NCBI GenBank assembly: GCA_021772055.1
Contig: JAETNR010000020.1
Coordinates: 1 to 64,000 of the forward strand
DNA length: 64,000 nucleotides
Source of the DNA: Blautia sp.
Lineage (GTDB): Bacteria > Bacillota > Clostridia > Lachnospirales > Lachnospiraceae
Direction of reading: 5' to 3'
Shown here: positions 1 to 64,000 of the stretch, in pieces
How the letters are laid out: the number at the start of each line of letters is the position of its first letter
Numbering within the stretch: the first letter of the stretch is position 1
Made by a program: the position numbers and the translations under genes
The notes under the pieces: model-generated
The model's database searches: none
Told to the model about the DNA's origin: nothing
What the model saw: the letters and a program-made list of their open reading frames with translations, nothing else

Positions 1-3
1 TAC

Positions 4-186
4 ATGAGATTCAGAGAAGCCGACCGGATGCTAAAGGATGATGGATGGTACGTGTCAGACATAAGCGGCTCACATTACCAATACAAGCACCCAACAAAGC
101 CCGGAAAAGTAAGCGTTCCGAATCATCCCGGTGACATCCCGAAAAGTGTTGTTAAATCCATACGCATTCAGGCGGGGCTGAAATAA
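4..186 (+). CDS. hicA: HicA-family toxin (type II toxin-antitoxin, mRNA interferase)
   Basis: 60-aa protein with the HicA pattern (ML..DGW....GSHYQYKHP...GKVSVPNHPGDIPKSVVKSIRIQAGL), directly followed by a HicB-like gene. Confidence 0.9.
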   Translation: MRFREADRMLKDDGWYVSDISGSHYQYKHPTKPGKVSVPNHPGDIPKSVVKSIRIQAGLK

Positions 187-237
187 GCCCCTGCCCCTTA
201 CAAATGATATAGATCACACAGAAAGGAGCAATGATTT

Positions 238-666
238 ATGAATTATGTATACCCGGCTGTTTTCTATGAGGAAGAGGGTACAATATCTGTCATTTTCCCC
301 GACTTAGGAAATCTTGCAACTTTTGGGGATAATGTGGCGGACGCTATGCGCATGGCTCAAGATGCCTGCGGTCTGTACCTGTTTACCGCCCTGCGTGACG
401 GCGAAGACCTCCCGGCTCCCAGTGCATTAAGCGAAATCAATCCTGCTGCCATTCTTAAAGATTTTGAAATGGAATCCGCTGCGGATAGTGCCTTTGTCAA
501 TATGGTACTGGTGGATATGACCGAATACGCAAGACAGCACAGCGACAAGGCGGTAAAAAAGACTTTAAGCATCCCCATGTGGCTGAATACTCTTTGCGAG
601 GAAAAAAGCATTAACTTTTCAAAAGTATTGCAGGATGCTTTATTGAAAAAAGTACAATCATTATGA
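238..666 (+). CDS. hicB: HicB-family antitoxin
   Basis: N-terminal YPAVFYEEEGTISVIFPDLGNLATFGDNVADAMRMAQDACGLYL is HicB-like; lies 3' of hicA with RBS gaaaggag. Confidence 0.88.
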   Translation: MNYVYPAVFYEEEGTISVIFPDLGNLATFGDNVADAMRMAQDACGLYLFTALRDGEDLPAPSALSEINPAAILKDFEMESAADSAFVNMVLVDMTEYARQHSDKAVKKTLSIPMWLNTLCEEKSINFSKVLQDALLKKVQSL

Positions 667-710
667 TTGGCAGCAGTTCCAAAGCAGAATATGCTTTACC
701 TGATAAGAAT

Positions 711-749
711 ACCGCCCCGACACTCGTCAAAGTATAAGGGGCGGTTTTT
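711..749 (+). terminator. Intrinsic terminator after hicAB
   Basis: accgcccc (711-718) pairs with ggggcggt (738-745), followed by a T run. Confidence 0.75.
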
Positions 750-998
750 CTATCCTATACGCGTTTTAAAAGCCCATTTTCGCCCTTTAATCCCTTACCC
801 TATAATTTTACCCTAAAGCCATTACAATCGAAATTTACCCGATTCATGCCTTGTAGCACTTTTGTCAAAAATATTTCTGCACGGCATATCCATAGTTCTT
901 TATCGCCCATCAACTATATTACTGTATTTTAAAACCGCATTTTGTGCTTTTTTATCTCTAAGCAAAGATTTCCCCGTCATACTCACCAAAATCGAAAA

Positions 999-1487
999 TC
1001 ACCCGTTTTCACGCCGATCATTTACGTTCTTCAAAATATTTCTGCGCATTGTTTCCGCCTTTCTTTGGCGTTGCTCCTCTGAAAGCTCTATTGAGGGATT
1101 TATCCGAATCCACATTACAGGGATATGTGCGCATATACTGACATCCTTATTCTCTGCCACAATCTCACATTCCTCCGGCCGTTCCGCTGCCAGTTTCCTG
1201 ATCCTGGTTATGTAACGCCCCTGTGAGAAAGAAACCGTTGCCCGATCATTATCCTTTACAAATTCAATCGCATTCTCTACATTACTGGTTATGTCCGACA
1301 GCAGGATTTCCCTCACCTCAGCGCCAATAGCTTCCGCAATCCGCTCCATAGCTTCCTCTGAAGCAAAGCCATTATTCACTATCCAGTGCAGTGATTTATT
1401 ACAAAGCCCTGTCCGACTGCAGATTGTTTCTGGTGTCATTTCCTTTGTTTCCATAATCTCTAGAACTCTTTTACCATTTACCCGCAT
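999..1487 (-). CDS. Helix-turn-helix (XRE-like) regulatory protein
   Basis: N-terminal VLEIMETKEMTPETICSRTGLCNKSLHWIVNNGFASEEAMERIAEAIGAEVREIL resembles an XRE-type HTH; the C-terminal part is unassigned. Confidence 0.6.
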   Translation of the reverse strand: MRVNGKRVLEIMETKEMTPETICSRTGLCNKSLHWIVNNGFASEEAMERIAEAIGAEVREILLSDITSNVENAIEFVKDNDRATVSFSQGRYITRIRKLAAERPEECEIVAENKDVSICAHIPVMWIRINPSIELSEEQRQRKAETMRRNILKNVNDRRENG

Positions 1488-1588
1488 ATTCTTCTACCTC
1501 CTATTTCCAAACTCTTGTGCATTACGATTATATAAGCTCAGACCCATTTGGGCTTTACCTCAGGCAGCAGGTGTATATAATGCCTATG

Positions 1589-1610
1589 TATTCGTACTTT
1601 AGTACGAATA
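1589..1610. promoter_or_regulatory. Candidate operator dyad (tattcgtact-tt-agtacgaata)
   Basis: Perfect 10-bp inverted repeat with 2-nt spacer about 100 bp upstream of the HTH gene start. Confidence 0.4.
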
Positions 1611-2225
1611 GTGTTCTTTCTCCTGGGCAAGCTTGCTCAAGGACAAACGCCCTTCGCTCGTCCCTTGTGACAATGAATATTTAAGGACTCGGACACTCTT
1701 ACAACATTTTTGTGGTCAGCATTCACCATCTGTGAAGAATGCCTTCCCGTATACGCACACCCATAACCTTTATTAACATTCTATTCAGAGCAATCTACAC
1801 TCCAATACCTCCGAAGCTAAAGGACGTCCCAAAGCGTACGCCCTTGCAGGTATCTCCAGGATACCTCTGTTCTACCAAATCAACAGCATTGCTTCTACCC
1901 TAATAGGAAATGACTCACAACATTTGGGTTATGAGCCGTAATAAATAAATGTCCTTCACTAAAACCTATCCCCTCATTCGCCCCAAAGGGAGAAAACCTT
2001 TTTCGTCAGAGCAACGATACCTTTGATTCGTCGTTTTGAAGCGTTGCATATATGTCCTGCTGCCTTTAATCCCCCCCTTATTCTCTATATCTTCTCGGAA
2101 TTTTGAGCCTTGATTTTCCAAGGCTTTTTCTTTGTCCATTTCAAAAATCCCCCCAGTTTTTTACATCTTTTTTTGGTACTTGGCTTGCATTTCTCCCCAT
2201 ACTATGCTATACTCTCAATCGTTGC

Positions 2226-2327
2226 AAAGCCCATCAAAACCAAGGTCTATAGGGCTTTCCGGCGGTCACCGCCGTTAAATGTGCCGAGTGTTCGAGACCT
2301 TCCACTCGTAAAACAAAACTAAAGGAG
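2226..2327 (+). promoter_or_regulatory. Pseudoknotted leader, candidate preQ1 riboswitch (HLout-like, possibly class III)
   Basis: aaagccc 2226-2232/gggcttt 2252-2258; cggcgg 2260-2265/ccgccg 2269-2274; loop aaggtct 2242-2248/agacctt 2295-2301 (pseudoknot); cgagtg 2285-2290/cactcg 2303-2308; RBS aaaggag 2321-2327, then a queT-like gene. Confidence 0.6.
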
Positions 2328-2336
2328 AATTGAATC

Positions 2337-2819
2337 ATGAAAAACAAAAACACTCTGTTTCTCGTGCAGGCTGCTGCTATCGGGGCTATCTATGTGGTTC
2401 TGACGGTACTGTTTGCGCCTCTTGGATTTGGGGAAGTGCAGGTGCGCTTTTCGGAAGCGCTGACGATGCTGCCGTATTTTACGCCTGCTGCTATTCCCGG
2501 ATTGTTTGTAGGTTGTCTGATCGCCAATTTTCTTGGCGGAGCCCTTCCTGTGGACATTTTATTCGGAAGCATCGCAACACTGATTGGTGCAGTGTTTACT
2601 TACCGGCTTCGAAGCTGCAAATGGCTGGCTCCCCTGCCTCCTATTGCTGCCAACACCATCATTGTCCCCTTTGTACTGTATTATGGATATGGAGTTAATC
2701 TTCCCATTCCCCTCATGATGCTGACTGTGGGAATCGGTGAGATTCTTTCCTGCGGCGTTCTGGGTATGATACTGCTTACAGGACTTTCCAGATACCCAAA
2801 ACACTTTTTCACGGAGTGA
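2337..2819 (+). CDS. queT: QueT family queuosine-precursor transporter
   Basis: 160-aa membrane protein with a QueT-like pattern (VLTVLFAPLGFGEVQVRFSEALTMLPYFTPAAIPGLFVGCLIANF). Confidence 0.85.
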   Translation: MKNKNTLFLVQAAAIGAIYVVLTVLFAPLGFGEVQVRFSEALTMLPYFTPAAIPGLFVGCLIANFLGGALPVDILFGSIATLIGAVFTYRLRSCKWLAPLPPIAANTIIVPFVLYYGYGVNLPIPLMMLTVGIGEILSCGVLGMILLTGLSRYPKHFFTE

Positions 2820-2831
2820 AAGCTTAAAGCA

Positions 2832-2894
2832 TATAGCTGCTGATTCCCCGGGGCCTGTTAAGGATGCAGGACCCGGGAAAAATCAGCAGCTATA
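2832..2894. terminator. Bidirectional terminator between queT and sigF
   Basis: 14-bp arms tatagctgctgatt/aatcagcagctata between convergent genes. Confidence 0.65.
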
Positions 2895-3603
2895 ATTTCT
2901 TCCGCATCTGCGCAAGGATCCGCTTCTCAAGCCTGGAAACCTGTACCTGTGAGATTCCCAATTCACCGGCAATCTCTGTCTGCGTCATGTCCTGGAAAAA
3001 CCGCATATAAATCAGTTTCCGCTCCATAGGATCCAGGGTTCTCAAAACCTCCTCCAGAAAAATATGATCTATCAGCTTTTCCTGCTGGTTTTCTTTTTCG
3101 GGAAGCTTATCCATCAGGGAAATCTCCGTTCCTTCTCCCTGATAGATTGTTTTATGCAGGGATTCCACCTCCACTCTGGATTCCATCGTCAGGATCAGTT
3201 CTTCCATAGGCATATCCATTTCTCCGGCAAGTTCCGGAAGAGTAGGTTCTCTTCCCAATCGTCCTTCCATTTCCTCCCGAAGCTTAAACACTTTGTACTG
3301 GCTTTCCTTTAAAGAACGGCTGACCTTCAAAATCCCGTCGTCCCTGAGAAACCTTTTGATTTCTCCTGCAATCATCGGAACCGCATAAGTGGAAAATTTT
3401 ACATCATAGGAAAGGTCAAACTTATCCACAGCCTTTAAAAGGCCGATGCTCCCGATCTGGATCAGATCCTCCATTTCCGCACCCCTGCCTGTAAAACGCC
3501 TGGCCACGCTGTAAACCAGCCCTATGTTTTCTTCAAACAATGTATCTCTTGCCTCTTTATCCCCCTGGTGTGCACGCCCGATCAGGGCAAGAGTATCCTC
3601 CAT
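2890..3603 (-). CDS. sigF: RNA polymerase sporulation sigma factor SigF
   Basis: Sigma-70 region 2/3/4 motifs (GSIGLLKAVDKFDLSYDVKFSTYAVPMIAGEIKRFLRDDG; TQTEIAGELGISQVQVSRLEKRIL); located after spoIIAB. Confidence 0.93.
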   Translation of the reverse strand: MEDTLALIGRAHQGDKEARDTLFEENIGLVYSVARRFTGRGAEMEDLIQIGSIGLLKAVDKFDLSYDVKFSTYAVPMIAGEIKRFLRDDGILKVSRSLKESQYKVFKLREEMEGRLGREPTLPELAGEMDMPMEELILTMESRVEVESLHKTIYQGEGTEISLMDKLPEKENQQEKLIDHIFLEEVLRTLDPMERKLIYMRFFQDMTQTEIAGELGISQVQVSRLEKRILAQMRKKL

Positions 3604-3605
3604 CC

Positions 3606-4031
3606 TTACCTCCTGATAACTTTCTTCATGTGCACAGTGGTTCCCTTTCCCACCTGGGATTCCACGGAAATTTCATCCATAAACGCTTCCATAAAGGTAA
3701 AGCCCATGCCGGAACGGTCCTTTTCCGGCTTTGTGGTGTACATGGGTTCCATGGCTTTTTCCACATCTGAGATCCCTACCCCTTCATCCTTCACGTCTAT
3801 CAGAAGTTCTCTTCCTTTCAGGCTGCAGGAAAGCCAAATCTTATGTACCTTTCCCTCATAGCCATGAATAATGCAGTTGGTCACAGCTTCTGAAACTGCT
3901 GTTTTAATATCTGCCACTTCCTCCAGCGTAGGATTCAGCTGCGTACAAAATGCAGCCACTGTTACCCTTGCAAGCCCCTCATTCACAGGCCTGCTGTCAA
4001 AAACGATCGTCATTTCATTGGTATTTTCCAT
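3606..4031 (-). CDS. spoIIAB: Anti-sigma F factor SpoIIAB
   Basis: HATPase serine kinase (SEAVTNCIIHGYEG, DVKDEGVGI, GMGFTFMEAFMDE) in spoIIA gene order. Confidence 0.93.
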   Translation of the reverse strand: MENTNEMTIVFDSRPVNEGLARVTVAAFCTQLNPTLEEVADIKTAVSEAVTNCIIHGYEGKVHKIWLSCSLKGRELLIDVKDEGVGISDVEKAMEPMYTTKPEKDRSGMGFTFMEAFMDEISVESQVGKGTTVHMKKVIRR

Positions 4032-4045
4032 AATAAGCTCCCTTC

Positions 4046-4384
4046 CTATTCTCCAATATTTTCGCAGGCTGCTTCCTGTCTCTGAATCTCCATATACCGG
4101 TGTACTCCGGATAACCGCAGCAATTTCTCAATATGGCTGTTTACCTGAATTGCCCTTATACAGCCGCTTCGCATCCCAAGAGCCCGGTATCTCCCCATGA
4201 TCAGACCGATTCCTGAGCTATCCATAAATCCTGTCTTTTCAAAATCAAATACAATCGTTTTAATATAGGTCTTTTCCATAATTCTGTCTGATTCCTTACG
4301 GATCATATCCGATACCGGATGATCCACTTCCGCAGGAAGCGTAATCGTCAGGCAGGCACCTTCTGTTTCAAACAACGGATTCAT
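4046..4384 (-). CDS. spoIIAA: Anti-anti-sigma factor SpoIIAA
   Basis: STAS domain with FMDSSGIGLIMGRY phosphorylation-site motif, upstream of spoIIAB. Confidence 0.93.
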   Translation of the reverse strand: MNPLFETEGACLTITLPAEVDHPVSDMIRKESDRIMEKTYIKTIVFDFEKTGFMDSSGIGLIMGRYRALGMRSGCIRAIQVNSHIEKLLRLSGVHRYMEIQRQEAACENIGE

Positions 4385-4509
4385 AAATCTTCTCCCCTCA
4401 TCTCACATTCCGGCAGCAGTTCAGCAGATTCTGAACTATTACACATTTTTTCCATTTTCTGTCAGTTTATGCATATTTTTTTCCTATTTCCCGTTTTTTT
4501 GTCTCAAAA

Positions 4510-4543
4510 GAAGAAAAAAAGGAGATGTGCTTATGCACATCCC
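4510..4543 (-). terminator. Intrinsic terminator after the zinc-ribbon TPR gene
   Basis: gatgtgc-ttat-gcacatc hairpin followed by a T run on the minus strand. Confidence 0.7.
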
Positions 4544-4592
4544 CTTCCACGAGGTTTCTCACCAAACTGTTCCTTACTTTGTATCCGCCGGA

Positions 4593-5894
4593 TTAATAAT
4601 CCTCATCGCCATAATCTCCCTCGCCATCAGATCCGTCCTCATAACCGCCGGATCCGTCCTCATAGCCATCAGAGCTGTCCTCCGAAGAGCTGTCGTCCCC
4701 GGAGCTTCCATCCTCCGCTCCGTCGCCGGAGTCCTCTGATTTTTCGCTTGAAATCCCCCTTACTCCGGTGGTATTGCAGACATACTCATACATCGAGCGC
4801 ATACTGTCCGTAAGCATATCCTCACGCACATTCTGTATAGACAAAGCCGCACTGTCATATTCCTCCTGAAGGAGATATGCGTAGGCAGTCAAAAGCGCCT
4901 CATAGCTGGTGCTCTTATTCCGCTCCTGTTCGATCTGCTTTGCCGCCGCCTCTGCGGTGCTGTCGGATTCCTCCGCTTTTCCCTTCGCCCTCGTCAGCTC
5001 CGCTCCCTGGCTTGCAAGGGACTCACTATACTTCACGATCTGCTGGTTTGCCTCTCTATAAATGTTCTGGCGGATAGCCGGCATCACCAAAAGCCAGAAC
5101 GCAGCCGCTCCGGCAGCAAAACCTGCCACCAGGGTGAAAAACAGAGGAATTCTGGAACGCTCTTTATAGGTTTTGGACTGCACCACAAATTCCATGCTTC
5201 CAATTTCCTCATCGCTCTCCTCGGAATCCGTCCGGAAAAATCCCTTTTTCTCCTGTTCCAGCCGGGTCGTCACGCCGGTCTGCTCATCCACCTCCCGCAA
5301 AAAACGCAGGGTGGTCGTGTTGGTTTTGTCAATGCGGATGGCCTTTTTTAAGGTTCTCCTGGCTTTGCTCCATTCTTCGTCCTTGATCTGGATAAGGGCA
5401 AGCAGGTGATAGCCCTTGATCAGCTTGGAGTTCTGGGAAAGAATCTTTTTCAGCTGGATCGCCGCCATATCCTCATGCCCTTCCCTGCACAAAAGCAGGG
5501 CGTAGTTATATTTACGTATTGTTTCATTGATTGCTTCCAGCTTATTGGGATTCGCCTGAAGCTTTCCGATATATTCCGAAGCAGGGTTTCTGGAAGACTG
5601 CAGGTTTTTGCTGATGACCCACTCACTCAATGCGGCCACTACCTCCCCTGTCTCAAAGTACACAAGCCCCAGCAGATTTCTGGCGGGAATATTCAGCTTG
5701 TTGTATGCCAGGCTCTGCTTCAGGCAGGTAATCGCACCTGAAAGATCACGTATACTGGCTTTTTCCAGTCCCTGGTTATAATAGTATTTGGAAATAAAGT
5801 CCACCTTTTTCTGAATCAGCACATTACATCCGCAGTGAGGACAGTAATCCAGATCCATGTCTGTCAGGAACGCGCCGCAGTTCATACAATTCAT
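4593..5894 (-). CDS. Zinc-ribbon/TPR membrane protein with acidic Gly/Ser/Asp/Glu-rich C-terminal tail
   Basis: N-terminal CxxC..CxxC (MNCMNCGAFLTDMDLDYCPHCGC), TPR-like repeats, one TM (IPLFFTLVAGFAAGAAAFWLLV), low-complexity acidic tail. Confidence 0.7.
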   Translation of the reverse strand: MNCMNCGAFLTDMDLDYCPHCGCNVLIQKKVDFISKYYYNQGLEKASIRDLSGAITCLKQSLAYNKLNIPARNLLGLVYFETGEVVAALSEWVISKNLQSSRNPASEYIGKLQANPNKLEAINETIRKYNYALLLCREGHEDMAAIQLKKILSQNSKLIKGYHLLALIQIKDEEWSKARRTLKKAIRIDKTNTTTLRFLREVDEQTGVTTRLEQEKKGFFRTDSEESDEEIGSMEFVVQSKTYKERSRIPLFFTLVAGFAAGAAAFWLLVMPAIRQNIYREANQQIVKYSESLASQGAELTRAKGKAEESDSTAEAAAKQIEQERNKSTSYEALLTAYAYLLQEEYDSAALSIQNVREDMLTDSMRSMYEYVCNTTGVRGISSEKSEDSGDGAEDGSSGDDSSSEDSSDGYEDGSGGYEDGSDGEGDYGDEDY

Positions 5895-5906
5895 TCGTAT
5901 TTCTCC

Positions 5907-6059
5907 TTATCTTGCACGCTTGCCGCCCTTGACCTCCCGCAGAAGTTCCTGCAGTACATCCAGGATATCCGTAAACTCCTTATCATAAATCGCACCTTCC
6001 GCATCTGTCACATCCAGGCAGGGCTCAAATTTCTTCAGTTCCTCTTCATAATCGATCAT
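5907..6059 (-). CDS. Small acidic protein of 50 aa (below the ORF-track cutoff)
   Basis: Manual translation: MIDYEEELKKFEPCLDVTDAEGAIYDKEFTDILDVLQELLREVKGGKRAR*; start codon overlaps the folC stop (ATGA). Confidence 0.6.
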   Translation of the reverse strand: MIDYEEELKKFEPCLDVTDAEGAIYDKEFTDILDVLQELLREVKGGKRAR

Positions 6060-7360
6060 ATTGTATCCTTTCTCTTATTGATGGCACTCTTAATTTCCCC
6101 CACAAGATAAAGGGAGCCTACACAGAACAGAAGCCCGTCCTCTCCCCGAATTCCAAGCGCCCGCCCGAAGGCCTCAGGAACCTTCCCGAAAGCCTGAACT
6201 TCCTTATAGCCTTCCTTCCGGAAAATATCAGCCAGCGTCTCTGCCGGAACCATACGGTATCCTCCCACCTCTGTCACTACCACATTCCGAAAATGAATCT
6301 GTTCACAGATGGTATGGATCATATCCGGATAGTCCTTATCATCCACAGCCGAAAACAGCAGAGTCAGAGGATATTCCTCCTGAAAGTGAACAGCCGTCTC
6401 CACAAATTTGGCAATCCCGTCTTCATTGTGGGCTCCGTCTACGATCACGCCAGGCAGAACCGTTTCCATGCGTCCCTGCCAGCGGGTATTCTGCATTCCC
6501 CTGCAAATAGTCTCCAATGGTGCGGGAATCTCCTTTTTCAAAACTTCCATTGTGATAAGGGCAAGTGCACCGTTCATTACCTGATATCTGGCTACAAAAG
6601 GAATCTTGAATACTGTATTTCCATAATACTCATTCTTCAGGGAAAAATCAATGCCTCCCCGGGTAATTTGAAGGATTTCCGTATCTTCCCTCTTCACTTC
6701 ATAAGCCGGGCTTCCAAGCTCCTCTGCTTTTGCCCGAATCACCTCTGCCGCTCTTCTGTCATTTCCGTCGTAGATCACCGGAACTCCCGGAACAATGATT
6801 CCTGCTTTTTCTCCTGCAATTTTCTCAATCGTATCTCCCAGATACTGCATATGGTCAAAACTGATGGATGCGATCACACAGGCTGCCGGATTTTCCACAG
6901 CCGTAGTTGCATCCAGCTTTCCTCCAAGTCCTGTTTCCAAAGTCACATAATCCACCCCTGCATCTGCGAAGATCACCATTCCCATCAAAAACAGCATCTC
7001 AAAATACGTTGGATGATAGCTTCCCTCAGCCACAAGCTCTTCGGAAAGCTTCTTCACTTTCAGGAATGCCTTAAGAAAAGTGTCATTATCAATATTTACC
7101 TCATTGATCTGAAATCTTTCGTTGATCTCCACAAGATGGGGAGAGGTAAAGAGTCCGCAGGAATACCCTGCCTCCCGGAGAATGGATGTTAAAAAGGCAC
7201 AGGTACTTCCTTTGCCATTGGTTCCTGCCACATGAATGACGCGGAATTTCTCCTGAGGATTTCCAAGTCTGCGTAAGCATTCCTTTGTATGCTCCAGTTT
7301 GTTCTTGGTTGTAAACTTTGGAGTCTCTTCAATATAAGCAACTGCTTCTTCGTAATTCAT
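6056..7360 (-). CDS. folC: Bifunctional folylpolyglutamate synthase / dihydrofolate synthase
   Basis: Mur-ligase-like motifs VIHVAGTNGKGSTCAFLTSILREAGYSCGLFTSPHL and LETGLGGKLDATT. Confidence 0.95.
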   Translation of the reverse strand: MNYEEAVAYIEETPKFTTKNKLEHTKECLRRLGNPQEKFRVIHVAGTNGKGSTCAFLTSILREAGYSCGLFTSPHLVEINERFQINEVNIDNDTFLKAFLKVKKLSEELVAEGSYHPTYFEMLFLMGMVIFADAGVDYVTLETGLGGKLDATTAVENPAACVIASISFDHMQYLGDTIEKIAGEKAGIIVPGVPVIYDGNDRRAAEVIRAKAEELGSPAYEVKREDTEILQITRGGIDFSLKNEYYGNTVFKIPFVARYQVMNGALALITMEVLKKEIPAPLETICRGMQNTRWQGRMETVLPGVIVDGAHNEDGIAKFVETAVHFQEEYPLTLLFSAVDDKDYPDMIHTICEQIHFRNVVVTEVGGYRMVPAETLADIFRKEGYKEVQAFGKVPEAFGRALGIRGEDGLLFCVGSLYLVGEIKSAINKRKDTI

Positions 7361-7500
7361 AAAAAATTCACCACTTTATCTAATGTATTCGCAACAGCTC
7401 CCGGGAAGATTTCCTCCCCGGATAAAAACCATTACGATATCATTATATATAAGTGGTGAAAGATGTCCAGTACCAATCGTAAGTTTTTATTCGACAAACC

Positions 7501-9516
7501 CTACTCATTCGCCGGCAATTTCCATTTATTTTCGGTAAAAAGAGCATAACAGGAGCGGTCATAGCTCTTGCTGAGCGCCTTTCTCGTAGAACTGTTGCTC
7601 CGCATCACTGCCGCGATCCGGTCAAAATCCTTCAGTTCCGTTCCTGTAATCATCAGTGTCGTGGGATTCACATAAACTGTGTCATACCACTCCTGGTTGA
7701 TCTGTATCTCCGTAGACGGCGTAAAATTCGTTCCTCTGATATAATAGGTAAAATCCGAAGAAGAAACAAGCTGCAGGGAATCCAGGGTAATATCATACAA
7801 TCCAAGCTTCATCTTCGTACGCCCGAAAGGATTTTCCCCGCCATATGCATACCGTTTGCCATAAAGCAGGTCATACTGCAAAGTTTCCAGATCCACCTGA
7901 TAATTCTTGGTATTCCGCCTTGCCTGATGATAGCGGAAGATCGTTCCCTCGTGAATTCCCACACGGTCCATCACCTCTGCAGCCATCTGGTAAGCAGCCA
8001 GGTTCACATCTTTTTTCTTTAAGCCGAAATTATCCCACATCACATACTGGGTCTGGAAAAGATATTTATTATCCACATCCTCTACTTTCAGCCCCATAGT
8101 GGGAAGATGATCCCCATACATCACAAGTACCACGTCCTCCGGATAATCGGAAAGCGTCTCCACCAGCTCTTTAACAAAATTGTCCATTTCCCGGATCTGA
8201 TTTACATAATATTCCCACTGACAGTCTTTCTCTTCTGTAGGAGAACCGGAAACCGTAATCTCCGGATCTTCCAGCACCGGCTCCTCCGGGTATGCCCCGT
8301 GCCCCTGGACAGAAATGGTATAAATATAATCCGGCCCTTCGGTTACTTCCAGGCATTTCATGATTTCATCGGTCAGAACCTTATCCTTTATCCAGCCAAG
8401 AACGTTCTTCTGGTTTTCTTCCGGCATATATTCCTCCGAGGTAAAGGAATCAAATCCCAGATTAGGGAAGATTGTTCTTCGCCCATAGAAGTTCGCCTCA
8501 TTATTATGTATGGCATGGGTGGTATACCCCATATTTTTCAGCACATAAGGCGCGCTTTCGCAGGTAGTCTCCTTCAGAATACTTTTATAAGGATATTCCC
8601 CGGGTCCGAAGTAATGCATGCTCATTCCCGTAATAGATTCAAACTCCGTATTTGCCGTTCCCGCACCTACGGAAGGAACCTTGTAATATCCGGAGGTATA
8701 CTCTTTCATCAGTTTCCGGAAGGTAGGGATGGGATCCTCGGAAATATGCAGGTAATTCACCAGTGTCGGATCAAAGAAAGATTCCAGCTGGAGAAAGATA
8801 ATATTGGGATAATCTCCTTCTTTTGTTTCCGGAAGATCCTTCTCTGAATTCTCGATCCGCTTGATTTCCCGTTCCGAATAATCTCTCGGCTCCCCGATTC
8901 CCGTATTAAAAATAGTAGTGGCAAGACAGTAGGGATATCCGTAGTCCTCGTAGGCAAAAGCAATATTGCCGAAATAATTGGAAAGCACCCTTTTTTCCAG
9001 CGCAAGCTGTGTCACCCCTGCAAAAGCCGCAGCACCTGCTGCCACCAGCAAAAGATTATAGCGGTATTTCCTCTTTCCTCTGTATTTCGGTCCTTTGATA
9101 AACAGAACCAGAAGTAAGAGGCATAAGATCCCGAATAAAATGCAGACCACGATCATTCCTGCCATAGGCAGATACTTGTTTGCAATCTTCAGTGCATCTG
9201 TGATCAGATGCAGATCCGGTCCTGTAAAAGGTGTCACTCTTGTAGTCAAAAGAACACCGTTGATGATTCCAAGTGTCAGCCAGAAAAGGGCAACCAGGAT
9301 ACGGAAAAAGCATCTCCTGCGAAACAGATAAACCAGCAGCGATGTTGTAAAGATCAGCGCTGTGTTGTAAGCAAACACCAACGGCCTTCCTGTCATATAC
9401 TCCCATGCCGCCAGGAAGGAGTGGCGGGATATTGCCTCTATCAGGAAATATCCTGCCGCACTTCCAAGAGCATGAAGCAGAAGGGAAATGTTATTCAGAA
9501 ATTTATACCACTTCAT
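7501..9516 (-). CDS. LTA synthase family (sulfatase-fold) membrane protein
   Basis: N-terminal TM helices, then IIFLQLESFFDP, SVGAGTANTEFESITGM nucleophile motif and YGDHLPTMG. Confidence 0.88.
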   Translation of the reverse strand: MKWYKFLNNISLLLHALGSAAGYFLIEAISRHSFLAAWEYMTGRPLVFAYNTALIFTTSLLVYLFRRRCFFRILVALFWLTLGIINGVLLTTRVTPFTGPDLHLITDALKIANKYLPMAGMIVVCILFGILCLLLLVLFIKGPKYRGKRKYRYNLLLVAAGAAAFAGVTQLALEKRVLSNYFGNIAFAYEDYGYPYCLATTIFNTGIGEPRDYSEREIKRIENSEKDLPETKEGDYPNIIFLQLESFFDPTLVNYLHISEDPIPTFRKLMKEYTSGYYKVPSVGAGTANTEFESITGMSMHYFGPGEYPYKSILKETTCESAPYVLKNMGYTTHAIHNNEANFYGRRTIFPNLGFDSFTSEEYMPEENQKNVLGWIKDKVLTDEIMKCLEVTEGPDYIYTISVQGHGAYPEEPVLEDPEITVSGSPTEEKDCQWEYYVNQIREMDNFVKELVETLSDYPEDVVLVMYGDHLPTMGLKVEDVDNKYLFQTQYVMWDNFGLKKKDVNLAAYQMAAEVMDRVGIHEGTIFRYHQARRNTKNYQVDLETLQYDLLYGKRYAYGGENPFGRTKMKLGLYDITLDSLQLVSSSDFTYYIRGTNFTPSTEIQINQEWYDTVYVNPTTLMITGTELKDFDRIAAVMRSNSSTRKALSKSYDRSCYALFTENKWKLPANE

Positions 9517-9528
9517 TCAAACGCTCCT

Positions 9529-12183
9529 TTATTTCATCATCTGCTCCAACTGCAGAGTGACCTTCTCCATCATTTCTTTATATTTCTGAAGTTTCTCTTT
9601 CTCCGCATTTACCTTGGCTTCCGGCGCTTTATTGACAAAGTTCGGATTTCCAAGCATTCCTTCGCAGCGGGAAATTTCTTTGAAAAGACGTTCCTTTTCT
9701 TTTGTAAGACGCTCTGCTTCCTTTTCCTTGTCAACCAGGTCTTCCAGAGGCAGATAAACAACCGCGTTGGAAACAACAATCGAAACCGCATCCTCCCCGA
9801 TTCCGTCCTTAGTCTCCTGTACATGGATTTCTTTGGCAAATGCCAGATTCACAAAGGAACGGCTGCTCTTCTCGTACATGGTACATACATCCGCATTTTT
9901 GCCTACGATAAAGACATTGGTTTTCCGGTTCTGGGGTACATTCATGGCAGTTCTTGTATTACGGATACCTCTTACTGCCTCCTTGAAGCTCTCGATTGCG
10001 GTCTCTGCATCCTTAAAATTCCATGCTTCCTTATATTCCGGCCAGTGGGCGATCATAATGGAAGCTTCCTCCGGAAGAAGGGTGCAGTAGATTTCTTCTG
10101 TGATAAACGGCATAAACGGATGGAGAAGCTTCAGGCCTTCTGTCAGGGCTGTCCGAAGGGTCCAGAGGGCCTCGTTTGCAGCCTTAGGATCTTCCTCTGC
10201 CCTCCACAGGCGAACCTTGGCAAGCTCGATATACCAGTCGCAGAGCTCATCCCACAGGAAGTCATATACCTTCTGTACCGCAATCCCAAGCTCATATTTT
10301 TCCATATTTTCCGTTACCTCACGGATCACGGTATTCAGATGGGAAAGGATCCACTTGTCCTCCTGGCACAGTGTTTCCAGGTTTTCCGGACGGGTCACGG
10401 TCTTTCCTTCCAGGTTCATCATAATGAAACGGGACGCATTCCAGATCTTATTTGCAAAATTGCGGCTGGATTCCACACGCTCCCAGTAGAAACGCATATC
10501 ATTTCCGGGCGCGTTTCCGGTGATCAGAGTCAGACGAAGGGCGTCGGCACCGTACTTATCAATTACTTCCAGAGGATCGATCCCGTTTCCAAGGGATTTG
10601 CTCATTTTGCGTCCTAAAGAATCCCTTACCAGACCATGGATCAGTACATGGTGGAAAGGTGATTTTCCGGTCTGCTCAAAAGCAGAAAATACCATACGGA
10701 TTACCCAGAAGAAGATAATATCGTATCCTGTTACCAGCACATCTGTAGGATAGAAATACTCCAGCTCCTCTGTTTTTTCCGGCCATCCCAAAGTGGAGAA
10801 AGGCCAAAGCGCAGAGCTGAACCAGGTATCCAGGGTATCCTCATCCTGATGAAGATGGGTACAGCCGCATTTCGGACATTTTTCCGGCATTTCTCTGGCA
10901 ACCACCACTTCACCGCACTCATCGCAGTAATAAGCAGGGATACGGTGCCCCCACCAAAGCTGACGGGAAATACACCAGTCACGGATATTCTCAAGCCAAT
11001 GCAGATAGGTCTTTCCAAAGCTTGGCGGTACAAACTCCAGATCCCCTGTATTCAATACTTCGACAGCCGCCTTTGCCATCTCATCCATTTTTACGAACCA
11101 CTGGGGCTTAACCATGGGCTCCACAGTAGTGCCGCAGCGGTCATGGGTTCCTACGCTGTGGCTGTGAGGAACTACTTTTACCAGAAGTCCCAGTTCTTCA
11201 AGATCTGCCACCATGGCCTTCCGGGCCTCATAGCGGTCCATGCCTGCGTATTTGCCGCCCAGGGAGTTGATGGTAGCATCATCATTCATAATATTGATTT
11301 CCGGAAGATTATGGCGTCTGCCCACTTCAAAGTCATTGGGGTCGTGTGCAGGTGTGATCTTTACGCATCCTGTTCCGAATTCTTTGTCTACATATTCGTC
11401 TGCAATTACCGGAATCTCTCTGTCCGTAAGAGGCAGCTTCAGCATCTTGCCTACCAGGTCTTTGTACCTGTCATCCTCCGGATTTACTGCTACTGCAGTA
11501 TCTCCGAGAAGGGTTTCCGGACGGGTGGTGGCGATTTCTACAAAGCGTCCTTCTTCTCCGACGATGGGATAATTGATATGCCAGAAAAATCCGTCCTGGT
11601 CCTCATGCTCAACCTCTGCGTCAGAAATGGAGGTCTGACAGACAGGGCACCAGTTAATGATCCTGGAGCCTTTGTAAATATAGCCTTTTTCATATAATTT
11701 GATGAATACTTCCTGAACAGCCCTGGAGCATCCCTCATCCATGGTGAATCGTTCTCTCTCCCAATCTGCGGAAGCACCCAGTTTCTTTAACTGGTTAATA
11801 ATCTTTCCGCCGTATTCCTCTTTCCATGCCCATGCATGCTTTAAGAATTCCTCACGGCCGATCTCGTTTTTATCAATGCCTTCTTTTTTCAGTTTTTCAA
11901 TAACTTTCACCTCAGTTGCAATGGCTGCATGGTCTGTTCCGGGCTGCCACAGTGCTTCATATCCCTGCATTCTCTTAAAGCGGATCAGAATATCCTGCAT
12001 CGTTTCATCCAGTGCATGTCCCATATGAAGCTGTCCGGTTACATTGGGCGGCGGCATCACAATGGTAAATGGCTTCTTGTCCGGATTTACTTTTGCGTGA
12101 AAGTATCCGTTATCCATCCATTTCTGATAAAGACGTTCCTCAATGCCCTTGGGATCATAAGTTTTTGCCAGTTCCTTACTCAT
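9529..12183 (-). CDS. valS: Valyl-tRNA synthetase
   Basis: [47 protein letters not shown]-terminal coiled coil; start placed at [12 protein letters not shown] (downstream of AGGAGG) rather than the ORF-track start at 12231. Confidence 0.95.
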
Positions 12184-12227
12184 ATTGTCCTCCTTGCAAA
12201 AATATAGTTTGTTTTGTGTAAGAGGTT

Positions 12228-12500
12228 TCAAAAAAGCCCCTCACACATACGTGTGAAGGGCGATCTATACCGCGGTACCACCTTCATTATGCAGAAACCT
12301 GCACATCTCATTTATCTTTAACGCAGATCTACGGGAAAGCCTACTTAAGCTATGACAAGCATCCGCACATTCAGCATTCCGGCTCCAAAGCTACCTTGGG
12401 CAATCTCTTCCTCAAAATGCCTTCCACCCGATGGACATCTCTCTCTGTCAGGGACAATTGCCTACTCCTCTTTTTCTCAGCCTTTTTTATAGGCTTTACT
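12228..12500 (-). ncRNA. T-box leader riboswitch for valS
   Basis: Minus strand has antiterminator AAGGTGGTACCGCGG, then a GC hairpin with T run (CCCTTCACACGTATGTGTGAGGGGCTTTTTT) just before valS. Confidence 0.93.
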
Positions 12501-12526
12501 ATAATTGGATTTTTCCGGGTTGTCAA
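12498..12526 (-). promoter_or_regulatory. Sigma-A-like promoter of the valS T-box
   Basis: Minus strand TTGACA-(17 nt)-TATAGT. Confidence 0.65.
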
Positions 12527-12544
12527 GCATGATTCTTTAATTTA

Positions 12545-15235
12545 TTAATTTTTCACAATTCCAATCTCCCCCCACAGCCCGGAAGCAACCGGCTTTTTGA
12601 TCATTTCACGTTCACGCCAGTTATATAGCCGCTCTTTTCTGCACTGTTCAAGGCTTCCTGTGGCATAGGGCCACTGCCGGATATTTTTCGGGGCAGCAGG
12701 TTCCGGATATTCCGGATCGATCATCCGATTGATCAGAAGATTTGTCACGTGAACCCGGATCTCATTGATTCCTTCCCGAAGGGCTTTCCGGATATCGATC
12801 CTGTACGGGCGCTTGATCAGCGTTTCCACAGACATTCCGTTCAAATAGATTTCCGCAGTCTCCCCCACATGGGCAAATTTCAGCATTACCCTGGAAGCCT
12901 CAGCGATTTTTTCCCATTGTTCCCGGGATATTTCAAAGGTACAGCTGTACACCCCGGTACCGGAATAATAAGCAAGTTCCGGCTCCTGTTCCCAGCTTTT
13001 CAGACTCTCATACTCTTTTCGGAATTCCTTTTCCGGAACTTCCAGCGTCCAACCTTTGGAGATGTCCAAAAGCAGCTCCTCTTCCTGCTCTTTTGATACA
13101 GTTACAGGTTCTTCCATCCCGTCGGCAAACACAAAGATCAGAGACTGGAAGCCCTCCATCGTCAGGGTAACCTCCATGTCTTCCCCGTCCTTTTTCCAGC
13201 TGTGAACTTCTTTTTCCTCTCCGGTCATGGGGTCAAATACACAGAAATTCCGGTTCTGATTATGGAAACGCACGTTTTCCCTGTAATCCTCCGGGCTGAT
13301 GTTTGACACAAAATAAATATCTTCCGTATCGGTTTTTCTATGCACATACCCTATGACATCCGAGTGACTGCTGATCTTTACATCCGGTTTCTTAATGGAT
13401 TGCAGCGCATCCTGCAGGCTTTCAAACTTATCCTTCGTTATGCAGACTTCTCCTTTTGCTTTCATCTCCCTGCCAATGTGCTCCACCCTTTGACTGTCCC
13501 TCCAGTATCCTATCAGCCCGCAGGATTTTTCCGGCAGCCGTTCCGCTGCCAAAATCTTTCCGCCCTTTTTGGCGATCTCCTGGATTTTTTCCATGGAGGA
13601 GACAGGAATGCGTTCACATTCAATCAGGACCAGCGTATCGTATGGATACTCGTCCCAGCGTTCCAGCACATCATCATTCACAAAATCAAACCAGTACCCG
13701 GCCTTATGGAGGCCATTTATACAGGCAGATTCCAGCCTTTCGTCCAGCTTCATGCACATATGGGTATCTGCCATGGGCATCTCCGACCAGATATCGTGCT
13801 GCGGCAGATAAACTGCAGTCGTTATGGGCATGGTTCCTCTCTGCATAAAATCGCACACCCGGTTTATATAAAGGCCGATCCTGTCAAAATATTTCCACCA
13901 GGTATTTGTGTGATTGATATTGCTGGATGCATAAAAAGCAAGCGTTCCTTCTTTTTCATCCCTGCTGTAGCTGTAGCCATGATTGATGATCTGGTTGATT
14001 CCGTCCAGAAAAATACTGTCTGCTGCAGCCTTAATGTTTTCCAGTGATACCACAAATCTCGGAAAGCGCAGCCAGGTAAAAGACTCATTGGAGACAACCG
14101 GTTTATGGTAAACATGGGCTGCGGAAACAGCCAGCTTTCTGTGGATCACATTCACCTCATAACGATCAAACGCGGAAAATGTTTCCCCCTCCGGAATATC
14201 TGCCGCACCGTATGCTTTCAGGACATCCCCCCAGGTTCCATGAGCCTGGATCCTGGATTTTGCCCCTTTCTCATGGCACCAGGCAGTCAGCTCCTCAAAA
14301 AAGTTCTCTACCGTCAGCTCCGCCATGGTCTTTTGATAATCATAGCGCACCTGCTGGGTCATTCCCTCAATCTCTCCCCACAGCGCATAAATATAAGGGT
14401 GAAGATCATACCCTCTTCTCTTCTTAAATTCCTCATAAAGAATATCAGTCCAGTTATGCCCGAATACTTCGATAGAATCACAAAAATAGTTTGTGATCCT
14501 GCCCTCTCCCACATACTCCGCAATGGGATCCCCTGCATAGGCAAGAAAGGTGCGCAGGGATTCTTTCCGGTTATGATCCACGATCAGGCCGTCCCCTCCC
14601 CGCAGAGGTTTTAAAACGCGCATTTTTTTATCGCTGGAAACAAACAGTACGATTTTATGCGTTCCGGACGGAACATCCATCTCCTGAATCTCTGTTCCCC
14701 AGGGCCAGTTAAACAAATGCTTATCCACCACTTTGTCCATGATATCCACGATGGTTTCCGGAAGCATTCTGGCGTTTTCCATTTTCCCCATCACTGCTCC
14801 CACCACATTTCCATAGATCACCGTAGTCAGATCCTGCTGAAATCTGCATGGCCCCTGCACATCGATGGTAAACGGAAGGACGTTCTGCCCTGCCAGTTCT
14901 TCCGGCATAAAAGGGCCGCCAAAAGGCCAGGAGGATCCAAGAGTCAGGTCAAACTGCATGCCTCTTTTCTCTGTTTCCTCCGCAGCAAAACGAATCAGTT
15001 CCAGATATTCCGGAGACAGATAATCATAATTTTTGATTCCCTTTTCTTCATCGTCAGCTTCCAGGGGGTAAAGAATCTGCAGTTCCACACCCCCAAGTCC
15101 TGCCTTCTCGATTTCATCCAGTTCACGGATAAGTTCGCTTTTCTCAACTGCACAGCCGTACCACCACCAGCGGGTTCTTCCTCTTGTCTCCTTCCGGGGA
15201 AAAAGCATCCGGTTCTGTACTTCTTGTTTATTCAC
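12545..15235 (-). CDS. GH106-like glycoside hydrolase (alpha-L-rhamnosidase-like)
   Basis: N-terminal RTRWWWYGCAVEKSELIRELDEIEKAGLGGVELQ...FDLTLGSSWPFGGP resembles GH106; C-terminal galactose-binding-like domain. Confidence 0.72.
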   Translation of the reverse strand: MNKQEVQNRMLFPRKETRGRTRWWWYGCAVEKSELIRELDEIEKAGLGGVELQILYPLEADDEEKGIKNYDYLSPEYLELIRFAAEETEKRGMQFDLTLGSSWPFGGPFMPEELAGQNVLPFTIDVQGPCRFQQDLTTVIYGNVVGAVMGKMENARMLPETIVDIMDKVVDKHLFNWPWGTEIQEMDVPSGTHKIVLFVSSDKKMRVLKPLRGGDGLIVDHNRKESLRTFLAYAGDPIAEYVGEGRITNYFCDSIEVFGHNWTDILYEEFKKRRGYDLHPYIYALWGEIEGMTQQVRYDYQKTMAELTVENFFEELTAWCHEKGAKSRIQAHGTWGDVLKAYGAADIPEGETFSAFDRYEVNVIHRKLAVSAAHVYHKPVVSNESFTWLRFPRFVVSLENIKAAADSIFLDGINQIINHGYSYSRDEKEGTLAFYASSNINHTNTWWKYFDRIGLYINRVCDFMQRGTMPITTAVYLPQHDIWSEMPMADTHMCMKLDERLESACINGLHKAGYWFDFVNDDVLERWDEYPYDTLVLIECERIPVSSMEKIQEIAKKGGKILAAERLPEKSCGLIGYWRDSQRVEHIGREMKAKGEVCITKDKFESLQDALQSIKKPDVKISSHSDVIGYVHRKTDTEDIYFVSNISPEDYRENVRFHNQNRNFCVFDPMTGEEKEVHSWKKDGEDMEVTLTMEGFQSLIFVFADGMEEPVTVSKEQEEELLLDISKGWTLEVPEKEFRKEYESLKSWEQEPELAYYSGTGVYSCTFEISREQWEKIAEASRVMLKFAHVGETAEIYLNGMSVETLIKRPYRIDIRKALREGINEIRVHVTNLLINRMIDPEYPEPAAPKNIRQWPYATGSLEQCRKERLYNWREREMIKKPVASGLWGEIGIVKN

Positions 15236-15289
15236 TCCCGTATCCTCCTACATTCAAGTATCTCTGTTTCACAATTTCCAGAACCCGGC

Positions 15290-16132
15290 TTATTCCTTTA
15301 CAGCACCGGCTGTCATTCCTTCCACAATAAATTTCTGCATTGCAGCGAACATCACCGCAGTGGGAAGAAGTGCCATCACGCCTCCTGCCATCAGAAGTCC
15401 CCATTCCACATTGTATTTTCCGATAAGAGTCTTCAGACCCACAGGAATCGTCCACATATCCGGTGTACTGATAAAGATCGAACCAGCAATCAATTCATTC
15501 CATGCTCCGATAAACCCAAAGACAAATACGGATACGATTCCCGGAAACATAATGGGAAGTACGATTTTAAACAGTGACTGCATTTTATTGCATCCATCCA
15601 CTCTTGCCGCTTCTTCCAGAGTAACCGGTATTCGCTCAAAAAAGCTTCTCATGGTTACCAGACAGAATGGAAGGTTCACAGTCACATAATAAATAAAAAG
15701 CCCCAGATGAGTATTGATCAACCCCATCTCAGAAAACCGCAGGTATAAAGGAATGATCACCAGAATTCCGGGAATCATCTGTGTCACAAGGAAAAACAGG
15801 ATCACAGCAGACTTTCCTTTAAATTTATAGCGTGCCAGCGCGTAACCTCCCAGCATGGAAAGAAGGGTGATCACAAAAGCGGATGTCACGGATACGATAA
15901 GGCTGTTTGTCAGCAGTGTCAGATAATTATACTGGGAAAATAATCCTGTATAATTTTCCGTTGTCACTTCATGCGGATAATAGGTAACATTGTTCAGATC
16001 CAGAATTTCTCCGCTTGTTTTAAAGGAGGTTGCTGCAATCCAGTAAATCGGCAGCACGATCACCAGAAAGAAAAATACCAGAATCGCCACCCTCAAAATT
16101 GTCCAAAGTGCATTTCTTGTTTTTCTGTTCAT
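15290..16132 (-). CDS. Carbohydrate ABC transporter permease (MalG-like)
   Basis: EAARVDGCNKMQSLFKIVLPIMFPG loop motif; 6 TM; ends VEGMTAGAVKE. Confidence 0.9.
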   Translation of the reverse strand: MNRKTRNALWTILRVAILVFFFLVIVLPIYWIAATSFKTSGEILDLNNVTYYPHEVTTENYTGLFSQYNYLTLLTNSLIVSVTSAFVITLLSMLGGYALARYKFKGKSAVILFFLVTQMIPGILVIIPLYLRFSEMGLINTHLGLFIYYVTVNLPFCLVTMRSFFERIPVTLEEAARVDGCNKMQSLFKIVLPIMFPGIVSVFVFGFIGAWNELIAGSIFISTPDMWTIPVGLKTLIGKYNVEWGLLMAGGVMALLPTAVMFAAMQKFIVEGMTAGAVKE

Positions 16133-17016
16133 TAGAAATCACCTGCCTTATCGTATTTCGTAATTTTCAGGAAGAGCATCGCATACGCTCCCATAAGGAT
16201 CATGATCACCACACCCAGAGCAGACGCAAAGCCAAAGTCATAGGTGCCGAAAGCTTTCGAGTACATATATGCAGGCAGCGTCTGGGAAGAATTCGCAGGC
16301 CCCCCGTTTGTAATGACAAGAACAAGATCAAAAGAGTTAAAAACCCATATCGTCCTGAGAAGCACAGTGGTAATGATGGTCGGTTTGATATAGGGCAGTG
16401 TGATCTGGAAAAACTGCCGCACTACGCCGCATCCATCCACGTTGGCAGCTTCATAGATATCTGTAGGAATAGACTGCAGAGCTGCCAGGATCATGATTGC
16501 AAAGAACGGAATTCCCATCCAGATCATGGCAATGATCACCACCGCCAGAGAATATCCCGGAGTTCCAAGCCATGCTATTTTTTCATCGATTATACCCAGA
16601 TCCAGCAAAATATTATTTACGACACCATATTCTCCGTTAAAGGACCAGCGGTAAATCAGACCCACAACAAATCCGGAAAATGCCCAGGGAAGAAATACGA
16701 TGGACTGGTAAATCCCTCTTCCCCGGAATTGTTTTTTCAATGCAAGGGCAAGTGTCATTCCCAGGATAAATTGCCCGAATACGGATACGACCACATATAC
16801 CAGTGTATTTTTAAGAATCATTAGTGTATCTGTATCGTCCAGCAGCTTTTTAAAATTTTCAAGTCCGTTAAATGTGATATTATTCGGAGCCGTAAGCTTA
16901 TAATTCTGAAATGCCATAATAAAACTGTTGATCAGCGGATACCCAAATAGCAGCAGGAGAATTATAAGTGCAGGAAGCAGAAACATCCAGGGTTCCAGTT
17001 TCTTTCTAGTTTTCAT
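16132..17016 (-). CDS. Carbohydrate ABC transporter permease (MalF-like)
   Basis: EAANVDGCGVVRQFFQITLPYIKPT motif; 1-nt overlap with the next permease. Confidence 0.9.
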   Translation of the reverse strand: MKTRKKLEPWMFLLPALIILLLLFGYPLINSFIMAFQNYKLTAPNNITFNGLENFKKLLDDTDTLMILKNTLVYVVVSVFGQFILGMTLALALKKQFRGRGIYQSIVFLPWAFSGFVVGLIYRWSFNGEYGVVNNILLDLGIIDEKIAWLGTPGYSLAVVIIAMIWMGIPFFAIMILAALQSIPTDIYEAANVDGCGVVRQFFQITLPYIKPTIITTVLLRTIWVFNSFDLVLVITNGGPANSSQTLPAYMYSKAFGTYDFGFASALGVVIMILMGAYAMLFLKITKYDKAGDF

Positions 17017-17049
17017 CCGAGTCAGATCCCCCTTTTTTTATTTTAAAAA

Positions 17050-17094
17050 CGGCGAGGATTAATGCTCCTGTTTCCTCACATTAATCCCCTCCGT
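17050..17094 (-). terminator. Terminator/attenuator hairpin between binding-protein and permease genes
   Basis: Minus strand ACGGAGGGGATTAATG...CATTAATCCTCGCCGTTTTT. Confidence 0.6.
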
Positions 17095-17127
17095 CTTGTC
17101 ACTTAACTGATAAAACTATTCTGTTTA

Positions 17128-18468
17128 TTACTGCATTGTCTGCGGAGACTCAACAGTAGCGCCTTCATTATTTGCCAGATATTCTTTCATTCTGGACTCC
17201 AGTTCTGTGCCGATCGTTGTCAAAAACTCTTCTGCTGTCTGTTTGTCAAGAAGGTATTTCTGCAATTCTGTATGCAGAGTATCCTGGTGCATATCTGTAT
17301 AGTTGAAAGGACCATACATTGGAGGAACTGTAAAATTCGGGTCATTTAACTGTGCAAGGAACGGTGCATACGGGCCATCCGGACCATAAGTATCGTCATC
17401 ACCCACATCGTTCTTCACCGGGATCAGTCCGCCCATCTTGCAGTATTCTATATTGTTGTCCGGTCTTGCCAGGAAATCGATCAGCTGGATTGCTTCCTCA
17501 GGATGTTCGGAAGACTTGGATACGGTATAAGCATATGGGCTTCCTGCCGTGTTCATCAGTTTTCCGTCTACTGTGGAAACCGGCATTGGAAGAACCCCCC
17601 AGGTATCCGGATCCATTTTTTCCTGACAGGAGATTGCCACCTCAGAGTCATTGGATAAAGTACCTGTCAGTCCGCCGGTAAAGTTATCCACCATCTCTAC
17701 AAAGCCCCAGTTTACAGAATCTTCCGGCGCATATCCTTCTTTGTAAATAGCGCACCATTTTTCAACTGCTTCCACGCACTCCGGAGAATCCAGAAGGAAA
17801 TTTCCCTCTTCATCGTAAACATATCCGCCGGTAAATGTCTGAAGATATGCCAGCAGCGGATCCACTGCTCCACGGGCACCGCGGAAAGAGTTTCCGTAAT
17901 GATTCTCTTCCTTGTTATACAATGCTTTGATCAGATCAAAATATGCGTCGTAGGTCCAGTCAGCCCCTGTGGGAATCTCATAACCGATCTCTTCCACCCA
18001 GTCTTTTCTGTAGAAAATTCCTTTTACCATAAAGCCATCCGGAACTGTGTAAATATGGCCATATTTCTCCTGCTCTGCTTTCCAGTTAAGGTTTCTTACA
18101 GCGTCTACAAATTCTTCTCCATGTTCTGCCACATAATCATCCATAGGAAGGATCCAGTCTGCTTCCGTGAACTGGCCCAGCCACAGGAAATGGGTGGTGA
18201 TGACGTCCGGCAATTGGCCGGAGGTTCCCAGAACCGTCAGCTTATTCGCTGCATCGTCCCATGGAACACTTTCGTAATTAACAGTAATTCCGGTTTCTTC
18301 TTTAAATTTTGCAAATGCAGATTCATAATACTGCTGTCTCTGCGGACTCGGGCTTACGTCAATAAAACGAAGGCTCACGTCCGACTCAGCTTCCGCCAGA
18401 ACTACTGTTGCGCTTCCCAACATCATAGCTGCAGCCAATGCACTTGCTACTACTTTTTTTGCTTTCAT
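17128..18468 (-). CDS. ABC transporter extracellular sugar-binding protein
   Basis: Signal peptide MKAKKVVASALAAAMMLGSATVVLAEA; solute-binding fold sequence; start placed at M19 of the ORF-track protein. Confidence 0.88.
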   Translation of the reverse strand: MKAKKVVASALAAAMMLGSATVVLAEAESDVSLRFIDVSPSPQRQQYYESAFAKFKEETGITVNYESVPWDDAANKLTVLGTSGQLPDVITTHFLWLGQFTEADWILPMDDYVAEHGEEFVDAVRNLNWKAEQEKYGHIYTVPDGFMVKGIFYRKDWVEEIGYEIPTGADWTYDAYFDLIKALYNKEENHYGNSFRGARGAVDPLLAYLQTFTGGYVYDEEGNFLLDSPECVEAVEKWCAIYKEGYAPEDSVNWGFVEMVDNFTGGLTGTLSNDSEVAISCQEKMDPDTWGVLPMPVSTVDGKLMNTAGSPYAYTVSKSSEHPEEAIQLIDFLARPDNNIEYCKMGGLIPVKNDVGDDDTYGPDGPYAPFLAQLNDPNFTVPPMYGPFNYTDMHQDTLHTELQKYLLDKQTAEEFLTTIGTELESRMKEYLANNEGATVESPQTMQ

Positions 18469-18564
18469 ATTTTTTTCTCCTTTTTCCCGGAACTCAATAC
18501 CTAAGTCCCTGTTATTTTTCACCCTTGTCTCGTTTCCCGCCGGTCACGCATGTGAGGTATTGCC

Positions 18565-18573
18565 GGTCAGACC
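18565..18573. promoter_or_regulatory. Candidate GntR/FadR-type operator (ggtcagacc)
   Basis: 9-bp odd palindrome in the divergent intergenic region of the GH106-locus importer and the URO-D gene; a GntR gene lies nearby. Confidence 0.3.
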
Positions 18574-18782
18574 ATTTATAAGTTTATGATACCATTTCCA
18601 TTGATTTCTGTCAATTATTTTTATATTTTTTCTGTTTTTGCCTAAATTAAACAGAATACTTTGTGCGTTTTTCCCTGTTTTTTCACTTTTTTCATCTTGA
18701 CTTTTGAAAGAGATTCTTTTATTCTATTCGTAAATCACCCTATCTCAGAACTACAAATTCATTTCAAAATGGGGAGGATATT

Positions 18783-19898
18783 ATGAATAACCGTGATCGC
18801 TTTCACGCAATCATGAACTACGAAAAACCGGACCGTATGCCTGCCGTCCACTTCGGATTTACCCCGGAGGTAATTGAAAAATGGGTGCAGGAAGGTCATT
18901 TAAGCAAGGATGTATTGAACCTGCCGGATTACTCCTTTGAACTGGAGGATATTGTCGGCGAAAAGCTTGGCTTTGATTTTGGATGGCATGCCTGCCGTCT
19001 GACTACCACCGAATTGTTTCCCTTTTTTGAGGAAAAACTTGTAGAACATCTTGACAATGGCTTTGATAAGGTATTAAACAGCGACGGGGTTTTTATCCTG
19101 CAAAAAGAAGGAGCAGGGTCTATCCCCGCAGAGATCGACCATCTTTTAAAAGACCGTGCATCCTGGAATCAGCATTACCTGCCGCGTCTCACCTATTCCG
19201 AAGACCGTTTTTCCCAGGATGAAATGAACTATCTTCTCTCCCAGCAGGAAAAAGGGAATCCCATCGGGCTCCACTGCGGAAGCCTTTGCGGACGGATCCG
19301 TGACTATCTGGGCATTACGGGAATGAGCTACATGATGGTGGATGATGAAGATCTGTTAGCGGAAATGTTTCAGCAGCTCGGTGAGCTTTGCGTAGCTTCT
19401 GTCCGCCGCTCCCTTAAGACCGGAATCCAGTTTGATTACGGTCATTTCTGGGAGGACATGTGCTATAAGAACGGTCCGTTGATCTCACCGGACTTCTTTG
19501 AGGAACACACAGCACCTTATTACCGTCAGATTGCAGATCTTCTGTCTGAGCACCACGTTTCCGTGGTGAGCGTTGACTGTGACGGACTTATTGACCGACT
19601 GATTCCTGTATGGCTGAAAAACGGGGTCAATACCATGTTCCCTATTGAGGTTGGTACCTGGGATTCCAGCATCGCGCCATGGAGGGAGCAATACGGAAAA
19701 GATCTCCGGGGCATCGGCGGAATGCGCAAGAAGCTTTTTTCCATGGATTATGCTGCGATTGACGGAGAGATAGAGCGTCTTTCCGCGCTGGCTTCTTTGT
19801 CAGGCTACATTCCCTGTCCTGACCACCGGATCCCGGTTGATGCCAAATGGGAAAACGTACAGTATTACTGTGAAAAAATCAAAAAAATTCAAGTCTGA
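18783..19898 (+). CDS. Uroporphyrinogen decarboxylase (URO-D) family protein
   Basis: URO-D/MtaA-like features: NRDRFHAIMNYEKPDRMPAVHFGF, ISPDFFEEHTAPYYRQIADLL, GYIPCPDHRIPVDAKWENVQYY. Confidence 0.8.
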   Translation: MNNRDRFHAIMNYEKPDRMPAVHFGFTPEVIEKWVQEGHLSKDVLNLPDYSFELEDIVGEKLGFDFGWHACRLTTTELFPFFEEKLVEHLDNGFDKVLNSDGVFILQKEGAGSIPAEIDHLLKDRASWNQHYLPRLTYSEDRFSQDEMNYLLSQQEKGNPIGLHCGSLCGRIRDYLGITGMSYMMVDDEDLLAEMFQQLGELCVASVRRSLKTGIQFDYGHFWEDMCYKNGPLISPDFFEEHTAPYYRQIADLLSEHHVSVVSVDCDGLIDRLIPVWLKNGVNTMFPIEVGTWDSSIAPWREQYGKDLRGIGGMRKKLFSMDYAAIDGEIERLSALASLSGYIPCPDHRIPVDAKWENVQYYCEKIKKIQV

Positions 19899-19913
19899 TA
19901 CTTTTTTACAGAA

Positions 19914-19957
19914 AATCAGGCGGAACCAGCTTTTGGAAAAGCAGGCTCCGCCTGATT
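19914..19957. terminator. Bidirectional terminator between URO-D and gntR genes
   Basis: aatcaggcgga/tccgcctgatt inverted repeat between convergent genes. Confidence 0.65.
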
Positions 19958-19969
19958 CTTATTGATCTT

Positions 19970-20644
19970 TTATTGAATTCCCTTGTAAATTTTCAGATCC
20001 AGCTCCACAATGCTGTCATAAGAATGCAGTGCTCCCTTGATATCCTTTGCCCGCATCTGCCGAACCATCTGAAGATGATAGGGAAAGGTCTGAAGCAAAA
20101 TAGCAAGATAATCAATTCCCGCTTTCTCACAATATCCGTATAATTCATTATCAAAAGCCTCATACATTCCGATCATATTGCATACCATGCCGGACATTTC
20201 CCGATTCTTATAACTTTCCGACAGTGTTTTATGAAATACATGATCCATCTCTTTGGGCATGATCCCGTCACGGGCGATTTCACACATCTCCGATGCGATC
20301 CGTTCCAGTTTATCCAGACGTTCCTCCGAAATGTCCGGAATCACCTTTTCCAGACAGTAGCGCTCCAGAACTGTTTTTATCTCAAACAGATCAAGAAAAT
20401 TCTTCAATGCCAGATAGACATTAAACTGCAAACCTTCCGCATGCTCTGCAACAAAGGTTCCCTTTCCCACTTTCACACAGACAGTTCCCTGTTTCTCCAG
20501 TTCCCGGATTGCCTCTCTAATCGTGGAACGTCCTACGCCCCACTTGCTTGCCAATACCCGTTCTCCCGGAAGCTTCTCTCCGGGCTGAAGCTTCTTGTCC
20601 TTGATGTACTGCACAATCTTGTCCGCCAAAGACGAATACAGCAT
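19970..20644 (-). CDS. GntR family (FadR-like) transcriptional regulator
   Basis: Winged HTH LADKIVQYIKDKKLQPGEKLPGERVLASKWGVGRSTIREAIRELEKQGTV plus FCD-like domain; start chosen at MLYSS after AGGAG. Confidence 0.88.
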   Translation of the reverse strand: MLYSSLADKIVQYIKDKKLQPGEKLPGERVLASKWGVGRSTIREAIRELEKQGTVCVKVGKGTFVAEHAEGLQFNVYLALKNFLDLFEIKTVLERYCLEKVIPDISEERLDKLERIASEMCEIARDGIMPKEMDHVFHKTLSESYKNREMSGMVCNMIGMYEAFDNELYGYCEKAGIDYLAILLQTFPYHLQMVRQMRAKDIKGALHSYDSIVELDLKIYKGIQ

Positions 20645-20706
20645 TCTTTTTTCTCCTGTTACATTGTTTTGCATGTTTTTCCTCACCATATGTTTCTACT
20701 AATATT

Positions 20707-20728
20707 GGGGCAAAAGAGCTTTTGCCCC
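20707..20728. promoter_or_regulatory. Dyad ggggcaaaag-ag-cttttgcccc upstream of gntR
   Basis: 10-bp perfect arms, 2-nt centre, between the end of the ABC operon and gntR. Confidence 0.35.
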
Positions 20729-20784
20729 CGAAGATATTTCCATTATAATGTATCTTTAAAGACTCCGTCAAGTAAACTGCCCCA

Positions 20785-23700
20785 TCATTCTACACTTTTC
20801 AGCGATTCCACCATGTCGATCTTCTTCAGCTTAAAGTGCATTGCCAGGTTCACTACAGCAGAAAACACACTGGTGAGCACAGCACAGTACAGGAAACTTA
20901 CAGGACGTACATTTCGCCCGAACATAACGGAATCCACCTCTACGGTAACGATAATAAAACGGTGGAGGATCACACCGAAGCCCGAACCGAAAATAATGCC
21001 AAGAATGGTCAGCAGGATATTTTCCCTCAGCACATACTGGGATACCTCTCCGTCAAAAAAGCCTAAGACCTTCAAAGTGGCAAGCTCCCGCTTTCGCTCT
21101 GTGATGTTGATGTTGTTCAGGTTATAAAGTACCACAAAGGCCAGCATACCTGCTGAAACGATCAGAACCACAATGACCAGGCCCAGGGTTCCAAGCATAC
21201 GGTCTACCTGCTCCGCAATGGTTGTGGTATAGGTAATGCTCAGAGCTGCCGGATAGGTAAGGATTTCCTGTCCGATGGCCTCCGCCTCTTCTTTGTATTC
21301 CTCCTTGAGAGTAAATTCAATATCCGGATAATCCGGTTTTTCACCAAAGGTTTCCTCATAGATCTTCGGGGTCATATAAACATAATGTCCCAGATAGTTC
21401 TCCGTAATGGCTGCAATTTTCACCTGATATGATTGATTCTCCCACTCCAGAGGCAGGATATCCCCCACCTTCAGGTTCATAAGGCTTGCTGTTTTCTCAC
21501 AGATCACAGCTCCCTCATCTGTAAGGTCATACCGCTCTCCGGTTTTTCTGTCTTTTAAGGTAACATCCTTGTGGAAATTATCCATATTTTCCGGCACGTA
21601 CACATAGGTACTGATATAGGAGGTTCCTTTTGGAATCTTCATGGTATTGAACTGCACCCTGGTAAAACGATCTATTTTTTCGTTCTCTGCAAGATAGGAA
21701 AACAGTTCCTTCCGTTCCTCTTCCGTGGCATCTTCATCGTCTATCACCGTACCGTCATAATGCTGCAGTTCCTGATACTGGCGCACCGGAATATCACTGA
21801 TAGAATCCCGGATGCCGAATCCGACCAGCATAAGCCCCATACTTCCGGATATACCGAAAATGGTCATAAACAGTCTCTTCTTATAGCGAAACAGATTTCT
21901 GAGGCAGGACTTCCAGGTAAAGTTCAAGTGCTTCCAGAAGAATGTCATCCGCTCGATCAGGACTCTCTTTCCTTCTTTTGGTGCAGGAGGCCGCATAAGG
22001 GAAGCCGGCGTCTCTGCAAGTACCCGGTAACAGGAGGAAACTGTGGCCCCTACCGTGCAGACAATTGCTGCCAGAGAAGCAATCAGCGCATATTTCCATT
22101 CATAATCAATCACCAGATTGCTGGCCATGTTGTGATACATGATCCCGTACGCCTTAATGATAATGTAGGGCAAAATCTTTTCCCCAATGAGAATCCCGAA
22201 AATACTGCCTCCCACAGTAGCCAGAAAAGCATAATTCAGATATTTTGAAGCAATGGCGTATTTGCCGTATCCAAGAGCCTTCAGCGTACCGATCTGAGTC
22301 CTTTGCTCTTCCACCATTCTGGTCATGGTGGTGAGGCTGATCAGGGCTGCCACCAGGAAAAAGATTACAGGAAATACTTCCCCGATATTCCGGATCCTGT
22401 CCGCATTATCTCCGTAATCCGAATATTCCGGCAGGTCAGAACGATTCGTCACATACCATTCCGGTACTTCCAGATCGTCGATTTCCTTTTGGGCGTCTGC
22501 AATTTTCTCCTCGCCATCTGCGATCTCTTCCTCTGCTTCTTTCTTTCCGTCTTCGTATTCCTTCCAGCCGTCTTCCAGCTCCTTTTCGGCATCCTCTATA
22601 TCTTTTTTCGCATCCTTTAGTTTCTGCTGGTTTTCTTTGATCTCTTTTTCTCCGTCAGAGAGTTTCTTTTCATTTTCTTCAATTTCCCGCTCTCCGTCAA
22701 GGAGTTCCTGTTCTTTTTCCGCAATTTTCCTCTCTCCGTCAAGGAGTTTCTGCTCATTTGCGGAAATCTCTTCCTGGGCGGAAGATAACTTTGCCTGGCT
22801 TGCGTTTACTGTATCCTGTGCAGCGGCAAGAGTCTGGTAATTCTTCTCCAGCTCTTTTTTGGCAGAAGCAGCTTCCTGTTCTTTGGAAGCAATGGTTTTC
22901 TCTCCTTCCAGAAGAGCGGCTTCCTGTTCGTCCAGCTGGATTCTGCCCTGTTCGATTTCCTTCTGGCCTGCCGAAAGGGCTGCTTCATTTTCTGCAAGTT
23001 CTGCTTTTTTCTGTTCCACCTGGGCAAGGCCGCCTTCGATGGAACCAAGGGCTGCTTCCAGTTCTGCCCGCTTCCCTGCCAGCTCTCCCTGTACACTCTG
23101 AAGCTTTTCCTCAAGAGCCGCAGCCGCTCCTCTGGCCTCCATAAGACCCGCCTGCGCCTGGGATAAAACAGCAGCCGCAGCGTCCAGTTCCTCCTGGGAT
23201 GCATTTCCGGCTTCCACTTCCTGGCTGAGCCTGTCATATTCCGCCTGGGCGGCATCCACTCCTGCCTGAGCCTGGGCGGCTGCTGCATTGGCAGCATCCA
23301 GGGCGCTTTCAAGCTCCGGAATCTGCGCCTCCCCTGCGGAAACCTGTTCAAGCCCGGCAAGGCACTGTTGCTTCTGTTCCGAAAGTTGGGTTTGCATCTG
23401 CTCCAGTTCTATCTTTCCGGAAGCAATCTGCGTTTTCGCCGCTTCGATTTCTTTTTGTTTGGCATCCAGAGTAGATCTTCCCTCAGAAATGGCCTTTTTT
23501 CCGGCTTCCACTTCCTGCTTTTTTGCGGAAAGCTGGGCAATGCCCTCTTCAAGTTCTGCCTCCCCGTCATGATACTGCTGCCATGCAGAAGCAAGCTTCG
23601 CCTTCTCCGGATTCAGCTGGGCCCATCCATCGGAAACCTTGGCCTTGGCATCGGAAAGCTGGGCTTTTCCATCTTCCAGCTCTTTTCTGGCGTCAGAGAG

Positions 23701-24699
23701 CTGGATCTTTCCGTCTTCCAGTTTTTTTCTGGCATCCTCCAGTTCCTTTTTGCCGTCTGCAATTTCTTTTTTGGCATCTTTCAATTCTTTTTTGCCGTCG
23801 TTATACTCTTTTTTTCCGTCTGAGAGTTCTTTTTCCCCGTCTTTTAATTTCTTCCAGGCATCAGCAAGCTCCTCATCCGCTTCCCTTTTCCCATCTTCCA
23901 GCTCTTTCCTGGCATCGGCAAGTTTTTCCTCTGCTTCCTCCATCACACTGTCATAGCGGATGCTGCACCGGATATCCACAATGCCCTCCACACGCTTCCC
24001 GATCTTATCCACAAGATTATCATAAGCGTCTGTATAACTGATCATTTCATCCGCATGATCCACCCGAAGATAGATCTGTGTATAAATTTCCTGGTCAAAA
24101 TCCTCCGGGAGCACATAAACAAATCCGTTGACCTCACCGGAGCCAAGTGTGGTATTTCCTCTGTTAAAGGATATGTAAAGAGGACTGCTGCCTATTCCCA
24201 CCACGGTAAATTCTTCTGTTTTTAAAAGTTCACTGTCCCCGTCCTGGCGGAATTTCAGCACATCGCCCACCTGATATCCCCGCTTGGATGCAAATACACT
24301 GTCCAGAAGACATTCCCCGCTCTTTTCAGGCAGACGACCCTCTGCAGCCGTAACCAGATTGATCCGGGCATCCATACATTCCACATGGACCACCTTCTGG
24401 TCATTTTCCTCACCGCAATACACATCCGCAGAAAAAGACCCAACAGCCTCTTCCACGCCTTCCACATTCTCCAGGGCTTCTATATCCTCCCCGGTAAGTC
24501 CCATGGTTCCTACGATTTTCATGTCCATCAGCTTCGCAGCATCATAATAGGCATCCCCGGAAAAGCGCATATCGGGAGAGGCGGCCTGTATCCCGGAAAA
24601 GAAAGCCACCCCCAGGGCAACGATAATAAAAATTGAAATAAATCTCGCCTTATTTTTGCGGATTTCCATCCAAAAATCTTTCTTCAATGCTTTTTTCAT
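20785..24699 (-). CDS. FtsX-like ABC transporter permease with very long extracytoplasmic coiled coil
   Basis: TM1 (ARFISIFIIVALGVAFFSGIQA), MacB-PCD-like region, ~500-aa heptad coiled coil, then FtsX TM clusters; paired with an ATPase gene upstream. Confidence 0.88.
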   Translation of the reverse strand: MKKALKKDFWMEIRKNKARFISIFIIVALGVAFFSGIQAASPDMRFSGDAYYDAAKLMDMKIVGTMGLTGEDIEALENVEGVEEAVGSFSADVYCGEENDQKVVHVECMDARINLVTAAEGRLPEKSGECLLDSVFASKRGYQVGDVLKFRQDGDSELLKTEEFTVVGIGSSPLYISFNRGNTTLGSGEVNGFVYVLPEDFDQEIYTQIYLRVDHADEMISYTDAYDNLVDKIGKRVEGIVDIRCSIRYDSVMEEAEEKLADARKELEDGKREADEELADAWKKLKDGEKELSDGKKEYNDGKKELKDAKKEIADGKKELEDARKKLEDGKIQLSDARKELEDGKAQLSDAKAKVSDGWAQLNPEKAKLASAWQQYHDGEAELEEGIAQLSAKKQEVEAGKKAISEGRSTLDAKQKEIEAAKTQIASGKIELEQMQTQLSEQKQQCLAGLEQVSAGEAQIPELESALDAANAAAAQAQAGVDAAQAEYDRLSQEVEAGNASQEELDAAAAVLSQAQAGLMEARGAAAALEEKLQSVQGELAGKRAELEAALGSIEGGLAQVEQKKAELAENEAALSAGQKEIEQGRIQLDEQEAALLEGEKTIASKEQEAASAKKELEKNYQTLAAAQDTVNASQAKLSSAQEEISANEQKLLDGERKIAEKEQELLDGEREIEENEKKLSDGEKEIKENQQKLKDAKKDIEDAEKELEDGWKEYEDGKKEAEEEIADGEEKIADAQKEIDDLEVPEWYVTNRSDLPEYSDYGDNADRIRNIGEVFPVIFFLVAALISLTTMTRMVEEQRTQIGTLKALGYGKYAIASKYLNYAFLATVGGSIFGILIGEKILPYIIIKAYGIMYHNMASNLVIDYEWKYALIASLAAIVCTVGATVSSCYRVLAETPASLMRPPAPKEGKRVLIERMTFFWKHLNFTWKSCLRNLFRYKKRLFMTIFGISGSMGLMLVGFGIRDSISDIPVRQYQELQHYDGTVIDDEDATEEERKELFSYLAENEKIDRFTRVQFNTMKIPKGTSYISTYVYVPENMDNFHKDVTLKDRKTGERYDLTDEGAVICEKTASLMNLKVGDILPLEWENQSYQVKIAAITENYLGHYVYMTPKIYEETFGEKPDYPDIEFTLKEEYKEEAEAIGQEILTYPAALSITYTTTIAEQVDRMLGTLGLVIVVLIVSAGMLAFVVLYNLNNINITERKRELATLKVLGFFDGEVSQYVLRENILLTILGIIFGSGFGVILHRFIIVTVEVDSVMFGRNVRPVSFLYCAVLTSVFSAVVNLAMHFKLKKIDMVESLKSVE

Positions 24700-24707
24700 T
24701 TACCCAC

Positions 24708-25424
24708 CTACCACTCGATTTCTTCTATGGGAGTCGGATGCTCATTCTCTGTCATTGAGGATACCTTGCCGTTTTTGATCCGGATCACTCTATCCGCCAT
24801 GGGGGTCAAAGCAGAGTTATGCGTAATGACGATCACCGTCATCCCCTTTTCCCTGCACATATCCTGAAGAAGCTTTAAAATCGCCTTGCCTGTCCGGTAG
24901 TCCAGAGCACCTGTAGGCTCGTCGCACAAAAGCAGCTTGGGGTTCTTGGCAAGAGCACGTGCAATGGAAACCCGCTGCTGTTCACCGCCTGACAGCTGCG
25001 CCGGGAAATTCCCGAGACGATCCCCAAGTCCCACTTCTTCCAGGACGGTCCTTGCATCCAGAGGTTCCTTACAGATCTGAAGGGCAAGTTCCACATTTTC
25101 CAGAGCTGTCAGATTTGGCACCAGATTATAAAACTGGAACACAAACCCGATATCCTCCCTCCGATACCCCGTAAGCTGCCGGTTATTATATTTTGCGACG
25201 TTATTTCCATCCACCCAGACGTCGCCGGAGGTTGCAGTATCCATCCCCCCAAGGATATTCAGAACCGTAGTCTTTCCGGCACCGCTGGGCCCTACAATGA
25301 CCACAAATTCCCCTTTCGCGATCTGAAAGCTGATTTCATCCACAGCAATGATCTTCACCTCTTTGGATCCGTAGATCTTGGATACTTTTTCCAGTTTCAC
25401 ATAATCTTCTTTCTGTCCGTTCAT
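24708..25424 (-). CDS. ABC transporter ATP-binding protein (LolD/MacB type)
   Basis: Walker [10 protein letters not shown], signature [15 protein letters not shown], Walker [13 protein letters not shown]. Confidence 0.95.
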
Positions 25425-25445
25425 TCAGTCAATTCCTCGTTTTCT

Positions 25446-26084
25446 TTATATATTCGCTGCCGAACTGCTTCCGATCCTGTCGCATCCCGCTTTCAGAAAT
25501 TCTTCCATTGCTTCCGCACTTCTGATTCCTCCTGCTGCCTTTATTTTCACAGAAGGTCCGATATGCTCCTTAAAAAGTGCGATATCCTTAGGCTCAGCCC
25601 CCGCAGTTCCAAAGCCCGTAGAAGTTTTGATATAATCTGCACCTGCAGCTGTGACGATCCTGCAAAGCTCTGTTTTTTCTTCGTCCGTCAAATAGCAGGT
25701 TTCAATGATCACCTTCAGAATATGGTCTCCTGCAGCTTCCCGGAGCTTTTGAATTTCCGCCTCTACAGCCGCATAATCGCGGTTCTTTACATCGCAGAGA
25801 TTAACCACCATATCGATTTCATCCGCACCGTCCTTAAGGGCTGTTTTCACCTCGGCCACTTTTGCCTCCGTCACACTATAGCCAAGGGGAAAGCCTACTA
25901 CTGTACAGATGCGCACCTGGTTTCCGAAGGCTTCCCTGATTTTGGAAATATAGCAGGGCGGCACGCAGACAGATGCAGTTTTCAGTTCTATCGCTTCTTT
26001 ACATAACTGAACAATGTCCTCCCAGGAAGCGTACGCCTTTAACTGAGTATGATCCACATGGGATAAAATTTCCGTTTTCTTCAT
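25446..26084 (-). CDS. deoC: Deoxyribose-phosphate aldolase
   Basis: HVDHTQLKAYA, VGFPLGYSVTEAKVAE, YIKTSTGFGTAGA, VKIKAAGGIRS. Confidence 0.95.
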   Translation of the reverse strand: MKKTEILSHVDHTQLKAYASWEDIVQLCKEAIELKTASVCVPPCYISKIREAFGNQVRICTVVGFPLGYSVTEAKVAEVKTALKDGADEIDMVVNLCDVKNRDYAAVEAEIQKLREAAGDHILKVIIETCYLTDEEKTELCRIVTAAGADYIKTSTGFGTAGAEPKDIALFKEHIGPSVKIKAAGGIRSAEAMEEFLKAGCDRIGSSSAANI

Positions 26085-26133
26085 GAATATCTCCTTTCTT
26101 TCATCAGAATTGCACCTTCCGGATTTTTACTTC

Positions 26134-26583
26134 CTATGACTCCAGATTTTTTCCTGTGAAGCTGAAAGGCAGTAATTCCGAGAGCGCATAAGTTTGATGA
26201 TCCTCCAAAGATCTCGGCAGAATAATTTCAAAAGTTTCCGGCTCACAGAATTCTGCCATTACCTGTCTGCAAATGCCGCAGGGTGCACAGTACTCAAACT
26301 CGGGAGCATCTTTCCCCTTCCCTGCAATGGCAATGGCACGGAACTCCCTTTCTCCTTCGGACACTGCTTTGAAAAAGGCCGTCCGCTCTGCGCAGCAGCA
26401 GGCGCCGTAGGATGCATTTTCTATGTTGCAGCCCTGATAAATCCTGCCGTCCTTTGTCAGAAGTGCAGCACCTACCTGAAAACCGGAATATGGAGCATAA
26501 GCTTTTCTTTTTGCCTCAAAGGCTGCCTTTATCAGTTTCTGCTTTATTTCTTCCGTCATTTCTTTTTGCCTCCTTCCTATCAT
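26134..26583 (-). CDS. cdd: Cytidine deaminase
   Basis: YAPYSGFQVGAALL, GCNIENASYGACCCAERTAF, CAPCGICRQVMAEF; true start may be MTEEIKQ at 26559. Confidence 0.94.
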   Translation of the reverse strand: MIGRRQKEMTEEIKQKLIKAAFEAKRKAYAPYSGFQVGAALLTKDGRIYQGCNIENASYGACCCAERTAFFKAVSEGEREFRAIAIAGKGKDAPEFEYCAPCGICRQVMAEFCEPETFEIILPRSLEDHQTYALSELLPFSFTGKNLES

Positions 26584-26602
26584 TAAAGATTATTGTACCA
26601 CA

Positions 26603-26639
26603 AAAAGGCACTGCCTGGAAATCCCCGGCAATGCCTTTT
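26603..26639. terminator. Terminator hairpin downstream of the SASP gene region
   Basis: aaaaggcactgcc...ggcaatgcctttt. Confidence 0.55.
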
Positions 26640-26649
26640 CACTTATTTT

Positions 26650-26859
26650 TCACTTTTTCTTTTTCCGTGTCATGAGACCTCCGATACGTCCTGTCTCTTT
26701 TGCGGAAAGACTTTTCCAGCCGCTCTCCAGTACCTTGTCAAGAAGCCCCAGTTCCCTGGCAATTTCGTACTTCATCTCTTCGTCTCTGTTAAGCTCTCCC
26801 TTTCGAAATGCTTCCACTTCCTTATCTTTATTCAATGTCCTCACACTCCTTGCTTTCAT
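26650..26859 (-). CDS. Small acid-soluble spore protein, alpha/beta type (divergent)
   Basis: MKYEIARELGLLDKVLESGWKSLSAKETGRIGGLMTRKKKK resembles the alpha/beta SASP core. Confidence 0.7.
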   Translation of the reverse strand: MKARSVRTLNKDKEVEAFRKGELNRDEEMKYEIARELGLLDKVLESGWKSLSAKETGRIGGLMTRKKKK

Positions 26860-26953
26860 TCACAGTTCCGCCGGGGCGAAAATCTGTTCCTTCTTTGTTT
26901 CTTTTGGAGTATGGACATTTTCCGGGAAGAATATACATCCCGGGGCAAATGTT

Positions 26954-27136
26954 TTATTTCGGAATGACGATGGCTGCAATGATATATGCCCAGATTCCTG
27001 CACCGCCTATGCAGGTAAAAATAATCCATGCAAGACGTACCAGGGTAGGGTCAATGTTAAAATATTCCGCAATGCCTCCGCATACGCCGCAGAGCATGCA
27101 ATTTACAGATGATTTGTAAAGTCGTTTGTCTCTCAT
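26954..27136 (-). CDS. PspC domain protein
   Basis: LYKSSVNCMLCGVCGGIAEYFNIDPTLVRLAWIIFTCIGGAGIWAYIIAAIVIPK. Confidence 0.9.
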   Translation of the reverse strand: MRDKRLYKSSVNCMLCGVCGGIAEYFNIDPTLVRLAWIIFTCIGGAGIWAYIIAAIVIPK

Positions 27137-27210
27137 TTGATATTCCTCTCTTTCCTCATATTAGATACAAAAGTAACTGTTCCGTGCCTTCACGGCTGCA
27201 CTCATTTTCT

Positions 27211-28071
27211 TCATGCTTCAAAGCTTAACCGGACTTCTCCGATACCGCACTCCAGATCAATTTCTCCTGCGGAACCCGGATAAGTGATTTCCTTTTCTTT
27301 CGCAAAACCGCTGTAGCTGTCGTCTGCAATGGTAATATCTCCGATTCCGCATTCCAGATGATAATCATAGTCCTCTACTTTGCCTTTTATGGAAAGGGAA
27401 AGGCTGCCGATTCCGCATTCTCCGTCAATTTTCCGGGCAGTCACTCCGGTAAGCTCTGCGTTTCCGGTACCAACCTCCACATCCAGGCTTTTCACAGTGA
27501 TGGAATCTCTGTTGGTAAATTCTCCCGCACCGATTTCGATTTCCATCTTATCTGCCATAAGATCTCCCTGAATCTCAACGCTCCCGGCTCCTACACAAAT
27601 CTCCAGTTTAGAAAAATTTTTCCCTATCGGATAAGAAACCGTTACGGAGCGGCCGCTTTTCTTTTTCGTACTTTTAATCTTTAATCCGGAAGAACCGGTT
27701 TCTACTTTTACGCTTTGGGAGGAATCGTTTTCGACCTCCACCAGTATCTTATCTCCGCTATATGTCTGAAGTATCAGTTCGTCATAGCGAAGGTCGATCT
27801 CCATATTCTCTGCGGCTTCCACCTGATACGTTCTGATTCCTCCGCTTTCGTCGGATGCCGCTTCCTGATGATTTCCGTCATCATCGTCATCCCAGTCAAA
27901 ATCCCAGTCTCCGTCCAAAACCATATAATCAGCCACCCTGGTAACATTTTTTTTCACCTCAGGAATATCTTTTCCGGAAGCGCCCATTGCTACTCCTGCT
28001 GCGGAAAATCCAATTCCTACCGCCAGAAACGTGCAAGCCAATACCATCATGATCCTGATGAATTTTCTCAT
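27211..28071 (-). CDS. DUF4097-like beta-repeat protein
   Basis: N-terminal membrane anchor and repeating short beta elements (KLEICVGAGSVEIQGDLMADKMEIEIGAGEF...SLDVEVGTGNAEL). Confidence 0.75.
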   Translation of the reverse strand: MRKFIRIMMVLACTFLAVGIGFSAAGVAMGASGKDIPEVKKNVTRVADYMVLDGDWDFDWDDDDDGNHQEAASDESGGIRTYQVEAAENMEIDLRYDELILQTYSGDKILVEVENDSSQSVKVETGSSGLKIKSTKKKSGRSVTVSYPIGKNFSKLEICVGAGSVEIQGDLMADKMEIEIGAGEFTNRDSITVKSLDVEVGTGNAELTGVTARKIDGECGIGSLSLSIKGKVEDYDYHLECGIGDITIADDSYSGFAKEKEITYPGSAGEIDLECGIGEVRLSFEA

Positions 28072-29321
28072 ATTTCCTCACCATTCCTTCTTCCTCTATG
28101 AAAGATTCTCTGAGCCAAATCCATGATTTTATAAAAAATCTTCGGGAGAATCCTGCAGACGATCCACACGGTTACAATACAAAAGGCCATTCCTAAAGCA
28201 GCCAGAAGGCATCCGACTCCAATGGTCAGAATTCCTGCTGCCGGAGCTCCGAAACAAAGATTGATTCCTGATATCACGGTTCCTGCCGCACCTGCCAGAA
28301 TACCGATGGCTGCTGCGCCAAAAGCAAAGATTAAAAGAAACGGAAGGAGCAGGATCGTAATCACAACCCCCAGGATTCCCCCTACCGCACCGGTGATTAC
28401 AGGAGCTGCAAATACCAGAAGAATCAAAAGCAGAATGCCTGCGCCTGCTCCCCTGCGTCTATGTTGGTCTGACGGACAACACTGTTCCCCGTGCCTTCCG
28501 CTTCTGTTTCTTCTTTCCTCTTCCCGCCTCTGTTCTCTTTCCCGGCGTTCCCTGGCACGTTCTTCTGCGCGGCTTCTGTATTCTTCTGCATGATTCCTTG
28601 TCTGATGAAACCGTTCTTCTGCCTGGCTTCTTGCCTGGTCAAACTGCTCGCCTGCGCGGCTTCGTGCCTGGTCAAACTGCTCGCCTGCGCGGCTTCTTGC
28701 CTGATCAAACTGCTCGCCTGCGCGGTTCATTGCCTGACCAAACTGCTCGCCCGCACGGTTCATTGCCTGACCCATCTGTTCTCCGGCACGGCTGAAGGCC
28801 TGATCCATGTGCTCTCCTGCTTTGCTGAAAGCCTGATCCATATGCTCCCCCGCACGGTTCATTGCCTGGCCCATCTGTTCTCCGGCACGGCTGAAGGCCT
28901 GTTCAAAACGCCCTCTGGCACGGTCTCTTCCGAATCTTCTCTCATTCGTGCCGCCTCTGTATTCTTCATAGCTCTGACGATCGTCCGCTTTGCCGGATCC
29001 GCCTTTTTCCTTTTGGGAAGTCTGTCCGGTCGGGGTAATGGCAGTATATTTATCAGGCATCTGCCCCGGCTCCCTGGTTCTGCTATCCTGGTACCCGCGC
29101 TCCGTGTATTCTGCATAGCTGTCATTGCTTTCCTTCAAATCTGCCTTGATGATGGAGGCAACCTTCTCCGGGCTTCCAAGCTCCCGGATGACTTCTTCAC
29201 TTAAGTCCTCCCCTGCATCATCAAAATAACTCTCATAATAGTCAAGCGCTTCCTGCCGTTCACTCTCGGAGATATCGCTGAGCAGCCTCGCAAGCTGCTG
29301 CATAAACTGCGCTCTGTCCAT
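28068..29321 (-). CDS. DUF1700-like membrane protein with 11-residue tandem repeats
   Basis: N-terminal FMQQLARLLSDISESERQEALDYYESYFDDAGEDLSEEVIRELGSPEKVASII is DUF1700-like; hendecad repeat region; C-terminal TM region. Confidence 0.78.
   Translation of the reverse strand: MDRAQFMQQLARLLSDISESERQEALDYYESYFDDAGEDLSEEVIRELGSPEKVASIIKADLKESNDSYAEYTERGYQDSRTREPGQMPDKYTAITPTGQTSQKEKGGSGKADDRQSYEEYRGGTNERRFGRDRARGRFEQAFSRAGEQMGQAMNRAGEHMDQAFSKAGEHMDQAFSRAGEQMGQAMNRAGEQFGQAMNRAGEQFDQARSRAGEQFDQARSRAGEQFDQARSQAEERFHQTRNHAEEYRSRAEERARERREREQRREEERRNRSGRHGEQCCPSDQHRRRGAGAGILLLILLVFAAPVITGAVGGILGVVITILLLPFLLIFAFGAAAIGILAGAAGTVISGINLCFGAPAAGILTIGVGCLLAALGMAFCIVTVWIVCRILPKIFYKIMDLAQRIFHRGRRNGEEI
28600..28930 (-). 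repeat. 33-bp in-frame tandem repeat (GEQxxQAxxRA hendecads)
   Basis: About ten copies, e.g. GEQMGQAMNRA, GEHMDQAFSKA, GEQFDQARSRA. Confidence 0.9.
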
Positions 29322-29324
29322 ATT

Positions 29325-29642
29325 CTATATTCCTCCCTCAAACATCCTGGTAATTTTCGATGAGTAGTTGATCCACTCTATTTTGTATAGGTTGAGCTGG
29401 GCAGCTCCCTTTTCGGTTAGTTTGTAATATCTGCGATTTCTTCCGGCGTGGGCCATGTCGTAGGTTTCCAGACAGTCGTCTTTCTGCAGGCGGCGCAGGA
29501 CCGGATACAGGGTGGATTCGGATACATCCAGAACGCTGCGGACGTCCTGCGTGATTTTGTAGCCGTAGGTTCCTTCCGGCTCTTTGGAAACTACCGCAAG
29601 AACGATAGCATCCAGAAGGGCTGCTCCTGTGTTGAAAATCAT
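29325..29642 (-). CDS. PadR family transcriptional regulator
   Basis: AIVLAVVSKEPEGTYGYKITQDVRSVLDVSESTLYPVLRRLQKDDCLETY. Confidence 0.93.
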   Translation of the reverse strand: MIFNTGAALLDAIVLAVVSKEPEGTYGYKITQDVRSVLDVSESTLYPVLRRLQKDDCLETYDMAHAGRNRRYYKLTEKGAAQLNLYKIEWINYSSKITRMFEGGI

Positions 29643-29969
29643 GGAATCACTTCCTTTATTTATTGGTTTTATAGTATTATATGTTAGTGTAATATTATTT
29701 TGTTAGCGATATTATATACTGTATAGTATTATTTTGTCAATAGTATTTTGGGATAATGTTTTATGAATTATAATGGGGGAGGATGAGGACGCTGCCGATA
29801 CATAAAAGCATGGATGCCCGGGTGGGTAGAGGTAGCGGACTAGGGGAATTTAAAAAATAGTGGAAAATGGGTTTCTGTTTGTAGAGAAAAAAATGCAGAA
29901 CCGTTTGTTTTATATATTATGAATGATGACTCAGCAATATTTGATAATAACGCTGGAATGGAGGTTTTG

Positions 29970-31370
29970 ATGGAAAGAGAGTTAAAATTGCCGGAGGCAT
30001 TTCTGGATCGGATGAAAGAGATGCTTGGCGAGGAGTTTGGAGAGTTTATAGAAAGCTATGAAAAGCCCAGGACATATGGGCTGAGAGTGAATACTTTTAA
30101 GATTTCCTGTGAGGAGTTTGAAAAAATCGTGCCGTTTCCTGTGAAGAGGATTCCCTGGGTGGAGAATGGTTATTTTTATGGGGAGGACAGCCGCCCGGCA
30201 AGATGTCCTCTTTATCAGGCGGGGCTGTATTATCTGCAGGAGCCCAGTGCTATGACTCCTGCTTCCAGGCTGCCGGTGGAACCGGGAGATTATGTGCTGG
30301 ATCTCTGCGCTGCCCCCGGCGGAAAGGCTACGGCCCTTGGGGCCAAGCTTCGGGGACAGGGGCTTTTGGTGGCTAATGATATCAGTACCTCCAGAGCAAG
30401 AGCCCTGCTTCGAAACCTGGAGCTTTTCGGTATCTCCAATGTATTTGTAGCAAATGAAAAGCCTGCCAGGCTGGCCCAGGCATTTCCGGAATTCTTTCAT
30501 AAGATCGTTCTGGATGCTCCCTGCTCAGGGGAGGGAATGTTTCGAAAGGACGAGGCGCTTTCCAGAGACTGGACCCCGGAAAAATCCCAGGAGCTTGCGA
30601 AGGTACAGAGAGAGCTGCTTCTCCAGGCAGCGGACATGCTCCGCCCGGGAGGACTTCTTCTCTATTCCACCTGTACCTTCGCCCCCTGTGAGGACGAAGG
30701 CAGTGTCTCCTATCTCCTGGAACAGCGCCGGGATATGGAGCTTACGGACATGGAGGCTTACGAAAGCTTCTCACAGGGAAACCCTGCCTGGGGCAACGGC
30801 GATGCGAGTCTAAAAAAATGCATCCGCATCTTCCCTCACAAAATGAACGGAGAAGGCCACTTCCTGGCACTCTTCCAAAAGAAAGGCGCCACCCTCACCG
30901 AATCCCGGACCCTTCAGGGAAAACCCGACAAAAACACCCAAAAATGGCTCACGGAATTTTTCCACGAAATCGGCCTGAAAACCTTCCAGGGCTCCCCTTT
31001 CGACTGGACCCGTGTAGAAACGCGCGGAGAAAAAGTCTACTACCTCCCTCCGGTCCAGGCCAATTTCCGGGGCCTTAACTTCCTCCGCAACGGCCTCTAC
31101 CTCGGTGACCTCAAAAAGAACCGCTTTGAACCCAGCCATCCCTTCGCCCTGGCCCTCCACAAAGACGACATCGAAGCGGGAATCCCCCTCCCCCTCTCCG
31201 ATGACCGTCTCCCCCGCTACCTAAACGGCGAAACCCTCCAGATCACCCCCGAAGAAGCCCCCCACCCCAAAGGCTGGCACCTCCTCTGCCCCGAAACCTA
31301 CCCCCTCGGCTTCGGCAAACTGGTAAACCAAACCCTAAAAAACAAATACCCCGCCACCTGGCGCCCCTAA
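29970..31370 (+). CDS. RsmF/RsmB-type (NOL1/NOP2/Sun) 16S rRNA m5C methyltransferase
   Basis: DLCAAPGGKATALGAKL, LDAPCSGEGMFRKD, LLYSTCTFAPCEDEGSV; start placed at MERELKLPEAF instead of 29919. Confidence 0.93.
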   Translation: MERELKLPEAFLDRMKEMLGEEFGEFIESYEKPRTYGLRVNTFKISCEEFEKIVPFPVKRIPWVENGYFYGEDSRPARCPLYQAGLYYLQEPSAMTPASRLPVEPGDYVLDLCAAPGGKATALGAKLRGQGLLVANDISTSRARALLRNLELFGISNVFVANEKPARLAQAFPEFFHKIVLDAPCSGEGMFRKDEALSRDWTPEKSQELAKVQRELLLQAADMLRPGGLLLYSTCTFAPCEDEGSVSYLLEQRRDMELTDMEAYESFSQGNPAWGNGDASLKKCIRIFPHKMNGEGHFLALFQKKGATLTESRTLQGKPDKNTQKWLTEFFHEIGLKTFQGSPFDWTRVETRGEKVYYLPPVQANFRGLNFLRNGLYLGDLKKNRFEPSHPFALALHKDDIEAGIPLPLSDDRLPRYLNGETLQITPEEAPHPKGWHLLCPETYPLGFGKLVNQTLKNKYPATWRP

Positions 31371-31474
31371 CCCTATACTCCCGAAGCTTCCCCCTGCCAG
31401 CAAGCAGCCCACCACTTATCGCCCTACCGCCTTACCAGTTATCCCCCACACCCTACCGACCTTACCAACAACCA

Positions 31475-31742
31475 GCCGCCCCCGCCGCCGCCCCGTCCCG
31501 TTCTGCCGGAAGGCGTGCCTGTGCGTTTGGGGGCATTTGCAGGAGCCTTAGAAACAGTTAGGTCCCTGTACTTCTGCGTTATTCAAAAAAATTGTGCTGT
31601 CTGAGCGAAGCGAGTTCACAATTTTTTTGAATGCATTTAGCAGAAGCACAGGGACCTTACTGTTTCTTACGGCTCCGAAACCGCCCCCAAACACACAGGC
31701 ACGCCTTCCGGCAGAACGGGACGGGGCGGCGGCGGGGGCGGC
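31475..31742. repeat. Long near-perfect intergenic inverted repeat (~268 bp palindrome)
   Basis: Arms 31475-31596 and 31617-31742 with central ~20 nt tgtctgagcgaagcgagtt; outer ~58 bp (gccgcccccgccgccgccccgtcccgttctgccggaaggcgtgcctgtg-gtttgggggc) differ at one position. Confidence 0.93.
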
Positions 31743-31749
31743 GTCCCCC

Positions 31750-34700
31750 TCACACCCAAACCGCCTCATGCACCGCAAAGGAATAGATATAGGTCTCCCT
31801 CACCCTCTTCCCCAGCATCCTCTCCAGCGCCCCGGCGTATTCCTCCAGCTGCACCCTGTAAAGCTCCACCAGTTTTCCTTCTTCCCCTTTCCGGATCCTG
31901 TCCGTCTTATAATCCACCAGTATGATCTCCTCCCCTTCCAGAAAGTACGCATCAATGATCCCCTGCACCAGCACACGCTCGTCATCCGGCCATGTCTCAT
32001 TCAGCATGGAAGCCCCCACCGAAATTACAAAAGGCTGCTCCCGATACAGTTTTCCGGCAAGCGCCGCCTTCTGCATCCGCTTCCCAAGAGGGCACTCCAC
32101 AAACCGCAAAACATCCCCTGTATCAATACATGCCGCTTCCCCTGCCTCTATTTTCTGCTGCCGCAAAAGCCCTTCCACCTGTTCCCGAATCTCCTCCGCA
32201 GAAGCCACCCGGCCATAATCCAGGCATTCCATCACCCTGTGATAGGCAGTTCCCCTGGCAGCCCCCGTATACTCTTCCTCTGTCTCAGCCGCAAACCTTG
32301 GAACCAGCGGAGCAATATCCGGTTCGAAAAACAGGCTTTCCTCCCTGTCATACTCTCCCGCATAACTCCTCTTTTTCAGCTCCGAAACGCTGACTTTCAC
32401 AGGGATTATCTTCAGATACTCATAAGGATACCGATAGCTGAACCGCTCTTCTATCAGATTTCTTGTCTCTTCATCATAAACCTTCCCGGCATCCCAGCCC
32501 TTCAGATACTCCATGCGCATCTGACTCTCCGCCTCATGAACCACCTCTTCCCCCGCCAGGTCCAGAGCCGTGATCTTCCGCACCACAAACTCCGCTTCCT
32601 GTCCATCAAGCAGATGTCCCCTGCAGGGAGTAATCCCGTATTCCCGGTAAAGTCCATCCATACAGCGATGTCTTGCCAGCGCGGGAAGCACATAATCCCA
32701 GTAGGTTTTCGCCTTCATGCGGCTTCCCACACTCAGCAGCACCTCCTCCCTGTCCCGGCACCGGGAAAGGGCAGTCACCCGTTCTTCAAGCTTCCCCACA
32801 GTCCCGGTAAGCACCAGTTTCTCCTTTGCCCTGGTCAAAGCCACGTACAGCACACGCAGCTCTTCCCCCAGGCTCTCTTTCTGAAGTTCCCTGCGGATCA
32901 CCTGCTTAAATGCAGTGGGCACCACCATTCTCTGTTCCGGAAAAATGGCATCCGCCCCAAAACCCATTTCCGGATGAATCAAAAGTCTGGCATTCATATC
33001 ACGGAAATTAAACTGCTTTCCCATGCCTGCTGCAAAAACAATGGGAAACTCCAGACCCTTGCTTTTGTGGATCGTCATAATCTGAACAGAGGAAGCCCCG
33101 CTTCCTGACAAATTCACCTCTCCGAAATCCACCTCATATTTCTGTAAGCTCTCAATATAACGAATAAAATTAAACAGCCCCCGATAGCTGGTTTTCTCAT
33201 AATCCATGGCCTTTTCCACCAGCATCTGCAGATTGGCATTCCTCTGCTCCCCGCCGGGAAGTGCCCTGGCATAATCGCCGTAGCCCGTTGCTTTTAAAAC
33301 ATACAGGATCAGCTGGTGAATGGGCGTGTAGGCAGCCATGTCCCGGATCTCATCCAGTAATTCCAAAAATCCTCTTAATTTTGTCTTCAGCGCTTCTTTT
33401 CCCGCATCTGCCCAGAGTTCCATTTGGCCGTCTTCCACATAGGCACAGACACTGTCATAGAGCATTCCGCCCGGGCAGGAACAGCGGATCTCGGCCGCCT
33501 CCTGTGAGGTACAGTTCACAATCGGGGAGCGCAGCACTCCCATAAGAGGAATATCCTGCAGAGGATTGTCCGCAATGCGCAGAAAATTCAAAACCGTTAC
33601 CACCTCTAAAGCAGAAAAATAACCTGTTTTCGATGCCGTATAAGCAGGAATCCCCTGGGAAGCCAGCACTTCCACAAAGGTTTCCGCCCATCCGGAGGCT
33701 GTACGGAGCAAAATCGCAATATCACCGTATTCCACAGGCCTGTATTCCCCCGTCTCCCTGTCAAGGACACGCTCCTTTCCTGCCATCCTGCGGATTTCCT
33801 GAGCAATGGAAAACGCCTCCAGCTCCTGGGGGCTTTGCCCGGAATGTTCTTCCAGAAGCTCCTCCCCGTCTTTTTCAATGAGAAGCACTTCGGTTTTTAC
33901 AAAGTCTTCCTGATATCCCTCCGGAAATACAGCCCCGGGGTACAAAGCGGCCGCATCGTCATAGGAAATTCCTCCCAGATCCTCGCCCATGATCTGGCGG
34001 AAAATATAATTGACGCTTTGCAGCACTTCCCTGCGGCTTCGGAAATTTTTATGCAGGTCGATTCTCTGCTCCCGGCTGTCCGTAAGGGTATAGCTTTTGT
34101 ATTTTTCCATAAAAAGCTCCGGCCTTGCCAGGCGGAATCGGTAAATGCTTTGTTTCACATCCCCCACCATAAAAATATTTTTTCTGTCATTCACCCATCC
34201 GGAAACACAATTGGTAAGAAGCTCCTGTACCAGGTTGCTGTCCTGGTATTCATCCACCAGAACCTCCTCGTACTTCTCCGACAGCTCTCTGGCAGCCTGG
34301 GTCATGGTCACGGTATCTCCGTCCTTTTTCACCAGAATCTTCAGGGCAAAATGCTCCATATCCGTAAAATCCAGCACATTCTTTTCCCGCTTTTTTTCTC
34401 CAAACCGCTCTTGAAAGGCACGAGTCAGCTCCACCAGAGTTTCCATGGATTCCCCGCAGTTCGTAAGAAGCGCAGACAGCGTCTCCTCCCTGCAGGAAAA
34501 ATAACGTTCCGAAAGCTTTTTCCATGCCTCCTTTACTTCCTTTCGAAGATCCTGCACCTGTTTTTTCAGGCTTTCCTCCACATCCTGTGTCTTTTTTCTG
34601 GAAAAGGGTACAAACACAGCCTGATTCAGACACGCAAAAGTGCCATCATAGTCCTCCTGGTCTGCCAGCTGCCTTAATTTTCCAATGAGAAGAAGATCCT

Positions 34701-35448
34701 GATTCAACGCTTCCTCATAGAGATAGGGGCCTCTTTCTGCCAGGCAGATGGACTTTGCCTCCTCCACCAGGTTCTGCATACTATCCAGCTCTTCCCTGCA
34801 TGTCTCCCAGAGCAGCTTCATCCATTTTGCATCTTTTACAGGCTCCTCCCCTCCGTAGCATTTGAGACATTCCGCAAGCCATTCCTCAGGATAGGGATGG
34901 CTCATGGCAGCCTGATAAACTTCCCAGATCAGCTCCTTGATGCCATCGTCCGTTTTGCCGGAAGCATAGCATTCCACAAAATCCACAAACCTTTTGCAGT
35001 CCTCTTCTCCATACTTTTCTTCCAGAAGTTCTTTCAGCACATCCTCACGAAGCAGCTTCAGTTCCCCCTCATCCGCAGTGCGGTAACCGGGATCCAGGCC
35101 GATAAGATGAAAATAATTTCGGATCACATAGGCGCAGAAACCGTCAATGGTGGTGATCTGTGCCGTATGGATCAGCGTCATCTGCTTCTGCAGATGGTCA
35201 TTATCCGGGTTTTCGTACAGAGCCTGCTCCAGTGCTCTGGAAATACGTTCCCGCATCTCCCCTGCTGCAGCCCTTGTAAAGGTCATGATCAGCATCCTGT
35301 CAATATCTATCGGATGGGTACTGTCCATAATCCTGCCTAAAATACGCTGTACCAGAACCGCCGTCTTACCGGAACCTGCTGCAGCGCTTACCAGAATATT
35401 CCGATCCCTCAAAGAAATAACCTTCTGCTGTTCTTCCGTCCATTTCAT
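31750..35448 (-). CDS. addA: ATP-dependent helicase/nuclease subunit A
   Basis: UvrD-like NILVSAAAGSGKTAVLVQRI, VLVDEYQDSNLVQ, C-terminal nuclease motif ILVDYKTDRI; start placed at MKWTEEQQ. Confidence 0.96.
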   Translation of the reverse strand: MKWTEEQQKVISLRDRNILVSAAAGSGKTAVLVQRILGRIMDSTHPIDIDRMLIMTFTRAAAGEMRERISRALEQALYENPDNDHLQKQMTLIHTAQITTIDGFCAYVIRNYFHLIGLDPGYRTADEGELKLLREDVLKELLEEKYGEEDCKRFVDFVECYASGKTDDGIKELIWEVYQAAMSHPYPEEWLAECLKCYGGEEPVKDAKWMKLLWETCREELDSMQNLVEEAKSICLAERGPYLYEEALNQDLLLIGKLRQLADQEDYDGTFACLNQAVFVPFSRKKTQDVEESLKKQVQDLRKEVKEAWKKLSERYFSCREETLSALLTNCGESMETLVELTRAFQERFGEKKREKNVLDFTDMEHFALKILVKKDGDTVTMTQAARELSEKYEEVLVDEYQDSNLVQELLTNCVSGWVNDRKNIFMVGDVKQSIYRFRLARPELFMEKYKSYTLTDSREQRIDLHKNFRSRREVLQSVNYIFRQIMGEDLGGISYDDAAALYPGAVFPEGYQEDFVKTEVLLIEKDGEELLEEHSGQSPQELEAFSIAQEIRRMAGKERVLDRETGEYRPVEYGDIAILLRTASGWAETFVEVLASQGIPAYTASKTGYFSALEVVTVLNFLRIADNPLQDIPLMGVLRSPIVNCTSQEAAEIRCSCPGGMLYDSVCAYVEDGQMELWADAGKEALKTKLRGFLELLDEIRDMAAYTPIHQLILYVLKATGYGDYARALPGGEQRNANLQMLVEKAMDYEKTSYRGLFNFIRYIESLQKYEVDFGEVNLSGSGASSVQIMTIHKSKGLEFPIVFAAGMGKQFNFRDMNARLLIHPEMGFGADAIFPEQRMVVPTAFKQVIRRELQKESLGEELRVLYVALTRAKEKLVLTGTVGKLEERVTALSRCRDREEVLLSVGSRMKAKTYWDYVLPALARHRCMDGLYREYGITPCRGHLLDGQEAEFVVRKITALDLAGEEVVHEAESQMRMEYLKGWDAGKVYDEETRNLIEERFSYRYPYEYLKIIPVKVSVSELKKRSYAGEYDREESLFFEPDIAPLVPRFAAETEEEYTGAARGTAYHRVMECLDYGRVASAEEIREQVEGLLRQQKIEAGEAACIDTGDVLRFVECPLGKRMQKAALAGKLYREQPFVISVGASMLNETWPDDERVLVQGIIDAYFLEGEEIILVDYKTDRIRKGEEGKLVELYRVQLEEYAGALERMLGKRVRETYIYSFAVHEAVWV

Positions 35449-35449
35449 C

Positions 35450-38400
35450 TCACTGCACCTCCTCTGCAAAAGCTTTCCAGAGATCTTCATCGGAAAATTT
35501 CTTTAATCTCCGGAAATCATAGCCCGGCATCTTTTTATCAAAACCGCATACATTCTGATAAGGACAGTAGGTGCAGGCATTTTTCTTGTCCAGTTCATAA
35601 GGCGCGATCTCCGCCTCCCCTTCCATAATGGAACTCCGGATTCCCGCAATCTTTTTCTTTACATAGCGGTTCAGAATATCAAACTGCTCCCTGCTTGCCA
35701 CGGAAGCGTTTTTTCGGAAGCTTCCGTCCTTATTCAAAGTCACCGGAAGAGAAGAAAGGGTTCTGTCCATTTTTTCTGCCACCTCTCTGTCTGCCTGGGC
35801 AAGTCCGTTCATTTTTAATTCCTTCAGAATCTCTCCGGTTACTTTTTCCACATCCGCCTCCATGTTTTCCTGAATCATGGGGTCTTTTACATTGTAATAA
35901 AAGATTCCCGCAGGCTGTACCTCCTTCTTCGGATGTTTCTTCTTCTCCACCTGCACAGCCCCGTCCAGATAGATCATCAGCTGAAGCTGCAGTCCGTGAT
36001 ACAAAGCCAGCAGATCAAAGGAGGTGTTTCCTGTTTTATAGTCGATTACCTTCACAAGAACACGGTTCTCCTCTTCCAGTACATCCACGCGATCGATCCG
36101 TCCTCCTCCGAAGGCCACCTCAAACCCCTCCGGCTGAAATTCCCCCTGTTTCAGCTGTTCCTGCAAAGCCCAGACAGTTCTTTTTAAAATCCTTCTGGTT
36201 CGCCGGATCATGTACTGGTTGCGGGCATTGCTCTGGAGTATGGTGTTTCCATAGTCAAGGGCGATCCGGTCCAGACATATATCTGCAATGCGATCCCGGT
36301 CCTCATCCCCCAGGCTTTTCCATTCCAGACCGTTTTTTTGGACTTCTGCAGCAAAATCCTCCAGGGAACGGTGGATAATATTTCCCATGTCCATGGCGCG
36401 GAATTCGTACTCCGCCCGTTCCGTAAGCTTAAGCCCGTAACGAAGAAAATGGGCAAAGGCACAGGCGGAAAATCGCTCCAGCCTTGTAGCACTGTAAGGG
36501 GAAACTTCCCCGTACAGAACTTTTGCCACGCTTTTGCTGATACAGTCCACAGGCTTTTTAAAGAAGGCGGCATCCACCAGTCTGCGGACCACAGGCCCAT
36601 ATTCCGGACTTCTGAGATACCAGCTATAAAGCTCCTGAAATACAGGGTCTTCCTTTTTTCCCTCTGTCAGTCCTTCCAGAAAATAATCCAGGCTGGTTCC
36701 CGGAGTTTCCAGTTGAGCAAGGGGCTGGTTCTGTTCCTCCGCCTGCTCCACCACAAGGCCCGGGTACAGATTTTGCAGAGAACCGATAAGATACGCCGGA
36801 CCTGCCGCCTCCCCCTTGGCGTTGGAGCGGCTGTAGGAAAGGCACAGGTGTTCCCTGGGCTTTGTGAGATTCAGGTAAAGATAAAAACGCTGAATGTTCA
36901 TCTGCTCTTTCGGGCTTGGGGCAAGCTCTATCTCCTGCTCTTTAAAAAAGTCCCGGTCCATCTCTGTAAGAATGCCCCCTGCATCTGCCTTCTTTGGGAT
37001 ACTGCCTTCATTCACGCCAATGAAAAACAGGGCTTTGATATCCTTTAACCTGGTTCTTTCCATATCTCCGATCAGAATCTGATCCATACTGGGGGGAATC
37101 AGAGCCACCTTGGCTTCTGCAAGTCCCGTTTCCAGAAGCTGCTGAAATTCCAGACGGCTGACGTTTTCCTCCCCAAGGATCTCCACCATTTTATCCAGTA
37201 GATTCATAATGATCCCGTAGATCTGCGCATATTCCTTTTCCATGGCTTTATCCCCTGCCCTTGCAAAAAGCAGCTCCCGCTCCTTCAGTTTTTCCTGAAT
37301 ACGGCTTTTTACAATGAATTCATAAAGGCAGCGGCAGTATTCCCGGATGGTCTTTTTTCCTCCGGAAAAGCCTTCTTTCAAAATCTGCACTTCCCCGACA
37401 AAGCGCTCCCGTATCTCATTGATCTCCTGGATGGCTTCCGGCGCCATTCCCTGATAAATCCTCACCCATTTTTCCGACCACCTGCGGTACCCGCGGATAC
37501 CCAGAGCAATCACATAATTCTCCAGCCTGTCTGTTTCTTCCCTGCGGATATCGGACATGCCGCAGCGGAGATAGCGGAATACACTTTCATACGGAAAGCC
37601 TTTCACCACCATTTCCAGGGCGGCACGAAGATATTCCACAAAAGGATTCATAAGAACCGTATGCTTCTCGTCGAGGAAATAAGGAATTCCCGCCTCCTTC
37701 AAAACCTGCCCGGCAATCCCTGCATATTCCTCCAGATTTCCGGTAATCATCGCAATTTCCCCGTAACGGTATCCCCTCTCCCGCACAAGCCTGGAAATGC
37801 GTCTGGCAGTCTCCTCCATTTCCTTTAAGGGGCTTTTGGCAGAAAAAATGCGGATTTCCTGCTGCTCTTTTTCATAAACTGCTCTGCGGTAACGGAACAG
37901 ATGCTGTTCCATAAACCCCAATGCAGGAGACTTCGAAAAGCGGGAATGTTCTCCTCTTTGGATCAGAATAGGCTCCTCTACGTCCTTTGTCAGTCCTGCA
38001 AGGGTATGAATCATTTTTCTGCTCATATAAAAAAGCTGGTGGGGTTTTCCTATGGCAAAAGGATTTTCCCGTTCATCCAAAGTGACGGTTACGTAAATCT
38101 TCCGACAGATCGCTAGAAGCTCCCGGAGCACTTTATTCTGGATCGGGGTAAAACCTGTAAAACCATCCAGAAGGAGAACGCTGCCCTTCATTTTCTCTGA
38201 CAGGGAAAGAACGTTCAGCAGCACATCCAGAACCTCCTCACCGGTCATGTAATGTCCTTCCAGATAACTTAAGAATGCCTGGTAAAGAGTACCCACATCC
38301 TTCAGCTTCATTTGGAGGAGCTTTTTATCCCGGGCTTTCTCCAGCATCTGATCCAGTGCCTCTTCCCGGACATCATACTGCATAAATTCTGAAATCAGGG

Positions 38401-38770
38401 ATTTTACCTCGTCCAGATAGCCGGGCTTTTTCATCTGGCTCCCCAGATAAGGCAGGTCTTTTTGATGAAGCTGCACCATTTTCTTCAGAACCATGCTCTT
38501 CCCTGTTTCCTCCAAAAGCTTCCGGTTATCTCCCCCTACTTCCTCAAATACGCGGTAAGCCAGACGTTCAAAGCTTAAAATATCAATATTCAAGATTCCT
38601 TTTCCGGGGTGCATTTCCACCAGGGTTTTCTGAGTCTGCATGGTAAACTGTTCCGGAACGATCACATAATAATTCCCATCCGGATGCTTCATGGACTCCT
38701 CTATGATCTTTTGGTAGGAAAAATAGGACTTTCCGGCCCCGGAGCTTCCGATAATAAATTGTAATGACAT
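35450..38770 (-). CDS. addB: ATP-dependent helicase/nuclease subunit B
   Basis: IIGSSGAGKSYFSYQKI, VKVIDYKTGNTSFDL nuclease motif, C-terminal CTYCPYQNVCGFD Fe-S cysteines; adjacent to addA. Confidence 0.96.
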   Translation of the reverse strand: MSLQFIIGSSGAGKSYFSYQKIIEESMKHPDGNYYVIVPEQFTMQTQKTLVEMHPGKGILNIDILSFERLAYRVFEEVGGDNRKLLEETGKSMVLKKMVQLHQKDLPYLGSQMKKPGYLDEVKSLISEFMQYDVREEALDQMLEKARDKKLLQMKLKDVGTLYQAFLSYLEGHYMTGEEVLDVLLNVLSLSEKMKGSVLLLDGFTGFTPIQNKVLRELLAICRKIYVTVTLDERENPFAIGKPHQLFYMSRKMIHTLAGLTKDVEEPILIQRGEHSRFSKSPALGFMEQHLFRYRRAVYEKEQQEIRIFSAKSPLKEMEETARRISRLVRERGYRYGEIAMITGNLEEYAGIAGQVLKEAGIPYFLDEKHTVLMNPFVEYLRAALEMVVKGFPYESVFRYLRCGMSDIRREETDRLENYVIALGIRGYRRWSEKWVRIYQGMAPEAIQEINEIRERFVGEVQILKEGFSGGKKTIREYCRCLYEFIVKSRIQEKLKERELLFARAGDKAMEKEYAQIYGIIMNLLDKMVEILGEENVSRLEFQQLLETGLAEAKVALIPPSMDQILIGDMERTRLKDIKALFFIGVNEGSIPKKADAGGILTEMDRDFFKEQEIELAPSPKEQMNIQRFYLYLNLTKPREHLCLSYSRSNAKGEAAGPAYLIGSLQNLYPGLVVEQAEEQNQPLAQLETPGTSLDYFLEGLTEGKKEDPVFQELYSWYLRSPEYGPVVRRLVDAAFFKKPVDCISKSVAKVLYGEVSPYSATRLERFSACAFAHFLRYGLKLTERAEYEFRAMDMGNIIHRSLEDFAAEVQKNGLEWKSLGDEDRDRIADICLDRIALDYGNTILQSNARNQYMIRRTRRILKRTVWALQEQLKQGEFQPEGFEVAFGGGRIDRVDVLEEENRVLVKVIDYKTGNTSFDLLALYHGLQLQLMIYLDGAVQVEKKKHPKKEVQPAGIFYYNVKDPMIQENMEADVEKVTGEILKELKMNGLAQADREVAEKMDRTLSSLPVTLNKDGSFRKNASVASREQFDILNRYVKKKIAGIRSSIMEGEAEIAPYELDKKNACTYCPYQNVCGFDKKMPGYDFRRLKKFSDEDLWKAFAEEVQ

Positions 38771-38944
38771 AGGTGGTACCTCCTGATGTTTCGCTTGTGC
38801 GCATTACGTATTCCCCAAAATTATGCCCAAAGGCATATGTTCCCATTATACCACAAGGGCATATTCTCTGACAGAAAAAAAATCCAAGAATAAATTTCCT
38901 TTTTCCGTAATAGGATATAGAAAGTAAGACAGGAGGCGCGTGCT

Positions 38945-39385
38945 ATGAGTTCCAAAACGAAAATTGTTGTATTACATATGAAGGAAGTGGTTTATACAGC
39001 CATCTTTCTGTTTCTTGCCCTTGCACTTGGGGTGCTTGTTTTTTTTATGTTCGGTCCCGGGAAAAGCATGACAGCTTCTTCGGAAGCGGCAGGGCAGTAT
39101 ACCCCCGGAGTCTACCGCTCCTCAATTGAACTGAATAACAATACTTTTGATGTGGAAGTGACGGTTGATGCAGAGCGGATCAAATCCATCCAGCTTGTAA
39201 ACTTAAGTGAAAGCACTTCTGCCATGTTTCCCCTGATGGAACCGGCACTGGTGTCTCTTGCCAGCCAGATCTACTCCACCCAGTCACTGGAGGGGATCGA
39301 GTACCCCTCTGACCAGAAATACACTTCCCTGATGCTTCTGGATGCCATTAAAGATGCTGTGGGCAAAGCAGCAGCGGAACAATAA
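38945..39385 (+). CDS. Membrane-anchored small protein, possible FMN-binding-domain-like
   Basis: One N-terminal TM; C-terminal GQYTPGVYRSSIELNNNTFDVEVTVDAERIKSIQLVNLSES resembles secreted FMN-binding-type domains. Confidence 0.5.
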   Translation: MSSKTKIVVLHMKEVVYTAIFLFLALALGVLVFFMFGPGKSMTASSEAAGQYTPGVYRSSIELNNNTFDVEVTVDAERIKSIQLVNLSESTSAMFPLMEPALVSLASQIYSTQSLEGIEYPSDQKYTSLMLLDAIKDAVGKAAAEQ

Positions 39386-39442
39386 AATTTCCGGGGGAAA
39401 TAGTCGGACCTGAGTCACAGCCTCCCAAAAAACAGGCAGCAT

Positions 39443-39491
39443 AAAAGGGCTGCCGGGAAAGAAATCATGAGAGATTCCCGGCAGCCCTTTT
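39443..39491. terminator. Bidirectional terminator
   Basis: aaaagggctgccggga/tcccggcagccctttt perfect 16-bp arms between convergent genes. Confidence 0.85.
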
Positions 39492-39511
39492 CGGTATATT
39501 AATTCGTTATG

Positions 39512-41443
39512 TTATTGCAGCTCTTCTGCCTGATCAAGCCAGTGTTTTGCGCAGGCATCACTTGGCATACGAAGATCGCCTCTCGGGGAAACGGCAACGC
39601 TTCCAACCTTTGGTCCGTCCGGAAGGCAGGAACGTTTAAACTGCTGCTGGAAAAACCGTTTATAAAATATCTTCAGCCATTTCAAAATCGTTTCCTTATC
39701 ATATTCCCCTTCAAAAGCCTGCAGAGCCAGACGGTAAATCTTTTTAGGCGGGAAAGTCCAGCGGAGCATATAATACAGGAAGAAGTCATGAAGCTCATAG
39801 GGACCTACCAGATCTTCCGTTTTCTGGGCGATCACTCCATCTTTGGGAGGAAGAAGTTCCGGACTTACCGGAGTATCCAGAATATCCAGAAGAACCTCGT
39901 TAAGCTTTTCATCTCCGCAGGTATCCGCAAAATACCGTACCAGATGGCGCACCAGGGTTTTTGGCACGGAACAGTTCACTGCATACATGGACATATGGTC
40001 CCCATTATAAGTAGCCCAGCCAAGAGCCAGCTCCGAAAGATCCCCTGTTCCAATGACAATGCCGCCGGACTGGTTGGCAATGTCCATCAGAATCTGGGTC
40101 CGTTCACGGGCCTGGCTGTTTTCGTAGGTAACGTCGTGTACTTCCGGCTCATGCCCGATATCCCGGAAATGAATATTCACGGCTTCTTTGATATTGACCT
40201 CTTTCAGTTCCGCTCCAAGGCGTTCACTTAGCACACATGCATTGTGGTAGGTTCTGTCTGTGGTGCCAAAGCAGGGCATCGTCACTGCGGTAATCTTCTT
40301 CCTGTCCATGCCAAGCATGTCAAAGGCCCGGACAGTTACCAGCAGAGCCAGCGTAGAATCCAATCCTCCGGAAAGGCCGATCACCGCGTTCTGGCAGTGA
40401 ATATGGGCAAGACGTTTTTTCAGCCCCATCGCCTGGATGTTTAGAATTTCGTCGCAGCGCCTGTCCCGCTCTTCCTTCACTCCCGGCACAAAAGGCCTGG
40501 AAGCAATCTTTCTGGAAAGCACAGTCTCGCAGATGGTAAGATGGAAAAGTTTCTCCTGATAAACAGGCTCCATTTTTCCTTCCTCCTCATCAGAGGAAAA
40601 CCGGAACGTGGTCATTCTTCTTCTTTCATTGACCAGGCGCTGAATGTCCACTTCCCCATAGGTGATCCCATTCACAAACCGTCTGCTTTCTCCCAGGATA
40701 CTGCCATTCTCTGCAATCAGGTTCTGCCCTCCGTAAACCACATCCTGGGTGGATTCTCCCTCCCCTGCAGTGGCATAAATGTAGCCGCAGATCAGCCGTG
40801 CAGACTGGCTGCTCACGAGACTTCTGCGGTAGGAATCCTTTCCTACCACCTCATCGCTTGCGGACAGATTTACCATGAGATTCGCCCCATGATACACATG
40901 TCCCACGCTTGGCGGGTCAGCTGCCCAAAGATCCTCGCAGATTTCCACCCCGATTTTCAGACCAGGCATCTCTATACAGGAGAAAAGCAGATAAGGGGAA
41001 ACAGGCACCTCCCCTTTCAGGAAAACTGTTCCGTTCACATTTTTTCCGGAAGAAAAATAACGTCCCTCATAAAATTCATTATAATTGGGAAGGTAAATTT
41101 TCGGCACAATACCAAGAATCTCCCCGCGGCAGAGAGCCGCTGCCGCATTATACAGCTTCCCTTTATATTCCAGCGGAAGCCCTGCAAAAAGCACTGCATC
41201 CACCTCCGCCGTCTCTTCCGCGATGCGAAGGAGCTGCTCTTTTGCCGTATCCAGAAGCAGTTCCTGCCAGAACAGGTCCCCGCAGGTATATCCCGTAATA
41301 CTAAGCTCCGGCATCACAATGACCTTCGCTCCCTGCGCACCTGCCTCCTTCGCCGATCGGATGATTTCCTCTGCATTATATTCACAATCCGCCACTCTGA
41401 CATTTGGGGTGCAGGCAGCAACCTTGATAAATCCGTCTCTCAT
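39512..41443 (-). CDS. nadE: Glutamine-dependent NAD+ synthetase
   Basis: N-terminal nitrilase domain (VIVMPELSITGYTCGDLF) plus synthetase GLSGGLDSTLALLV. Confidence 0.95.
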   Translation of the reverse strand: MRDGFIKVAACTPNVRVADCEYNAEEIIRSAKEAGAQGAKVIVMPELSITGYTCGDLFWQELLLDTAKEQLLRIAEETAEVDAVLFAGLPLEYKGKLYNAAAALCRGEILGIVPKIYLPNYNEFYEGRYFSSGKNVNGTVFLKGEVPVSPYLLFSCIEMPGLKIGVEICEDLWAADPPSVGHVYHGANLMVNLSASDEVVGKDSYRRSLVSSQSARLICGYIYATAGEGESTQDVVYGGQNLIAENGSILGESRRFVNGITYGEVDIQRLVNERRRMTTFRFSSDEEEGKMEPVYQEKLFHLTICETVLSRKIASRPFVPGVKEERDRRCDEILNIQAMGLKKRLAHIHCQNAVIGLSGGLDSTLALLVTVRAFDMLGMDRKKITAVTMPCFGTTDRTYHNACVLSERLGAELKEVNIKEAVNIHFRDIGHEPEVHDVTYENSQARERTQILMDIANQSGGIVIGTGDLSELALGWATYNGDHMSMYAVNCSVPKTLVRHLVRYFADTCGDEKLNEVLLDILDTPVSPELLPPKDGVIAQKTEDLVGPYELHDFFLYYMLRWTFPPKKIYRLALQAFEGEYDKETILKWLKIFYKRFFQQQFKRSCLPDGPKVGSVAVSPRGDLRMPSDACAKHWLDQAEELQ

Positions 41444-41474
41444 GACTCTTTCCTCTCTTTATTTAGCCTTCTTT

Positions 41475-42356
41475 TCAGCGTTTGCTTTTCCGAAGGATTT
41501 CCTTTAACTCTTCCACATGGAATACATAATTGCTGTTGCAGAAATGACAGTTCAGCTCCACATCCTTGCCTTCCTGGATCATCTCATTCAGTTCCTTACG
41601 CCCAACGCTGATCAGAGCTCTCTCCACACGGCTTTTGCTGCAGTTACAGTAGAAGCTGGTGGGGACACGATCGCTGATTTCCACATCAAATCCCTCCAGC
41701 GCTTTTTCCAGAAGGGTTTCCGGCGTATACCCCTCTTCCAGAAGGGAGGTCACGGAGCTGATGTTCTGCACATTTTTTTCCAGCCGGTCTATGGTGGACT
41801 CTTCTGCAAAAGGCATCACCTGCAGGATAAATCCTCCTGCCTGGCGGACCGTATTATCCTTATTCATCAAAACCCCAAGTCCCACTGCAGAAGGTACCTG
41901 CTCACTGGTTGCAAAATAATAGGTGAGATCTTCCGCAATTTCACTGGTCTGCAAAGCCACCTGCCCAAGATAGGGTTCCTTCAGCCCCAGATCCTTGATC
42001 ACATTCAAAAATCCCACGCCAACGGCGCCTGCCACATCCAGCTTTCCCTTTGCATTGGCAGGAATGCAGACATTGGGATTTCCCACATAGCCCTTCACGC
42101 GGCCTTTAGAGTCCGCTGTTACGGTAATTCCGTTCAAAGGCCCGCCTGCCTTGATCTGCAGTGTGAGGATATCCTTTTCCCCTTTCATCATCACGCCCAT
42201 CATAGCCCCCGCGGTCAGCAGGCGCCCCAGGGCAGCGGTTGCCACAGGGCTTGTATTATGCGCCTTTCTGGCAGTTTCCACAACATCCTTTGTCACAGCC
42301 GCAAACGCGCGCACCTGCTGGTTTGCAGCCATTGCTCTTACAATATAATCACTCAT
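41475..42356 (-). CDS. hslO: Hsp33 redox-regulated chaperone
   Basis: Hsp33 pattern and C-terminal CxC...CxxC (YCNCSKSRVERAL...LNCHFCNSNYVF). Confidence 0.95.
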   Translation of the reverse strand: MSDYIVRAMAANQQVRAFAAVTKDVVETARKAHNTSPVATAALGRLLTAGAMMGVMMKGEKDILTLQIKAGGPLNGITVTADSKGRVKGYVGNPNVCIPANAKGKLDVAGAVGVGFLNVIKDLGLKEPYLGQVALQTSEIAEDLTYYFATSEQVPSAVGLGVLMNKDNTVRQAGGFILQVMPFAEESTIDRLEKNVQNISSVTSLLEEGYTPETLLEKALEGFDVEISDRVPTSFYCNCSKSRVERALISVGRKELNEMIQEGKDVELNCHFCNSNYVFHVEELKEILRKSKR

Positions 42357-42387
42357 GCTCTTTGTACCTCTTCTATCTCACTATATT

Positions 42388-43182
42388 TTATTCTGTCCTG
42401 AAAGGAACCTGGGATTTTCCTTTTTCCCGCGCAACAAATGTCAGCCGTTCACTATCCCTCCTGGGCGCTTCCAAAGTATACCCGTCGTAAACCGCCAGAA
42501 ATTCCATGCCTGCCTTTTCCAGCAAGTTCTTCACACATTCCATCGTATAGGCTCTCTGGTAATGAACCTCTTCCTCCTTTTCATACAGCCCGTCTTCCCT
42601 GGATAAAAATAATGCCAGCTCATAAACATTGATCCCGGTCTCCGGATCATAGCTGTTTTCCCAGATAAAACTGCAGTCCTCCCGGTTTTCCGCAATGGTG
42701 CGGTCTCCCAGGATTTCCTCATATTTATAAACCGTATTGATATCGAAGATCAGAATTCCGCCGGGATCAAGATAGTTGTTGGCAAGCTGAAACACCCTGA
42801 GCAGTTCCTCCTCTTCCGTCACATAATTCATACTGTCACATACACTTATGATTGCCCGCACAGTACCATATAATTCAAACTCCTGCATATCCTGCAAAAG
42901 ATACAGAATGTCATGTCCGGATTCCACACGCTTCTCCATAGCCTCCGCCAGCATTTCCCCGGAATTATCCACTCCGATCATGTCATAGCCTGCTTCTGAG
43001 AGCAATTCCGTCATCGTCCCCGTTCCGCAGCCAAGCTCCAGAACAAGTCCGTCAAAGATACCGTATTCTTTCAGGCGCTCTTTCAGAAAGTCCGCCCATG
43101 CTTCATAATTTACGTTATCCATCAAAATATCGTAAACAGAAGCAAATGCCCCATAGCTACAAAATTCCTCCGCTTTTTCCAC
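42388..43182 (-). CDS. Class I SAM-dependent methyltransferase
   Basis: VLELGCGTGTMTELLSEAGYDMIGVDNSGEML. Confidence 0.9.
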   Translation of the reverse strand: MEKAEEFCSYGAFASVYDILMDNVNYEAWADFLKERLKEYGIFDGLVLELGCGTGTMTELLSEAGYDMIGVDNSGEMLAEAMEKRVESGHDILYLLQDMQEFELYGTVRAIISVCDSMNYVTEEEELLRVFQLANNYLDPGGILIFDINTVYKYEEILGDRTIAENREDCSFIWENSYDPETGINVYELALFLSREDGLYEKEEEVHYQRAYTMECVKNLLEKAGMEFLAVYDGYTLEAPRRDSERLTFVAREKGKSQVPFRTE

Positions 43183-43232
43183 TTTTTCAACCTCACTTTA
43201 TCACTAAATTCCATTCTCAGCAGCACAACAGA

Positions 43233-44507
43233 TTAAATTAACCAGACCGGCACATACCAGTTTTTTTCATCCACCGGCAGCAAATCGTTTGCCATGCAGA
43301 TCACGCTCCCTGTCCCGATCTCCACTTTTAATGATTCCAAATCTCCGAAAGCCGCTTCACGAGTTACAGGCTCTAAAACATTAAAATTCTTAATTGCTGT
43401 TTTTCCGGGGGACGCCGCTTTTTTTATTTCTATCGGGGAAAGTACACCGTTCTGATAAATCAGCAGATCGATTTCCTTTTGGTCTTTATCCCTGTAATAG
43501 AATATGGGAGGCTCTTTCCCTGCGTTCAGATAGCTCTTATAGATTTCTGAAAACACATAACTTTCAAAGAACGCCCCGGACATTGCTCCTTTTTCCAATA
43601 CTTCTGGATTTCCCCATTTTAAAAGATAGGCCGCCAGGCCGGTATCTAAAAAGTGAAGGAGCGGCATTTTCACAGCACGTTTCAGCGCATTGTTGTGATA
43701 TGGCTGCACAAGAGCAATCACATGAGATGATACCAAAATAGAAAGCCATTTTTTTGCTGTTGGTGCCGAAATACCGGCAGCACTTGCCAATTCTTCATAG
43801 ACAACAGGCTTTGAGGTATGTGCGGCAACAATCGTCATAAAATTATAAAACTGCATTTCATCAGCAACCTGTGCAAGATTGCGAATGTCTCTCTGCAAGT
43901 ACGTATCTACATAGGAGCGGTAATAAGTCTCCCAATCCACATTTTCATCTGCGTAAAGCTCCGGCATGGATCCTTTGAAAATTCTGCCGTAAATTTCGTT
44001 CAAACCTTTTGGTGTTCGTTCAGATAAGCGATTCATTAAATATGCCGTGTCCGTCTGAAACGGCTCACTTGGTTCCTGATAAATTTCTGCATCTGACAAT
44101 CCCAATAAATTCACAATGCCGACCCGTCCCGCAAGACTCTCGCTGACATTTTTCATCAGACGGAAAACCTGCGATCCCGTAATCCAGAAATCACCTTTTC
44201 TTTTGGTACGGTCCACACTCATTTTGATATAGGGCAGTAGTTCTGTTGCATACTGAATTTCATCGATCAGTACCGGTGGGGAATATCTTTGCAGAAATAA
44301 TGCAGGATCATGTTTTGCCAAATATCTTACATCAGGATCGTCCAGAGTTACATATTTTCGTTCTACACTCGTATCTCTCTGTATTTCCGCCAATTTTTGC
44401 AGCAAGGTTGTTTTTCCAACCTGCCTTGGCCCAGTCACTAACAGCACAGGAAACATTTTGGAAATCCTTACAACTGTTTCTTCTACAGCCCGTTTTATAT
44501 ATGCCAT
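43233..44507 (-). CDS. AAA-family ATPase with DUF4143-type C-terminal domain
   Basis: LLVTGPRQVGKTTLLQKL, LIDEIQYATELLPYIK, C-terminal YYRDKDQKEIDLLIYQNGVLSPIEIKKAASP. Confidence 0.9.
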   Translation of the reverse strand: MAYIKRAVEETVVRISKMFPVLLVTGPRQVGKTTLLQKLAEIQRDTSVERKYVTLDDPDVRYLAKHDPALFLQRYSPPVLIDEIQYATELLPYIKMSVDRTKRKGDFWITGSQVFRLMKNVSESLAGRVGIVNLLGLSDAEIYQEPSEPFQTDTAYLMNRLSERTPKGLNEIYGRIFKGSMPELYADENVDWETYYRSYVDTYLQRDIRNLAQVADEMQFYNFMTIVAAHTSKPVVYEELASAAGISAPTAKKWLSILVSSHVIALVQPYHNNALKRAVKMPLLHFLDTGLAAYLLKWGNPEVLEKGAMSGAFFESYVFSEIYKSYLNAGKEPPIFYYRDKDQKEIDLLIYQNGVLSPIEIKKAASPGKTAIKNFNVLEPVTREAAFGDLESLKVEIGTGSVICMANDLLPVDEKNWYVPVWLI

Positions 44508-44687
44508 GATGATCTCTCCCTTCCATTACAGTATCAGCAATTTCGGTAAGAATATTCGTCTAAACCAAACTATGGTTTTATTATAGCCAGATTTTGGGCC
44601 GTTGTCAATGGAGAGCTTACTTAAGCAAAATCAAACACCAGAAGAGATTCCTCCCGGAAACTCCCCTGGTGCTTTTTTGTTCCTTCG

Positions 44688-45710
44688 TTATTCTACAGGC
44701 ATATAATATACGTCTGCTGCTTCACCGTGATAATAGTAATCCACGCCATCCTGGTCGTAGACATCTTCGTCATTGACAAATTCATAGGTGTTTCCATTCA
44801 CGTCCACCCAGTTTCCGTTTCCGTCCGGTGTGATGACGAGAGGAGAACCATCGGAATTGCGGTAAATGGTTCTGGTCTGGCTGGTATCCGTAAGCTGGGC
44901 ATCACTGAAGCCGCCGTTCACGATTCCGGAACCTGAACCGCCGGAAGTCTGGCCTTCTCCGCTCTGACCTTCCGTGCCCTCGTCTTCTGTTCCTTCGCCT
45001 TCTGTTCCCGTACTGCTGCCTGTGCCGGCTTCACCGCCTGCGCCGGAAGCGCTTCCCGGTGCCGCACTCTTCAGAGAGGAATCTCCCACAATGGCAAAGG
45101 ATTCGATGGCCTCCCGGATTCCTGCAAGTGCCTCCTCTGTTTTGGCAGAGCCTACGATCGTGTAATATTCATCTGCATTGGCAAACACCTTATTCACCAC
45201 ATAGGCATATCCGTTACTCTTCTCTGTATTGAGCATTTTCGTCACATAGCTGTAAACATTGACGCCGTTCGCATCCACTGCGGAATAATCCTGAATCTCA
45301 AAATCAGTTCCCTGCACAAGATCAGAAGCCTGTTCCAGGGTAACTGCCATATCCAGGGTGCTTGGAAGCACCGCAACGGACATATCCTCTTCCCCTGCTC
45401 CATGGGTGATCAGGATCCTTCCCTGTTCCGGAGATTCAAAACTGTACATACCAGCTTCATCTGTCTTATTTGCCCAGGTTGCATCCGGAAGCTTCATGGA
45501 AATCGCCTTATCCCTGGACTGGTAAATACTGGTCTGGGCATCCGGGGCAATGGTCGGTGTGGGCTCAGGCGTAGCCGTAGGTTCCGGTGTGGGAGTAACC
45601 TCCACCGCAATATCTTCTTTATCCTCATCTTTATCAAATATGCAGGCAGAAAATGCGCATGACATGGTAAGAGTCAATGCAATGATCGTAAATGTTTTTC
45701 TATTTCTCAT
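44688..45710 (-). CDS. Putative lipoprotein with Pro/Thr/Glu and Gly/Ser/Glu linkers
   Basis: Lipobox-like MSCAFSAC, linker VEVTPTPEPTATPEPTPTIAP, second linker GTEGEGTEDEGTEGQSGEGQ. Confidence 0.65.
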   Translation of the reverse strand: MRNRKTFTIIALTLTMSCAFSACIFDKDEDKEDIAVEVTPTPEPTATPEPTPTIAPDAQTSIYQSRDKAISMKLPDATWANKTDEAGMYSFESPEQGRILITHGAGEEDMSVAVLPSTLDMAVTLEQASDLVQGTDFEIQDYSAVDANGVNVYSYVTKMLNTEKSNGYAYVVNKVFANADEYYTIVGSAKTEEALAGIREAIESFAIVGDSSLKSAAPGSASGAGGEAGTGSSTGTEGEGTEDEGTEGQSGEGQTSGGSGSGIVNGGFSDAQLTDTSQTRTIYRNSDGSPLVITPDGNGNWVDVNGNTYEFVNDEDVYDQDGVDYYYHGEAADVYYMPVE

Positions 45711-45855
45711 AAGGGGCCTCCTTCATTTTTCTTCTCTATTACTTTTGTACATTTTACAATTTTATTACAAAAATGTCAACAAATTTTAAGTGTTACACTT
45801 GTGAAAAAACTATGAAAAACCCTTCCCTGCCCCGTGAGATGAAAACTGCAGCTAA

Positions 45856-45882
45856 CAAAAAGGAGCCACAGGCTGCGGCTCC
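45856..45882 (-). terminator. Intrinsic terminator of the ABC importer operon
   Basis: Minus strand GGAGCCGCAGCCTGTGGCTCCTTTTTG. Confidence 0.75.
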
Positions 45883-45895
45883 CTCCGGAATGTTC

Positions 45896-46714
45896 TTATT
45901 CTTTTACTGCACCTGATGTCATTCCGCCTACAATATATTTCTGTCCGATCATATAAACAAGGATCACAGGAATACAGGTCAGCACGATATCTGCAAAAAT
46001 ATAGTTCCAGTTATTCTTATTTTTTCCGAAAAACTGATAGACTGCCATAGTCATTGGGAAAAGCTTGCTTTTGCTGGACAGATATAATGGTGTCAGGAAA
46101 TCGCTCCACACACCCATAAACTGCAGAATAAAGCAGGTAACCAGCGTTGGTTTCAAAAGCGGCATAATAATCCGGAAAAACAAGCTGATCGGCCCCGCAC
46201 CGTCAATTACTGCTGCCTCATCCAGTTCTACCGGAACAGAGGTGACAAAGTTCCGGATCGTAAATACGCAAAACGGGATCATGGCGCTTGTAAACACCAG
46301 AATAATTCCGACCCTGGTATCTGTCAGCTGTGCCGCAGAAAGCACACGCACCAAAGTAACATAGTTTACCGGGAAAAACAGTCCGCAAAGTACGAAATAG
46401 TATAAAAATACATTCAGCTTTGTACGTTTTCTGCACATTACAAATGCCGCCATCGAGCACAGTACCACGCCAAGGAAGGTTGCCACCAGGGCATAGGTAA
46501 GGCTGTTTACAAATCCCTGTATCAGCTTGCCCTGCTCGATTACCTCTATATAATTGCTAAACATCCACTCTGACGGAAGATGCAGGTTCATTCTTGCGGC
46601 CTCCGCCTTGGGCTTAAGGGAATTGATCAGAACCATATAAAAAGGTGCCAGAACCAAAAGGCACAGGAAAATGCAGACCACATGCTTTAAAGCTGTCTGA
46701 ATATTTTTCTTCAT
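45896..46714 (-). CDS. Carbohydrate ABC transporter permease (MalG-like)
   Basis: DEAAVIDGAGPISLFFRIIMPLLKPT motif; ends VGGMTSGAVKE. Confidence 0.9.
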   Translation of the reverse strand: MKKNIQTALKHVVCIFLCLLVLAPFYMVLINSLKPKAEAARMNLHLPSEWMFSNYIEVIEQGKLIQGFVNSLTYALVATFLGVVLCSMAAFVMCRKRTKLNVFLYYFVLCGLFFPVNYVTLVRVLSAAQLTDTRVGIILVFTSAMIPFCVFTIRNFVTSVPVELDEAAVIDGAGPISLFFRIIMPLLKPTLVTCFILQFMGVWSDFLTPLYLSSKSKLFPMTMAVYQFFGKNKNNWNYIFADIVLTCIPVILVYMIGQKYIVGGMTSGAVKE

Positions 46715-47595
46715 TACTGCTGCACCTCCTGTTTTCCTAATGTCTTCACAATAAATACACCGACCACAGCCGTAATTACCAAAAGCACGGTATTCAATGC
46801 AGTGGACATTCCATACTGGCCTCTGGAGTACAGCTGGAATGCATAAGTTGTCAGAACCTCTGTTGCATGTCCCGGGCCGCCGTTGGTAAGTACATAAACA
46901 ATATCAAATACTTTTAATCCATAAGTAATACCGAATACCAGGTTGATCATAATGGAACCTGTCAGCATCGGCAGCGTAACATAGCGAAGTCTCTGCCAGA
47001 AGTTGGCACCATCGATCTGTGCCGCTTCGTAGTAGGATTTCGGAATGGTATTTAATCCTGCAAGGAAGATGGTCATAACGTAGCCGATTCCTCGCCAGGC
47101 ATCCACACCGATGATGGATTTCCAGACCACATTCAGGTCAGATAACCATTTCAGCTTAAAAAGGTCCAGATGAACAGCCTCAAAGAACATATTTAAAAGA
47201 CCGTTATTGTAATTCAGAATAGATTTAAAAATAAGACCGATGATCACAAAGGGCAGAATGGACGGCAGATAAAGCACCGTACGGTAAAATCCCTGTCCCC
47301 GGAGCCCTTCCTGAAGCATAATCGCAATGAGAAGTGCAGGAATCAGCTTTACAATATTAGAAACAATGGTAAACATTAAAGTATGCCCGATACCGGAAAG
47401 ATAATTTTTATCGGACAGAAAAATTTCTTTGTAATTATCAAGCCCTACAAAATGGACGCCTGTCAGGACACTCCTGGAATTCCAGTCAGTTACAGAGTAT
47501 CCCACACCCATAAAGCTGGGGAGCAGGAAGAAAATAATATACAATGCCAGCGGCAGAATCAGGAACCACTGGGGATAAATCCTTTTTTTATTCAC
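46714..47595 (-). CDS. Carbohydrate ABC transporter permease (MalF-like)
   Basis: EAAQIDGANFWQRLRYVTLPMLTGS motif; 1-nt overlap with the next permease. Confidence 0.9.
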   Translation of the reverse strand: MNKKRIYPQWFLILPLALYIIFFLLPSFMGVGYSVTDWNSRSVLTGVHFVGLDNYKEIFLSDKNYLSGIGHTLMFTIVSNIVKLIPALLIAIMLQEGLRGQGFYRTVLYLPSILPFVIIGLIFKSILNYNNGLLNMFFEAVHLDLFKLKWLSDLNVVWKSIIGVDAWRGIGYVMTIFLAGLNTIPKSYYEAAQIDGANFWQRLRYVTLPMLTGSIMINLVFGITYGLKVFDIVYVLTNGGPGHATEVLTTYAFQLYSRGQYGMSTALNTVLLVITAVVGVFIVKTLGKQEVQQ

Positions 47596-47624
47596 GGAAA
47601 TGCCTCCCTTATTGATTTAGAATA

Positions 47625-47654
47625 AATGGTGCGGAGAAAATCCTCCGCACCATT
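47625..47654 (-). terminator. Attenuator/stabiliser hairpin between binding-protein and permease genes
   Basis: aatggtgcggag/ctccgcaccatt perfect 12-bp arms. Confidence 0.6.
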
Positions 47655-47715
47655 GTTAAACTGCATTCTATTCAGCCACAAGGCCTCCGGCTGTGCAAGC
47701 CTCAATCCGCCAGGA

Positions 47716-49032
47716 TCAGCTCCATGCTGGGTCGCCTGCAACCTTTGCAGCCTCTGCACGGTTGGTATCCATGTTTGCCAGAACGTCATTTGCCTCTATT
47801 TCGCCTAAGCAGAAGGAAACTAAATCCTGTCCAAAGTTCATCCAGTAATCATTGGTGTATTTTGTACCATTCTGAAGAACGGATACTGTCATTTTTTCTT
47901 CCGGAATGCTGTTCATGAATTCTTCTTCTTCCGGCAACCAGTGCTGTTCTACAGCATCATCATTTGCATGAATGTTGGTGTAGGAAGGAGAATTGTCCAG
48001 GATTTCCTGCAGGCTTTCCGTCTGTGCAACAAAGTCAAACCATGCTTTTACAAGTTCCGGATGCTCGCTTCCGTTATAACCAAACATGGTGGGGCCGGCC
48101 GGGCTTGACGGGAACCAGGTGTTATCTCCCAGAGGCTCGATAAACAATCCGAACTCATCTTCTGTACCTGTATCTTCTTTGATCTGTTTAATATAGCTGG
48201 AGTTTGCCAGTGCCATAGCACAATTTCTGTCAGCAAATTCGTTTGCCATATTGGAACTGTCTGTACCGATCCAGTCTTCTCCGAAATATCCTGCATCTGA
48301 GAATTCTTTAAACTGATTCAGAACTTCCAGCATCTTCTCATTGTCAGCAAAAGTAGCTGTATTGTTGTTCAGCGCATCGTATAAACCAGGCTGTGCTTCC
48401 TCATAAACACCGCCAATCTGGAAAAATGGGAGCTGATGCTGCCATCCGTCTGCACCGGGCATAAACCATGGAGTAATTCCTGCATCCAGGATCTGTGCGC
48501 AAAGGGCTTTCAGTTCTTCATAATTTGTAGGAACTTCCCATCCGTTTTCTTCAAATAAAGATTTGTTATACACCATTACATACTCCGGAGAGTTATGCCA
48601 GAACTGCATGCCGTAAAGCTTGTCATTGTATTTGCAGGCATCCAGTCTTACTTCCGGGATCTTTGCTTCCCACTCGGCACCTGTAAAGTCGATGCAGTAT
48701 TTTTCCGGATCAACGATCACAGACTCAATTGCAAATGGATTGGACTGAATCCAGAAAACATCGGTACAGGAGTCCGTTGCCAGCTTGGACAGAAGAATAT
48801 CGGAATACTGATCTGCCGGAATCGTCTGAAGGTCAACTGTTACATCATATGTATCTTCAAAACGGTCAATCGTTGCTGCATAACGGTCGTCCATCCATCC
48901 TGCAGATACGAGAATGCTCAGTTCCTCACCTGCAAATTCATCGGTAGCAGCGGATACATTCATTGCCATTCCTGCTGTCATGGAAGCTGCCATTGCAGCG
49001 GTCAATACTGCGGATAAAGCTTTTTTCTTCAT
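47716..49032 (-). CDS. ABC transporter extracellular sugar-binding protein
   Basis: Signal peptide MKKKALSAVLTAAMAASMTAGMAMNVSA; solute-binding fold; adjacent permeases. Confidence 0.9.
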   Translation of the reverse strand: MKKKALSAVLTAAMAASMTAGMAMNVSAATDEFAGEELSILVSAGWMDDRYAATIDRFEDTYDVTVDLQTIPADQYSDILLSKLATDSCTDVFWIQSNPFAIESVIVDPEKYCIDFTGAEWEAKIPEVRLDACKYNDKLYGMQFWHNSPEYVMVYNKSLFEENGWEVPTNYEELKALCAQILDAGITPWFMPGADGWQHQLPFFQIGGVYEEAQPGLYDALNNNTATFADNEKMLEVLNQFKEFSDAGYFGEDWIGTDSSNMANEFADRNCAMALANSSYIKQIKEDTGTEDEFGLFIEPLGDNTWFPSSPAGPTMFGYNGSEHPELVKAWFDFVAQTESLQEILDNSPSYTNIHANDDAVEQHWLPEEEEFMNSIPEEKMTVSVLQNGTKYTNDYWMNFGQDLVSFCLGEIEANDVLANMDTNRAEAAKVAGDPAWS

Positions 49033-49305
49033 TTCATGTTCCTCCTTTTATTTAAGTTCCCTGTTGCTTTCGAACTTTTTTGTTGAATTTAGTGTATCAA
49101 ATTATTTTTTGATAATCTATGGATTATTTCTATTAGATTTTGTACTTTTTTCACAGCAGTGTGCGTTTTTCACATTTTTTTCTTGTGTCTTTTGACTATT
49201 TTTACCAATACTATTTTCAAGATCCTCCATGATTTTTTCCAATAACTGTGCTATAATAGGAACACCATAAAAAGCAGAAACATCCCCATAAAGGAGGACT
49301 TCCAT

Positions 49306-51117
49306 TTGAAACGCACCAGAAAACTCCAGACAAAATTATTCCAGGCGGATTTGCTCCTTGCCTGTCTGATTCTCTTTTCATTTGCCGTATTTTTTTACAT
49401 ATTTGTATCCAGACAGCTGATCAGCAGTGAACTTCAGGCAATGCAGTCCCTGAATGAAAATTTCCAAAACCAGGTGGAAAACTCTTTGCGTGATCTGGAT
49501 GCCGTATCTACCAATATTAATTACAGTAATATCTCCAAGGATCCCCTGGACAGTTCCTTTAATCTGAATATTTCTTATAGTATGCTGAATGATATGGCTG
49601 AACTTTTTATTTCCATCAGCGGTACGGACTTAATGGCGGATCAGATTAATCTCTATGATTTTTCCGGCAATATCCTGCAGGCAGGCATGTCCACAATGGT
49701 CAAAGAAGCCACGGACGAACAATTACTGCTGACCCAAAAAGCCCAAAGCCTAAAAGGAAAAAAGCTCATCACACTTCCCTATAAGACAGATGCCTATTCC
49801 CAATCCACGAAAACCCAAAAATGGTTCATTTCCCTTTACCGCAGTTTTTTTAACCAGTATGGCAGGTCGGTAGGAACGATTGAGACCGCGAAGCAGTGCA
49901 AATCCGTTTTTAAAGGAATTACTTCCTATAAAAAAAAGAATAAAGAAAACGCTGCTTTTGTCTGCATTTTTGATAAAGATGGAAATCTGATATATCCCTA
50001 CGATATCCAGCCGGAAGAAGCAGTTTCGATTGAAAAATATAACAGCCTGGCCATAGAATCCGGCAAAGTATTCAAAAGTCCGGTCACACAGGAGCTGGAA
50101 TATGCTGCACGCTCTGTTTCCAGCTATTCCGGTTATACCTACCTTACGATTCAGCCTCAGAGGGTTATTTTAAAGCCGGTATATCATTTATTGGAAATTT
50201 TGCTGGCAGTGGTAGGACTCTTCCTGGTGGTTTCCGTGCTGATCTCCTACAGGCAGTCCCGCTCCCTGGTAAAACCCATCAAACACCTGAAACACATTAT
50301 CCAACGCCTGGAGCTGGACACCCTTGGCCAGGAAAAAGCCACCTCCTATCCGGTTTCTGTCAATGAGCTGGAGGAGCTTTACCAGGCATACCAGAATATG
50401 AGCGATAACCTGAAGGATTCCATGAACCGTCTTATGGAATCGCAGGAACAGGAGGTCAAGTCACGCACCCTTGCTCTTCAGTCACAGATCAATCCTCATT
50501 TTTACTATAATTCTCTTTCCAGTATTATTGTACTTGCAGAAAACGGGGATACGGATGTGGTCATCCAAATGTGCCGCAACCTGTCTAAAATTATGCGGTA
50601 TATTACCGATACTTCTTCCACAGTGGTTCCCTTGGCGCAGGAAATAGACTATGTAAAGAAATATCTCTACTGCATGAAGGTTCGGTATCAGTCCAGCCTG
50701 AATTACGAAATCTCCATTGCAGACAGTCTTCTGGAAGAGCCGGTTCCCAAGCTTCTGATCCAGCCCATTGTGGAAAATGCCATCAAATATGGCTCTGACT
50801 GTCAGCCGCCCTGGACAATTACTGTGCGAAGCATCGTAACAGATACAAGCTGGCAGATCGATGTGATTGACTCCGGCAGCGGCTTTACAGCGGAAGCCAT
50901 AGAGAAGATCAGCAAAAATATTCGGGATGCAAAGAGCAATCCGGGAATGCCTGCATTAAAGATCAACGGACTTGGTACTTTGAATGTATATCTCCGCTGG
51001 AAACTTTTCTGCAAAGATGATATAATTTTTACGTATGGAAATACCCCTGAGGGACACGGCATTGTTTCTATCGGCCGTTATTTTCCCAGAGGAACAAGAA
51101 GCGGAGGAAACCAATGA
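49306..51117 (+). CDS. Sensor histidine kinase (YesM-like)
   Basis: His_kinase motif LQSQINPHFYYNSLSSI and HATPase LLIQPIVENAIKYG. Confidence 0.92.
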   Translation: MKRTRKLQTKLFQADLLLACLILFSFAVFFYIFVSRQLISSELQAMQSLNENFQNQVENSLRDLDAVSTNINYSNISKDPLDSSFNLNISYSMLNDMAELFISISGTDLMADQINLYDFSGNILQAGMSTMVKEATDEQLLLTQKAQSLKGKKLITLPYKTDAYSQSTKTQKWFISLYRSFFNQYGRSVGTIETAKQCKSVFKGITSYKKKNKENAAFVCIFDKDGNLIYPYDIQPEEAVSIEKYNSLAIESGKVFKSPVTQELEYAARSVSSYSGYTYLTIQPQRVILKPVYHLLEILLAVVGLFLVVSVLISYRQSRSLVKPIKHLKHIIQRLELDTLGQEKATSYPVSVNELEELYQAYQNMSDNLKDSMNRLMESQEQEVKSRTLALQSQINPHFYYNSLSSIIVLAENGDTDVVIQMCRNLSKIMRYITDTSSTVVPLAQEIDYVKKYLYCMKVRYQSSLNYEISIADSLLEEPVPKLLIQPIVENAIKYGSDCQPPWTITVRSIVTDTSWQIDVIDSGSGFTAEAIEKISKNIRDAKSNPGMPALKINGLGTLNVYLRWKLFCKDDIIFTYGNTPEGHGIVSIGRYFPRGTRSGGNQ

Positions 51118-51875
51118 AATACACAGTGATTGTTGCCGAGGACGAGGAGTTGTTATTAAATAACCTCGTCTCTAAAGTCCGGAAGGCGGATCCGGATTTT
51201 GAGGTCATAGGGAAAGCCCAGACAGGAAGTCAGGCTTATGAGCTTGTGGAAGAGCTGAATCCAGACGTTTTGATCACGGACATTAGGATGCCTGTGATGG
51301 ACGGAATTGCCCTGCTTACAGAAGTGCGCAAGCAGTTTCCATTGGTAAAATTCATCATCACCAGCGGTTTTTCTGATTTCGAATACGCCAAAAAGGCCAT
51401 CAGCCTGAAGGTCTCCGATTATCTTCTGAAGCCTGTAGATTCTGAGGAACTGAAAGCTGCTCTTTTAAAAATCAAGAACGAATTCCTGGTCACCAAGAAC
51501 AGCTATGAAGAGATTTTCAATCCGGGCACCACCAGGATGGCTCCTTCTAAGATTGCGGAACTTCTCAAGGATTTCCTGGTAGAAAATTACAGCCAGGACA
51601 TTAACCTGAATCTCATAGCAGATAATATGAACTACAGTTCAAGCTATCTGACCAGGATCTTCTGCCAGGTTTACGACTGCACTCCATCCAAATATATCAC
51701 CAATCTGCGCATCAGCAATGCCCAGAAAATGCTGCAGCACAATCCGGAATTTTCCATTAAGCAGATCGGAGAAGCCGTGGGCTACCATGACCAGGGTTAT
51801 TTCAGCCGGATCTTTAAGAAGCAGACCGGCCTAAGTCCTTTTGAATTTCGAGAAAGGGAAGTGCTGCCACACTAA
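51114..51875 (+). CDS. Response regulator with AraC-type DNA-binding domain (YesN-like)
   Basis: Receiver domain DVLITDIRMPVMDGIALL plus AraC HTH; 4-nt overlap with the kinase. Confidence 0.93.
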   Translation: MKYTVIVAEDEELLLNNLVSKVRKADPDFEVIGKAQTGSQAYELVEELNPDVLITDIRMPVMDGIALLTEVRKQFPLVKFIITSGFSDFEYAKKAISLKVSDYLLKPVDSEELKAALLKIKNEFLVTKNSYEEIFNPGTTRMAPSKIAELLKDFLVENYSQDINLNLIADNMNYSSSYLTRIFCQVYDCTPSKYITNLRISNAQKMLQHNPEFSIKQIGEAVGYHDQGYFSRIFKKQTGLSPFEFREREVLPH

Positions 51876-51900
51876 ATAATTAGTGCGGCAGCACTTTTTT
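51860..51900 (+). terminator. Intrinsic terminator containing the response-regulator stop codon
   Basis: aagtgctgcc(a)cacta...tagtgcggcagcactttttt. Confidence 0.85.
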
Positions 51901-51901
51901 A

Positions 51902-54139
51902 CTAAATTCCGATTATTTGCCCATTTTTCACCTGAATCCGAAACTTCTTTTCCCGAAACACCCTCCTGATCTCAATCTCTTCCCACTCTTTCGGCAGGCA
52001 CGGCTGCACCTTAAGCCCCTCCCAGGTCGACTTCACTCCCAAAATGTACTGGGTAAATGCCACATACATCCAGGAAGCTGTCCCAGTAAGCCAGCTTACA
52101 TTCGCCAAACCGAATTTATCACTCTCCGGACCGAAAATATTGGAACTGTATACATAAGGCTCTGCCTTATACCGCCATTCTCCTGCTTTCTTCTGCGCAT
52201 TCATGGGGAGAAGCTGCCGGTAATATTCCCATGCCCTGTCCCCTCTGCCTAAAAGACACTCGGCTATGATTGCCCATGTATTGGCATGGCAGAATACAGA
52301 GCCATTCTCACCGCAGCCTTTATTATAATAGGTAAGCGGATCCTCTGCTGATGGATACCCTGCCATTGCCGGATGGATTTTCTTAATTCCAAGAGGCGTA
52401 TTGAGAAGCCGATGGACACTATCCATGGCAATTTTTCCCCTCTCGCCCTCTGCCATCCCGGAGATCACGGCCCAGGTCTGGGCATTCAGCCAGATTTTTG
52501 CCATCGGTTCTCTCGCGCTTCCCAAAGCCTGGCCATTATCCATGAAAGCCCTGATATACCACTCCCCGTCCCAGGCTGTCTGGTTCACTGTTTTCTTCAT
52601 TGCCTCATAACGCGCCAGGTAATCGTTCTCTTCTCCCAGAAGTCCTGCAAGCTCAGCCATTTCTTTCAAGGCAGCTCCCAGCATGAAAGCCACCATCACG
52701 CTTTCTCCTTTTCCTTCCCGGCATACCTTATACAGCATATCGTTCCAGTCACTATGAAGCATCAAAGGCAATCCATGTACTCCGATATTTTGATAAACAA
52801 ACTCCACAGAGCGTTTCAGATGTTCCCATACCGTTCCTTCTCCTCCATCATAGAAGGAAACTGTTTTACCCAGATAATCGAGCATTCCTTCTTCCATGAC
52901 CAAGGCGTACACAGCATAAATCAGCCATAAATGATTATCACTGTGGATTCTTTTCACCGGCTCATATCCTTCTATCGGAAAGAAATAATGGTTTGTGTGT
53001 CCGTCACGGTATTGCTGGGATAACAGCAAATCCAGCTTCTCCCTGGCACGAACTGTATCAAAAGGAATCATAGCTAGCACATCCTGAGAGGTGTCCCGAA
53101 ATCCAACACCCCGGAAAGTTCCCGTTGCATAGTAGGAGATATTTCTGGAAAACAAAAAATTCCGCTCAGACTGATAGGGGTTCCAAATATTGATCATAGT
53201 CATGGTATGTTCATCAGGCACCCTGCACTGAAAATGATCAAAATAAGCTTCCCAGCTTTTTCCAAGATTTGCAAAGGAACGTTCCACAAAGCCTTCCTCA
53301 CAAAGCCTCGCTGCACTTTTTCGGATTTCATCCTGGTCCTTCGCAGCTCCCAAAAAAATATGAACTTCCTTCTCAACCCCTGCCTCAAGTTTCAGAGGAA
53401 TCTCCAAAGCAAAACAAGGATCACCGCCGAACAGCCTGGATCCGGTACAGTGTCCGTCCTCCACAGCTTTAGGATTCTCTTCACTCCTGTAGCTTCCTAT
53501 GAATTCATCCCGGTCACAGTCAAAGGCCCGGACTTTGCTGTCTGATGCAAAATAAATGAGCGGTGTCTCCTCCGGCTTTGGCTGCATCTCCACTCCATAA
53601 CGGTACACCAGGATCTCTCCATCCAGATCACTGACAGAGAGCTGATGCTTATTGTAGCACTGCCAGCTCAATTCCCGCTCAAATTCCATCATGCCAAGCT
53701 CCACATAAGGAAACAAGGTGATTTCCTTGTCCTTTTCTGTCCGGAAACGAAGGCTCCAGATCAGGCAGTTCTCCTCTTTTCCCACAAAATAAGTAGCAGT
53801 CACTGATACTCCGTTTTTTTCTGCCTGAAAACGGGTATATCCCATACCATGGGTGGAACTCCAAGTATCCGGTTTTGCCGGACAAGGCTCATTGGTTGGC
53901 GTCCAGACTGTCTCGCCGTCACGAATATAGGTATAGAATCCGCTCCGATCCATAGGCAGATGAAAAAAACGATAGTGATTAATCCTGAAAATCTGCGGAG
54001 ACTTATAAAATGCCACGCCGCCACCGCAATGGGAAATCATCGTGTGAAAAGTCCCGTTGGACAGATAGTTCATCCATGGCGTCGGACTATTGTATTTATC
54101 AAAAGTAATCTCTTTTCGTTCGTTGTCAAAACGGTACAT
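51902..54139 (-). CDS. GH94 family glycoside phosphorylase
   Basis: N-terminal NSPTPWMNYLSNGTFHTMISHCGGG...SPQIFRINHYRF and catalytic HSDWNDML. Confidence 0.87.
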   Translation of the reverse strand: MYRFDNERKEITFDKYNSPTPWMNYLSNGTFHTMISHCGGGVAFYKSPQIFRINHYRFFHLPMDRSGFYTYIRDGETVWTPTNEPCPAKPDTWSSTHGMGYTRFQAEKNGVSVTATYFVGKEENCLIWSLRFRTEKDKEITLFPYVELGMMEFERELSWQCYNKHQLSVSDLDGEILVYRYGVEMQPKPEETPLIYFASDSKVRAFDCDRDEFIGSYRSEENPKAVEDGHCTGSRLFGGDPCFALEIPLKLEAGVEKEVHIFLGAAKDQDEIRKSAARLCEEGFVERSFANLGKSWEAYFDHFQCRVPDEHTMTMINIWNPYQSERNFLFSRNISYYATGTFRGVGFRDTSQDVLAMIPFDTVRAREKLDLLLSQQYRDGHTNHYFFPIEGYEPVKRIHSDNHLWLIYAVYALVMEEGMLDYLGKTVSFYDGGEGTVWEHLKRSVEFVYQNIGVHGLPLMLHSDWNDMLYKVCREGKGESVMVAFMLGAALKEMAELAGLLGEENDYLARYEAMKKTVNQTAWDGEWYIRAFMDNGQALGSAREPMAKIWLNAQTWAVISGMAEGERGKIAMDSVHRLLNTPLGIKKIHPAMAGYPSAEDPLTYYNKGCGENGSVFCHANTWAIIAECLLGRGDRAWEYYRQLLPMNAQKKAGEWRYKAEPYVYSSNIFGPESDKFGLANVSWLTGTASWMYVAFTQYILGVKSTWEGLKVQPCLPKEWEEIEIRRVFREKKFRIQVKNGQIIGI

Positions 54140-54145
54140 AAAATA

Positions 54146-54793
54146 TCACCTCTCCTGTTCCAGGATTTCTCTGATCTTTGCGGCTGCAGCTTTCCCCAGG
54201 AGTCTTTGCCCTTCTCTATCCAAATGTACCCCCTCCCATGCGCTCGGCTCGGTCACCCTGGAAGCATCCAGAAAATTGCAGCCGTAGTCTTTCGCAAGCA
54301 ATCGATAATGTTCGCCAAGTTCAAGGGATTTCGCTTCAGAGTTTCCATCAATAAAATCATGAACACCTCTGTCATGAATATGTGGCGGCGCAATCAAGAG
54401 AATCTTTGGCGGCTTCCCGGTATCCCAGACAAAAGGCGTTAAAACGGTTTTAATCAAAAGTTCCATTCCCCGCCGGATGTCCGGCACGGAAGCGTGATAG
54501 GTATTTTTCATATCATTGGTTCCCAGAAGGAATACCACCAGATCCAGAGGCTGGTGGCTCTGGAGAATGGGAATGAGCAGAGACAGTCCGTTCTTTCCAC
54601 AAGCAGCAGGATCCTCCAGGGAAGTCGTCCTGCCGCTTAACCCCTCCTCCACGATCCGGCAGTCCTCACCCAACAGCTTCTCCGCAATGCCGCCCCATCG
54701 GCTGTCCCTCTCAAATCGCAGATGATCTTTCTCTTTAAAATCAGGATCAAAGCCCCATGTAATAGAATCTCCATATAGTAAAATTTGCTTCAT
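54146..54793 (-). CDS. SGNH/GDSL-type hydrolase (putative carbohydrate esterase)
   Basis: ILLYGDSITWGFDP, VFLLGTNDMKN, DREGQRLLGKA; start placed at MKQILLYGD (M33). Confidence 0.85.
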   Translation of the reverse strand: MKQILLYGDSITWGFDPDFKEKDHLRFERDSRWGGIAEKLLGEDCRIVEEGLSGRTTSLEDPAACGKNGLSLLIPILQSHQPLDLVVFLLGTNDMKNTYHASVPDIRRGMELLIKTVLTPFVWDTGKPPKILLIAPPHIHDRGVHDFIDGNSEAKSLELGEHYRLLAKDYGCNFLDASRVTEPSAWEGVHLDREGQRLLGKAAAAKIREILEQER

Positions 54794-54875
54794 AAAATAC
54801 TCCGTTCCCCTAAGAAGCCGGCGCGGGGACATTTTCATGCCCCCGTGCCGCTCTGTTTTCTTGTTTTTACAGATC

Positions 54876-56375
54876 TTATTTTTTGCCATTGGCAGTCAGC
54901 CATTCATCAAGCTGCTTCTGAAGTTCTGCCTTATACTCCTCTGCGCCCGCCTGTTCCATTTTTGTCACATACTCCTCAAAACGTTCGTCAAAATTGTCAT
55001 AGAGGGACATAAACTTATATTCTGCGGCAACAGAACTCATCTGTGCCATCTGGGTTGCCATAGGTTCCTCATGGAAGCTGAAACCGGACAGTGGAGAAAC
55101 ATCTGCATGATTATTGATCTCCATTGTTTCCTCCCATACGCCTTCCTTTTGGCCTTCCACAAGGTAAGCGTTAAACTGGTTGCCCAGAGCCCAGCCGCTG
55201 TTGAAGAAATATCCGCTGTCCGGAATCTCTTTCACGAAACCGTCTTCCATGGTATAGTTCACATCTTCAATCCCGAAATTCAGCATATTAAAGATTTCTT
55301 TATCCGTATTCATAACTTCGATCATCTTGATTGCAGCCTCCGGATGCTCGCTGCTGCTGGAAACTGCGTTCATGGCACCTCTTGCAGACAGTGCATTTAC
55401 AACAGGTTCCGTGAGGGATACCTGGACATAATCAAATCCGCCTGCAAGCTGTTTCTGTTCAATTTCTCCGCCAGGTTTTACAATTCCAAGGCGGGATGCA
55501 TATTTCCCTGCCGTAATGTCGGCGCTGTCATCCTGAAGTGTGATGATATCATCGCGGATATAGCCGTTGTTATAAAGTTCTCCAAATTCAGCCAGATGTT
55601 TCTTCATCTCCTCCGGGAACCAGTCCACTGTGTAGGTGTCATCGTCCTTCTTAATGTACATAGGCACACCGCTGTCTGCTACCTTATAATAGCCGTCCAT
55701 CATCTTCATGGCTACAAAATCATTCTCAAAAGCCTGAATGCTCAGGTCACCTACCGGATAAAGATCCGATTCATTGTCCCGTACGGCATCCCAGAAGGGA
55801 TACATATCTTCCACACTCTTCACATTTTCCCAGTCAAACTCATATTTATCTACCAGATCTTTTCTCATCATAAATCCAAAGGAGTCGTAACAGATCTGAT
55901 AATTGGGGATTGCATAAACGGATCCCCCTACCCTTGCCTGTTCAAACAGGAATTCCGGCAGTATATTCTTGAGCTCCGGGGCATTCTCCTCAATCAGATC
56001 ATCCAGCGGGAGAAAGGCTCCCCTGGAAACGTTTGGCTGATATTTGTTCAGCCAGTTTTGGGTAGTAAAGCACACATCAAATGCCTCCCCTGAGGAAATC
56101 ATCATGTTCATCTTTTCATCGTAGCTGCCGTAATCATAGACTTCCAACTGAAGCTCCAGACCATAGCGCTCCGCCAAAACCTTATTTACCTCCTCCAGTA
56201 CCTGGTCGATACCTGTCTGAGGGGTTCCCGCAGTAATCCAGCGGATCGGAATGATCTCGCCCGATTCGGACTCCGTTTCGCCGGCAAAGCATGCCGTACC
56301 GGGAACCAGCATAGATGCAGAAAGGATCCCTGCCAAAATAGCCTTGTTCATGTTGCTTCTGTGACATTTCTTCAT
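54876..56375 (-). CDS. ABC transporter extracellular binding protein (LipO-like)
   Basis: Signal peptide; IPIRWITAGTPQTGIDQVLEEVNKVLAERYGLELQLEVYDYGSYDEKMNMMISSGEAFDVCFT; co-directional with LplB/LplC-like permeases. Confidence 0.88.
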   Translation of the reverse strand: MKKCHRSNMNKAILAGILSASMLVPGTACFAGETESESGEIIPIRWITAGTPQTGIDQVLEEVNKVLAERYGLELQLEVYDYGSYDEKMNMMISSGEAFDVCFTTQNWLNKYQPNVSRGAFLPLDDLIEENAPELKNILPEFLFEQARVGGSVYAIPNYQICYDSFGFMMRKDLVDKYEFDWENVKSVEDMYPFWDAVRDNESDLYPVGDLSIQAFENDFVAMKMMDGYYKVADSGVPMYIKKDDDTYTVDWFPEEMKKHLAEFGELYNNGYIRDDIITLQDDSADITAGKYASRLGIVKPGGEIEQKQLAGGFDYVQVSLTEPVVNALSARGAMNAVSSSSEHPEAAIKMIEVMNTDKEIFNMLNFGIEDVNYTMEDGFVKEIPDSGYFFNSGWALGNQFNAYLVEGQKEGVWEETMEINNHADVSPLSGFSFHEEPMATQMAQMSSVAAEYKFMSLYDNFDERFEEYVTKMEQAGAEEYKAELQKQLDEWLTANGKK

Positions 56376-56448
56376 ATCATTTTCCTCCTTTATTATAGGG
56401 GCCGCCTCCTGAAGTCATTTTTATTTGGAAGGCAGCCTTTTTTCACAT

Positions 56449-57387
56449 TTACCCCTTAACGGCTCCCACTGTAAGCCCTGAGATAAAATATTTCTGAAAG
56501 AACGGGAATACCACCAGCATGGGACCTGCTGCCACCACTGCCATTGCCATCAAAAGATTCTGGCTTGGAATATCTCGGACATCCACCGTAATTCCTCCTC
56601 CCTGACTGAGTGCAGTCAGCAAAGACTGGATATTTTGCTGGATGCGGTAAAGCATGTACTGCAGCGGTTCCATTTCTTCTTTAGTAATATAGAGAAGCCC
56701 TGTCTGCCAGTCGTTCCATTTGCTCATCGCTGTAAAAAAAGCCACGGTCGTCAAAACCGGGATGGACAGCGGAAGAGCAATCTTGAAAAAGATCACGAAT
56801 TCGTTGGCGCCGTCTACCTTCGCTGACTCAAAAAGCTCCTGAGGCAGTTTCTGAAAAAAAGTCCGTATCATGATCACGTGAAAAGCATACACAAAGCTTG
56901 GTACAATCATAACTGCGAAGGTATCCTTCCAGTGAAGTACCTGGGTCATCAAGATATAGCTTGGCACCATACCTCCGGAAAACAGCAGCGTAAAGAACAC
57001 GTAAAAGGACAACGGTCTTGCAAATTTACAGTTTGAACGTGCCAGTGTATAACCGATCATACTCATAATCAGGACGCCTCCCACTACCGTAGCTGCAGTG
57101 GCAAAAATCGTGACCCCATAGCTTCGAAGCACCCGCATTGGACTTTTAAAGATATATTCATAGGCCGTCAGGTCAAATTCGGAAGGAATCAATCGGAATC
57201 CGTTCTCACTGAGTGCTGTGGCATTGGTAAAGGATGCTGAAATCAGCAGGATAAACGGAATGATACACATGACTGCATAGAAAATACCAATGGCATTGAT
57301 CAAAATCTGCGGTCTGTTTTTTTTCTTCAAAGTTCTCCTCTCCTTTCCTTTAAAATAATGCACTGTCGGGGTCAATTTTTCGTACAA
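56449..57387 (-). CDS. Carbohydrate ABC transporter permease (LplC/YtcP-like)
   Basis: ESAKVDGANEFVIFFKIALPLSIPVLTTVAFF; ends ISGLTVGAVKG. Confidence 0.9.
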   Translation of the reverse strand: MYEKLTPTVHYFKGKERRTLKKKNRPQILINAIGIFYAVMCIIPFILLISASFTNATALSENGFRLIPSEFDLTAYEYIFKSPMRVLRSYGVTIFATAATVVGGVLIMSMIGYTLARSNCKFARPLSFYVFFTLLFSGGMVPSYILMTQVLHWKDTFAVMIVPSFVYAFHVIMIRTFFQKLPQELFESAKVDGANEFVIFFKIALPLSIPVLTTVAFFTAMSKWNDWQTGLLYITKEEMEPLQYMLYRIQQNIQSLLTALSQGGGITVDVRDIPSQNLLMAMAVVAAGPMLVVFPFFQKYFISGLTVGAVKG

Positions 57388-58309
57388 CCAGGTTCGTCAC
57401 CAGAATCAGTACAAATCCCACAAGTGACTGAATCAGCCCCACAGCCGTAGCCATTCCCACGTCACCAAGCTGCGTCAGCGCGCGGTACACATAGGTATCC
57501 ACTACATCCGTCGCTGGATAGAGCACTCCTACATTTCTCGGCACATTGAAAAACAATCCAAAATCTGCCCGGAAAATATTGCCGATATTCAAAAGGGTCA
57601 TAACAATTATGATTGGTTTCAGGAAGGGCAGTACGATATACCGAAACTGCTGAATTTTGGTAGCGCCGTCAAGCTGCGCCGCTTCAAAATAGGTATTGTC
57701 GATTCCCATCAGGCTTGCATAGTAGAAAAGACTATTGTAGCCTGTCCCGTGCCAGATTTTCACCAGCAGAAGGATAACCGGCCAGTAGGCTGCATTGGAA
57801 TACCAGTCCACCGTTTTCCCTCCAAATAGGCGAATAACCTGATTGACCAGTCCCATATCTCCCGGCATCAGAAGGGCATACACCATATACCCGACCACAA
57901 CCCAGGAAAGAAAACTTGGCATCAGCGTAATTGTCTGATAAGTTTTCACCATCCTTCTGCTGCGAAGATTAAACATGATCACCGCAAACAATACGCTCAA
58001 AGTAGTGGTAAAAACAATAAAAAGGAAATTCATTCCCAGTGTATTACGAACGACTCGCCAGGCATCTGAAGAGGTAAAAAAGAATTTAAAATTATTCAAA
58101 CCTGCCCAGGGGCTTCTAATAATCCCCAGATTTACCTTAAATTTCTTAAATGCCAGAATAATTCCTCCCATAGGAACATAACAAAAAATAAACAGCAGTA
58201 TCATTGCCGGAAGCGCCAGGATGAACAGTTGGATATTGTCCACCGTACTGCTCCTTAAGCTTTTTCCCCAGCCCCCTCCCCGGGTACCGCCTGTCTTTCG
58301 ATTTTTCAC
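57350..58309 (-). CDS. ABC transporter permease (LplB-like)
   Basis: YFEAAQLDGATKIQQFRYIVLPFLKPI motif; ends RKIDPDSALF. Confidence 0.9.
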   Translation of the reverse strand: MKNRKTGGTRGGGWGKSLRSSTVDNIQLFILALPAMILLFIFCYVPMGGIILAFKKFKVNLGIIRSPWAGLNNFKFFFTSSDAWRVVRNTLGMNFLFIVFTTTLSVLFAVIMFNLRSRRMVKTYQTITLMPSFLSWVVVGYMVYALLMPGDMGLVNQVIRLFGGKTVDWYSNAAYWPVILLLVKIWHGTGYNSLFYYASLMGIDNTYFEAAQLDGATKIQQFRYIVLPFLKPIIIVMTLLNIGNIFRADFGLFFNVPRNVGVLYPATDVVDTYVYRALTQLGDVGMATAVGLIQSLVGFVLILVTNLVVRKIDPDSALF

Positions 58310-58610
58310 ATCGCATCCCTCCTCATCCGGCGCCGTATTCCCTCCAGCCTTGCCGCGGCGCCCTTTTGTATGTATCTCGTTTTGTTGACCACATTATAGC
58401 AGGCATTTTCTTTGATGAAAATGACACTGTTTTGCGAATCTGGTCAAAGAATTGCCCACTTTTCCATATTCTTTGTGACAATTGTGCTTTTTTTTGCTTT
58501 TCCAGCTATTTTTTTGTGTATTATTTTCCAGCTCATTGTCATTTCTTTCTTTTTGTGCAATAATGGAATGAAGTTTCATGTGATATCACGATTTAAAGGA
58601 GATGGGGAGT

Positions 58611-60161
58611 ATGTATCGCGTAGCAATTGCAGATGACGAAATCGGAATTCGGGAAGGTTTGAAAGATTTGGTAGAATGGGAAGCATTGGGATTCTCTGTC
58701 TGCGGTGTTTTTGAAGATGGGGAAGGTCTGCTCTCTCTCCTAAAAGATCAGCCTCCCCATCTGATTGTAACAGATATTCGCATGAATCGCTGCTCCGGTC
58801 TGGACATCTCCAAATATATTCAGGAACAAAAACTGAAAACCCGGGTAGTGCTGATCAGTGGTTATCAGGAGACCGAACTTGCCATGTCCGCCATCCGCTA
58901 TGGTGTAAAAAACTACATTTTAAAACCGATTGATCTGGATGAGCTCTCTGATTGTATCCGAAAAGTTAAGGAGGATTTGGATGCCGACCAGGTAATTTTC
59001 ACTCAGCGTGAAGAACTTTTCCGGACGCAGAGTGATATGCAGGATATCAGAAAACTCTTTTTCGAGGAAATGCTCCGGGGCGATCTGGAAAATCAGCAGC
59101 TAATCAAGCGTGCTCTGACACTCCTCTGCCCGGAGATGTCCCTTGAGGAGAGTGCGTGTTTTTTTCTAACTCTGCATATCCGTCAGTATGGAAGTTTTCA
59201 AAAAAACAGCTGGAAGAAAGATCCTGCACAGCTCTCTGCCTATGTGGATCATTTTTCGGATCGCTTTCAAACGAAATGCCGCATCCTCACGATTTCCCGG
59301 AAAGAAACACAGCTCACAGCCTTCGGGCTTTTGCCAAAGCATTCGGAGCAATCCGTGCGGGAGGCAGCTGCCAGGGAGGCTGCTCGCCTATGTGAGGACA
59401 TCCGTTCTTCCTTTGGTGTTCTGGCAGATCCGGATAGTTTGGAAGTATTTGACAGTATCTCTGCCATGCTGGCCGGGGTCTCCGTCTCCGAAGACAGTAC
59501 CTTAGGCCAGGCGTTGGAAAAACTGGTTCTACGCCAAAAACAGCTCTATCTCGTACTCATCAATGGAACGCTTCTCTCTCTGACTGAGGAAACTTTGCGT
59601 TTTGCAGACTCTTTGGAAGGGCTTAAACTTTCTTCCGCCAGGGAACTCATGGAAAATCTGTTCCATACTTTGTCAGACAAACTGCGCCTGGATGGTCTTC
59701 CCCATTCAGCTGATCTGGTATTGAAGGAAGCCTTCCCTGTACTTGCCGCCATCAGCGATTTCAAAGAGCTGAAAGAGTTCCTCTCCCACACCATGCGCAA
59801 GCTCTATCTCTCTCTCCATCAGGATTCTGACAGCCTGATGGAACGTACCAAAGACTATGTGATAAAACACATCGGGGAGGATCTTTCCCTGGAGGATGTA
59901 GCGGATCATTTTTACTTAAGCCCCTCCTATTTCAGCCGCACCTTCAAGGCTGTTACCGGAGAAACCTTTGTGCGCTTTGTAAGCCGCATTAAAATGGAAG
60001 AAGCTGCCAGGCTTCTGGCAGCTACTGATCTGAAAATATATGATATCTCTGAGCGTGTCGGCTACAAAAGCCTCCGGCACTTCAATAAGCTTTTTAAAGA
60101 ATATATGGGAATCCAGCCCTCTGGCTACCGCCAGAAAATGCACATAGGAGGTGACAGATGA
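58611..60161 (+). CDS. Response regulator with AraC-type DNA-binding domain (YesN-like)
   Basis: MYRVAIADDEIGIREGL...HLIVTDIRMNRCSGLDI receiver plus C-terminal AraC HTH; start chosen at M4. Confidence 0.92.
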   Translation: MYRVAIADDEIGIREGLKDLVEWEALGFSVCGVFEDGEGLLSLLKDQPPHLIVTDIRMNRCSGLDISKYIQEQKLKTRVVLISGYQETELAMSAIRYGVKNYILKPIDLDELSDCIRKVKEDLDADQVIFTQREELFRTQSDMQDIRKLFFEEMLRGDLENQQLIKRALTLLCPEMSLEESACFFLTLHIRQYGSFQKNSWKKDPAQLSAYVDHFSDRFQTKCRILTISRKETQLTAFGLLPKHSEQSVREAAAREAARLCEDIRSSFGVLADPDSLEVFDSISAMLAGVSVSEDSTLGQALEKLVLRQKQLYLVLINGTLLSLTEETLRFADSLEGLKLSSARELMENLFHTLSDKLRLDGLPHSADLVLKEAFPVLAAISDFKELKEFLSHTMRKLYLSLHQDSDSLMERTKDYVIKHIGEDLSLEDVADHFYLSPSYFSRTFKAVTGETFVRFVSRIKMEEAARLLAATDLKIYDISERVGYKSLRHFNKLFKEYMGIQPSGYRQKMHIGGDR

Positions 60162-61906
60162 TGAAACGGGAAAATCGAAATTCCAAGCGGACACGGTATT
60201 TTACAGGACGAATCTTTTTCAGAAATTTTTTGATGCTCATGGCATTGGCCGTCGTTCCCATGCTCCTCGCCATCTTTCTGGGCACCTATTCTCAACGAGT
60301 CGTGGTAGAAAAAGAAGTGGCACTTTACAATCTGCGCACTGTCTCCCTTCTGCAGGATTCCATGGATGAGCTATTTGAGAGCTGCCTGCAGCAGGCGGAC
60401 TATCTCCTTTCTGACAACGATATCAATCTATTCCTGATCACCCAAAAGGATGGTTATACCTTCTACCATAATGACGTAATTTACAAGCTGATGAAAGTTC
60501 AGATGCAGGCAAATCCGGATTTTCTTGGCATTTATATTTATTCCAATGTGAACGGGAAATTCGTCTCCAACTATGGCGAGACCTCCCTGGCACGCTTCTT
60601 CGACACAGGATGGCTTGAAGATTATCAGTCTTATGACGGGGAAAATAGTTTCTTCTATGCTTTCCGCGACGGCCAGACCAGTCATCTTCAGCCAGTCCGC
60701 ATCTTAAGTCTGTATAAAATCCTGACAGTCGGCGAGCAGCGCAGAGGCGTTATCGTCTACAATATCAATTTTGACCAGTTTATACGCAAAATCTCCCAGT
60801 ACCGCGGTGAGTACGATATCAGCTTAAGTCTTCGCACCGAGGACGGCAGCCTGGTGGAACCACTGTGGGGAGAGAATGATCTGCATTCCCTGAATGGATC
60901 TTTTGACGAAAACAATCGCCTGGAAACTGATGATTTCATCGTTTATCGTTCTCCGGTAGAATTTTCTGACCTGTATCTTTATTCTGTTCTCTCCAGGGAT
61001 GCCCTGCAGGCGCGTCTTACGACCTCACAGGCTACTCTGATTGCTGTCGTGGCAGGAGTCTGCCTGTTGGTATTGGCTCTCGCCATCCTGATTTCCATGC
61101 GGATCTATCATCCTTTCCACAAGATCCTAGAAGAGCTGGAAACTCCCGCCGGGCTTTTAAGGAACAAGGTTGCCATCACCCAGGATGAAGAATCCTTCAT
61201 CCTGGAATCTATCCACAGCATGTCAGCCAAAAATGAGGAAATCACCGAAGAACTGTCCCGCCGTGTCGCTCTGTTAAAGCAGGCACAATCCGTTGCCCTC
61301 CAGAGCCAGATCAATCCTCATTTTCTCCACAATACCCTGGACAGTATCAGTTGGGCTACCATGCGCCTTACCGGCGGAAAAAACGAGGCATCCGTCATGC
61401 TCTCCAAGCTCGCCCAGATTCTCCGCTATTCCCTGGATGACGTAGACACTCTGGTTCCTCTTCAAAAAGAACTCAATAATACCCGTATCTACCTGGAACT
61501 CCAGGAACTCCGCTATCGCAATGCCTTCCAGGTGGAATGGGATATTCAGGACGATGTCCCGGACTGCCAGGTGATCAAAATCCTGCTGCAGCCCATCGTG
61601 GAAAATGCAATTCAGCACGGCTTAAAACCCATGAGCCGGGGAGGCCTTTTAAAAATTTCAGCCCATACAGACGGAGAGCTCCTCCTCATATCCATTTTTG
61701 ACAATGGCGCCGGCATTCCGGCTGAACGTCTTGCCTCTATCCAATCTGTACTTCATTCAGATATGATTCAGCAGCAGGAAAGCATCGGAATCGTAAACGT
61801 CCATCAAAGGATCCGGCTTTTCTACGGAGAGGAATATGGGCTTGAACTTTCCTCAGATCAGGGAACCCTGGTGACGCTGAAGCTCCCAGTGGTAAGGACC
61901 GTATAA
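60158..61906 (+). CDS. Sensor histidine kinase (YesM-like)
   Basis: LQSQINPHFLHNTLDSISW and LLQPIVENAIQHGLKP; 4-nt overlap with the response regulator. Confidence 0.92.
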   Translation: MMKRENRNSKRTRYFTGRIFFRNFLMLMALAVVPMLLAIFLGTYSQRVVVEKEVALYNLRTVSLLQDSMDELFESCLQQADYLLSDNDINLFLITQKDGYTFYHNDVIYKLMKVQMQANPDFLGIYIYSNVNGKFVSNYGETSLARFFDTGWLEDYQSYDGENSFFYAFRDGQTSHLQPVRILSLYKILTVGEQRRGVIVYNINFDQFIRKISQYRGEYDISLSLRTEDGSLVEPLWGENDLHSLNGSFDENNRLETDDFIVYRSPVEFSDLYLYSVLSRDALQARLTTSQATLIAVVAGVCLLVLALAILISMRIYHPFHKILEELETPAGLLRNKVAITQDEESFILESIHSMSAKNEEITEELSRRVALLKQAQSVALQSQINPHFLHNTLDSISWATMRLTGGKNEASVMLSKLAQILRYSLDDVDTLVPLQKELNNTRIYLELQELRYRNAFQVEWDIQDDVPDCQVIKILLQPIVENAIQHGLKPMSRGGLLKISAHTDGELLLISIFDNGAGIPAERLASIQSVLHSDMIQQQESIGIVNVHQRIRLFYGEEYGLELSSDQGTLVTLKLPVVRTV

Positions 61907-62128
61907 TTCGTTCGCAGTTTTCTCCCAGACAGCTCATCCCTATAAAAAATACAATCCTATCCGATGCAGAATAAAATGCTTGTTGTAAATAAAACATTCT
62001 CTTCTTTTCATAAAATAGTACAAATTCCCGAGAAGATTTGCCATAGACAAGGGCGTAGCCGGATGTTAGGATATTCTCATAATCAGCTATCCAATCAGCT
62101 AGCAAAAGAAAGGAACACGGAATACATT

Positions 62129-64000
62129 ATGGTTAATAAAAATCATACAGGAATGGATTTTCAGATTGACGGACTGAATTACCGGCTGCTTCCGGTCACA
62201 GAAGAAATTGTCCGCTGCATTATTTCCAAAAAAGAAATCTGTCAGGAAACAGAATCTTTCATTATTGAAAAAAAGGAACCGGAACATGTAGATTTTCAGG
62301 TGGAGGAATCTGAGAACACTGCTTTCTTAAAAACAGCCAAGGTGCAGGTGCAGGTAAATCTGCAAAACGGGGAGTTTACCTGGCTGCGTCCTGACAATCG
62401 TGTGTGGCTTAAGGAAAGCGGCCGTGACCTGGCGGAAATTGATGTAATCCATTATACCACCGGTGACGAAGAGCCGATCATCAAACGGGTAAAGACCGTA
62501 GACGGAGAACGGAATTTTATCCAGAATCTGAAAGAAGTCGTGGACAGAAAAGCATACCGGGCAAGATTGTTTTATCAGTGGAAAGAAAATGAGGGAATCT
62601 ATGGGCTTGGTCAGGCGGAAGAAGGAATCTACAATTACAGAGGCCATAACCAGTACCTTTATCAGCACAATATGCGCATTCCTATGCCTATGTTTGTCTC
62701 TTCCGAAGGCTACGGCATTCTGGTAGACTGCTGTTCTCTTATGACCTTTAATGATGAGGGCAGACAATCTTATTTATTTTTGGATACGGTTGACCAGATC
62801 GATTACTACTTCCTTGGGGGCAGCACCATGGACGGCATTATCCATGATTACCGTTACCTCACCGGCAAGGCACAGATGCTGCCGAAATGGGCATATGGTT
62901 ATATCCAGTCTAAGGAACAATATTATACGGATCAGGAGCTTGTGGATATTGTAAAGCATTATCGTGACCTTCAGGTTCCCCTGGATTGTGTTGTACAGGA
63001 TTGGAATTCCTGGGAGCCCGGGCAGTGGGGAAACAAAATCGTTGATAAAGCACGCTACGGCAATCTGAAAGCCTGCATGGATGAGATTCATGCCATGAAT
63101 GCCCATACGATGGTTTCCGTATGGCCCAACATGAATACAGGCTGCGAAAACCACACAGAGCTTTTTGACAAGGGTTATATGCTCAATGACTACGCTACTT
63201 ACGATGCCTTTAATGAAAAAGCCAGGGAAATTTACTGGAAGCAGGCAAAGGCAGAGCTTTTTGACGGCGGCTTTGATTCCTGGTGGTGTGATTCCACAGA
63301 ACCGTTTTCCGGACCGGACTGGAACGGAGAAAACAAGCGTGAACCATGGGAACGGTATGCCCTTGTTGGCGGCGAGCATAAAAAATATCTGGATGCAGCA
63401 AGAGCCAATGCTTATGCATTAATGCACGCAAAAGGAATTTACGAGAATCAGCGCAAAGACAGAGAAGATATGCGAGTTCTGAATCTTACCCGCTCCGGCT
63501 ATGCTTCCGGGCAGAAATACAGCGCAATGCTCTGGTCCGGAGATACCTGCGCTTCCTGGGATAATTTCAAGATTCAGATCACAGAGGGCCTGAATATGTG
63601 TATGAGCGGTTATCCTTACTGGACGCTGGATATCGGTGCATTTTTCACAGTATATAAAAAATGGCAGAACCGCGGCTGTGGCTGCAATACCGATCCTACC
63701 CCCAAATGGTTCTGGCAGGGACAATATGAGGAAGGAGTTCATGACAAGGGATATTGCGAGCTTTATACACGCTGGCTTGAGATGGGAACATTCCTTCCCA
63801 TGTTCCGCTCTCACGGAACCGATACCCCGAGGGAAATCTGGAACTTCGGCGAAAAGGGAACCATGTTTTACGATGCCATTGAGAAATTTATTAAACTTCG
63901 TTACCGGCTGATGCCTTATATTTATTCCCTTGCAGCATCTGTCCATTTTAATGACAGCACGATCATGCGAAGCCTTCTCTTCGATTTTCCTGAAGATCTG
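62129..64000 (+). CDS. GH31 family glycosidase (alpha-xylosidase/alpha-glucosidase-like), truncated by the window end
   Basis: Manual translation of a 624-codon open frame: VPLDCVVQDWNSWEPGQWG..., nucleophile region GGFDSWWCDSTEP, LEMGTFLPMFRSHGTDTPREIW, no stop before 64000. Alternative in-frame ATG at 62063. Absent from the ORF track because no stop is reached. Confidence 0.88.
   Translation, partial: MVNKNHTGMDFQIDGLNYRLLPVTEEIVRCIISKKEICQETESFIIEKKEPEHVDFQVEESENTAFLKTAKVQVQVNLQNGEFTWLRPDNRVWLKESGRDLAEIDVIHYTTGDEEPIIKRVKTVDGERNFIQNLKEVVDRKAYRARLFYQWKENEGIYGLGQAEEGIYNYRGHNQYLYQHNMRIPMPMFVSSEGYGILVDCCSLMTFNDEGRQSYLFLDTVDQIDYYFLGGSTMDGIIHDYRYLTGKAQMLPKWAYGYIQSKEQYYTDQELVDIVKHYRDLQVPLDCVVQDWNSWEPGQWGNKIVDKARYGNLKACMDEIHAMNAHTMVSVWPNMNTGCENHTELFDKGYMLNDYATYDAFNEKAREIYWKQAKAELFDGGFDSWWCDSTEPFSGPDWNGENKREPWERYALVGGEHKKYLDAARANAYALMHAKGIYENQRKDREDMRVLNLTRSGYASGQKYSAMLWSGDTCASWDNFKIQITEGLNMCMSGYPYWTLDIGAFFTVYKKWQNRGCGCNTDPTPKWFWQGQYEEGVHDKGYCELYTRWLEMGTFLPMFRSHGTDTPREIWNFGEKGTMFYDAIEKFIKLRYRLMPYIYSLAASVHFNDSTIMRSLLFDFPEDL

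Follow-up and report, generated by a model that had tools for sequence, protein, structure and literature searches.

What is a near-perfect palindrome of 268 nt doing between two convergent genes of a Blautia genome? It lies in a window of 64,000 nucleotides (the whole stretch of DNA that was analysed), from which an earlier note had picked it out, listing as candidates a non-autonomous mobile palindrome (MITE/REP-like), a structured RNA, and a recombination or replication feature.

The palindrome and its setting

The earlier note had placed the palindrome exactly, at 31475-31742 between convergent rsmF-like and addA genes, and DNA folding predicts one hairpin for all 268 nt, which we orient by its core (Table 1). 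The 103-nt arms (31475-31577 and 31640-31742) are 88% complementary, and the inner 16-bp arm (31581-31596 and 31617-31632) is fully (100%) so. The outer 58 bp do carry the single mismatch described for them (57/58 complementary, 31475-31532 against 31685-31742). Taken as 31471-31746, the DNA fold reaches -141 kcal/mol, compared with -48.8 +/- 4.4 in dinucleotide shuffles (z = -21). The apical motif, CTGTCTGAGCGAAGCGAGTT, has a single match in the window, at the hairpin tip. To the right, the flank reaches the addA stop codon (31750-31752), and what comes after the outer stem is GTCCCCCTCA (GTCCCCC), not the T-run that, after a GC hairpin, marks an intrinsic terminator.

Table 1. Features of the hairpin locus, in window positions.
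Feature	Position	Strand	Remark
Whole hairpin element	31475..31742	+	268 nt
Conserved core	31533..31684	+	common to all genomic copies
Apical motif	31597..31616	+	hairpin tip; found across phyla
Left outer arm	31475..31532	+	copy-specific, G/C-rich; 57/58 complementary
Right outer arm	31685..31742	+	copy-specific
Left internal-loop sequence ATTTGCA	31535..31541	+	conserved, unpaired against GAAACC (copy alignment)
Right internal-loop sequence GAAACC	31677..31682	+	conserved (copy alignment)
3' internal-loop sequence GCATTTA	31633..31639	+	conserved, ahead of GCAGAA, opposite GTT 31578-31580 (copy alignment)
Left end tag ACCA	31471..31474	+	NCA in tagged copies; short unpaired flank
Right end tag GTCC	31743..31746	+	short unpaired flank immediately past hairpin base
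rsmF-like RNA methyltransferase gene	29919..31370	+	left neighbour, convergent; name from earlier note
addA-like helicase-nuclease gene	31750..35490	-	right neighbour, convergent; name from earlier note

Left of the hairpin lies a C-rich, G-poor stretch (31375-31474; 48% C and 7% G in its final 60 nt), and the flanks of several other copies are likewise C-rich and G-poor; such flanks may reflect a target preference or a rut-like region. Orthologues of the rsmF-like protein adjoin addA elsewhere (tblastn). A T-box leader at 12253-12487 (-) is the sole Rfam match within the window. Neither the element nor 18 loci of other taxa matched Rfam above the gathering score, and a permissive threshold returned eukaryotic miRNA matches alone, far below gathering.

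Copies, core and arms in the same genome

The palindrome is far from alone. BLAST with the element, the copy-number check that the earlier note had proposed, found approximately 26 other places in its own genome, with 69-100% identity in the aligned portion; most matches span query positions 59-210 only, and therefore the shared part is a core of approximately 154 nt (31533-31684), with largely unique outer arms. A covariance model built from 23 copies and run on the same genome recovered 26 copies in both orientations, plus one truncated by a contig end, the other rows being weaker antisense matches at the same places, as expected for a palindrome. Elements range in length from 214 to 329 nt. 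Specifically, all copies share two asymmetric unpaired regions (ATTTGCA facing GAAACC, and GTT facing GCNTTTA) and the apical motif CTGTCTGAGC-(mini-hairpin, short stem)-GCGAGTT. Hence, the inner stem that had been read as diverged exists, but every copy conserves it as a core whose internal loops are fixed.

Pairing in the core is strongly supported by covariation. Standard pairs fill 97.5% of the cells of the core alignment, and double compensatory changes occur in 30 of 59 pairs, compared with 11.7 in shuffles and 6-13 when the partner strand is slid; none of 500 shuffles attained the observed covariation, and sliding abolished it. Unpaired core columns are conserved equally to paired ones (0.90 and 0.91, respectively), on which basis we argue that the loops are recognised. 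Both further copies and compensatory changes, whose joint absence was to have marked the palindrome as a one-off, are thus present, and the feature survives.

The outer arms follow a different rule. They extend approximately 28-82 bp and are specific to each copy yet self-complementary: their first 40 nt average 94.5% complementarity within a copy, compared with 60% identity between copies. The 58-bp GC-rich arms beside addA, for which the earlier note had no explanation, can now be placed as the copy-specific part of the element. In approximately half of the own-genome copies, CA precedes the hairpin base and GTCC directly follows it, at any arm length (44-82 bp beyond the core); these end tags are absent from the other half or so, and are found again in the genomes G262, G004 and G256. 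In a subfamily in G004 and G256 (L311, L314, L320, L323, L326 and L329), the flanks carry near-tandem repeats of approximately 45 bp (CTGTATTCTTCGGTACTTATAGTGGTACGCTGTGCCGATCTGGTT).

With simple ORF calling, 12 of 23 intervals holding copies fall between divergent genes, nine between co-directional and two between convergent ones; with about half divergent, many copies probably lie outside a neighbour's transcript. The nearness to AddAB, which had been flagged as perhaps coincidental, does look so, given that the remaining copies are located elsewhere.

Turnover at orthologous sites

Comparison of orthologous rsmF-addA spacers, another check suggested at the outset, drew on 29 same-genus loci fetched with the AddA C-terminus, of which 23 were readable as far as rsmF, while rearrangement, insufficient length or misreading removed six. 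The element was absent from all 23 readable spacers, which were short or held unrelated sequence. Elsewhere, a relative has an ordinary intrinsic terminator at two sites where G004 has a hairpin, one G004 site retains a left-arm remnant alone where G256 has an intact hairpin, and at one G256 site the apex alone has been deleted. Hairpin sites come and go, with losses visible; a clean empty site bearing a target duplication was not among the four orthologous sites compared between close species. When copies were matched between such species, five pairs were double-changed from Watson-Crick to Watson-Crick and 22 were changed on one side, and the excess of one-sided changes indicates that arm homogenisation or repair is not instantaneous. 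In two same-genus genomes (L247, L256), the neighbour of addA, read by eye, resembles an Rpn/PD-(D/E)XK nuclease-type protein.

Distribution and paired arrangement

Across the genus (Blautia in the broad sense, with G004 being Blautia massiliensis; L124, identical coordinates), the exact motif, sought as the pattern CTGTCTGAGCN{2,14}GCGAGTT, is carried by 28 of 64 genomes, the richest of which has 23 copies. Among 398 genomes sampled across the phylum, it occurs in 12, a patchy distribution, and the control, the reversed pattern, gave zero in both sets. The matching architecture recurs in few-contig genomes (G001, G004, G028 and G256). Scanning the collection with a lengthened motif gave at least 118 stretches in named taxa, and the taxa among the matches listed include Lachnospiraceae, Bacteroidota, Pseudomonadota (Zoogloea, Variovorax, Acidithiobacillus), Desulfobacterota and others. 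At 69% of the 118 listed named-taxon loci, at least 9 of 14 positions beside the motif form Watson-Crick pairs, compared with 2.3% for shuffled partners, and therefore most of these loci are true hairpins; some of the remainder will be chance matches, and single matches in rare phyla are weak. Plasmid records held no motif match, phage records one (unannotated, phage-like) and viral contigs three.

Every inverted pair of hairpins seen within approximately 550 bp, whatever the phylum, faced outward (-,+), and none faced inward; in addition, there were one pair in the same direction and one tandem array. In the own genome, only one close inverted pair was noticed (contig C133). Inverted doublets such as REPINs are arranged in this way, which points to a two-hairpin unit in many taxa. 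A single long outward pair was found (L161, 1.47 kb), and the gene inside it reads as an ordinary host gene. Outward pairs in Betaproteobacteria (L093, L111, L140 and L141, from Zoogloea, Variovorax and relatives) are bounded by inverted repeats of the GGTCGCCTTTCTTTG...CAAAGAAAG type, and a Bacteroidota pair (L095) by CCTTGA...CTTTTGG...CCAAAAG.

As for a partner enzyme, a Y1/RAYT transposase could be rejected, being neither co-distributed with the hairpins nor adjacent to them: G028 has 22 motif copies and zero Y1_Tnp genes, the own genome has two Y1 matches, of which the intact one sits within an IS200/IS605-like unit, and 32 scanned Y1 loci had the motif nearby at one site (listed twice). 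The Rpn nuclease family was likewise set aside, as it does not track copy number. Among the 118 listed named-taxon loci, no neighbour gene was convincingly common to all, and none resembled an autonomous parent.

Discussion

Our results suggest that the hairpin beside addA is probably one of a set of non-autonomous, dispersed DNA repeats of a REPIN/MITE-like kind, with template switching at the hairpin preserving the match between the arms. Among the candidates first listed, the list being upheld in part, the mobile palindrome fits best: the approximately 26 dispersed copies, the patchy taxa, the 23 orthologous spacers without the element and the turnover of sites all speak for it. Against it count the failure to find a clean empty site with a target duplication or a linked or co-distributed enzyme, the excess of one-sided arm changes, and the lack of end tags in approximately half of the own-genome copies. 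In the mechanism that we propose, a protein would recognise the conserved core loops and the universal apical motif, presumably on single-stranded or cruciform DNA, and this recognition would preserve the unpaired loops while the element spreads as a non-autonomous unit. Replication stalling at the hairpin would lead to intrastrand template switching, by which the arms would stay complementary; in E. coli, template switching perfects quasipalindromes (PMC7202029). Complementarity in the diverged outer arms is most simply accounted for in this way, and selection for pairing could contribute to it too. Between the convergent rsmF and addA genes, the hairpin probably also serves as a passive transcriptional barrier.

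A bolder version, which we hold to be doubtful, is that the motif CTGTCTGAGC-(stem)-GCGAGTT marks an undescribed class of DNA hairpins, present in four or more bacterial phyla, whose movement or copying goes through a fold-back single-strand intermediate and a putative non-Y1 enzyme. A fold-back step of this kind would account for the outer arms, which in every copy are distinctive and closely matched to each other.

Could the hairpin instead work as RNA, either as a structured non-coding RNA or as a 3'-UTR element, in which a transcribed hairpin binds protein through its loops and compensatory selection keeps its stems? The strong covariation and the invariant loops suit this reading, as do two copies at sites where relatives carry terminators downstream of genes. 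A function on one RNA strand would, we assumed, give a clear excess of G.U over A.C pairs, as eight tRNAs do (7 and 0). Under the RNAalifold structure, the core does have 50 G.U and 19 A.C pairs, a count biased by a structure that favours G.U; isolated non-Watson-Crick pairs, however, are near parity in the genus (G.U 77, A.C 61) and show no more than a modest skew elsewhere (134 and 94 in other taxa). Since the G.U excess is unclear and divergent genes flank approximately half of the copies, we lean, though not decisively, toward a structure at the DNA level. With no Rfam match, and with copy-specific arms of 50-80 bp that would be unusual in RNA families, the structured RNA of the original list retains the covariation in its favour and is a lesser, somewhat improbable possibility.

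A bidirectional terminator or supercoil/cruciform element that host selection maintains, and that recombination and not transposition has multiplied, appears quite unlikely. It gains from the intrinsic terminators found at two orthologous sites where a relative has the hairpin, and from the many copies between divergent genes, where negative supercoiling would be expected to gather; however, the outer stem here runs into GTCCCCC without a T-run, neither a terminator nor a cruciform needs loops that are conserved or a tip motif common to several phyla, and the distribution is patchy. That the palindrome is an assembly artefact or a one-off inverted duplication might have been suspected of a host assembly that is a 192-contig draft with 5.6% contamination, and of a family at whose hairpins many contigs of the draft G262 end. 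Yet 26 copies carry compensatory changes, and the identical architecture in the few-contig genomes G001, G004, G028 and G256 rules an artefact out, leaving this explanation with next to no probability.

The preferred reading, a mobile DNA repeat, invites comparison with described families. Like REPs and REPINs (the GTAG REPs, moved by the RAYT Y1 transposase), the hairpins are dispersed extragenic palindromes that are non-autonomous and patchy, occur in inverted pairs and carry an unpaired end tag. Unlike the GTAG families, they measure 214-329 nt in the own genome rather than 20-40 nt, end in NCA and GTCC rather than in a GTAG foot, have copy-specific arms, and were not seen with any RAYT-type gene, whereas a cognate RAYT is flanked by its repeat. 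The closest described group is the CGTC-tagged REPs, a super-family with stems of 8-9 bp, A-T pairs at the base and loops of 4-5 nt, for which a dedicated transposase is not known and Clostridia are not mentioned (Di Nocera 2013, PMC3733652). Our hairpins resemble these in their C/GTC end (the slash marking the hairpin base) and in the CCA-like tail opposite, a likeness that holds for approximately half of the own-genome copies (NCA/...C/GTCC) and also in G262, G004 and G256; however, our element has a stem approximately ten times longer, a conserved structured apical motif and, in most tagged copies, G-C rather than A-T at the base. The TIR repeats of TIRYT transposases (PMC3733652, PMC6006769) are also long inverted repeats, some self-complementary and moderately abundant, but no TIRYT gene was found flanked by hairpins, and the GGGGWSAS motif does not match exactly. 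MITEs are similarly short, non-coding, intergenic and built on inverted repeats, whereas here a single hairpin, its unpaired loops conserved, makes up the entire element, and neither a target duplication nor a parent transposon was found. The literature searched, with incomplete coverage, held no earlier description of the motif or of Lachnospiraceae palindromes. Given the short stems and loops of the CGTC-tagged REPs, together with the absence of an Rfam or literature match, we file the hairpins as being of the REP/REPIN/MITE kind, yet as members of none of those families.

If confirmed, this would be a large, apparently unnamed family of bacterial DNA hairpins, marked by one conserved tip motif in several phyla, in which case a conserved recognising protein should exist. 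Because its core loops stay fixed though unpaired, while its matching arms vary from copy to copy, the family lends itself to tests of hairpin template switching and of hairpin-based mobility without a Y1 transposase. There is also a caution for annotation, in that hairpin repeats produce spurious open reading frames. An ORF of 504 aa (31594-33108, +) begins in the tip of the window's hairpin and runs antisense to addA; it is most likely spurious. Finally, many contigs of G262 (L293-L309) end inside or beside a hairpin copy, and the family therefore appears to break draft assemblies.
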